In this document: one piece after another, positions 1 to 36,537 of the stretch
Numbering within the stretch: the first letter of the stretch is position 1
How the letters are laid out: each line of letters starts with the position of its first letter
IMG/VR virus record: IMGVR_UViG_3300044609_000146
Span: 1-36,537 of that record
Reading direction: 5' to 3' (one strand)
Length of the DNA: 36,537 bases
DNA from: a virus
The notes under the pieces: model-generated
What the model was told of the DNA's origin: nothing
Seen by the model: the letters and a program-made list of their open reading frames with translations, nothing else
Databases searched by the model: none
Made by a program: the position numbers and the translations under genes

Positions 1-1
1 C

Positions 2-556
2 CCATCTAACGTAAATGATACAGCGTTTGATCACGTTGGTTTTACATCGGAAGGTGTAGACTTTTCATTCGAACCAGATTACGGTGAAGTGCAGGTTGAT
101 CAGCTTCTAGACGTTGCTAAGATTTACAAGCAAGGTCAGAAAGTTATGGTTAAGACCACTCTTACAGAAGCAACATTGGAAAACTTCCTTGTTGTTCTTG
201 GTGGAAAAGCTTCAGACCTTAACGCAACAAGTACTCACGCTTCATCTAAGGGCAAGACACAGATCTTGGATCTTAATGGTGGTGCTCTAGGATATGCTCC
301 AGTAGAGCGTTCTATTCTTATCGTAGGTCCTGGTCCAGAATCACTTCTAACAACCAGCCCTAACGGTGGAACAGTCGTAGAACGTATTTACTTAGGTTCT
401 CGTGCTCTGTCTATGGAAACAGTTTCTGTGGGTATTAAGCGTAATGAAGCTACAGTATTCCCTGTAACATTCCGCTTACTCCCATCTAACTCATCCACAG
501 CTGCTGATGGCAACGCAATTTACGGAAAAGTAATTGACCGTCTATACGTTGGTTAA
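2..556 (+). CDS. Major tail tube protein, 5'-truncated by the window
   Basis: The reading frame is open from base 2, so the gene begins upstream; the GTG at 89 is an internal valine codon, not a start. About 184 residues are visible, ending at TAA 554-556. The segment G-V-D-F-S-F-E-P-D-Y-G-E-V, followed by D-Q-L-L-D-V-A-K-I-Y-K-Q-G-Q-K and a run of alternating beta strands, resembles the tail tube subunit of long-tailed actinophages. This protein would polymerise into hexameric rings around the tape measure. Its position directly before the chaperone pair and tape measure is the standard tail-module order. A strong terminator follows, as expected for a gene needed in many more copies than its downstream neighbours. 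The assignment rests on context and general look, not on a catalytic motif. Confidence 0.75.
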   Translation, partial: PSNVNDTAFDHVGFTSEGVDFSFEPDYGEVQVDQLLDVAKIYKQGQKVMVKTTLTEATLENFLVVLGGKASDLNATSTHASSKGKTQILDLNGGALGYAPVERSILIVGPGPESLLTTSPNGGTVVERIYLGSRALSMETVSVGIKRNEATVFPVTFRLLPSNSSTAADGNAIYGKVIDRLYVG

Positions 557-576
557 TCTATAACTAAATATCGTGT

Positions 577-614
577 AATATGGTGGGTAGAAATACCCAC
601 CATATTGCTTTTAT
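577..614 (+). terminator. Rho-independent terminator after the tail tube gene
   Basis: A perfect 13-bp inverted repeat (577-589 with 594-606) closes on a GAAA tetraloop (590-593) and is followed by a T-rich stretch, GCTTTTAT (607-614). It lies 20 bases after the stop of the tail tube gene and would separate its abundant transcript from the chaperone and tape measure genes. Confidence 0.9.
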
Positions 615-636
615 ATAAAGAATAGTAGGCTATAAT
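608..636 (+). promoter_or_regulatory. Promoter with consensus -10 box before the tail chaperone genes
   Basis: A perfect TATAAT lies at 631-636, 26 bases upstream of the chaperone start, with a strong ribosome binding site (AGGAG, around 655) in between. The -35 region overlaps the terminator's T tract and matches poorly (CTTTTA at 608-613). The 12 bases ending in this -10, GTAGGCTATAAT (625-636), recur exactly at 29493-29504 before the polymerase gene. The -10 is convincing; overall promoter strength is uncertain. Confidence 0.6.
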
Positions 637-662
637 GGACAAAGGAACAACATAGGAGAAAA

Positions 663-995
663 ATGGCTACCAAGATTTACGAATCGATCGAAATGGAACT
701 ACAGGATGGAACAATCATTACTGTAAAACCACTAAACTTAAAGAACCTACGTCAGGTTATGACGAAGTGGAGAGAAGTAGAAACAAAAACTACAGAAGAT
801 GAGTTTCTAGACCTCCTCCTCGATTGCACGTCTATTGCAATGAAACAATTCGCACCAGAGATTTCTGATAAGGAAAAGCTAGAAGAGGCTTTAGATCTTC
901 AATCTATGTATAAAATATTGGAGGTTGCTGCAGATATCAAGCTTAACGACCCAAACCTGCTAACGGCAGCTCAGGAACTAGCTGGAATGAACTAG
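663..995 (+). CDS. Tail assembly chaperone, short form (lambda gpG-like)
   Basis: A 110-residue, mainly helical acidic protein starting at ATG 663 after a strong AGGAG site and ending at TAG 993-995. It sits between the tail tube and tape measure genes, where lambda-like phages encode the gpG chaperone that coats the tape measure before tube polymerisation. The N-terminus (I-E-M-E-L-Q-D-G-T-I-I-T-V-K-P-L) is the beta-hairpin start common in this family. Near its end it carries the slippery heptamer CCCAAAC, so some ribosomes continue into the -1 frame to make a longer form. Assignment is by position, size and the frameshift signal; primary sequence in this family is poorly conserved. Confidence 0.85.
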   Translation: MATKIYESIEMELQDGTIITVKPLNLKNLRQVMTKWREVETKTTEDEFLDLLLDCTSIAMKQFAPEISDKEKLEEALDLQSMYKILEVAADIKLNDPNLLTAAQELAGMN

Positions 996-1342
996 ACCTA
1001 GCTGCCCTAGAATCGGAAGTTTTCCTTCTGGGTCACTGGAAAGACTATGATGAACTTGAATCGAGTCTTTCTATGCAAGAATTGATAGCTACATTAGGTG
1101 CGATGCATGACAAAGAAAATCGTCAAAATAAGTTTTTAGCTGCCATCCAAGGAATTGACTTGTCTGAAAACAGTTCTAGTAAAACTGCTGCGGATGCCCC
1201 CTCAAGTCTTTCAGAAGTAAATGCAAGAGCGGAAAGAAGATTAGGTGGAGACAATAACTCTGCCTATGCTTTAGAGTTTGGCATAAGTGCAAGCGATGGT
1301 CTTGGATATGAAGTATTGGGGTTGGAAGATTTAAATGGCTAA
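663..1342 (+). CDS. Tail assembly chaperone, -1 frameshift fusion (gpGT-like)
   Basis: The second product of the chaperone locus, read as 663-956 joined to 956-1342: 98 residues in the first frame plus 128 in the -1 frame, 226 in total. The -1 frame opens just after a TAA at 944-946 and runs to TAA 1340-1342. Its coding character is clear (W-K-D-Y-D-E-L-E-S-S-L-S-M-Q-E-L, then a charged and serine-rich tail). An ATG at 1073 exists inside it but has no good ribosome site, so expression by frameshifting is more likely than independent initiation. In lambda, gpGT bridges the tape measure and the tail tube subunits. The end overlaps the tape measure start by 8 bases, giving translational coupling. 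Confidence 0.85.
950..1006 (+). promoter_or_regulatory. Programmed -1 ribosomal frameshift signal
   Basis: The heptamer CCCAAAC (950-956) is in the right phase: the zero frame reads CCA-AAC and the -1 frame reads CCC-AAA, so both tRNAs can re-pair. Eight bases later a stem forms between GGCAGCT (965-971) and AGCTGCC (1000-1006), extended by AGG/CCT (973-975 with 997-999) across one bulged C. The spacing fits a stimulatory structure. A competing pairing, CAGCT (967-971) with AGCTG (980-984), could modulate it. Confidence 0.9.
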
Positions 1343-4300
1343 TATTAATGCCCAGTTTAATTATTCAGCCAACTTTGGTCCAGTTATTGGACAAATGCAA
1401 AAGCTTGCTGCTGAAGCAAACGTATTAAACAATACATTACAAAATCTTGATAAGCAGTCTGTAGGATTAAAATCAAACCTTGCAGGTGCATTTGCATCTG
1501 ACATTGGAAAAATCGGTGGCTGGAATGCCAAAATGGTTGAACTCACTGACTCTGTTGATCAGTTTGGGCAATCCCTTTTAAAGCAAAAACTTACATTAAA
1601 GCAATATGCACAAGAAGCTATTGGTGCATTTAGCAAGTCGTCCAACGCCCATAAACTTGCAGTTCGTGAAGTAGCCAGAGAAATGTCACAACTTGTAACT
1701 CTTGGCAAGGGCATGGACGGTAAGCAAATGGGTATGATGATTACCCCTGCAACAATTAATCTTAAAGACTTTAATACTCAACTTGCTGTGTCTCAAAAAC
1801 AGTGGTCTATATTTAACAACCTTGTTCAAGATGGAACAACTCATTTAATTAACTTTGGTAAGAATACCCAGTGGGCTGGTCGTCAGATCACCGTTGGTCT
1901 TACCGTTCCACTTACCATTTATGGAAATGCAGTTTCTAAGATTTTCCGTGAAGTTGATGCTGAATTAACTAGATTTAAAAAGGTTTATGGTTCGGACTTA
2001 GGTTCAACATCTGCAGAAGTAACGGAGAGAATGGTAAGCGATGTTCGTAATATCGCTATAGAATTTTCAAGGTCATTTGGAATTGCAGCAAAAGAAACAG
2101 CATCTTTGGCTGCAGATCTTGCAGCAACAGGTTTAGAGGGACAAAGACTTCTTTCTTCACTAAGAGAAACAACAAGACTTGCTGTACTTGGTGATGTTTC
2201 AAATCAAGATGCAATGAAAACAACCTTATCTTTGCAGAATGCATTTAAGATAAGCACTGATGAACTTGCCAGTTCCGTAAACTTCCTTAACGCTGTAGAA
2301 AACCAAACTTCTCTTTCTTTGCAAGACCTAACAACAGCAATTCCAAAAGCTGGACCAGTCGTTAAATCATTGGGTGGTGACGTAAAAGACCTATCGCTAC
2401 TGATGGTAGCCCTAAAAGAAGGTGGTATCTCAGCAGCAGAAGGTGCTAACGCCCTAAAGTCTGGTATGGCATCTCTTATCAATCCGACAAAGCAAGCAAC
2501 TATGACTGCAAAGCAGTACGGCATTGACATTAATGGAATTGTTCAGGCAAATCGTGGACAACTTATGCCAACAATTATTGCCTTCCAACAACAATTACAG
2601 CTACTAGATGATTTTGGAAAAGCACAAGTTATTGAAAATGTTTTTGGTAAATATCAGTTTGCTCGTCTCTCTGCACTATTTGATAACCTAAATGCAAGTG
2701 CTTCTCAAACAAATGCGGTACTTGGCTTGATGGGTAAATCAAATAAAGAACTTGCAGCAACAGCATATCAGGAAATGGACACCTTGATGAATAGTTCCTC
2801 AAAGCGTTTCCAAAGAGCTATCGAAGGCATTAAAGCACAATTTATTTCTATTGGTGGATCTATTACTGCTTCGATTACCCCAATTCTTGAAAACCTAATG
2901 GGTAAGATTGGAAAAGCTATTGAGTTCTTTCAAAACCTTCCAAAACCAGTAAAATCATTTATTAAGGTAGCAACAGGCTTAACTGCTATTGCTGGTCCAA
3001 TTATTATGATGGTTGGTATTTTCTCTAACTTCCTTGGATATATTGGCAAGGGTGCTATGGGTATGGTTAACCTTGGTAGACGTATGGCAGGTATTCCAGT
3101 TCAAAAGTTTGAGATGCTTACCGATACTCAGATTATGGCTCAAAAGGCAACGAACGAACTCTCCCTATCTTTTGATAGAGAAAGATCAAGCGTTGAAAGA
3201 CTTAACCAAGCACTTGGTATATATAGACAAAATCTTGTAGATGCTATAGCTTTAAATCCAGCATTTGTAAATAGACAGATGCCTTCCGTTCCAGCAACTC
3301 CAACAGCCCAAATGCAAAGAGGTGGATCTGCTTGGGTTCCAGGCTCTGGAGATGGAGATAAGGTTCCAGCAATGCTGGAGCCAGGAGAGTATGTTGTAAA
3401 TAAAAAAGCAGCAGCTAAATATTCTGGAACATTAGATCAGATGAACTTTCAGTCTGCACCACGCTTTCAAAAGGGTGGAAGAATGCCAGGATATGCAGAC
3501 ACATCAATGTTGCCATATGAAAGTGTACTAGGTCAAAGCAAAAAAGCAGAACCGTTTATTGGTCCACTTCCTCAAATATCTTATGGTGTTCAAGGAACTT
3601 ATCGTCCAGGCGGATACACCCCAATAGTAGAATATCCATTTTCTTCTGTGGCTTCTGCAGAATCATTCCAAGCTACAGATCCAAGAAAGTATGGTGGACG
3701 CTCATCAAGAATTACAAGAGACATTAATGACCCACAACAAAAGGCTTATGCTGACTGGATAGAGGGACATAACTCAAATCAGTTTAGAACTGGAACTGGT
3801 GTTATGAAGAGAATGGACATGGAAGGTCATCGTGAGCAAATGCTCAAGAGTATGGGTCCAATATCTGAAAATATTCCCTTATACAGAGGAACGGTTCTTA
3901 AAGAAAAGGGTGCCAATGAATTTTCTGGTGTAGGAGCAAGAGAATTGCTTATGTACATCAAAAATGGAATGTTTGAAAAGGCTATGGGAAAGAAAATCCA
4001 GTGGTCAGACATGCAATCATTTTCTTCAAATCCAAATATTGCAAGTTACAATAAGTTTATTGAGTCTTGGACAAACCCATCAAACACCAACTCAAAGAAG
4101 GCAGCAGATAGACAATTAGCAAGCATGGATATGCTTCCTATTGTATTTAGACTTGCAAGTGCTCAAGGACAAAATGGATTTAACCTATCTTCAAGGGCTA
4201 TGGTTCAAGAAGTTATGGGTAAGCCTGTTGATGAAAAAGAATGGGTATTAAATAATCCATCTGGAACTATTACTGGTATCCGCCAAGATATGGGAACAAA

Positions 4301-7300
4301 GAATTACATTGTTGATCTTATGCAAAAGGGTGGTAGAGTACAAAGCCATGCAGGAAAGTCTTTCCCAGGTGCCCCTACTGTTGATGTTAACCCATTTAAA
4401 CTTGTGGGAATGGGTGGTGTAAATGAAGACAACCCTATTGCTGGATTAGATAGACAATCTGGAATGTTCTACAAGCAAATATCAAATAACAGGGGCATGA
4501 ATACAAATGCTATGCTTGCAGAAGCAGTATTTAGCCAATTATATAGAAGTGGATTATTTGGTAGCAATGTTACTGGTATAGACCAAAGAGTATACAACGC
4601 AAACACAGGAAATAAAACTATGCCTGTTCTTGGTTCAAGTTTTGTTCAAGGGTTAAAAACTGGAGAAAAACTATTTGATAGCAAGTCTGCTCAACCCAAC
4701 AGACCTACTCCTTTTGCTAAGGGTGTTGTTAATAAAAAGGCAATAGAGGGAATGCTTGCTTCACAGATACTTGGAAATGCAGATACTCATAGTGGTAATT
4801 TTGGAATTTCTGGTGGCAAGATTATGATGCTTGATAACACTGCAAACCTATTTACTGATGCTACTGGAAACCAAAGAAGAACCTCTAAGGCACTAAATGA
4901 TTTCTCTTACAACCCAGATACTGCAGGTTTGGATCGTGCAGGAACACAGGCTTATGGAAAGATGGGGTCTAAAAAAGCAGACTCTCATGTTATTGGATAC
5001 TTAAATAGCGTATTGGGTAATCTTAACTCTGGAAACTATATTGCTCAGTCAATTAATTTAGCAACTCAAGGTTCACCAGAACTTCTTAAAAATCTTAATA
5101 ATTATGCTATTAAAAAATCTGGTGGTGCTTCAAAGAGCTATCAAGAACTTTTAACCTCAATGATCTCTATGAGAACACAAAAGTTAATGCAAGAGTTCTA
5201 CCTTGACGAAGATGACATGTCTCTTGTAGGATCTGACACTAAAAAGATGAGACTTCAAAGTAATGCTGAAGAATCATTTAGAGCACCGTTCCAAAAAACA
5301 GACAAAGAATATGAAACCGTTTACAAGTGGATTGGTGGAGAACTTGACTACTTTAGAAGAAGAAAGAATGTAAAGGGTCGTTGGACTGACTCTGAAAAGT
5401 TTGATGCAGAAAGATACCAACAACTTCTTAGCATAATGCGTTCTGTTCCAGAGGGAACAAAAATGATGAGAGGCTCTATTCTTAATCCAGGAATGTCTGG
5501 AGAGATGTCTAAAGAAGCCCAACTTGCAATGCTTACAGCTATTCAAACTGGTGACTATGGAAGTCTTTATGGAATGGATATATCGTTTAATGATTTTGCC
5601 TCATTTGCCTCCGACTTCATGGGACCTGAATATGGTCCTAGAGGAATGAAGGGTGGAGTAAGTAGATTCTCACAGGTTGCATATAATAAGTTGTATAGAG
5701 GAGTGCATAACAGAAACACCGAAAAGGGTAGATTCTTTGATGACATAGAAAGAAGTAGGGCTACTGGAAAAGAATCAAAGTATGGCTCTTCCCCAGTTAT
5801 GTATGATTTTACAGCAGGACCAAATACTCAAGGTAGAGATATTTCGATGGGAGACCCGTCAACTGGAGCACCATATCCAAAGTATCGTGATAGCTGGGTA
5901 AAGGAAGTACCAGATGAAATCAATGAGATCCTTACCTATGGAGCAAAAGGAACAATTACTGGGGTGTCCTCCGACCTACAATCACGTCAGCCAATTATTC
6001 ATATGCAGGGCAAGCAAATGGGTGGAAGAATTAATGGGTATGCAGATATGTCTAAGGTATTTGCACATATTGTTCCAGGAACAGATCTTGGATCAAATAT
6101 TAATTTAAAGTATCCTGTTGGGTTAGACATTCTTAAAACAACAAACTCAAAACTAAATAGTGACTTTGTAAATAAAAAAGATCTTATAGGTGAGTTTAAT
6201 AAACCAGGATCAACAGAAACAATGAAACAGGCTTTTAGGGCATTTTCAAAAAAGAATCCAAAGTCAGATATTAAGCCAGGATTTGAGAATATAATAAGAG
6301 ATTCTGCAGTCAGGGGTCTTTCAGATGCACCTAAAATGATTAATGATCCAATATTATATTCTGAATCATTAAAAGAGGAATCAATTAAAAAAGCATTTAA
6401 TACTTTTAAGAGACATAAGTATCTTGCTGGATATAGGGCAAATGTTAGCCCAACAACTCTTAGAGAAGCTGGATTTATAGAGGGTCCAGGATCAATTTTT
6501 ACATCTCCAGATGGACAACTTAAAGTTAAAGCTATTAAGGTAGGTAAAAGAACTAAGCTTGTAGATCCAACAACAGGGGAAAATATTTTAGGTCCAACCT
6601 CGCAGTCATCAGATACAAGATCTTTTCCTTCTGGCAAGCCTTTGCTTAATTATCTGGCAAATAGCAAACAGATGGGTGGTCGCATTAAGGGATACGCATC
6701 CGAAACAGCATCTTGGGCAAAGAAGGCAGCAGCACCTAAAGCATATGCAGGTGTCTTACAGGGTATTCCTAATTGGGCTACAAAGCCAAATGAATACCAG
6801 GCAATCGTTGAAGCATTGCGAGCTGCAGGTATTCCTGAGTCAGATAGACTTGCATCTTACTACATTCAAGATGTGTTGGCACATATTAATCCTTCCACTA
6901 CAAATGCTAATGGTATATATGAAAAGGTTTGGGCTGCAGCTAACTTGATGAAAGACTCTCAGGTTTACAATGTATTCCTTGAGACTTTAAATAGCAGAAA
7001 AGATATTGGTGGATTATTAAATCCTTCTACCGTCTCAAGAGTTGCTGCTGCATCTGGTCTACCAACATCTGTAGTCCAAGCAGAACTTACAAAGCTTGCA
7101 GACGGTGTTCATCCAAAGACAGCCACTGGTGCAAAGGTTATGATGACTCTTGCAAGAATGTTCCCATCCAAAACTTCTCCAGGAATGCCTATTGCTGTTG
7201 CAGCAGGTATGAGTGCAAGACTACAAGGTAACTTCTATGACACTCTTGCACAAAGAGCATTGCCTTCAAACCTTCCAAACATAACTGTAAGGTCCTATGA

Positions 7301-10300
7301 TCCAAAGGGTGCTGGAGCACCAACATCAAGCACACAGGGCTCTAGGGTGGGCTCAACAGGCTTAATCATGCCATCTGGAGCTATTAGACCTTCTATGGTA
7401 ATGCCAAACATTCAAAGTATCCCGTCTGCAGCAGGTGGAACAGGAACAAGTGCAACCGTTAAGGTTGATGGAATGGGTAACGTATTGTCAAATGGTATTG
7501 ATGATATGGTTGCTAATACCGTTACAGGTCAGCCTATTGCGGTATCTAGCAAGGAACTTCTTGCAATCGGACCTAACGGTGGTATTGCAGGTGTAACATC
7601 TCCAGGAGATGAAGCTAGAGGCAAAATTGTTCATCCTATGGGAACAGCACTAATGCGTGGAAAGAACTTCCAGCAAAAAAGAATTAAGGGATTTGACCAA
7701 ACAACTCAACAGTTTGGTGTACCTGGCGGTTTAATTGGTCCAGCTACTAGGGAACAAGCAGCACAAAATACAGAACCTGTATATGAAGGTCAAATAAATC
7801 CTGGAAGAATGGATAAGTTTGCAGCAAGCATTGGTTTCTTAACAAGTGGTATGTATACTTTAAATACTGCGTTCCAACAATTTACTTCATCTACTGCAGA
7901 AGGTGCAGATAAGTTTACAAAGTTAGCAGCAGCAACCACTCTTGCAATTACTGGCATACAGGGTGTTTCTCAAATGCTTGTTGATAATGGAAAAATCCAA
8001 GCAATGCAAAATAAGGCACAAATGATGCAAGGTCCAGGATCTAGTAAAATGTCTAGCGGTATGGGTAAAATGCTTGGTGTGGGTTCAAAGGCTCTCGGAA
8101 TGCTAGGTGGTCCGATGGGAATGATTGCAACATCTGTTGCTATTTCTGCTGTCAACAAGGGTATTGCAATGTATCAAGCTGCGGTACAAAAAGCAAAAGC
8201 TGCAGGTGCAGGAATGTTCAAAGATCCTATCGAAGGTGCAAAGCTTCTTGGTATTACCTTAAAAGACACTTCTGCTATTGCTCAAACATATTCTAAAATT
8301 GCTGAAGGTCTTGGAATGAAGGGTACTGGTAAAGGTGCTTATGATAAAACCTATGCTGACGTTGTTAAAAAAGATTATGGCGACTTAATAGATAGCTTAA
8401 AGATTGTATTGAATCAGGAAGAAAAGAGAAACAAGCTTTTACTTACATATATCAATCTTACCCAAAAGGGATTTAACGCAGCAGACGCAAAAGAATATGT
8501 AAAAGAAATTGCTCGTCAATCTGGATCCATGTCTGCATTTAACAGTATAAACTTAGATAATCTTAAAACTAGTACTGAGGTAGCAAATCAAGTTGTTGCA
8601 TCCACAAAAGCACTTATGTCAAGCATTGGAAAAGTTGATTCAAACCTTATTGGAAAATATATAAATAAAAAAACTGGAGCAATTTACAACACGTTTGAAG
8701 AAGCTGAAGCTGCAAGAAAACAAGACGCAAGCTTTGTTCAAAGAAATTTTGCAACAGCAAATGATACATTTGGTCCAAGCAATTATGCAAAAATTGATGC
8801 AAATACAGGAAAAACATTAAGTGCTGGAATTTTGGGATCTATGAACTCTTTAGGATTAGATGAAAAACAAATGGGAGAGGCTATTGCTGGAGCATTAAAA
8901 ACTGCATATTCAATAGCAGCAACAGATCCGTCAGCAGCAAACCAAGCAGGTGCAATGATTTTAGAGCATCTTGCTAGTGGTACAGCAGAGCAACAAGAAG
9001 CAGCAAATGCATCAATACTAGCAATGATGACAGAGGCTGGTGCAAGCAATGCTGACTTAGGATACAACTTTGTTCTTGGTGGAGGTCTTACCGAAATGGC
9101 AAATGATGTTGAAGAAAAGTTTGGAGGTATGGGTCCAAAATTCTCTAATGCAATACTTTCAGCTATTCAATCTGGCAACATTGATATGGTAAATGAGATG
9201 TTAGAGCAATCTGGTGGAGATCCAAGCCCAGAAGTAATGCAAGATTTTGTAAATAAAGTAGCAAAAATACAGGCATTAGCAAAGATTGACTTAGAAGTTG
9301 ACATTCAGCTAGAACAAACAAAGAAGCAACTTGAAGATATAAAGACAGAACTTGGAAAAACCTTTGATGCTTTAATTGCTTCAAAGCAAGCAGAAATAGA
9401 CCTTGAAAATAAGCGTCACGAACAGTCGATGAAAAATCTTGATAGAGAAGCACAGAGAATTGCACTTAAAAAAGAAGCACTTTCAAAGAATACTGAATAC
9501 TATCTTGATCAACTTCAAAAAGAAAAAGAAGCAGAAGACTATTATAGCAATCAAAGAAAAACTGGTTTGGGTGGGCTAAAGGCTCTTTCTCAGGGAGATG
9601 TCTTTGGATTTATTGGTGCTCAAATGGAAGCTGCAACTACTGCAGATCAGTTTGGTAGAGACCGTTCAATACAAAATATTAAAGATACTTCAGATGCTGC
9701 ACAGGAAAAATTAGATCAAGAATTAAAGGGAATTGAAGATAGAAAAGCGGCAGAGGCAGCAAGACACGAAGCAGAGCTTAAAAATATTGAAGCAGAAATA
9801 GAATTTTTAAATCAAAAAAGAGCAATATCTGTTGGTGCTGCAGAAAAGGCAATATCAAAAATTGAAAAGGTTGTAGCAATGAGCCCAACCGATCCTGGAT
9901 ATCAGGCTGCGGTTCAGGAAGCTATGAGCCTAGCAACTACTGCTGGAATGGAAGCCTCTCAGGTATTACAAAATGTAGATACGTCATCTATGACCAAAGA
10001 AGAACTTGTTAACTTTAATAAAGTAAAACAAGACCTTGGTCTAGCTGTTAGCACATTCACCGCAGACACAGAAACCGCTCTTGATGTTATTGGAAAAGAT
10101 GTTGAAGAAATTACACAAAACATTGCAGATTCTCTTGGAGCAACTGGAGATATATTAAGTGGAGTTATAGAAACTTTAAATCAGCCAGTAGATCCAAATT
10201 CTGTAATAGCAAAAATTGAACAATTAGCTGCAATTAATGTTGGAACTGCTCCTGGAGGTGTTACTGGTCAGGCTGGTGCTGGAAATGCTTCTATTACTCC

Positions 10301-10958
10301 TACGGCTACGGGTGGCAGCACCATACCTGGTGGACCACCTGCAACACCAAAGGGTGCAAGTGCAGGAAGCTGGTATCAAGATCCAAGCACAATGTTATGG
10401 TGGAAGTATGGAACAAATAATAAATGGGAGTCTACTACTGGTCAAAAAAATAAGCCACAATTTGTAAATGGTTATATTAAAGAGGCTGGGTCTTGGACAC
10501 CTATGGCTGATGGTGGAATGCTATCTGGTCCAGGAACTGGAACATCCGATTCAATTCCAATTATGGCATCAAACGGAGAGTATGTACTGAGAGCAGATGT
10601 TGTAAAAAGAATTGGAAAAGCAAAACTAGATCAAATTAATAGTGGAAATTTTGCTTATGGTGGAATGGTTGGATCAATGCCATCAATGCCATCCGCCCCA
10701 GGAATGGCTGCTGGTGGATTTGTTGGAAGCTCTGCACCATCTGCACCTAAGTACAATGTTCCAACCGCTGGAGTATCTGCGAGCCCATCACCAATCGCAC
10801 AGATGGCAGGTGGTGGAATGGTGGGTGGATCATCAGCATCTCACTCTGCACCAACAACTAACTTTAACTTTAATGGAGCAGGTATGGATATGGTTATGCA
10901 TCATGTCAATAAGCAAATGGGTGGTAGAATTAATAGTAATTCTAGGAGAATCGGTTAG
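1335..10958 (+). CDS. Tail tape measure protein with embedded enzyme-like modules
   Basis: A 3207-residue protein that sets tail length and occupies the tail lumen. Residues about 160-470 match the TP901-type tape measure core (A-A-D-L-A-A-T-G, A-I-P-K-A-G-P-V-V-K, L-L-M-V-A-L-K-E-G-G-I-S). Hydrophobic segments lie near 538-578 and 2252-2280, and strong coiled coil near 2648-2850. Residues about 712-1780 are not tape-measure-like: they hold two ADP-ribosyltransferase-like domains, one kinase-fold-like domain and unknown modules, several bounded by G-G-R linkers. Two related G-E-Y-V-V/L motifs occur near 660-705 and 3060-3110. Near 3013 there is a DUF2510-like W-Y-x-D-P motif. The C-terminus is glycine/serine/methionine rich and ends in another G-G-R copy. 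The start at ATG 1335 overlaps the chaperone frame by 8 bases; a GGAAG sequence lies just upstream. The core role is near certain; the module functions are inferred from motifs. Confidence 0.95.
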   Translation: MANINAQFNYSANFGPVIGQMQKLAAEANVLNNTLQNLDKQSVGLKSNLAGAFASDIGKIGGWNAKMVELTDSVDQFGQSLLKQKLTLKQYAQEAIGAFSKSSNAHKLAVREVAREMSQLVTLGKGMDGKQMGMMITPATINLKDFNTQLAVSQKQWSIFNNLVQDGTTHLINFGKNTQWAGRQITVGLTVPLTIYGNAVSKIFREVDAELTRFKKVYGSDLGSTSAEVTERMVSDVRNIAIEFSRSFGIAAKETASLAADLAATGLEGQRLLSSLRETTRLAVLGDVSNQDAMKTTLSLQNAFKISTDELASSVNFLNAVENQTSLSLQDLTTAIPKAGPVVKSLGGDVKDLSLLMVALKEGGISAAEGANALKSGMASLINPTKQATMTAKQYGIDINGIVQANRGQLMPTIIAFQQQLQLLDDFGKAQVIENVFGKYQFARLSALFDNLNASASQTNAVLGLMGKSNKELAATAYQEMDTLMNSSSKRFQRAIEGIKAQFISIGGSITASITPILENLMGKIGKAIEFFQNLPKPVKSFIKVATGLTAIAGPIIMMVGIFSNFLGYIGKGAMGMVNLGRRMAGIPVQKFEMLTDTQIMAQKATNELSLSFDRERSSVERLNQALGIYRQNLVDAIALNPAFVNRQMPSVPATPTAQMQRGGSAWVPGSGDGDKVPAMLEPGEYVVNKKAAAKYSGTLDQMNFQSAPRFQKGGRMPGYADTSMLPYESVLGQSKKAEPFIGPLPQISYGVQGTYRPGGYTPIVEYPFSSVASAESFQATDPRKYGGRSSRITRDINDPQQKAYADWIEGHNSNQFRTGTGVMKRMDMEGHREQMLKSMGPISENIPLYRGTVLKEKGANEFSGVGARELLMYIKNGMFEKAMGKKIQWSDMQSFSSNPNIASYNKFIESWTNPSNTNSKKAADRQLASMDMLPIVFRLASAQGQNGFNLSSRAMVQEVMGKPVDEKEWVLNNPSGTITGIRQDMGTKNYIVDLMQKGGRVQSHAGKSFPGAPTVDVNPFKLVGMGGVNEDNPIAGLDRQSGMFYKQISNNRGMNTNAMLAEAVFSQLYRSGLFGSNVTGIDQRVYNANTGNKTMPVLGSSFVQGLKTGEKLFDSKSAQPNRPTPFAKGVVNKKAIEGMLASQILGNADTHSGNFGISGGKIMMLDNTANLFTDATGNQRRTSKALNDFSYNPDTAGLDRAGTQAYGKMGSKKADSHVIGYLNSVLGNLNSGNYIAQSINLATQGSPELLKNLNNYAIKKSGGASKSYQELLTSMISMRTQKLMQEFYLDEDDMSLVGSDTKKMRLQSNAEESFRAPFQKTDKEYETVYKWIGGELDYFRRRKNVKGRWTDSEKFDAERYQQLLSIMRSVPEGTKMMRGSILNPGMSGEMSKEAQLAMLTAIQTGDYGSLYGMDISFNDFASFASDFMGPEYGPRGMKGGVSRFSQVAYNKLYRGVHNRNTEKGRFFDDIERSRATGKESKYGSSPVMYDFTAGPNTQGRDISMGDPSTGAPYPKYRDSWVKEVPDEINEILTYGAKGTITGVSSDLQSRQPIIHMQGKQMGGRINGYADMSKVFAHIVPGTDLGSNINLKYPVGLDILKTTNSKLNSDFVNKKDLIGEFNKPGSTETMKQAFRAFSKKNPKSDIKPGFENIIRDSAVRGLSDAPKMINDPILYSESLKEESIKKAFNTFKRHKYLAGYRANVSPTTLREAGFIEGPGSIFTSPDGQLKVKAIKVGKRTKLVDPTTGENILGPTSQSSDTRSFPSGKPLLNYLANSKQMGGRIKGYASETASWAKKAAAPKAYAGVLQGIPNWATKPNEYQAIVEALRAAGIPESDRLASYYIQDVLAHINPSTTNANGIYEKVWAAANLMKDSQVYNVFLETLNSRKDIGGLLNPSTVSRVAAASGLPTSVVQAELTKLADGVHPKTATGAKVMMTLARMFPSKTSPGMPIAVAAGMSARLQGNFYDTLAQRALPSNLPNITVRSYDPKGAGAPTSSTQGSRVGSTGLIMPSGAIRPSMVMPNIQSIPSAAGGTGTSATVKVDGMGNVLSNGIDDMVANTVTGQPIAVSSKELLAIGPNGGIAGVTSPGDEARGKIVHPMGTALMRGKNFQQKRIKGFDQTTQQFGVPGGLIGPATREQAAQNTEPVYEGQINPGRMDKFAASIGFLTSGMYTLNTAFQQFTSSTAEGADKFTKLAAATTLAITGIQGVSQMLVDNGKIQAMQNKAQMMQGPGSSKMSSGMGKMLGVGSKALGMLGGPMGMIATSVAISAVNKGIAMYQAAVQKAKAAGAGMFKDPIEGAKLLGITLKDTSAIAQTYSKIAEGLGMKGTGKGAYDKTYADVVKKDYGDLIDSLKIVLNQEEKRNKLLLTYINLTQKGFNAADAKEYVKEIARQSGSMSAFNSINLDNLKTSTEVANQVVASTKALMSSIGKVDSNLIGKYINKKTGAIYNTFEEAEAARKQDASFVQRNFATANDTFGPSNYAKIDANTGKTLSAGILGSMNSLGLDEKQMGEAIAGALKTAYSIAATDPSAANQAGAMILEHLASGTAEQQEAANASILAMMTEAGASNADLGYNFVLGGGLTEMANDVEEKFGGMGPKFSNAILSAIQSGNIDMVNEMLEQSGGDPSPEVMQDFVNKVAKIQALAKIDLEVDIQLEQTKKQLEDIKTELGKTFDALIASKQAEIDLENKRHEQSMKNLDREAQRIALKKEALSKNTEYYLDQLQKEKEAEDYYSNQRKTGLGGLKALSQGDVFGFIGAQMEAATTADQFGRDRSIQNIKDTSDAAQEKLDQELKGIEDRKAAEAARHEAELKNIEAEIEFLNQKRAISVGAAEKAISKIEKVVAMSPTDPGYQAAVQEAMSLATTAGMEASQVLQNVDTSSMTKEELVNFNKVKQDLGLAVSTFTADTETALDVIGKDVEEITQNIADSLGATGDILSGVIETLNQPVDPNSVIAKIEQLAAINVGTAPGGVTGQAGAGNASITPTATGGSTIPGGPPATPKGASAGSWYQDPSTMLWWKYGTNNKWESTTGQKNKPQFVNGYIKEAGSWTPMADGGMLSGPGTGTSDSIPIMASNGEYVLRADVVKRIGKAKLDQINSGNFAYGGMVGSMPSMPSAPGMAAGGFVGSSAPSAPKYNVPTAGVSASPSPIAQMAGGGMVGGSSASHSAPTTNFNFNGAGMDMVMHHVNKQMGGRINSNSRRIG
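3720..4319 (+). other. ADP-ribosyltransferase-like domain 1 inside the tape measure (about residues 796-995)
   Basis: The order of motifs follows the R-S-E class of ADP-ribosyltransferases. A helical lead-in (A-D-W-I-E-G-H) precedes L-Y-R-G with the NAD-binding arginine R851. Then comes S-F-S-S-N-P (S895-P900), standing for the S-T-S strand. Last is D-E-K-E-W-V-L (E967-K968-E969), the ExE of the catalytic loop, followed by strand-like S-G-T-I-T-G-I. All three signature positions are present and properly spaced, so activity on a protein target is plausible. This is motif reading only; a profile or structure search is needed to name the family. Confidence 0.7.
4380..5219 (+). other. Kinase-fold-like domain inside the tape measure (about residues 1016-1295)
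   Basis: The segment carries an ordered set of protein-kinase-fold hallmarks. M-F-Y-K-Q supplies a candidate ATP-binding lysine (K1047). A-E-A-V-F-S-Q-L-Y supplies a helix-C glutamate (E1063). G-N-A-D-T-H-S-G-N-F-G supplies the catalytic Asp and metal-binding Asn (D1150, N1155), and M-L-D-N (D1167) stands for the second metal Asp. The D-x-H-x-G-N form is closest to atypical kinases of the HipA, phosphatidylinositol-3/4-kinase and FAM20 groups. A helical region follows up to about 1295. The substrate is unknown. Confidence 0.6.
5262..6002 (+). other. ADP-ribosyltransferase-like domain 2, diverged copy, inside the tape measure (about residues 1310-1556)
   Basis: This region repeats the plan of the first copy. 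A helical lead-in (F-D-A-E-R-Y-Q-Q-L-L) precedes M-M-R-G-S-I-L (R1379), then F-A-S-F-A-S (S1423, S1426), then D-E-I-N-E-I-L followed by K-G-T-I-T-G-V. Aligned on the shared G-T-I-T-G, the catalytic loop reads I1529-N1530-E1531 where copy 1 has E-K-E. The second Glu is kept and the first is lost, unless E1528 compensates by a register shift. It may therefore be inactive, or active with altered target specificity. Confidence 0.55.
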
Positions 10959-10960
10959 AA

Positions 10961-11692
10961 ATGGCTTTTGACACACTTGCACAAAAATATTTAAGACCAT
11001 CTTTAATTATTTGGTCAGATTCAGAACCAGTAAATACTATTGCTATTACTGCTATATCTAATGATGGTGCAAAAATTACATATACTACTGGAACGGTTGC
11101 TCATAATTATTCTGTTGGGGATAAAGTGACAATTTCTGGTGCCACATCTGCTGGATATAATTTTACTGCAGAGCAGACTATAACCGATATAGCAACATAC
11201 ACTTTTAAAATTGCAAGTACAAATACTGGAACAACCTCTACGGCTGTAGCTACAAATAAATCAAAGTGGGATCTGGGGACAAGCTACTTGTACGTTTCTG
11301 ATAATAATAGGTCTGAGCTTGCGGTATCTTTTGAGCGTATTGAGTATAAGCAAAGAATGATTAATGGAACTATGAGATCCTACCACGTTGCTGATAAAAA
11401 GAATTTTTCAACATCTTGGGAAAAAATGCCTTCAAGAAAGACACAGGTAACTGAATATTCTGCATCCTCAAACTTTGCAGGTGGTCAGGAAATGCTAAGA
11501 TGGTATGAAGATCATACTGGAGATTTTTGGATGTTGCTAGTATATGACGTAGACAGCACAGTAGCAACAGGAGATATAAAAAAGAATATTGAAAAAGTAA
11601 ACGTATTTTTTGAAAACTTCTCATACAATGTTGTTGAAAGAGGTTTTGACTTAGATCTTTGGGATATTGATCTTAGCTTGGTGGAAGTGTAA
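10961..11692 (+). CDS. Distal tail protein with an inserted FCCH-like beta domain
   Basis: A 243-residue protein starting at ATG 10961, two bases after the tape measure stop. It occupies the position of the distal tail (Dit) protein, which forms the ring connecting tail tube to baseplate hub. Residues about 27-95 look like an insertion: H-N-Y-S-V-G-D-K-V-T-I-S-G, then Y-T-F-K-I-A-S-T. This is the FCCH-like small beta domain often found in phage structural proteins, and variants of it recur in the tail fibre at 19042-23313. The remainder (L-Y-V-S-D-N-N-R-S-E-L-A-V, then W-Y-E-D-H-T-G-D-F-W-M-L) is typical of actinophage minor tail proteins. The stop overlaps the next start by one base (TAATG). 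The Dit call rests mainly on gene order. Confidence 0.65.
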   Translation: MAFDTLAQKYLRPSLIIWSDSEPVNTIAITAISNDGAKITYTTGTVAHNYSVGDKVTISGATSAGYNFTAEQTITDIATYTFKIASTNTGTTSTAVATNKSKWDLGTSYLYVSDNNRSELAVSFERIEYKQRMINGTMRSYHVADKKNFSTSWEKMPSRKTQVTEYSASSNFAGGQEMLRWYEDHTGDFWMLLVYDVDSTVATGDIKKNIEKVNVFFENFSYNVVERGFDLDLWDIDLSLVEV

Positions 11693-14600
11693 TGCTTAGT
11701 ACAGGCAATCAAACATTAAATGTAGCTATTAAAACTGAACTTGCAAATAGCTCATCCTTAAAATCTACTCATCAAGTTACCGCAGAATGGAATTATAACG
11801 CCTACACTTTGCACGAAGAAATAGGATGTTACTTTAACAACGACACATATGATGATGGGTATCAACAATATAGTTATACCGTAGGTGCAGACCCAGTAGT
11901 AATTAAAACAGATACGGATAGAATTAAATATACTCCACTGCAAGATGTTTTTAAGATTAACCGCCCAGACCCAGGAATTATTCACGTTGTTGGAAATGAT
12001 GTTGGTGGAAACCTTCCAATTAATGGTGACGGTGATTCTTTGGCAATTACCAGAATATTTAATCTTATTAGTGAAGATACCAGAGTGTATCCTATTTCAG
12101 GTGAGGCATCCTTTAAATATTGGAATAGCTTTAGATGGATTTATGATGCTGCAACATCTTCTGTAAAGAAAATAGGATTTTCTGCAGCAGACAGAACTAT
12201 AGATGCAGCAAAGCCATTTATTAAATATCAGGAAAACATTAATGTAAATAAGATTGTTATTAAAACCCAGAAGCATTTAGGATACCCCACAGACTTTACT
12301 ATTGATGGATTTATTTCTGGCTCTTGGGTAACACTAAAGTCCTATTCTTCATCCACCGCCCTTGCTGACGGCATTTTAAAGATATATTACGATAAAGCCA
12401 CAAATACTTGGGAAGATTATGTCCCAGCTATTGATGCTCCAAATGAAAAGGTATTAACAGATTTTAGTTTAGCTGGAACAAGCACAAAACTTTTAAAGGG
12501 GCTAAGACTTAATGTTACAAAAATGTCAGTATCAAATATACCCCTAGAAGTAATTGAAATAAGCCCAAGACTTATTGCAGATATTACAAACTCAGTAATT
12601 GACTTAAGTGTTAATTCAAGTATTGGAAACTCAAGTTACGGTTTGCCAATCGGATCTATAGTTTCTGCAAGCGGCTCCCTAACCCTTTCTGACACAGAGC
12701 AGTATTTTAGTAAAAACAATCCTTCATCAATTATTAGAAACTATATGAAGCCAAATGTTGAGATTAGAATATATCAAAAACTTACTATTGGTGTAAACGA
12801 TTATCGTTTCCCAGTTAAAACAATGTATACTGGCATTTGGCAGGAGCAGGATAGCTTTAACGTATCTGTTGAAATAGAAGATTACTTTAAGTTCTTTAAA
12901 GAATCAGCAGCACCAGATTTAATTATTGCCAACAATACTGGAGTTCCCACATCTGTGGCAATGCTTATGCTTATGGATAATATTGGTTTTACTGGATTTA
13001 GAATGGATAAGACTAGTCCAAATAATGACTATGAAGATGTTGTCTTAGATTTCTTTTATAGCCAAAAAGAACAGACTATTATGGAAGTACTAGAGTCACT
13101 TGCTATTTCAACTCAAACCGCTATCTATATGGATGTTGACAATGACTTGGTTGCAATGACAAAAGAAAAAACTATCTCTCCAGAAAGCAAAGCTTTTTGG
13201 ATTATTGGAAATGACGGAGTAACCAGTTTAAAGACAAGTCAAGATAATGTTGCAGGATCAACACTGGTGGATATTGGGTACCTATCAAATATTTCATCAT
13301 TTAATGAATCATCTGAGCCACCGATTACTGACATAAATGTTCAATATAATGGACTAGGCTTAGAAAAAAAATCAATGTCTCTTATGCAGAATACTGACAA
13401 GAAACAACAACACCTAGAGTCCCCTAGCTTTGGAGCATCTTTTATTAATAAAGATTTAAGATATACCCCAGATATTGTATGGCAGCCAGGAAATGAAAAG
13501 GGGGCAAACGATAACTATCTTGCAGCAGCAGCACTTGTTAGGGATGTTTGGGAAGAGGGACCTTTTACGTCTACATATTTCAGCACAAAAACAAGAACGG
13601 CATCAAATAGGTCAGATGCAATCAAAGCCTTCTTCGACTCAACCGAAAGAAAGAATGTTATGTCTATTTATTTAGACAAAGAGATGGTTAACACTTTTAC
13701 CAATAGCTACTCTGGATATATCATGATTGATGCTGAAGTTATTAGGTATGAGGGCATTTCATTTTTTATTAGCAACCCAAAAGAAGGAATATATAAAAGA
13801 GAAATCATCTTCAATCAAGATGAATATAACTTTGAGAAATCAAAAATAAGACAGGGTGGTTCTATAGAGCCACAGTCTTTAATTGTATACCTAGACCTTG
13901 ACAAACAAATAAGTTCGGTTGACCCAACAAAGAGTGTTTATACTTTGGTTGGAGATGGAAGGGGTCAAAACAAAACAGAAATTGTTAAGCACTTCTCTGT
14001 AGATACTAGCAAGGAGTTTATGAACCAAGATGCAAATAGGGATTGGTTTAAGGCAGGTGTTCATCTTTGGGGATCAAAACGAGAACTACCACAAACAATT
14101 ATTAATGGTTTGACAGTAACAAATAGAATTGATACATTTATGACAACCAAGACAAGTGGTATTCTTACATCAAAGTCTATTCCAGGATACATTAAACTAA
14201 GTTCTGCAAAATCTGGTGATCAGTTAACAAGCACAAGAACCGCCGAACAATCTATTAAAGACTTCCTCCCTATGAATACAACTCCAGAACAAATAGTCTC
14301 TGGAATTTTTAAACCAATTAAAACTGCAGATGGTAAGTCTGTTCCTATTAGAAGAATTGGAACAAGAATGAGGCTTGTTTCAGATGTTCCAAAAAATGTT
14401 TCCCCAGGACAAAAAACTATTGAGAATAGTGTTATTGGCGGTATTGCTTGGTCAGTAAAACAAACATCTCAAAGCAGCACCAGTGGGTTAACTGGGTACT
14501 TTCTTGAAGTAGAAGATACTGGAACTATTGATGAGCAGTCATTGCTCAATCAAACATACAGAAACCTAAGACTATATAAGGTGTACCTTGACGGTGGAAA

Positions 14601-15660
14601 GCATAAGGTTAAGGTATTAAAAAATTCCTGGGTAAATGTTTCTTCAACTCCATCAAATGCTGCAGACATGGGAACAGCTCTTGCAGATGCAAAAGGTAAC
14701 GACAAGTCATATGCTCAAATCTTTGAACTAGAGGCGGTAATTAGAGATAGTGGGGGGACTAGATATTATGAAGTTTGGTGGGAGAACCAGATAGTCCTTG
14801 AAGCATCAGAGCCTATTTCTTCTATTTCTCCAGAAACAAATGTTGCTGGTTTAATAACAAGAGGAAAGTCTTCTGCAATATTTGAATACCTATATGTTCT
14901 ATCTACCCCAGATGACTTCGTTGTTCCAAGATCAAGCTCAGTAATAACAAAGTCTAAAGACTCCAAGATTTCAACTCTAGCAAGTCGTGGAATGCTTCCA
15001 GAATCACTTATGCTTACCATAAATAATAGTAATGCTTTTATACACTTTGAAGACTTTGGAAGATATGTTAGAGAAGTTAAAAAACTAAATGTAAGATTTA
15101 ACAATCCAACACTCGCTCCTAAAATAATCAGTCTTTCTGAAAGTAATCCAAACTATTATGTTTCCGAATATGCCCCAACAGCTTTTGGTTCAGAGTTTTG
15201 GCTATACAATACTGCAAACAATGCAGTACAGATTGATGAAACCTCTATGACACCTTTATGGATATCTGGATTTGCCCTTAAGGAAATTAGTCCAGGGGTG
15301 GTACAGTCTAGTCAGGCAATAGAAAAACAGGAGTTTGACAAAGACATAAACGATAAATATACTATTAATAGAAACCTTTATGGAAAGCAAGAAATCCTTT
15401 TGTCTGGAAAGTTTATAAATAGATTAGATCAAGCAAAGAGCCTTGCTGACTGGGTAATTAATAATCTTTCAGAAGAAAGAAAATCTATTAATGTTGGGGT
15501 ATTTCCAAACCCCTTGTTTGAACTTGGAGACAAGATAGGCTTGCTATATTCTGATAAAAACTATACTAGCCAAACAAAGACGTATTCTATCGTTTCTATA
15601 TCTCATAGCATTTCTAATGCTGGACCATCAATGAGTCTTCAGATTAGGGAGTGTGTATAA
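11692..15660 (+). CDS. Tail hub / tail-associated protein (large minor tail protein)
   Basis: A 1322-residue protein starting at ATG 11692, overlapping the preceding stop by one base. It follows the distal tail gene, where phages encode the baseplate hub that closes the tail tube and contacts the cell. The C-terminal part (L-L-S-G-K-F-I-N-R-L-D-Q-A-K-S-L-A, then L-F-E-L-G-D-K-I-G-L-L-Y-S) resembles the end of hub or tail-endopeptidase-type proteins. Residues about 880-1090 form a beta-rich block (L-Y-K-V-Y-L-D-G-G-K-H-K-V, Y-Y-E-V-W-W-E-N-Q-I-V) resembling a concanavalin/LamG-type jelly roll, possibly for glycan binding. No peptidase or lysozyme active site was recognised. There is no intergenic promoter, so it is probably co-transcribed with the distal tail gene. 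Confidence 0.7.
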   Translation: MLSTGNQTLNVAIKTELANSSSLKSTHQVTAEWNYNAYTLHEEIGCYFNNDTYDDGYQQYSYTVGADPVVIKTDTDRIKYTPLQDVFKINRPDPGIIHVVGNDVGGNLPINGDGDSLAITRIFNLISEDTRVYPISGEASFKYWNSFRWIYDAATSSVKKIGFSAADRTIDAAKPFIKYQENINVNKIVIKTQKHLGYPTDFTIDGFISGSWVTLKSYSSSTALADGILKIYYDKATNTWEDYVPAIDAPNEKVLTDFSLAGTSTKLLKGLRLNVTKMSVSNIPLEVIEISPRLIADITNSVIDLSVNSSIGNSSYGLPIGSIVSASGSLTLSDTEQYFSKNNPSSIIRNYMKPNVEIRIYQKLTIGVNDYRFPVKTMYTGIWQEQDSFNVSVEIEDYFKFFKESAAPDLIIANNTGVPTSVAMLMLMDNIGFTGFRMDKTSPNNDYEDVVLDFFYSQKEQTIMEVLESLAISTQTAIYMDVDNDLVAMTKEKTISPESKAFWIIGNDGVTSLKTSQDNVAGSTLVDIGYLSNISSFNESSEPPITDINVQYNGLGLEKKSMSLMQNTDKKQQHLESPSFGASFINKDLRYTPDIVWQPGNEKGANDNYLAAAALVRDVWEEGPFTSTYFSTKTRTASNRSDAIKAFFDSTERKNVMSIYLDKEMVNTFTNSYSGYIMIDAEVIRYEGISFFISNPKEGIYKREIIFNQDEYNFEKSKIRQGGSIEPQSLIVYLDLDKQISSVDPTKSVYTLVGDGRGQNKTEIVKHFSVDTSKEFMNQDANRDWFKAGVHLWGSKRELPQTIINGLTVTNRIDTFMTTKTSGILTSKSIPGYIKLSSAKSGDQLTSTRTAEQSIKDFLPMNTTPEQIVSGIFKPIKTADGKSVPIRRIGTRMRLVSDVPKNVSPGQKTIENSVIGGIAWSVKQTSQSSTSGLTGYFLEVEDTGTIDEQSLLNQTYRNLRLYKVYLDGGKHKVKVLKNSWVNVSSTPSNAADMGTALADAKGNDKSYAQIFELEAVIRDSGGTRYYEVWWENQIVLEASEPISSISPETNVAGLITRGKSSAIFEYLYVLSTPDDFVVPRSSSVITKSKDSKISTLASRGMLPESLMLTINNSNAFIHFEDFGRYVREVKKLNVRFNNPTLAPKIISLSESNPNYYVSEYAPTAFGSEFWLYNTANNAVQIDETSMTPLWISGFALKEISPGVVQSSQAIEKQEFDKDINDKYTINRNLYGKQEILLSGKFINRLDQAKSLADWVINNLSEERKSINVGVFPNPLFELGDKIGLLYSDKNYTSQTKTYSIVSISHSISNAGPSMSLQIRECV

Positions 15661-16646
15661 TGCCCCCATTAACAGGTCAAGAATATATCTCAGGAAACGA
15701 ATATAATTTTTATAAAAACTACAATCCATCTATTAATAGTTCAGAGCAGGAAAGAACCCTTTATACTATCTTGCAACAAAAGGTGGCATTTGGAGGAATA
15801 GAGTCTTTAAATAAAACAAGCATGAACTCTAGTGGAGTTATATATAATAAGGCAAACAGTTTTAATTATGTTTCTGGTGGTACTGCAGAAAATCCACATG
15901 TTTCTCAAACTATGGCGGATGCAGTAAAATGGGCAGGTGGTCGTCCACTTAAAGCTGTTCCTGGAAAGCCAGGGCTGTACCAGGATCAATCTTGGGCAGG
16001 TACTCCGTTTGTTTTTGTTTTAGAAAAACCAAGAACCAAAGCAAATCAACCCTCAACCGTTGCTTCTACGGCTTCGATTGTTCCAAAAATTCCTTTTGTT
16101 CTTCCAAAGCCAGAGCCTTGGGGCGGTCCTAAAAGTATTAGACCAGAACAACCTGTTAAAAAGAAAATACCTCAAGAATATGACTTGCTATTTAATACCC
16201 TAGATTATACAAGAAACTATAGTGAAGAAATAGAAAAGCTTACTATGGAATTAATTTCCGCAGGTGATGACCTACTAACAGACTATACTTATGAAAGTAT
16301 TGACTTTTTACCAGACGTAGATATTGAGGTAAAAACTCAGTCTGGAGAATATGTTAACTCTAGAAGTATTTTTCAGCAAAGTGAAAAGTCGGAGTACCTA
16401 CAGTCAATTATTGATGATAGTGAAAGCTCAGAAGAAATAGATATTGCCAATGAGCTAATCACATATATTGAATCTAAGATATCTACAAGAGTTGAGTTTT
16501 CTAAGCTTTTGGAATATTTTGGAAGTATTGATCCATCTGGAGCATTTAAAAAAGGAGTACCTACTGAAAATAAGGTTGATTTCTACCTTGAGCTTCCAGA
16601 AAAATTTAGAGACTTAGATATTGAGATACGTTTTGATAGGATTTAA
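15660..16646 (+). CDS. Baseplate or tail-tip structural protein, unknown family
   Basis: The ATG at 15660 is chosen because it overlaps the upstream stop by one base (TAATG) and has an AGGGAG site about 8 bases before it; a GTG nine bases earlier is less likely. This gives 328 residues. The first half is polar and repeat-free (S-G-N-E-Y-N-F-Y-K-N-Y-N-P). The middle is proline/lysine rich (P-F-V-L-P-K-P-E-P-W-G-G-P), suggesting an extended linker. The C-terminal third is acidic and helical and ends in E-L-P-E-K-F-R-D-L-D-I-E-I-R. I recognise no family. Its position between the tail hub and further tip proteins, and the tight spacing, argue for a structural or assembly role. Confidence 0.6.
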   Translation: MPPLTGQEYISGNEYNFYKNYNPSINSSEQERTLYTILQQKVAFGGIESLNKTSMNSSGVIYNKANSFNYVSGGTAENPHVSQTMADAVKWAGGRPLKAVPGKPGLYQDQSWAGTPFVFVLEKPRTKANQPSTVASTASIVPKIPFVLPKPEPWGGPKSIRPEQPVKKKIPQEYDLLFNTLDYTRNYSEEIEKLTMELISAGDDLLTDYTYESIDFLPDVDIEVKTQSGEYVNSRSIFQQSEKSEYLQSIIDDSESSEEIDIANELITYIESKISTRVEFSKLLEYFGSIDPSGAFKKGVPTENKVDFYLELPEKFRDLDIEIRFDRI

Positions 16647-16653
16647 TGGTAAA

Positions 16654-17583
16654 ATGAACAATATGAACGGTATTTATAGGGTATATGAGGACGGCATTCT
16701 CATAGCAGAACAAAAAAATAAACTAACTGTTTTAGGTAGGGCAAATGCTTTAAAGGCAATGCTTGGCTCTACACAGTCTTTTGCCAGCTCTTTGGGAATT
16801 GGCGTAGATCGTTCAGCCAATGATACCTCTACTTTTCATAGTAAAACAGACCTTGGCTTTAATGTTGGAAAATATCCCGTTGTTTCTTCCTCTCTTGGAA
16901 ATACAGAAACCTATGATGCTTTAGTTTATACTGCTAGAATTACAGATCAATCAAGATACAGAATCACTGAGCTTGGTCTGTTTGCTAATAGAGTTGTTTC
17001 AGGATTTGAAAATGAAAATCAGGTAATTTTTGATTTTGAAGACGGTGATCCATTTACTTTAACAAGTTCAGATTGGTATAGCACTATTGCAGATCCCGAT
17101 CCAGTTTTTAGAATTGGAAATAGTTGCTTAAATATGGCAAGTTCAAGCAGTCTTGCGGTTTGGAATAGCTCAACTATAAACTTAAGCAATGTTGCCCCAT
17201 ATGATGATTTTTGTTTAGCTGCACATTTTGGTGCAAATGCAGCACTTACAATAAAGTTTGAGTCTAGCACAGATGCACATGCAACATATACTTTTACTCC
17301 AGGGGGAACTGGATATAAAGTTATTTCTGTATCAAAATCTTCAGTTACCCCAACAGGAAACTTAGACTGGTCAAAGATTAATAAAATAACAATAGACGCA
17401 GGTGGACAAGTATACCTAGATGGTTTAAGGGTTAAAAAATATAGAACACCCGATTCAACGGAGGGTCTTGTTTCAAGAGCTGTTCTGTATAATCCAACAA
17501 CCGAAGAGTATGGAATAGAGAAAAAGTTTGGATCAATAATTGACATTCAATACTTGCTAGAAGTTACTTTGGAGACGGTGTAG
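16654..17583 (+). CDS. Minor tail / baseplate protein, unknown family
   Basis: The start is taken at ATG 16654 (309 residues). An AGGA sequence lies about 12 bases upstream, and a TTG at 16621 would overlap the preceding gene by 26 bases without a clear ribosome site; ATG 16663 is also possible. The N-terminal 130 residues (N-G-I-Y-R-V-Y-E-D-G-I-L-I-A-E, later Y-R-I-T-E-L-G-L-F-A-N) look like domains that plug tail-tip or fibre proteins into the baseplate. Residues about 135-270 form a beta-sandwich-like region (V-I-F-D-F-E-D-G-D-P-F-T-L, Y-L-D-G-L-R-V-K-K-Y) reminiscent of carbohydrate-binding jelly rolls. It is co-directional with tail genes on both sides and ends in TAG that overlaps the next GTG start. 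Confidence 0.6.
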   Translation: MNNMNGIYRVYEDGILIAEQKNKLTVLGRANALKAMLGSTQSFASSLGIGVDRSANDTSTFHSKTDLGFNVGKYPVVSSSLGNTETYDALVYTARITDQSRYRITELGLFANRVVSGFENENQVIFDFEDGDPFTLTSSDWYSTIADPDPVFRIGNSCLNMASSSSLAVWNSSTINLSNVAPYDDFCLAAHFGANAALTIKFESSTDAHATYTFTPGGTGYKVISVSKSSVTPTGNLDWSKINKITIDAGGQVYLDGLRVKKYRTPDSTEGLVSRAVLYNPTTEEYGIEKKFGSIIDIQYLLEVTLETV

Positions 17584-19040
17584 TGAAAGACCTTGCAAAA
17601 ATAGACCTTGATCCAAACACAGTTTATAACGTATCCTTAAGCGTTACACAAGGAACTAAAAAGTTTGATAATCTTAGATTTTTTCAAACTAAGACTCCTA
17701 AATTATTTAACATTGTTCCTGGTCAATATTCTACATTTTCTAGATTAACTACTCGCTTAGAGCCAATTACTCCAGTGTTTGGTGGCGGTACATTAAATCC
17801 AGCAACATTACAAACTATAAATGTCACCAAATTAACCTGGAGTACAGTCAAAGCTTATGATGTAAGTGAAGGAGAAGCGTCTGTAAATCTTGATGGCTCA
17901 TATGTAGATTTTACTATAACTGTTGCTAGAGACCCCGAAACTTTTGTATTTAAGGTTGATGGGTTTGATGCAAAGTTTGCATGTTTAAACAATAGATCGG
18001 ATTGGGAAAAGGTAAGTGGTACTACCTATAAGACAAGGGCTTCAGTAAGAGAGTTTGATCCAGGAGCAACAGAAACAAATACTTATAAGAAAAGTGCAGA
18101 TGTAGTTATCAAAGCAGCAAAAAAAATCCCAACAAAATCCTCTGTTATAGAGCTAAAAGATGCTCCAGATGGTGTTATTCGTGGCATATCTACTATTAGA
18201 TGCTTTGTCCAATCAGCAAAAGGATCTTACAATGCCTTTCCTACAAATACAAAAGTAATTTTTGTTCAAAAAGGTTCTCCCTACTATGTTCTAGTAACCG
18301 ATCCAACGACTAGAGAAATTCCAAAAAATAGAGATATTACTTTTTCCTCGGTTAAATGGGATAATTCTATATCGTGGACTGGGGGGCGAACCAACTCAGG
18401 AACCGAAAATCCAACTGCAGTCCTACAATACTATTCTACTCCATCCTTTAATCCAATTACAAGAACATATAGTTTTACTTCAACATCTACTGTAAACTCT
18501 GAAGTATTAAATGCAAATGTATTGGACTCATTAATATGGGAAAATGAAGTAAGGGATCTTATTTATTTCTTTATAAGCGACACAGGAGGTCAAACCTGGT
18601 ACTACTTTGATAGTGGATCAGATAACGGAGGAATTACTGCAGCAAGATACAACTATGTTTTTAATGACCAAAATGACACATTCGTAGAAACACTTTCAAG
18701 AATTAGCGGAGCTGATGAATTAACTTTTACCTCTGGTACTGGAAAAGATAGGGTACTAGCTTTACCTCCACAGGCTCCTGGTTTTGTTGTAAATACTTCT
18801 ACTTTTCCATCATATCCTGGACTTGCTTTAAAGGCAAAAGCTAACTTTTACAATTTATCAAAAAAGAACAGAAGAGATGATGCTACGGTACCATCAATCG
18901 GCTATCCAGTTTCAATTTCATTTGCTATAGCTAGGTATATAAAAAATTCAGATGGTATTACTTGGAGTAGAGAATGGCTTGGGTCTGGGTCGGAGAAGAC
19001 TATTAAAAATGTACTTTCGCTAGAAGAGCAGTTGAGTTAA
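17583..19040 (+). CDS. Minor tail / fibre-associated protein, unknown family
   Basis: A 485-residue protein starting at GTG 17583, which shares its G with the upstream TAG and has GGAG eight bases before it. The sequence is beta-rich with many aromatic and Thr/Ser residues and no long hydrophobic or coiled-coil segment, as for an adhesion or tip protein. Segments such as L-D-P-N-T-V-Y-N-V-S-L-S-V-T-Q-G at the N-terminus and W-Y-Y-F-D-S-G-S-D-N-G-G in the last third suggest immunoglobulin-like or similar sandwich domains. I do not recognise a catalytic motif. It sits immediately before the long S74 tail fibre, so a role in fibre attachment or as part of the tip is likely but inferred. Confidence 0.55.
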   Translation: MKDLAKIDLDPNTVYNVSLSVTQGTKKFDNLRFFQTKTPKLFNIVPGQYSTFSRLTTRLEPITPVFGGGTLNPATLQTINVTKLTWSTVKAYDVSEGEASVNLDGSYVDFTITVARDPETFVFKVDGFDAKFACLNNRSDWEKVSGTTYKTRASVREFDPGATETNTYKKSADVVIKAAKKIPTKSSVIELKDAPDGVIRGISTIRCFVQSAKGSYNAFPTNTKVIFVQKGSPYYVLVTDPTTREIPKNRDITFSSVKWDNSISWTGGRTNSGTENPTAVLQYYSTPSFNPITRTYSFTSTSTVNSEVLNANVLDSLIWENEVRDLIYFFISDTGGQTWYYFDSGSDNGGITAARYNYVFNDQNDTFVETLSRISGADELTFTSGTGKDRVLALPPQAPGFVVNTSTFPSYPGLALKAKANFYNLSKKNRRDDATVPSIGYPVSISFAIARYIKNSDGITWSREWLGSGSEKTIKNVLSLEEQLS

Positions 19041-19041
19041 A

Positions 19042-22000
19042 ATGGCAGAAATTTTTTCATTCACAAAACCTCTATCAAATCTTACTGGTATTTCTAATAC
19101 AAATGGATCCTTTAGCATTTTTCCAGAGCAAGTTTCATCATTAAATTTTGATGGAACTGCAACAAAAAAAGAAATTAAAACAAAGGTATCAGATATAAAG
19201 CCTGGACAGACTGTTATGGTTTCTGAGTCGTACTACAATTCAAACTCGGTATTTATAACGAAGGTTGAATCAAGAAATGGATTTATAAATGATAATCCAG
19301 AGCAACCAGTATTAAAGTATTACCTGTATCATCTTTCAGAGTATTCTATGGAACAGCCCTTTACATATAATGCAAATTATGGAGACTCTTATAATGGAGA
19401 CACAGAGCTTTATGTAATAAGAGACGATATAGACAATTTTGAACTTGGAACTGATGGTTGGGCTTTAACCAATAATGGAAATGCAATATTTTCTAATATT
19501 TTTGCTAGAGGAAGAATTGAAGCTACTTCGGGAAAAATTGATGGAAACTTAGAGGTTGGAAAAGACTCAGTAGGATCACCCTTAGCAAAAATTGGTTCTG
19601 ATATATTTGAAGGCAAACCCTTTGATTCGGTACAAGAAAAACATAGCGGTATTTTATTAGATAAAAATAACTACTTACTATCTTATCCAGCAAATGTTCC
19701 TATAGATATTAACAGTGTTGTTGCTACAAACTTATCCGAAACTGGGTATTTCTATTCCGCAACTTTTACCCTTCCCCTTGCCACAGGAGAGTTAAACACA
19801 CTAAGAGTTGGGGACTCCATAGAGTTATCTGGATTTACTAATTCAGAAATAAAATCCTTAAACGGGGTACACGAGGTAATTGCTGTTGGAACAAATACAT
19901 TTACGATACCCATGAGATACGAGGCTGATCTTGCATCTCCAGTAACCATAAATGTTAGTGTTAGAAGTTTTGCCTTAGACAGACCCTATATACTTACAGC
20001 AATGACTTTATCTTCGGTACCTGGTACTATAAATAATTCAACAGTTAAAATATATACAGATGACCACAGTTTTTTTTCAACTGGCATGACGATTAGCCTA
20101 GAGTCGTTTTTGGAACCGCTTTCTCCGCTAAATGGAGAATTTGAAATTGTTGATAAAGGAGAAGGATATGTTTCTGTAAGGACACCATTAATTGCTGCTG
20201 GAACATATACATCATCTCTTGGAAACCTTGTACTATTTTCAAAAATCCATAAGTTTAAAGTTGGAGATAATGTTAATTTTATGTCGTTCTCGTCTGAAAC
20301 TGGATCTTTAAAATTAACTGGAACAATTAATGCTCATTCTGGAAACTTTATTAATCAAGTTTTTGTTGGTCAAGCAGCTACTACCTTTTCTGTCTTTAGG
20401 AAAAAGCTACTTAACAATATTGCAACCTTAAGTACTATAGAGCCGCATAGTTTTAGCGTTGGTGATAGTGTCACCGTTACTGATGTTGATAGCACATTTG
20501 ACGGAACATATACGGTTAAACAAACACCCACAGCACTTACTTTTACTTATGATAAAGTAGCATCACCTGTTACAGAAATTGACTTGGTAGAGTTTGGTTA
20601 TGTATCAAGTGATTCAAGTGTGGATGGTACGATTAAGGTTGGTATTGCAGATACTGGAATTAGCATCGATGGTACTAACGACCCAGAAACATCTGCCATA
20701 TATGCAGGTGAAGGAAACTTTAAAAATGCAGATACTGGTTTCTTTATGGATGCATCGGGAAGATTTAGTATCGCTGATCAGTTATATTTTGAAGATGGAA
20801 ATCTTACTGTTGGTGGAACTGTAACTGCAAGTGCGTTTGCTATTGATGCTAATAACTATTGGAATACCCCAGGAAACCTTGGTGACTTTAGAGTAGGAAG
20901 TGCCAACTCTTATCTTTTCTGGAATCAAACAAATAGCCCAAGTGCAGGAGATGGAAACCTTGAGGTAAAGGGTACAATAACTGCCACCGCTGGTGTCTTT
21001 AGTGGAAACATTCAAACTACTGGAAAAATATATTCTGGAACACTTGATGGCAGTGGATTATTAACATCTGGAATTGAAGTAGCAAGTACTGGAATTAAGG
21101 GAATTATTGGTGGAATAGCATCTTTCATTCTACCAGCCGATGGAGTAACAAAGCCAACTATTACAAACTTTGAAGTTCTTAATGCTCAAATTACTGGAGA
21201 TAAGACAAATGCTTTTCTTGTTGCAGGAGATGTTGGTGTTACTGCAAACAATGTTGTTGTTCGTGGTTATCGTGGCGGAACCGATCAAACCGCAGCAATA
21301 TACAATACAAAAAATGGAACAGCAACAACCTATGCAGGAGGAACTGGATTTTATCTTAACGATAATGGTTTCTTTAAAGTTGGCACAGATACTTCAAATG
21401 CTAAGTTTGATCCAACAGCAAATAGTAATGCTGGATTATTTACTGTTACTGGAGAAATTCAAGCAACATCTGGATATATTGGTGGAACAACTTCTGGATG
21501 GAAGATTGAGTCAAGTTTATTAAGTAATGGAATATTTGGATTGTCTGCACCAGTACAAACACTGGGTCAGGGAACTATTTCTCCAATAACCCACGCAGTA
21601 ACAGCAGTTTCAAATAAAGTATTTACATCTACTGGTCACACTTTTCTGGTTGGCGATATTGTAAGAACTAAAAATATGGGTTCTGGTGGATCTCCTGCTG
21701 GTGGATATAATGGGGTATTTACAATTAATGCAGTTACTACAAATACTTTTACAGTAACAACCTCAACAACAGGAACTAGCACACCTGTTAGTGGATCTGC
21801 TACTGGGGAAAATGTTATAACACTAACCTCTCCAACAATTACTCCATTAAAAAGTATGTCTATTACTGGTAATACTATTTCTAGAGGAACATACATCGCC
21901 AGCATTTCTGGTTCAGGTCCATACAGATTAACACTTTCTGAGGTAATTGATAGAGATTATATTATCGGTTCTCAGAGTGAAGTTTCGGGAACTGCGACTA

Positions 22001-23313
22001 TTTCTAACTATTCAATTTACTCAGGAAATGCAACAAAGGAATTATCTAAGTTCAAGGTTGACTATGAAGGTAATGTGTTTGCAAAGACTGGAACATTAGG
22101 AAGTCTTAAGCTTAGTGAGGCTGGGCTATATGCAAAGTCAAACATTGTAGGAACTGGGTATTACCAGATGGGAATGGTTGTAAATCCAGTCGGTTTTGAG
22201 TCTTCTGGTTTTTGGGTAAGAAAATTTGATCAATCCAATATTTTTGCTGGACAGGTAAGTTTAGAGCCTAGTGGAGTTTTTTGGACAAGTCAAAACTCAA
22301 CAAGTGCAGCTGGTATATATGTAGAGTCAACTGGAGATTTTAGAATATTTGCAGGTAAGGGTGTAGGCAACGCAACTGGATCATCTCTTTTGATGAGTTC
22401 TGGAAACATGTCAAGACCTTGGATGTATGCACAAGCATCAGAATATATAGGACCAGGGAATAGTAATCCAATTCTTGTAGATTTTATAGATAGCACCCTG
22501 GAGATAACTTATTCGGATCCAGATGTGGGTGGTAATGGAACTAGATGGGTTTCAACCGCTGGAAGTTTTTATGCAGCTGGAGGTATTCAGGTAGAAGGAA
22601 GCGGAACTGCAAATACTTTTTATGCTCCAAACTGGTTTAGATCAACTGGGGATAGTGGTTGGTATAGCGAAACGTATGGCGGTGGCATCTATATGATTGA
22701 TACTACTTGGGTTAGAACATATAATGACAAAAACTTTTATTCAGCTGGCGTAATTAGGGCTCAAGCTGGTCTGCAGTCAAATGCTAGTATGACTGTAGAA
22801 GGAAATATAACAATTACTAATGGAAGTCTAATTGCTAATGGAACTGGAACAGGAACCACTAAGCTACAAACCCTTGATATGGATGGACATATCTACGGCT
22901 CTGGTGTTATGTATGATAACGTAATGACAGGAAGAACCATGAGAATTGCAGCTTCACCTTACATATTTGGAACAGCTGGTTCAAGTAGGAGAATAAAAAG
23001 CTATATAGATCCAATAGACCTTACAGATGAATTAATTTCTAAGTATTTACAAATACAACCAGTTTCGTATTTTTATAACGCAATGGTTGAGGGTGTTCCA
23101 GAAACAGAGCTAGAGGGAAAAGTAAGAGAAATTGGTTTAATTGCAGAAGATCTTCAAGACCTAGGATTCTTTGGTCTTATAAATGTTGATGATGAAGGAA
23201 TTGCTGATTATGTTCATTATGATAAAATAAGCATTTATAATATAAAGATGATTCAAATGCAACAAGAAAGAATAAATCAACTAGAAAATAGGCTTGCAGC
23301 ATTAGAATCATAA
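19042..23313 (+). CDS. Tail fibre with C-terminal S74 autocleaving chaperone domain
   Basis: A 1423-residue protein starting at ATG 19042, one base after the previous stop. Residues about 225-510 and 850-920 contain repeated FCCH-like beta domains (L-R-V-G-D-S-I-E-L-S-G, H-S-F-S-V-G-D-S-V-T-V, H-T-F-L-V-G-D-I-V). Between and after them are fibre repeats of the form V-x-G-x-I-x-A-T-x-G, as in L-E-V-K-G-T-I-T-A-T-A-G and F-T-V-T-G-E-I-Q-A-T-S-G-Y-I-G-G, typical of trimeric beta-structured fibres. The last 110 residues are an S74 intramolecular chaperone: S1314-S-R-R-I-K1319 supplies the Ser/Lys dyad, followed by I-G-L-I-A-E-D-L and a terminal coiled coil (I-N-Q-L-E-N-R-L-A-A-L-E). In this family the chaperone trimerises the fibre and then cleaves itself off before the serine, so the mature fibre should end near residue 1313. 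Confidence 0.9.
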   Translation: MAEIFSFTKPLSNLTGISNTNGSFSIFPEQVSSLNFDGTATKKEIKTKVSDIKPGQTVMVSESYYNSNSVFITKVESRNGFINDNPEQPVLKYYLYHLSEYSMEQPFTYNANYGDSYNGDTELYVIRDDIDNFELGTDGWALTNNGNAIFSNIFARGRIEATSGKIDGNLEVGKDSVGSPLAKIGSDIFEGKPFDSVQEKHSGILLDKNNYLLSYPANVPIDINSVVATNLSETGYFYSATFTLPLATGELNTLRVGDSIELSGFTNSEIKSLNGVHEVIAVGTNTFTIPMRYEADLASPVTINVSVRSFALDRPYILTAMTLSSVPGTINNSTVKIYTDDHSFFSTGMTISLESFLEPLSPLNGEFEIVDKGEGYVSVRTPLIAAGTYTSSLGNLVLFSKIHKFKVGDNVNFMSFSSETGSLKLTGTINAHSGNFINQVFVGQAATTFSVFRKKLLNNIATLSTIEPHSFSVGDSVTVTDVDSTFDGTYTVKQTPTALTFTYDKVASPVTEIDLVEFGYVSSDSSVDGTIKVGIADTGISIDGTNDPETSAIYAGEGNFKNADTGFFMDASGRFSIADQLYFEDGNLTVGGTVTASAFAIDANNYWNTPGNLGDFRVGSANSYLFWNQTNSPSAGDGNLEVKGTITATAGVFSGNIQTTGKIYSGTLDGSGLLTSGIEVASTGIKGIIGGIASFILPADGVTKPTITNFEVLNAQITGDKTNAFLVAGDVGVTANNVVVRGYRGGTDQTAAIYNTKNGTATTYAGGTGFYLNDNGFFKVGTDTSNAKFDPTANSNAGLFTVTGEIQATSGYIGGTTSGWKIESSLLSNGIFGLSAPVQTLGQGTISPITHAVTAVSNKVFTSTGHTFLVGDIVRTKNMGSGGSPAGGYNGVFTINAVTTNTFTVTTSTTGTSTPVSGSATGENVITLTSPTITPLKSMSITGNTISRGTYIASISGSGPYRLTLSEVIDRDYIIGSQSEVSGTATISNYSIYSGNATKELSKFKVDYEGNVFAKTGTLGSLKLSEAGLYAKSNIVGTGYYQMGMVVNPVGFESSGFWVRKFDQSNIFAGQVSLEPSGVFWTSQNSTSAAGIYVESTGDFRIFAGKGVGNATGSSLLMSSGNMSRPWMYAQASEYIGPGNSNPILVDFIDSTLEITYSDPDVGGNGTRWVSTAGSFYAAGGIQVEGSGTANTFYAPNWFRSTGDSGWYSETYGGGIYMIDTTWVRTYNDKNFYSAGVIRAQAGLQSNASMTVEGNITITNGSLIANGTGTGTTKLQTLDMDGHIYGSGVMYDNVMTGRTMRIAASPYIFGTAGSSRRIKSYIDPIDLTDELISKYLQIQPVSYFYNAMVEGVPETELEGKVREIGLIAEDLQDLGFFGLINVDDEGIADYVHYDKISIYNIKMIQMQQERINQLENRLAALES
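19720..21780 (+). repeat. Array of FCCH-like beta domains in the tail fibre
   Basis: At least three clear copies of the pattern hydrophobic-x-V-G-D-x-V/I, then a glycine-containing turn (L-N-G, F-D-G or Y-N-G), then T-F-T, lie at about 19795-19910, 20440-20560 and 21630-21770, with two weaker copies at about 20050-20220 and 20250-20400. The copies are well diverged in DNA, so this is not a recent tandem duplication. A related copy sits in the distal tail protein at about 11040-11240. Confidence 0.65.
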
Positions 23314-23322
23314 TGCTATAAT
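23294..23322 (+). promoter_or_regulatory. Promoter inside the 3' end of the tail fibre gene
   Basis: TTGCAG at 23294-23299, a 17-base spacer, then TATAAT at 23317-23322 preceded by TGC, an extended -10. Transcription would start near 23329, giving a leader of about 19 bases with a good AGGAG site before the ATG at 23348. It would drive the two small genes that follow the fibre. Confidence 0.8.
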
Positions 23323-23347
23323 ATAGAAAAGACAAATAGGAGAAATT

Positions 23348-23530
23348 ATGTCACAGGATAAGACCCTTGAACTTGTTGTTCAAGAATTACAAAATCGTAT
23401 TGGTCAGATTACCAGCCAGTATGAAACACAAATGGCTGTGCTTAAGGCACAGGCACAACAGGCTATTGAATCAAAAGATTCAGAAATTGCAGCACTAAAG
23501 GAAACTCCAAAAGAGGAAAAATCTAAGTAA
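23348..23530 (+). CDS. Small coiled-coil protein
   Basis: A 60-residue protein starting at ATG 23348 with TAGGAGAAATT before it. Heptad-like spacing of hydrophobic residues (L-E-L-V-V-Q-E-L-Q-N-R-I-G-Q-I) runs through most of its length, then it turns lysine/glutamate rich (E-T-P-K-E-E-K-S-K). It probably forms a coiled-coil oligomer. It has its own strong promoter and lies between the fibre and the lectin-like protein, so a virion or fibre-assembly accessory role is possible. No family was recognised. Its TAA overlaps the next ATG by one base. Confidence 0.75.
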   Translation: MSQDKTLELVVQELQNRIGQITSQYETQMAVLKAQAQQAIESKDSEIAALKETPKEEKSK

Positions 23531-23982
23531 TGGCTGTTAACGAACTAGATAATGGAAATCCATTAACTTATAACTGGTTAAATGAATTGGTTCATGAACT
23601 TCAAACTGTTTCAAAAGATGTAAAGTCTTTTGCAGGAAGTGCAAGAATTAATCTAATTCCTGACCATTTATCAAATCGTTCTAGTTCAAACTATGTGCAA
23701 ATGCTAACTGGCTCTACAGTTATCTCTTTAGATAAAAGTGGAAGTGTTGGAAAGTCTTTGGTTAACTTTTCAACACCATTTGCAGCACCAGATGTATTAA
23801 TTATTCCAGCAATTAACTTTCCAAATAATGCAGAAGATATCTATGCAACAGCATGGGCAACCAATATTAATGAATCAAGTTGCATTATTCGCCTTAAAAG
23901 ATTTACACCGTTAGATAAGAAACAATCTACAAATATTACGGTTAACTTTATAGCAATCGGCAAGGGAAAACCTACTTCCTAA
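23530..23982 (+). CDS. H-type-lectin-like adhesion protein
   Basis: A 150-residue protein starting at ATG 23530, sharing one base with the upstream stop. After a short helical N-terminus (N-W-L-N-E-L-V-H-E-L), residues about 65-147 form a single beta domain: V-N-F-S-T-P-F-A-A-P-D-V-L-I-I-P, then Y-A-T-A-W-A-T-N-I-N, and finally I-T-V-N-F-I-A-I-G-K. The combination of F-x-x-P-F-x-x-P-x-V, a central strand, and an I-x-V-x-(W/F)-I-A-I-G end is the look of the H-type lectin fold found in animal and phage adhesins. It probably binds host surface glycans or decorates the fibre. Family membership is inferred from pattern only; the usual Trp of the last strand is Phe. Confidence 0.55.
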   Translation: MAVNELDNGNPLTYNWLNELVHELQTVSKDVKSFAGSARINLIPDHLSNRSSSNYVQMLTGSTVISLDKSGSVGKSLVNFSTPFAAPDVLIIPAINFPNNAEDIYATAWATNINESSCIIRLKRFTPLDKKQSTNITVNFIAIGKGKPTS

Positions 23983-23987
23983 AACTA

Positions 23988-24020
23988 TTGACATGCCCCA
24001 GTTACTTTGATAAACTGGGG
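23988..24020 (+). promoter_or_regulatory. Promoter whose -10 lies in a hairpin loop, before the phosphoesterase
   Basis: TTGACA (23988-23993), a 17-base spacer and TAAACT (24011-24016) form a sigma-70-type promoter. A perfect 8-bp inverted repeat, CCCCAGTT (23996-24003) and AACTGGGG (24013-24020), encloses the start of the -10 in a 9-base loop. It could be a repressor operator or, as RNA from upstream, a weak terminator (T-rich run at 24030-24034). A second small hairpin, TGCCA/TGGCA, follows at about 24024-24038 in the leader. Confidence 0.75.
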
Positions 24021-24055
24021 TACTGCCATTTTTTGGCATAAACAAAAGGATTAAA

Positions 24056-24865
24056 ATGACAAACGATTTAAAGTGGATGCTATCCTCTGACCAGCAATTC
24101 CCTTATCAAGATGATAAGATGATCGAACTATGGTTTACGGTTATGAGATGGTTCAAGCCAGATGTTGTGGATTACTTAGGTGATACCGATGATCAGGCTT
24201 GCTATAGCAAGTACACAGAAGGACGTTCAGCAGAGTTTTTAAAGATGCATAAGGATAATGAGGGCAATGCTATTGTCCCCCTTATGAAGCATGAGGCAAA
24301 GCTTGCAAGAGATTTTTATACAAAGACCCGTAAGGTAGCAAAGAAGGCACAGCTATTCTCAGCACTTGGAAATCACGATATTCGTGTATTTGATTATGTG
24401 GATGCAAAGCTTCCAGATTATATTGAAGCAACCACACCAGAAACATTATGGAACTTAGATAGTCTTGGTTATGATTATATCTATTACAACGAGCCTCCTG
24501 CACACCGCTTTGGTGACATTCACGTTCATCATGGTAATGCTATTTCACAAAATGCAGGTGAATCAGTTCGTAAGGATGTAGATAACTTTGGTGTATCTTT
24601 AATTCGTGGACACTCTCATCGTGCAGGTGTTTACTTTAATACCTATGAACTTAGAAATAAGGGAATGGGTGAAACATTGCGTGGGTATGAAATCGGTCAT
24701 ATGTGTGATGAAAAGTCTAAAGGAATGATGTATACAAACAACCATAATTGGCAGAAAGCATTTGCTATTGCACATATTGAAAACGGAGTATATCCACACA
24801 TTCAACTTGTTCATGTGTCTCCTGACTATGCATGTGTAGTGGATGGCAAGTACTTTAAGGTTTAA
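24056..24865 (+). CDS. Calcineurin-like metallophosphoesterase
   Basis: A 269-residue protein from ATG 24056, with AAAAGGA upstream. The motifs of the two-metal phosphoesterase fold appear in order: S-D-Q-Q (D12), Y-L-G-D-T (D43), G-N-H-D (N106, H107, D108), H-V-H-H-G-N (H158/H159) and R-G-H-S-H-R (H186, H188). The first motif is normally D-x-H, and here the His is replaced by Gln (D12-Q-Q14), which may alter metal preference. Such proteins hydrolyse phosphodiesters of nucleic acids, nucleotides or phospholipids; the substrate here is not evident. Length fits a single-domain enzyme. It has its own promoter, separating it from the tail genes. Confidence 0.85.
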   Translation: MTNDLKWMLSSDQQFPYQDDKMIELWFTVMRWFKPDVVDYLGDTDDQACYSKYTEGRSAEFLKMHKDNEGNAIVPLMKHEAKLARDFYTKTRKVAKKAQLFSALGNHDIRVFDYVDAKLPDYIEATTPETLWNLDSLGYDYIYYNEPPAHRFGDIHVHHGNAISQNAGESVRKDVDNFGVSLIRGHSHRAGVYFNTYELRNKGMGETLRGYEIGHMCDEKSKGMMYTNNHNWQKAFAIAHIENGVYPHIQLVHVSPDYACVVDGKYFKV

Positions 24866-24870
24866 TACTA

Positions 24871-24879
24871 TGCTATCAT
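24871..24879 (+). promoter_or_regulatory. Extended -10 promoter placed for leaderless transcription
   Basis: TGC followed by TATCAT (24874-24879) lies six bases before the ATG at 24886. A start point 6-7 bases after a -10 box would fall on or next to the A of that ATG. No ribosome binding site precedes the gene, which fits a leaderless mRNA. The -35 region is weak. Confidence 0.6.
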
Positions 24880-24885
24880 TTAACA

Positions 24886-25074
24886 ATGAAATGCAAACTA
24901 TGCAAAGGCAAGGTGATGGTAGATAGGGTTTTTTCCAGTCACACCCATATTGAATTATTCTGTATGACTTGTGGGAAAAGATGGTCATTCCACCACCCAA
25001 GCAACCATTCACCGTTTGTAAAATGGCTATATCAAAAAGAGAACGAACTGTTGAAGAAGACCTCCAACAGCTAA
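24886..25074 (+). CDS. Small zinc-ribbon protein, probably leaderless
   Basis: A 62-residue protein with two C-x-x-C knuckles (C3/C6 and C26/C29) forming a zinc ribbon: M-K-C-K-L-C-K-G and C-M-T-C-G-K-R-W. The tail is basic and aromatic. It begins about 20 bases after the phosphoesterase stop, has no Shine-Dalgarno sequence, and its ATG coincides with the predicted transcription start. The following helix-turn-helix gene begins inside it in another frame. Zinc ribbons of this size commonly bind nucleic acid or a polymerase subunit, so regulatory function is possible but not shown. Confidence 0.7.
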   Translation: MKCKLCKGKVMVDRVFSSHTHIELFCMTCGKRWSFHHPSNHSPFVKWLYQKENELLKKTSNS

Positions 25075-25556
25075 AGTCACCACAAAGAAGGCTGTGCTTT
25101 CTTAATGATGAACTTCATAAAATTATACATATTGATCGTGTAAATAATATTGTTAGAACATATAACTATGTTCAAGATAGGCAAATGGCTTATTTGTATA
25201 CAGATTATAAAAAACTTAGATCACCCGCTTATTCTATCAGGCTTGTTGGAAAACTACTAAGTCGTAGTCCAGACTCAATAAGAAAGGCAATTAATCGTGG
25301 CGATGTTAAGAAACCATATCTCATGGACCAGTATGTTCACGGAGTATACTATTTCTGTGAGACAGACATATATAATCTAAGAGACTTCTATGCAAGCTGG
25401 CATACAGGAAGACCTAGAAAAGATGGATACATTACTCCAAGATATGATGTTCCAACTAAGAAAGCATTAGATGCGTTGCTCGGTAAAACCGAAATGCTAT
25501 ATGTTAAAAATAAAAATGGGGACTTTGTTCCCGTTTGGAAAGCAGAGGACTTTTAA
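25023..25556 (+). CDS. Helix-turn-helix DNA-binding protein
   Basis: The start at ATG 25023 gives 177 residues; an upstream GTG (24969) would overlap the zinc-ribbon gene much further and has no ribosome site. The middle (Y-S-I-R-L-V-G-K-L-L-S-R-S-P-D-S-I-R-K-A-I-N-R-G) reads as a helix-turn-helix with a recognition helix, followed by Y-F-C-E-T-D-I-Y-N-L-R-D-F, a wing-like segment as in excisionase or MerR-type domains. The C-terminal part is basic (G-R-P-R-K-D-G). It probably regulates phage transcription or assists replication. The start overlaps the zinc-ribbon gene by 52 bases in a different frame. Confidence 0.7.
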   Translation: MAISKRERTVEEDLQQLKSPQRRLCFLNDELHKIIHIDRVNNIVRTYNYVQDRQMAYLYTDYKKLRSPAYSIRLVGKLLSRSPDSIRKAINRGDVKKPYLMDQYVHGVYYFCETDIYNLRDFYASWHTGRPRKDGYITPRYDVPTKKALDALLGKTEMLYVKNKNGDFVPVWKAEDF

Positions 25557-25804
25557 TGGCAAAGGGTAGACATTCTTCTAAGAATAAACCACAAGAAGAA
25601 AAGGGCTTTACAAACCTGCAGGAAGATGCTATCATTTACTCTATGATATGTTTGGAAGAAGCATTTATGATTGCTAGAAAACGCAAAGACGTTCACTCAT
25701 TGATTTCCCTTGCAGATAAATGGTATGGCATTGCCCAGGCATTTGAAGTAGTAGATGACGATAAACCAATGATTGGTTTTGGGGCAGGAGCAGGAAATGA
25801 ATAA
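25556..25804 (+). CDS. Small hypothetical protein
   Basis: An 82-residue protein. The start at ATG 25556 is supported by AGAGGA just upstream and a one-base overlap with the previous TAA. The N-terminus is basic and polar (M-A-K-G-R-H-S-S-K-N-K). The centre is helical (I-I-Y-S-M-I-C-L-E-E-A-F-M-I-A-R-K-R-K) and the end is acidic, then glycine rich (G-F-G-A-G-A-G-N-E). No domain was recognised. It is part of the tightly coupled run leading to the helicase. Confidence 0.7.
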   Translation: MAKGRHSSKNKPQEEKGFTNLQEDAIIYSMICLEEAFMIARKRKDVHSLISLADKWYGIAQAFEVVDDDKPMIGFGAGAGNE

Positions 25805-26000
25805 TACTGTAGTTAAGGTTAATCTTAAGTTTGTAAGAAACTTGGGTAATTATGAAAGTATGCACGTTGAACTTGGCGTAGAAGATTGGGTACGAGATAC
25901 CGATGCTAATACCGATGCTGCAATGAATAGAGTTTTTGAGTTTGTTGAGACTAAACTTATTGAAAAAGTAACTGAATTAGAAAAGGATCTAAAGCAGTGA
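25797..26000 (+). CDS. Small hypothetical protein
   Basis: A 67-residue protein beginning at ATG 25797, with GGAG about ten bases upstream; it overlaps the preceding gene by 8 bases. It has a short beta-like start (V-V-K-V-N-L-K-F-V-R-N-L) and then an acidic helical C-terminus (V-F-E-F-V-E-T-K-L-I-E-K-V-T). No family was recognised. Translational coupling within the pre-helicase run suggests an early function. Confidence 0.7.
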   Translation: MNNTVVKVNLKFVRNLGNYESMHVELGVEDWVRDTDANTDAAMNRVFEFVETKLIEKVTELEKDLKQ

Positions 26001-26332
26001 CAAAAAGTGAGGCAAACCTAGCTTTTGCACTACTCACATATTATGCAAAGAAGTTTGAAGATAAGTATGGCAAGAAGCCTAACATAAATAAATATAAAGA
26101 AAAATGGGCTGCCTCATCTATCCTGGAAGACTTTGAGTTTGATAATGCTAAGTTAATAATTGATTATTACTTTACACTATCTAAAGAGGGGCACCCACTT
26201 TCGTGGCTATTTAATAATTTTGATAAGTTAAAAGATTCAGTAGAGTCAAATGAGCAGGACAAAATATTAAGGGCTGAACGTAGAGCACAGACAATAAAGT
26301 TGAGAGAAGAGTGGTTAAATGGGAATGCGTGA
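25997..26332 (+). CDS. Hypothetical helical protein, possible helicase loader by position
   Basis: A 111-residue protein starting at GTG 25997, which overlaps the previous stop as GTGA. It is predicted all-helical from its heptad-like pattern, with segments A-F-A-L-L-T-Y-Y-A-K-K-F and L-I-I-D-Y-Y-F-T-L-S-K, then a charged C-terminus (R-A-E-R-R-A-Q-T-I-K-L-R-E-E-W). Small helical proteins directly before a DnaB-like helicase are often loaders or helicase partners, which is the best guess here. The sequence itself shows no ATPase motif, so the role is inferred from position only. Its end overlaps the helicase start by 14 bases. Confidence 0.6.
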   Translation: MTKSEANLAFALLTYYAKKFEDKYGKKPNINKYKEKWAASSILEDFEFDNAKLIIDYYFTLSKEGHPLSWLFNNFDKLKDSVESNEQDKILRAERRAQTIKLREEWLNGNA

Positions 26333-27551
26333 AGAAGTAGAAGTAATCTCTTCTGTATGCGAGAATAAAGATATCCACGTCCTTTTCGAAAACAACGTAG
26401 ATTACATGATGCAGTCCTGCGGTGATGTATGGGACTTTGTAAAAGAGTATTATAATGAAACTCGTCAAGTACCGCCAACAGACCTTTTGCAAACACGCTT
26501 CCGTGATTTTGACACAGTGCAAGACCCAGCACCAACTATCTATGCAGTTAACAGATTAAAAGAAACATTTCTAGATGAGTCACTAAGGACAACAGTTCGT
26601 AAAGCTGCACAGTTCCTTCAAGATAATCAATCTGGTAAAGCTTTAAATACTATGTCTGCTGACATATCATCGCTTGCTAGAATTACTGCAAGGGTTAGAG
26701 ACCTTGATGTAACTGATGTTGAAGATGCATTACAATACTTTGAAAAGACTCGTCAATCAGCAATGAATGGTGATATTGGTATTCGATCTGGCATTGCTGC
26801 ATTTGATTTGTGCTTGCCTATGGGCATTGCTAAGGGGCAGTTAGGTGTGTTACTTGCATACCCTGCTATTGGTAAGTCTTGGATGGCTTTATTCTTGGCT
26901 GTAAAGGCTTGGCAGAATGGTCGTGTGCCAATGATTTTGTCTTTAGAAATGACAGAGCAAGAAGTTCGTAATCGTATCTTTACAATTATTGGTAATGGTA
27001 AATGGTCACATCGTGCTATTAGTTCTGGTCGTGTAAACAATGATGAGTTTAAAGAATGGGCTGAGGGCAACTTAGTTGATAAGCCACCATTTAAGATTGT
27101 ATCAAATGACGGTGGCAGTGAAGTCACTCCTAATGTTGTTAGAGCAAAGATTGATCAGTATAAGCCTGACATTGTATTCATTGACTACTTACAACTCATG
27201 CAAGATAATGCAGGAACCAGTTCTAATGAAACAGTTAAGATTAAGAACCTCTCAAGAGAGTTAAAACTATTAGCAATCTCTGAGCAAGTTCCAATCATTG
27301 CTATTGCTTCTGCTACCCCAGATGATGCAAGTGATTTAGAGAGCGTTCCACAGCTTGGACAGGTGGCTTGGTCACGCCAGATAGCCTACGATGCAGACTG
27401 GGTATTGGCATTTGGTCGCAAGCAAAACACAGGTGTTTTAGAGGTAGCGTTTAGAAAGAATCGTCATGGCTTCTTGGGAGACTTCTATATTGATGCAGAC
27501 TTTGATAGTGGTAAGTTTGAGGAAATGATGGACCCTGCAGACCTGTTATAA
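26319..27551 (+). CDS. DnaB-like replicative helicase
   Basis: A 410-residue protein from ATG 26319 (an ATG at 26325 is the alternative). After a helical N-terminal domain comes a RecA-fold ATPase: Walker A at residues 180-187 (A-Y-P-A-I-G-K-S), M-I-L-S-L-E-M-T (the strand and Glu of motif H1a) and Walker B I-V-F-I-D-Y-L-Q-L (D289). The end of the domain carries R-K-N-R-H-G-F-L-G-D, the arginine-finger loop typical of DnaB-family helicases. The first glycine of Walker A is Ala, a mild deviation. It would unwind DNA ahead of the phage polymerase and recruit the primase encoded next. Confidence 0.92.
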   Translation: MGMREEVEVISSVCENKDIHVLFENNVDYMMQSCGDVWDFVKEYYNETRQVPPTDLLQTRFRDFDTVQDPAPTIYAVNRLKETFLDESLRTTVRKAAQFLQDNQSGKALNTMSADISSLARITARVRDLDVTDVEDALQYFEKTRQSAMNGDIGIRSGIAAFDLCLPMGIAKGQLGVLLAYPAIGKSWMALFLAVKAWQNGRVPMILSLEMTEQEVRNRIFTIIGNGKWSHRAISSGRVNNDEFKEWAEGNLVDKPPFKIVSNDGGSEVTPNVVRAKIDQYKPDIVFIDYLQLMQDNAGTSSNETVKIKNLSRELKLLAISEQVPIIAIASATPDDASDLESVPQLGQVAWSRQIAYDADWVLAFGRKQNTGVLEVAFRKNRHGFLGDFYIDADFDSGKFEEMMDPADLL

Positions 27552-27552
27552 T
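27544..27552 (+). promoter_or_regulatory. Extended -10 promoter at the helicase end
   Basis: TGT followed by TATAAT (27547-27552) overlaps the last codons of the helicase gene; a second TATAAT lies at 27554-27559. No convincing -35 is seen at the normal distance, so it would rely on the extended -10. Start points near 27559-27566 would give almost no leader before the ATG at 27566. Confidence 0.5.
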
Positions 27553-27565
27553 CTATAATGGTTAT

Positions 27566-27901
27566 ATGGACTTCGCAGGACACAAGAAAATTAAAGAGTT
27601 TACCATAGATGGTCAGATCTATGACGAAGCTGATGTAATGCGTTTGAAAGAAAAATATAACTCCATAATGGATCATTATCTTAGAAGTCAGGGATATGTT
27701 CCACATTTAGACCTTGACATAGTTTTTACTATAGATTATAATGGTAACTGGTTCGACTTTAAAATAACAATGTACGGTATCTATTTAGGAAAGGCAAAAG
27801 CAAAATGCTATATGGGAATAACAGGAAGCAAGTTAATTCCAATGACTCCTATGACCCAGAGCAAGTCAGAGAAATCATCACATCGTGTGGAGTCTCAATA
27901 G
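27566..27901 (+). CDS. Hypothetical protein overlapping the primase start
   Basis: A 111-residue protein starting at ATG 27566. The visible pattern is a short basic helix (H-K-K-I-K-E-F), a helical middle (A-D-V-M-R-L-K-E-K-Y-N-S-I-M) and a beta segment (L-D-I-V-F-T-I-D-Y-N-G-N-W-F-D-F). The C-terminal 32 residues lie in an overlap of 97 bases with the primase gene in another frame, and read as a low-complexity Ser/Lys/Thr tail. No family was recognised. The coding character of the first 80 residues looks good, so I consider it a real gene, though its true end function may not need the overlapped tail. Confidence 0.6.
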   Translation: MDFAGHKKIKEFTIDGQIYDEADVMRLKEKYNSIMDHYLRSQGYVPHLDLDIVFTIDYNGNWFDFKITMYGIYLGKAKAKCYMGITGSKLIPMTPMTQSKSEKSSHRVESQ

Positions 27902-28758
27902 GCACTGAGTTAGATACTCATTTTTTAGTTTTCTGCCCGTTCCACAATAATCGTAATACCCCAGCCTGTGAAGTAGATAAAGAAAAAGGTTTATTCCTTT
28001 GTTTTTCCTGCGGAGAAAATGGAACTATCCTAGACTTTGTAATGCGTACAACCAATAGAACCTACTTTGAGTCTGCTAGAATTATTTCTAATGCAGCAAA
28101 GGCAGGAGACTTTGTTCAAAAGATTGACAAGTCAATTATTCCAAAAGAAGAGTTTAGCTCTTTTGATAGCAATACGATAGAACGCTTGCACACTTCCCTG
28201 ATGCAAGACAACAAGGCTATCTCATATTTTACTGGTCGTGGCATTACAAAGAAAGCCTCAGAGTTTTTTAAGCTTGGATATTCAGATAAGCAGGACATGG
28301 TTACGGTCCCAGTATATTCTCATACTGGAGTTTGCGTAGGCTTTGTTGCAAGATCAGTAGAGGGTAAAGCGTTTAAAAACTCTACAGGTTTGCCAAGAAG
28401 CAAAGTATTGTTTAATCTTAATAATTGCAAGTTTAAAGACCTTGTAGTCGTAGAGTCATCCTTTGATGCTATTCGTTTGTGGCAACTAGATATACCTGCC
28501 GTAGCGACTCTAGGAGCAAATGTGGGGACAGTTCAGTTAGCCCTGCTAAATAAGTATGCCAATACAGTTATTGTTGCTCCTGACGGAGACCAGGCAGGTA
28601 GCGAGATGGTATCTAAACTTATTAAGGGTCTTGCAGGTAAAGACATTAGAGTAATGCAAATACCAGAAGGTAAAAAAGACATTGGAGACATGACTAATGA
28701 GGAAATTACATCTTCATATCTGTCAACAAAAGCACTTGACTTAGCACTCAATATCTGA
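27805..28758 (+). CDS. DNA primase with CHC2-type zinc finger and TOPRIM core
   Basis: A 317-residue protein from ATG 27805, with AGGAAAGG about 10 bases upstream. The N-terminal zinc-binding site is C44-P-F-H47 with C66-F-S-C69, the CHC2 pattern that reads the template. The catalytic TOPRIM domain shows V-V-V-E-S-S-F-D-A (E217, D221) and A-P-D-G-D-Q-A-G (D260, D262), the acidic metal-binding residues. It is short compared with bacterial DnaG (about 600 residues): there is no helicase-binding C-terminal domain, so contact with the DnaB-like helicase must use another surface. It makes RNA primers for lagging-strand synthesis. Confidence 0.92.
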   Translation: MLYGNNRKQVNSNDSYDPEQVREIITSCGVSIGTELDTHFLVFCPFHNNRNTPACEVDKEKGLFLCFSCGENGTILDFVMRTTNRTYFESARIISNAAKAGDFVQKIDKSIIPKEEFSSFDSNTIERLHTSLMQDNKAISYFTGRGITKKASEFFKLGYSDKQDMVTVPVYSHTGVCVGFVARSVEGKAFKNSTGLPRSKVLFNLNNCKFKDLVVVESSFDAIRLWQLDIPAVATLGANVGTVQLALLNKYANTVIVAPDGDQAGSEMVSKLIKGLAGKDIRVMQIPEGKKDIGDMTNEEITSSYLSTKALDLALNI

Positions 28759-28764
28759 TAAAAT
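28736..28764 (+). promoter_or_regulatory. Strong promoter for the ssDNA-binding protein gene
   Basis: TTGACT (28736-28741), a 17-base spacer and TAAAAT (28759-28764) with TGA directly before the -10. This lies over the 3' end of the primase gene and fits the high demand for ssDNA-binding protein. The leader carries a small stem (GACCC 28774-28778 with GGGTC 28786-28790) and an AAGGAG site. Confidence 0.85.
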
Positions 28765-28810
28765 GTTTTAACAGACCCACTTATGGGGTCAAATATTAAG
28801 GAGAAATGTC

Positions 28811-29467
28811 ATGGCAAGTATTACAGGATTAGCAAATATCCAAAAATTAATTGAACGTCCATCTCATTCAGATGGTCCAAAGGCTCGCTGGCTAAAGTTA
28901 GAAGATGGTCAGTCAGTTAAGATTCGTTTTCTAAACGAAGTAGACCCAGATTCAAAGAGTTACAGTAAAGAAATGGGTCTAGCGATTGTTATCGCAGAAC
29001 ACACAAATCCAAAAGATTATCGCCGTAAGGCTCTTTGCTCTATGGAAGAAGAGGGCAAGTGCTACGGCTGCGAAATGCATAGACGTGATCCAAAGGCTGG
29101 CTGGAAGGCTCGTCTTCGCTACTACACTAACGTGTTGGTAGATGAAGGTAATGGCGAACAGTACACAGCTATTTGGTCTCAGGGTGTTGGTCCAAAGTCA
29201 CCGACTACAACAACGATCATTGAGTATGCTTCTGACACTGGAGGAATTTCCAATGTCATCTGGAGACTAAAGCGTAACGGCACAGGTACTCTTACAAGCT
29301 ATTCATTGTTCCCTGTTGCAACAGATGAGAAGCCCTTTGATTTCACAGGTATCGAAACCTATGAACTTGAAAAGACAGCAACTCGTCAAGTTAAGTATGC
29401 AGAGCAAGAGTCATTCTTTATGGGTCTTGAAACTGAGGAAACAGCTAGTGCGTCTGTAGATTGGTAA
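28811..29467 (+). CDS. Phage single-stranded DNA-binding protein with zinc site
   Basis: A 218-residue protein from ATG 28811. The N-terminal half contains W-L-K-L-E-D-G-Q-S-V-K-I-R-F, a strand pair typical of OB folds. A zinc-binding cluster follows (C76, C84, C87 and H90 in C-S-M-E-E-E-G-K-C-Y-G-C-E-M-H), similar in idea to the zinc of T4 gp32. Later comes A-R-L-R-Y-Y-T-N-V-L-V-D. The C-terminus is acidic and ends in Trp (E-T-E-E-T-A-S-A-S-V-D-W), like the acidic aromatic tails through which SSBs recruit partners. Position between primase and polymerase supports the role. It has its own promoter. The family is diverged from bacterial SSB, so the call is by features and context. Confidence 0.75.
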   Translation: MASITGLANIQKLIERPSHSDGPKARWLKLEDGQSVKIRFLNEVDPDSKSYSKEMGLAIVIAEHTNPKDYRRKALCSMEEEGKCYGCEMHRRDPKAGWKARLRYYTNVLVDEGNGEQYTAIWSQGVGPKSPTTTTIIEYASDTGGISNVIWRLKRNGTGTLTSYSLFPVATDEKPFDFTGIETYELEKTATRQVKYAEQESFFMGLETEETASASVDW

Positions 29468-29474
29468 AAGCCAC

Positions 29475-29518
29475 TTGACAGACTTGGGGGCGGTAGGCTA
29501 TAATTGCTTATCGCCCTC
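29475..29518 (+). promoter_or_regulatory. Consensus promoter with -10 in a hairpin loop, before the polymerase gene
   Basis: TTGACA (29475-29480), an 18-base spacer and TATAAT (29499-29504). Bases 29486-29498 pair with 29506-29518 in a 13-bp stem with three G-T pairs, leaving TATAATT as the loop. As DNA it is an imperfect palindrome centred on the -10; as RNA it would be a hairpin after the ssDNA-binding protein gene, with a T-rich stretch starting about 5 bases downstream. It may act as operator, attenuator or terminator as well as promoter. Confidence 0.85.
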
Positions 29519-29538
29519 ACTAATTTTATTGGAGAAAC

Positions 29539-32500
29539 ATGTATCATAATCATCATTCGCATTCTTACTATAGTTTGCTTGATGGCTTCTCCTCACCAGA
29601 AGAACTTCTGAAACGTGCAGAAGAGGTGGGTATGACTGCTTTATCCTTAACGGATCACGGAACTTTAAGTGGTCACAGGGACTTTCTTATTGCTGCAAAA
29701 GACACAAAGGTTAAGCCAATTCTTGGTCTTGAAGCATACTTTACTACAGATAGATTAGATAAGCGTTCTAAGAAAGAGCGTGGCGAAGATGAGCAAGTTT
29801 ATAATCACCTTATTGTTTTAGCAAAGAATGAAAACGGTGTCCAGAACTTATCTAAGTTATCTGAGATTGCCTGGAACGAAGGCTTCTTTAATAAGCCTCG
29901 TATAGACTTTGAAATACTAGAGAGCTATTCATCAGACCTTATTATTGCTTCGGGATGTATGAATGGCATTATTGCCAAAGCAATACAGAATGACAATATG
30001 GACCTTGCCAGAAAGCACACAGACTGGTTTAAGCAAGTGTTCAAAGATGATTTCTATATGGAACTGCAACCACATAACCCATATGAACTTAATGCACAGA
30101 TGCTTAAGCTGGCAGATGAAATGGGTATTAAGTCAACAGTAACACTTGACTGCCACTATGCATCTCCAGAAGATCGGATTGCAGAAGAAATTATGCTTAT
30201 TCTTGGCACACACCCCAATATTCGTAAAGAAGCAAAGTTTGATGATAGCCGTAAGATTAAAGACCTGATTGAACGCCTAGATTATCTATATGGTGATCGC
30301 TTCATGTCGTTTAAAGACTTAGAGATTTATTTAATGGGATACAAAGATATTCGTCAAATGATGATTGACCAAGGTATTGATCGTGATGACTTGTATGAAA
30401 ACTCCCTAGAGATATCTGATAAAGTTGGCTCTTATGAAATCAAAAAGGGATTAGACCTGCTTCCTGCAGACTACATTGACCCAGATCACCAACTTGAAAA
30501 GATAACTATGGTTGGATTGGCAAAGCGTGGGCTTGCAGATAATCCAGACTATGTTGCTCGCATAAACGAAGAGCTTGAGATTATTAAGTCTAAAAACTTT
30601 TCTTCATACTTTATCGTTGTTGCGGATATGATTAACTGGTCAAAGAATAATAATATTCTAGTTGGTCCAGGTCGTGGTTCTGCTGCAGGTTCTTTGGTTT
30701 GTTATGCCCTAGGAATTACAGAAGTAGACCCACTTAAATATGGGTTGCTGTTCTTTCGATTTATTAATCCAGAGCGTGACGATTTCCCTGACATTGATAC
30801 AGACTATGAAGATCGTTATCGTGGAAAGGTAAAAGAATATCTTTCAGAACAATATCAGCACGTTGCATCTATTGCTACCTTCCTTACATTTAAGGATAAG
30901 GGTGTAGTTAGAGACGTTGCAAGAGCCTTCCATATACCTCTTCCAGAAGTTAACAAGGCTCTAAAGGGTATTGAAACTTGGGATGAGTTTATGTCTAGCA
31001 CAATCTCAAAAGACTTCCGTGATAAATATCCAGAGGTCGTAAAGTATGCAGGTAAGTTGCGTGGACGTATTCGTGGCACTGGAATGCATGCTGCTGGCAT
31101 TGTTGCTTCTAAGGATGCTATTTGGAAACACGCACCTATGGAAACTCGTAAAGATACGCAGTCAGATGATCGTGTGCAGGTTGTTGGTATGGATATGGAG
31201 CAGGTGGCAGACGTTGGTCTTATTAAGATCGATGCTCTTGGTCTTAAGACCCTAGCGGTTATTCACGATACTTTAGATATGGTTAAAGAGCGTAAAGGAA
31301 AAGATATTGACCTTTCAAGTCTTGCTTTAGATGATAAAGAAGTTTATGCAGACCTTACAGCAGGTTTTACAAAAGGTGTATTCCAAGCAGAAGCAACTCC
31401 TTACACAAACCTGTTGGTAAAAATGGGCGTGTACACTTTTGATGAACTTGCTGCTTCAAATGCTCTTGTTCGCCCAGGAGCTATGAACACTATTGGTGCT
31501 GAGTATATTAAACGTAAAAAGGGTAAAACTCCAGTGAAATATATTCATGACATCGTAAAGGACTTTACTCAAGATACTTATGGGTGTATCCTTTATCAGG
31601 AACAAGTTATGCTTGCCTGTGTTTACCTTGGTGGAATGACTATGGCAGAAGCAGACAAGGTTCGTAAAATTATTGGTAAGAAAAAAGATGTAAAGGAGTT
31701 TGACAAATATCGTGAACAGTTTGTTAAGGGTGCTTCAAAGCACATTACAGAAAAGCAAGCACAAGATTTATGGCACGACTTTGAGGCACACGCAGGTTAT
31801 TCCTTTAATAAGTCCCATGCTGTTGCTTATTCTATGCTTAGTTATTGGTCTGCTTGGTTAAAGCGTTACTACCCACATGAGTTTATGTACTCACTTCTTC
31901 GTAATGAAAAAGATAAAGATACAAGAACTGATTATTTAATTGAAGCAAAGCGAATGGGAATTACAATTAAGCTCCCACACGTTAATGAGTCAGGCATTGA
32001 CTTTACTCTTGAGGGCGATGCAATTAGGTTTGGGCTAGGAAATATTAAGTTTATTTCAGAAAACATTGGAAGTAAACTTATTGCAAGTAGACCGTTTGAT
32101 TCCTTTGATCATTTAAAGACGCTTGCAGGTACAAAAGGCTCTGGAATAAATAACAGAGCAATAGAAGCATTAAATAAGATTGGTGCTGCTGCATTTAACG
32201 ACAACTTAAGGATTGGAAATGAAAAAGAAAATTACTACGAGTACCTTAACATACCTGAGTTTACTAGTGATATCCCTCGTTGGATTGAAGCATATGCAAA
32301 ACCGCTCGAAGACTATTCAGAAGAAGGATCATTCCTCGTCCAAGCGATGGTCAAGTCAATCAAAAGAGGAGACGGGTGGAGCCGTATCGAAATCGTTGAC
32401 AAGACTGGCTCTGTTGGGATATTTGACAGATCGGACACGGTAATTGAACCAGGAAAGATTTACATCTTCCTAGTGGCAGATAATCGTATTGGTGCTTATG

Positions 32501-32802
32501 CAACAGCAGAAGACCTTAAGAATACGGATGATCCATTTATTAAATACCTACAAGCAAAAACAATGACGCTGGGTGATGGAGAATTTTTTACTATTAGCTT
32601 CACACCAAGAAAGACAAAAGCTGGTCAGAAAATGGCAAATGCTGTTCTTGCAGATAAGGATAAAGAATTACACTCTGTAGTTATTTTTCCAACAATGTAT
32701 GGTCAGGCTTTATCAAATATGAAACCAGGCGGTAGATGTAAGCCAATATTACAAGAAACAACATCGGGAAGCACAACAGTAAAGGAGTTTGAAAGAGTAT
32801 GA
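29539..32802 (+). CDS. dnaE: DNA polymerase III alpha subunit (DnaE-like)
   Basis: A 1087-residue replicative polymerase from ATG 29539, after TTGGAGAAAC. The N-terminal PHP domain is intact: H-H-S-H-S-Y-Y-S-L-L-D-G, T38-D-H-G, then C-H-Y near residue 203. The palm carries G-P-G-R-G-S-A-A-G-S and P-D-I-D-T-D-Y-E-D with catalytic D418 and D420. Then come K-I-D-A-L-G and G-Y-S-F-N-K-S-H-A-V-A-Y, conserved DnaE motifs. The C-terminus has an OB-fold-like segment (I-E-I-V-D-K-T-G-S-V-G-I-F-D). It is about the size of bacterial DnaE (roughly 1160). No separate clamp or loader is visible here. The PHP residues suggest an intrinsic proofreading nuclease is possible. Confidence 0.95.
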   Translation: MYHNHHSHSYYSLLDGFSSPEELLKRAEEVGMTALSLTDHGTLSGHRDFLIAAKDTKVKPILGLEAYFTTDRLDKRSKKERGEDEQVYNHLIVLAKNENGVQNLSKLSEIAWNEGFFNKPRIDFEILESYSSDLIIASGCMNGIIAKAIQNDNMDLARKHTDWFKQVFKDDFYMELQPHNPYELNAQMLKLADEMGIKSTVTLDCHYASPEDRIAEEIMLILGTHPNIRKEAKFDDSRKIKDLIERLDYLYGDRFMSFKDLEIYLMGYKDIRQMMIDQGIDRDDLYENSLEISDKVGSYEIKKGLDLLPADYIDPDHQLEKITMVGLAKRGLADNPDYVARINEELEIIKSKNFSSYFIVVADMINWSKNNNILVGPGRGSAAGSLVCYALGITEVDPLKYGLLFFRFINPERDDFPDIDTDYEDRYRGKVKEYLSEQYQHVASIATFLTFKDKGVVRDVARAFHIPLPEVNKALKGIETWDEFMSSTISKDFRDKYPEVVKYAGKLRGRIRGTGMHAAGIVASKDAIWKHAPMETRKDTQSDDRVQVVGMDMEQVADVGLIKIDALGLKTLAVIHDTLDMVKERKGKDIDLSSLALDDKEVYADLTAGFTKGVFQAEATPYTNLLVKMGVYTFDELAASNALVRPGAMNTIGAEYIKRKKGKTPVKYIHDIVKDFTQDTYGCILYQEQVMLACVYLGGMTMAEADKVRKIIGKKKDVKEFDKYREQFVKGASKHITEKQAQDLWHDFEAHAGYSFNKSHAVAYSMLSYWSAWLKRYYPHEFMYSLLRNEKDKDTRTDYLIEAKRMGITIKLPHVNESGIDFTLEGDAIRFGLGNIKFISENIGSKLIASRPFDSFDHLKTLAGTKGSGINNRAIEALNKIGAAAFNDNLRIGNEKENYYEYLNIPEFTSDIPRWIEAYAKPLEDYSEEGSFLVQAMVKSIKRGDGWSRIEIVDKTGSVGIFDRSDTVIEPGKIYIFLVADNRIGAYATAEDLKNTDDPFIKYLQAKTMTLGDGEFFTISFTPRKTKAGQKMANAVLADKDKELHSVVIFPTMYGQALSNMKPGGRCKPILQETTSGSTTVKEFERV

Positions 32803-33143
32803 ACCTAGATAATTTAGCAAGAAACGTACACAGCAATGCAACAGAAAAAGGTTTTTGGGATTATATGTATTCCAATGTAGAGCCTGTTGGAGACACATTT
32901 ATTTTTTTTGCAAAACAAATAGCTATGATCCACTCTGAGGCAACAGAAGTATTAGAAGCACTTAGAAAGCAAAAGGGACAACAAGAAGTTGTAGAAGAAC
33001 TAGCGGATATTATTATTCGTGTAGTTGACCTATATCAAGGATTGGTGATGGCTGGAGAAGCCAAAGACTCCCTAGAAGATGTAGTTACAAAGAAGACAAT
33101 CATCAATAGCCAACGCCCTAAAATGCATGGCGTATTGGGATGA
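32799..33143 (+). CDS. MazG-like nucleotide pyrophosphohydrolase
   Basis: A 114-residue all-helical protein whose ATG (32799) overlaps the polymerase TGA by four bases. The motif E47-A-T-E50 (in H-S-E-A-T-E-V-L-E-A-L) followed by E66-E-L-A-D70 is the E-x-x-E plus E-x-x-D arrangement of the all-alpha NTP pyrophosphohydrolase (MazG/dUTPase) superfamily. Such enzymes bind magnesium and clear non-canonical nucleotides or (p)ppGpp precursors; phages use them to tune the nucleotide pool. Translational coupling to the polymerase fits that role. The exact substrate cannot be told from sequence. Confidence 0.85.
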   Translation: MNLDNLARNVHSNATEKGFWDYMYSNVEPVGDTFIFFAKQIAMIHSEATEVLEALRKQKGQQEVVEELADIIIRVVDLYQGLVMAGEAKDSLEDVVTKKTIINSQRPKMHGVLG

Positions 33144-33149
33144 TATAAT
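33141..33149 (+). promoter_or_regulatory. Extended -10 promoter for the RecA-like gene
   Basis: TGA followed by TATAAT (33144-33149) overlaps the pyrophosphohydrolase stop. The -35 position (AAATGC at 33121-33126) is poor, so it would rely on the extended -10. The leader contains GGAGA (33170-33174) six bases before the ATG at 33180. Confidence 0.6.
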
Positions 33150-33179
33150 AGATGCTTACAAAAGATAATGGAGATATAA

Positions 33180-34184
33180 ATGACAACAACGATTGAGGAT
33201 ATCCTATCAAGGTTAGACCCAAAGACAAGAAAACGTGTACAGCAAGCAACCGAAGTTGAGATTGAAAGACAGCCAACGCCAAGCCTAAGTCTTAATGTTG
33301 GATTAAAGGGAGGTCTTGCTTATGGTCGTCAAGTTCTTATTTGGGGAAACAAGTCTGCAGGAAAATCATCTTTCTGTTTGCAGATGATTGCAGATGCTCA
33401 AAAAGATGGTAAGACTTGTGCCTGGATTGATTCAGAGCAGTCCTACTCACCTGAGTGGGCTACAAAACTAGGTGTTGATTCTGAAAAACTTATTTACTCA
33501 CCTGCAAAAACTATAAATGATATGGTTGATGTTGCAGTAGACTTGATGAACGCAGGAGTAGATTTAATTGTAGTTGATTCTATCTCTGCACTACTTCCTG
33601 CAATCTACTTTGAAAAAGATGGTAATGAACTTAAAGAACTACAAGACACCAAGCAGATTGGTGCAGAAGCAAAGGACATGACCCATGCAGTTAAGATGCT
33701 TAATTACGCAAATAAAAACACGTTGCTCGTACTTATATCACAACAACGTAATAGCTTTGGTGGGATGCATGCAACTCATATTCCTACTGGTGGTATGGCA
33801 GTTAAGTTCTTTTCAAGCACCATCGTAAAATTATGGTCAAGCGAATCAGAAGCTAGTTCTATTAAAGATAAGGTAACTGTTGGTGATCGTTTGATTGAAC
33901 AAAAGGTTGGTCGCCCAGTTAACTGGACTATTGACTATAACAAGACTGGACCACAGTTTATTGGTGGATCATATGACTTCTACTTCCAAGGAGATCACGT
34001 TGGTGTAGACACCATCGCTGACCTAGTTGATACAGCAGAACTTATGGGTATCATTGAACGTGGCGGTGCTTGGTATACAGTTCTAGAAGAGCGTTTACAG
34101 GGACGAGCAAAAGTGGTAGAATATGTTAGAGAAAATAAAGAGGTATTTGACACTCTAGAAAGCATGGTGTATGCAAAGCTATGA
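33180..34184 (+). CDS. RecA-like recombinase
   Basis: A 334-residue protein from ATG 33180. Walker A is G56-N-K-S-A-G-K-S63, Walker B is L-I-V-V-D-S-I-S-A-L, and the L2-adjacent segment is L-V-L-I-S-Q-Q-R-N-S-F-G-G-M-H. W-I-D-S-E-Q-S-Y-S-P-E-W-A matches the RecA motif around the catalytic Glu. It is slightly shorter than bacterial RecA (about 350) and lacks a long acidic C-terminal tail. It would bind ssDNA and perform strand exchange for recombination-dependent replication and repair, working with the ssDNA-binding protein, the Cas4-like nuclease and the resolvase encoded nearby. It has its own promoter; the stop overlaps the next start (ATGA). Confidence 0.93.
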   Translation: MTTTIEDILSRLDPKTRKRVQQATEVEIERQPTPSLSLNVGLKGGLAYGRQVLIWGNKSAGKSSFCLQMIADAQKDGKTCAWIDSEQSYSPEWATKLGVDSEKLIYSPAKTINDMVDVAVDLMNAGVDLIVVDSISALLPAIYFEKDGNELKELQDTKQIGAEAKDMTHAVKMLNYANKNTLLVLISQQRNSFGGMHATHIPTGGMAVKFFSSTIVKLWSSESEASSIKDKVTVGDRLIEQKVGRPVNWTIDYNKTGPQFIGGSYDFYFQGDHVGVDTIADLVDTAELMGIIERGGAWYTVLEERLQGRAKVVEYVRENKEVFDTLESMVYAKL

Positions 34185-34372
34185 TCAATCCAAATGATTT
34201 TATAAACACTACTCCTAAGCAGGAAGAACCAAAAGAAGAATTGAATATGGTTGGTGGTACATTTATTTGTCAAGAATGCCTTGTGCCAGTTAAAGAGGCT
34301 GCCCTAGATGAAGACTCAATGACGTTAGCATACACCTGTAAAGACGGACATAAGAACGAAGCAAGCCTTTGA
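34181..34372 (+). CDS. Small zinc-binding protein
   Basis: A 63-residue protein from ATG 34181 (ATGA overlap with the RecA-like gene). After an acidic proline-containing N-terminus it shows C30-Q-E-C33 and C53-K-D-G-H57, a C-x-x-C plus C-x3-H zinc site. It is too small for an enzyme. It probably assists the recombination proteins or binds nucleic acid; no family was recognised. The end overlaps the following TTG start as TTGA. Confidence 0.7.
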   Translation: MINPNDFINTTPKQEEPKEELNMVGGTFICQECLVPVKEAALDEDSMTLAYTCKDGHKNEASL

Positions 34373-34674
34373 GTGAAGCAGCAGAGTTAAAACGTATTGG
34401 TGCTAAGGCACATAAAAACTCTGGTCGTGGTCAATACTATAAGGGCGATGGCAATACGGATGAGTTTATTGTAGACGTAAAAGAGGCAGGTAAAAGCTTT
34501 ACTCTCAACCAAGATGTATGGGCTAAGATCGTCACAGACACCCTGAGAACGGATAAAACCAAATATCCTGCCTTACTACTGGCTATCGGGGAGACACAAA
34601 AGATAAGATTAGCAGTCATTGAATGGGCTGCCCTAGAAGATTTAATGGAGAGAGCAAATGGAATCAACACTTGA
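34369..34674 (+). CDS. Small PD-(D/E)XK-like nuclease, possible Holliday junction resolvase
   Basis: A 101-residue protein. The reading frame begins at TTG 34369, overlapping the previous TGA; no ATG or GTG is available near, so the TTG start is accepted. The core shows K-N-S-G-R-G-Q, then G-D-G-N-T-D-E-F-I-V-D-V-K, with the D...D-x-K pattern of the PD-(D/E)XK fold, then S-F-T-L and a helix with W-A-K-I-V-T-D. Archaeal Hjc-like resolvases have the same size and order. It follows RecA and precedes the Cas4-like nuclease. The family call is moderate: the fold is recognised from motif order only. Confidence 0.55.
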   Translation: MSEAAELKRIGAKAHKNSGRGQYYKGDGNTDEFIVDVKEAGKSFTLNQDVWAKIVTDTLRTDKTKYPALLLAIGETQKIRLAVIEWAALEDLMERANGINT

Positions 34675-34993
34675 GTTTATTAGTCAAGTAACAGAGTTTA
34701 ATGATATTCATGAATACATGAAGGACCCAGAGCTTGATGAGGCTATGGCATTAATTGTAAAGATTATGATGAAACCAGATATTCCATCTGTTCAAGCAGT
34801 TGCCTTAATTGGAAAACTTCAGGCAATGTCTGCTAAGTTTGCTATTCTTGCAACTTATTATACAACGATTGCAAAGGGTCCATCGGGAAGTGTAAATAAC
34901 ACAAAGAAGAATGTATACTATACAATGAAAGAATCAATAGATAAAATCGTAGATGCCTTAAAGTATCTTGCACGATACAACTTAGGAGCATAG
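34658..34993 (+). CDS. Hypothetical helical protein
   Basis: A 111-residue protein from ATG 34658 (GGAGAGAG upstream), overlapping the previous gene by 17 bases. It is helical throughout (E-A-M-A-L-I-V-K-I-M-M-K, A-V-A-L-I-G-K-L-Q-A-M-S-A-K-F-A-I-L-A) and ends L-K-Y-L-A-R-Y-N-L-G-A. It has no cysteine or recognisable active site. Its place between two nuclease-like genes makes a partner role in recombination likely, but this is inference. Confidence 0.75.
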   Translation: MESTLEFISQVTEFNDIHEYMKDPELDEAMALIVKIMMKPDIPSVQAVALIGKLQAMSAKFAILATYYTTIAKGPSGSVNNTKKNVYYTMKESIDKIVDALKYLARYNLGA

Positions 34994-34994
34994 A

Positions 34995-35777
34995 ATGGCT
35001 AAAAATTTAATAGGAAGTCTAGTAACAAAACCAAGAGATACAAAGTTAGATGCAAAGAAGTACCGCCTTGCATTAGGTAAGGCATATCTAGAAGGTAAGA
35101 ATGGTATTCAGTTTACAACCAAGAAAACATTTTCACCATCTACCGTTGGTTATGGTTATGGCAAGTGTCCAAGATATTGGAACCTTGCATTTAGCGGTGT
35201 AGAGTTTAAGAATAGTTTTAACGCCCAAGGTATGGCTGCAATGAATGCAGGTACACAGGCACATGATCGTATTCAGTCTGCTATGGGCAAGGTGGAATAT
35301 GGAAAGCTTGTTGAGCTTGAGCGTGAAGTAAAAGTAGTAGATCCACCTATCCGTGGTTTTGCAGATGCAATCATTGAGATTGACGGAGAAGAAATAGTTG
35401 GTGAAATCAAAACGGTTAAGTCTGAAGGTTTTGATATTCGTAAAGATACTTCTACTGGTGCAGATAGTCACGTTGTCCAGCTATTGATTTACATGAAGGC
35501 TATGGACATGAAAGAAGGCTTCTTCCTTTATGAGAATAAAAATAGCCATGAGCTTGCTTGTATCCCTATCGTAATGTCTGAAGAAAATGCAAAGTATTCA
35601 GACTACATCTTTGACTGGATGCGTGAAGTATATACGGCTTGGGAAGAAAAGAAAAACATTAAAAGACCGTTTACTGAAAAGAGTAGCAACTGCACCTACT
35701 GCCCAATTAAAATAGCGTGTTGGGATAAACCAGATGGTCGTACAAAGATTGAGCCACTAGAGGTTAGGTCTTTGTGA
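34995..35777 (+). CDS. Cas4-like RecB-family nuclease with iron-sulphur cysteines
   Basis: A 260-residue protein from ATG 34995. The PD-(D/E)XK core is G-T-Q-A-H90-D, G-F-A-D124-A-I, then E-I-V-G-E137-I-K139 and the Q162-L-L-I-Y166 motif, matching the H, D, E-x-K and Q-x-x-x-Y order of RecB-type nucleases. Four cysteines, C58 near the N-terminus and C233, C236 and C242 near the C-terminus, have the spacing of a [4Fe-4S] cluster as in Cas4 and AddB. Viral Cas4-like enzymes resect DNA ends for recombination. No CRISPR array or other cas gene is present, so a role in phage recombination is more likely than spacer acquisition. The stop overlaps the next start (GTGA). Confidence 0.88.
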   Translation: MAKNLIGSLVTKPRDTKLDAKKYRLALGKAYLEGKNGIQFTTKKTFSPSTVGYGYGKCPRYWNLAFSGVEFKNSFNAQGMAAMNAGTQAHDRIQSAMGKVEYGKLVELEREVKVVDPPIRGFADAIIEIDGEEIVGEIKTVKSEGFDIRKDTSTGADSHVVQLLIYMKAMDMKEGFFLYENKNSHELACIPIVMSEENAKYSDYIFDWMREVYTAWEEKKNIKRPFTEKSSNCTYCPIKIACWDKPDGRTKIEPLEVRSL

Positions 35778-36076
35778 AAGATTGTGTACAATGTAAACAA
35801 CCCTTTGACTTTAAAACACATAACCAAAAGTATTGTTCTAAAGAGTGCTGTAGGCTTGCTACTAATAAAAAAATTATGCAAAAGTATTATATTAAGAAGC
35901 AGCGTTTGGCTGGTGCAGAAAGACTATGTGCTAATTGTAAAAATCAATTAAGCAGATACAATTCAGATACTAAGTGTACAATGTGTCAAGAACTCGAAAG
36001 AAAGAATAAGTCAAACATAGCGAAAGGAAACATACAAGATGTCATTAGCAAGCTTGGCAAAGCCAAAAGCAGGTAA
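35774..36076 (+). CDS. Double zinc-knuckle protein
   Basis: A 100-residue basic protein from GTG 35774. It carries two C-x-x-C/C-x(2-3)-C zinc sites: C4/C7 with C21/C25, and C52/C55 with C68/C71. Lysine-rich stretches follow (N-K-K-I-M-Q-K-Y-Y-I-K-K). The design suggests nucleic-acid binding. It lies between the Cas4-like nuclease and the RuvC-like gene and overlaps the latter by 38 bases. No named family was recognised. Confidence 0.75.
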   Translation: MKDCVQCKQPFDFKTHNQKYCSKECCRLATNKKIMQKYYIKKQRLAGAERLCANCKNQLSRYNSDTKCTMCQELERKNKSNIAKGNIQDVISKLGKAKSR

Positions 36077-36537
36077 AGTCTTGGGCATTGATGCATCTAC
36101 TGGGTCTATTGCTTTTTGCTTATTTGAAAACGGTGTTCCTGTTAGATATGGAAAGTTTCCTTTAGAGGGAATGGATATTTATGAAAAGGTTGCAGATGCA
36201 GGAAAGAAAACAAAGATTGCATCTGAGTTTCTAAAGCCAGACTATGTTGCTATTGAGTCAGCTATTATGGTTAAGTCTGCTGATGCAGGTTTAAAGATTG
36301 CAATGATTGTTGGTGCAGCACTTTCTGTGTTGCTAAAGCCAGGAGTTAAGACGGTTTCTATTGCACCTATCCAGTGGCAAGCATTTATTGGAAACAAAAA
36401 TCCAACCAAAGCAGATAAGTTAGCATTGGAAAATGAAATCCCAGGAAAGTCTGTAAGCTGGTATAAGGGTGAAATGAGAAACAGAAGAAAGCAAAAAACT
36501 ATGGACTTCTTTAATACAACCTTTGGTACAGACATTG
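36039..36537 (+). CDS. RuvC-like Holliday junction resolvase, 3'-truncated by the window
   Basis: The frame opens at ATG 36039 (AAAGGA about 10 bases before) and is still open at the last base, giving 166 visible residues. V-L-G-I-D-A-S-T-G-S (D18) and D-Y-V-A-I-E-S-A (E73) are the first two acidic sites of the RNase H/RuvC fold; the later Asp residues would be downstream. It probably resolves branched intermediates during replication and packaging. It overlaps the zinc-knuckle gene by 38 bases in another frame. With the small PD-(D/E)XK protein upstream, the phage may encode two junction-processing enzymes of different folds. Confidence 0.85.
   Translation, partial: MSLASLAKPKAGKVLGIDASTGSIAFCLFENGVPVRYGKFPLEGMDIYEKVADAGKKTKIASEFLKPDYVAIESAIMVKSADAGLKIAMIVGAALSVLLKPGVKTVSIAPIQWQAFIGNKNPTKADKLALENEIPGKSVSWYKGEMRNRRKQKTMDFFNTTFGTDI

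Follow-up and report, generated by a model that had tools for sequence, protein, structure and literature searches.

The longest open reading frame in the window (the whole 36,537-nucleotide stretch analysed here, IMG/VR record IMGVR_UViG_3300044609_000146) encodes a protein of 3207 residues. A Pfam search matched it to PhageMin_Tail (E=4.4e-27), PHROG families of tail-length tape measure proteins (TMPs) matched residues ~20-628 and 3057-3126, and its N-terminal part is 31-36% identical to the Stanwilliamsviridae TMPs of Streptomyces phages. As in Stanwilliamsviridae, two small open reading frames precede it, in the tail chaperone position. Judged by its sequence, and on all of the criteria tested, this is a phage tape measure protein.

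The ends of the protein and its scaffold are conserved, and between them lies a row of modules of ~200-330 residues each (Table 1). An earlier note, made from the DNA letters alone, had set this region apart from the tape measure, with boundaries at residues 712, 1010, 1305, 1565 and 1780. The division holds up: residues 714-1780 are not tape measure sequence and comprise four modules, A, B, C and D, in one frame with the TMP. The proposed boundaries agree within ~11 residues with the copies of a linker, GGR[IVM]xG[YH]A, at residues 714, 999, 1306, 1563 and 1781, at or close to which every module begins. The linker at residue 1306 is degenerate; at the same position a relative without module B (L003) has GGRVQSHADES. 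The variable array is followed by a 'core' module, which was found in every relative reaching that position. Searches of the single modules A-D against Pfam, PHROG, NCBIfam and PADLOC gave no useful match, and tblastn with the cassette as query found no match among 50,697 phage records.

Table 1 Features of the tape measure gene, with nucleotide positions in the window and residues of the encoded protein.
Feature	Residues	Position	Strand	Basis
Tape measure protein ORF (carrier)	3207 aa	1335..10958	+	open reading frame, PhageMin_Tail, PHROG TMP families
Conserved N-terminal TMP scaffold	1-700	1335..3434	+	85-94% identity in close relatives
Hydrophobic segment, upstream of module array	539-574	2949..3056	+	Kyte-Doolittle scan
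Linker 1, GGRMPGYADTS	714	3474..3506	+	motif comparison
Module A, R-S-E ADP-ribosyltransferase (ART)	714-998	3474..4328	+	AF2, Foldseek, alignments
ART core of module A		3699-4328	+	AF2, Foldseek, alignments
Module A arginine	R851	3885-3887	+	alignment
Module A serine	S895	4017-4019	+	alignment
Module A ExE	E967-x-E969	4233-4241	+	alignment
Linker 2, GGRVQSHAGKS	999	4329..4361	+	motif comparison
Module B, kinase-like	999-1305	4329..5249	+	conserved kinase pattern
Module B pattern residues	K1047, E1063, D1150-x4-N1155, D1167	within 4329..5249	+	alignment A3
Linker 3, degenerate, RLQSNAEES	1306	5250..5276	+	motif comparison
Module C, second, diverged ART	1306-1562	5250..6020	+	alignments A4 and A8, BLAST
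Module C pattern residues, no ExE	R1379, S1423, E1531	within 5250..6020	+	alignments A4 and A8
Linker 4, GGRINGYADMS	1563	6021..6053	+	motif comparison
Module D	1563-1780	6021..6674	+	AF2, sequence comparison
Linker 5, GGRIKGYASET	1781	6675..6707	+	motif comparison
'Core' module after variable array	to about 2116	6675..7679	+	85-88% identity in 7 loci
Weaker hydrophobic segment, downstream of module array	2253-2273	8091..8153	+	Kyte-Doolittle scan
C-terminal copy of linker motif, GGRINSNSRRIG	3196	10920..10955	+	motif comparison

A structural model of module A generated using AlphaFold 2 (AF2; pLDDT 77.4, pTM 0.77) had 68 matches in the PDB at E<=1e-3 by Foldseek; among the matches listed, all 50 of 50 were ADP-ribosyltransferases (ARTs), including VIP2, C3 and Vis. 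In the Foldseek viral library the same model matched phage Alt, ModB and MuF-VIP2 relatives (Alt/ModB/VIP2/MuF fusions). TM-scores were moderate (0.35-0.51 on query length), because the model has low-confidence loops. Modelling the cassette in one piece gave a mean pLDDT of 36, usable for module D only, and no Foldseek match below 1e-3; the ART assignment can be set against this as a negative control. The residues of the R-S-E pattern lie at the expected strands: R63 in strand 61-68, S107 in the adjacent early strand 105-109, and E179-x-E181 at the opening of the later strand 181-185. When 16 ART modules were aligned, with paralogue groups ~23% identical, the serine and glutamate proved invariant and the arginine is present in 15 of the 16; the chance of all three residues falling in conserved columns is about 0.0015.

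These models identify module A as an R-S-E ART fold, as the earlier note had read from the pattern, and neither outcome that it had named as telling against this reading was seen: the module is not helical tape measure, and the R-S-E residues are present in relatives. No match was obtained between module A and the ART models of Pfam and NCBIfam, nor when the ADPrib_exo_Tox and HipA_C models were run against the records, and PDB sequence profiles gave no meaningful match to modules A, B, C or J (a module of relatives, below). The Pfam and NCBIfam result is weak counter-evidence, since it reflects a detection limit and bears on no defining feature of the ART superfamily.

Module C, previously suggested to be a second diverged ART, turns out to be a paralogue of A that keeps R-S-E and lacks the first glutamate of ExE. 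It is homologous by BLAST to A and to a further module, C2, and its R74, S118 and E226 are invariant in alignment A4. Neither ExE nor QxE was found in the module C alignment, where C has I at position -2 and C2 has M. One further copy, L026a, lacks the aligned arginine of the ART motif. ART copies such as C and L026a may, because of these missing residues, be inactive or altered in specificity.

Module B carries a kinase pattern (K49, E65, D152, N157 and D169 of alignment A3) that is invariant, in three sequences only, at identities down to 74%. Comparison with HipA by hhalign placed the catalytic loops together with a weak score (p=0.024), Pfam and PDB sequence searches gave no match, and the AF2 model of this region in the whole-cassette run was too poor for fold assignment. 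The kinase reading of the earlier note is therefore borne out for the pattern, which is conserved, and is not demonstrated for the fold; its broader picture of a module cassette stands for the ART fold, the diverged second ART and the kinase-like pattern, with the same reservation about B. A second kinase-like type, module J, occurs in more than 20 related TMPs, and none of its K, E, D-x4-N and DxG residues varies among 18 sequences that share 26-51% identity. The catalytic loops of B and J align (E=0.003), with a probability of only 10%.

Module D has a mean pLDDT of 60-84 across much of its length. In relatives, the swapped modules E and F are related to it, as is the C-terminal half of module I. 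The earlier note had given it no assignment, and profile and AF2/Foldseek searches likewise gave no Pfam, PHROG or NCBIfam family and no confident fold match.

Enzyme-fold modules recur in mid-protein in many related TMPs, whose sets include ART copies, the two kinase-like types, a nucleotidyltransferase and modules of no assigned type. The nucleotidyltransferase module matches a PHROG cytidyltransferase family in L010 (E=8e-24) and Pfam CTP_transf_like above the curated cut-off in L066. The TMPs of L112 and L113, with a scaffold only 49% identical, contain an independent ART with R-S-ExE. ART, kinase-like and cytidylyltransferase domains are carried independently by related TMPs.

Near-identical scaffolds were found with different module sets, relatives having gained, lost or replaced entire modules at the linker. 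Across the 13 junctions compared, homology of ~90-100% gave way to chance similarity no further than 15-30 nt from it. For the pair formed by the window and L003, dS was 0.33 [0.21-0.47] in module A and 0.37 [0.25-0.51] in module C, compared with 0.87 [0.73-1.07] in the scaffold; judged by these values, some modules clearly postdate the surrounding scaffold. At dN/dS of 0.08-0.43, the modules are under purifying selection. This exchange of complete modules at one constant linker among related phages is, together with the recurrence of enzyme-fold modules, the strongest evidence for the cassette, and the earlier note had missed it. The swaps form the pattern that selection by varied host targets or defences would produce.

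The linker itself is kept at the level of protein: GGR is identical in 48 of 48 linkers and is written with 9 codon combinations, which rules out an account in terms of DNA alone. Besides marking a seam for recombination, it therefore probably also works in the protein, as a hinge, a tube-packing element or a processing site.

The explanation that we favour, with a probability of roughly 0.6, is that the TMP bears an exchangeable array of effector modules with enzyme folds, which would be ejected with it, by analogy with T4 Alt. As stretches of the TMP, the modules would travel inside the tail tube, extended or partly folded, be released together with it as infection begins, and regain their fold at the membrane or once across it. 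At that site, the ARTs would use NAD to modify host proteins, much like T4 Alt, which does so from the head, and the kinase-like modules would phosphorylate host targets. Whether the phages of this group use the TMP as a reconfigurable effector carrier, with the set ejected through the tail and acting before phage gene expression, is in our view an even call. The hydrophobic segments that flank the array on both sides count in favour of an effector array; that ~1000 residues of globular modules must fit the tail tube counts against it. Searches for other hallmarks of effector delivery (a signal, a chaperone or a processing protease) found none.

The same hydrophobic segments would also suit modules that serve as host-specificity or channel elements, in which ART and kinase-like folds are reused for binding without catalysis and contact host membrane or cytoplasmic proteins for DNA entry. 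Replacement at a fixed slot is likewise typical of host-range elements, and a link between the HK97 TMP and a host protein is cited in PMC13277306. We nevertheless regard this as unlikely, given that R-S-E are among the most conserved ART positions and that the K, E, D, N and DxG of module J are invariant despite the divergence of its copies. Retained active sites also speak against the modules being length filler, which would have no need of them, as do purifying selection and the recurrence of specific enzyme folds. TMP length sets tail length, and here close relatives span 2857-3571 aa and the wider set about 1180-3960 aa, as might follow if recombination added and removed protein of about constant size; even so, filler seems very improbable.

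Tape measure proteins, like the products of tail genes generally, are made late in infection, so the modules might work in the cell that produces the phage, for instance on host enzymes or virion proteins, before the tail is assembled or while it forms, and not in the next host. A late enzyme would be poorly served by fusion to a protein confined to the tail lumen until its release at infection, and phage ARTs carried on the virion, such as Alt, act early (PMC5512222), which makes this quite unlikely. We give similarly little credence to a polyprotein, in which a protease would cut at GGR, turning the modules into individual virion or host-cell proteins and leaving a shorter tape measure proper. 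GGR does bound the modules and open the last 12 residues of the TMP, and it is the part held fixed over varied codons, but no matching protease was found and one module boundary in the window (residue 1306) has no GG. The source is a single IMG/VR contig, which made a chimera of metagenome assembly conceivable; this was ruled out because independent contigs, assembled from different samples, repeat these modules and joins, and is also contradicted by intact frames and by junctions that coincide with a coding linker.

An effector array of this kind has several partial parallels. Module A shares its fold and R-S-E active site with T4 Alt, ModB and the VIP2-type phage ARTs of the R-S-E clade; the Tox-ART-HYD2 (H-Y-D) type was not encountered. 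T4 Alt and MuF fusions are precedents for virion-borne ARTs (PMC5512222), and the MuF-VIP2 fusions of actinobacteriophages likewise place an ART on a virion protein (PMC7302621, PMC9206674). The carrier in those cases is a head protein, whereas here it is the tail TMP; unlike in Alt, ModB and MuF, there are several ART copies here, the modules are interchangeable, and the sequence lies below detection by Pfam ADPrib_exo_Tox. Polyvalent proteins combine disparate effector domains, including ART and kinase, in one polypeptide, for which delivery with the genome was proposed (Iyer et al. 2017; PMC5512222). The module region is similar in that, as predicted from sequence and models, one TMP polypeptide holds two ARTs and a kinase-like domain, with a nucleotidyltransferase in relatives. 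It differs in that tape measures are not mentioned in PMC5512222 and that no zincin metallopeptidase was found in the array.

Enzyme domains inside phage TMPs have been described before: the TMP of mycobacteriophage TM4 carries a peptidoglycan hydrolase motif (cited in PMC13277306), and similar cell-wall enzymes occur in other TMPs. Such enzymes act on the cell wall as the phage penetrates it, whereas ART, kinase-like and nucleotidyltransferase folds need cytoplasmic NAD or nucleotides. Sle1 and Tme, effectors of bacterial contractile injection systems (CIS), are TMP-derived carriers, loaded into a tail-like particle, whose functional domains vary (PMC13277306); these domains are C-terminal and come with a DUF4157 domain or partner, in contrast to the internal array of several modules in the phage TMP.

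Smug et al. (2023) described domain shuffling in phage proteins and could not confirm genuine recent mosaicism in TMPs (PMC10684548); with their clean junctions, the modules described here provide such cases. Most of the injected effectors known in phages come from the head, as with T4 Alt, MuF fusions and polyvalent proteins, so that exchangeable TMP modules, if they act as we propose, would constitute a second, tail-borne route and a phage-side counterpart of the tape-measure-derived CIS effectors. This would explain why TMPs of close relatives diverge in length and sequence, and would mean that selection acts on many modules, with host regulators or defences as the likely targets.

The window spans a complete IMG/VR virus record (36,537 bases). 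The 3207-residue product of its long open reading frame (ORF) is a tape measure protein (TMP): it matches PhageMin_Tail at residues 241-438 (E=4.4e-27) and PHROG tail-length tape measure families at residues ~20-628 and 3057-3126, and its N-terminal ~550 residues are 31-36% identical to TMPs of Streptomyces phages (family Stanwilliamsviridae). Because relatives by scaffold, the conserved TMP sequence around a variable module array, infect Streptomyces and Gordonia, our guess is an actinobacterial host. The array found no match in the two Streptomyces phage TMPs examined (2075 and 2133 residues), one of which, read at full length, runs from the shared N-terminus through a coiled coil to a terminal sequence resembling, by eye, a cell-wall enzyme. 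In the window TMP, a hydrophobic stretch precedes the array and a second, weaker one lies beyond it. The motif GGxxxGPGxGxSDxIPAMLxxGEYVV stands on the N side of the array and again near the C-terminus, and is discernible in distant TMPs too. Two small ORFs 5' of the TMP occupy the position of tail assembly chaperones, and a 1423-residue tail protein has an S74 chaperone domain at its C-terminus and also matches Shufflon_N slightly under cut-off.

Features of the window and of related TMP loci (L numbers) from other contigs
Feature	Coordinates	Strand	TMP residues	Motifs
TMP ORF	1335-10958	+	1-3207	
Module A	3474-4328	+	714-998	
Module B	4329-5249	+	999-1305	
Module C	5250-6020	+	1306-1562	
Module D	6021-6674	+	1563-1780	
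'Core' module	6675 onward			
First hydrophobic stretch			539-574	
Second hydrophobic stretch			2253-2273	
GEYVV motif, first copy	~3321-3464		663-710	
GEYVV motif, second copy	~10512-10664		3060-3110	
Small ORFs	663-995; 1073-1342			
Tail protein	19042-23313			
ART-like module, L112/L113	L112:9194-9736		~1425-1560	LYRG, SFTSD, EQES
Cytidylyltransferase-like modules	L010:5647-6885; L012:4316-5560; L066:13973-14494			HxGH

The earlier note had read in residues ~712-1780 an ADP-ribosyltransferase (ART) pattern, a kinase-fold pattern, a second, diverged ART pattern and a further module. These four segments proved to be real modules (A to D) with sharp edges, each beginning at or near a short linker of consensus Q-x-GGR[IVM]x[GS][YH]A[DE]xS, which at the B/C boundary has lost its GG. 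The linker motif also lies ahead of a 'core' module, kept in every relative reaching that region, and at the protein's end (residue 3196). Across nine TMPs, GGR was identical in 48 of 48 linker copies and its nine-base DNA was spelled nine ways; the linker is therefore maintained at the protein level. The core of L007 has an additional insert (residues ~2224-2358; L008 likewise) with a Cys/His-rich stretch, CGDSGGTIASGRPCSNPVDNLGERCYLHKK, that may bind zinc.

Comparison with close relatives (scaffold 81-94% identical) revealed A-B-C-D in the window, B-C-E in L001, A-C-F in L003, A-G-C-C2-E in L007, A-G-C-C2-H in L008, A-G-C-C2-I(D) in L010, A-J-K in L011 and A-G-B-J-I(D) in L012. In 13 comparisons, it took 15-30 nt from the codons for GGR for DNA identity at the junctions to drop from ~90-100% to chance (~27%); on the sequence evidence, modules have been exchanged as units at the linker. 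Some modules are younger than the scaffold surrounding them in the same pair: between the window and L003, dS was 0.87 (0.73-1.07) for the scaffold versus 0.33 (0.21-0.47) for A and 0.37 (0.25-0.51) for C, and between the window and L001, 0.68 (0.58-0.81) versus 0.26 (0.17-0.35) for B. Between the window and L007, the intervals for modules overlap those for the scaffold, and no younger-module signal emerges.

Scanning with a diverse alignment of the scaffold brought up at least 588 related TMPs; the best 80 loci were read, and lengths ranged from ~1180 to 3960 aa. Many TMP pairs share 70-90% identity across the N-terminal ~950 residues, beyond which they are unrelated for at least one module length; module J sits in a stretch that differs between L057 and L058. 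The 1774-residue TMP of L055 (contig CAINGU010000031.1 of a cyanobacterium MAG; scaffold 37% identical) has a short insert of a different kind behind the same anchor motif, and a binning error may account for its host label.

Single-sequence model searches with module A gave no match. A 16-sequence alignment of A with its paralogs C, C2 (L007/L008/L010) and three L026 modules revealed invariant W, G, G, S, E and G and an R shared by 15 of the 16, and yielded an AlphaFold 2 (AF2) model of A (mean pLDDT 77.4, pTM 0.77). Foldseek returned 68 PDB matches at E<=1e-3, and all 50 listed were ARTs of the R-S-E active-site type, led by VIP2 (1.3e-5) and followed by C3 enzymes, Plx2a, Vis and CDTa; viral models matched included Gordonia and Mycobacterium phage VIP2 proteins, T4-type Alt and ModB, and MuF-ART fusions. 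Uncertain parts of the model keep the TM-scores moderate (0.35-0.51). The model places R in strand 61-68, S in strand 105-109 and E at the start of strand 181-185, the layout of the R-S-E family. Module A is thus predicted to be an ART fold, bearing out the earlier assignment. That of C as a second, diverged ART is supported too: C is a paralog of A that retains R and S and, like C2, keeps the final E of the ExE found in A, but the first E is missing. One ART-like module (L026:7772-8518) lacks the aligned catalytic R, retains S and ExE, and is possibly a decayed copy. An ART-like module also occurs in the L112/L113 TMPs, whose scaffold shares ~49% identity with that of the window, and from its sequence this module is judged independent of the window's; enzyme folds within the TMP therefore recur in separate lineages.

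By motif, B and J are kinase-like. Module B retains K49, E65, D152-x4-N157 and D169 in all three known copies, its signature GNADTHSGNF is similar to the HipA catalytic loop, and hhalign made the two loops coincide weakly (p=0.024). Module J, found in the same kind of slot in more than 20 TMPs, keeps K79, E90, D159, N164, D172 and G174 (18 sequences, 26-51% identity), and aligning B with J pairs their catalytic loops (E=0.003, probability only 10%). The kinase pattern proposed for B thus stands at the level of motif residues; the fold itself was not obtained, because the whole-cassette AF2 model reached only pLDDT 36. Module D, which gave no fold match, groups with the swapped modules E and F in one family. 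An HxGH-type nucleotidyltransferase fused to D fills the slot in L010 and L012: the L010 module matches a PHROG cytidyltransferase (E=8e-24), that of L012 has cyanophage homologs (33% identity, E=3e-13), and a homolog in the L066 TMP scores above the Pfam CTP_transf_like cut-off. Such modules, possibly tied to NAD or nucleotide metabolism, occur beside ARTs or in their place.

Among the open-access papers searched, we found no description of ART, kinase or nucleotidyltransferase modules in a phage tape measure. The closest working likeness is probably T4 Alt together with MuF-VIP2 fusions, which are head-borne, whereas the window's modules would be tail-borne. Polyvalent proteins share the multi-domain feature of the window TMP, but its ART type is one that their describers excluded (PMC5512222). 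Tape-measure-derived effectors with changeable domains are known from bacterial contractile injection systems (PMC13277306), and a survey of phage domain shuffling found no case of tape measure mosaicism that it could confirm as both genuine and recent (PMC10684548).

We infer that the array would travel in the tail tube, leave it together with the TMP, refold after release and modify host proteins. Since ARTs require NAD and kinases ATP, both cytoplasmic, the array is expected either to face the cytoplasm or to enter it; the hydrophobic stretches on either side would permit a membrane-anchored loop. Active sites are conserved, and purifying selection acts on every module (dN/dS 0.08-0.43). 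The main rivals to delivery and host modification would have the modules bind without catalysis, serve as filler for tail length, act late in the producing cell, or be freed as separate proteins by cleavage at GGR. The pattern of exchange fits selection from changing host targets or defences.
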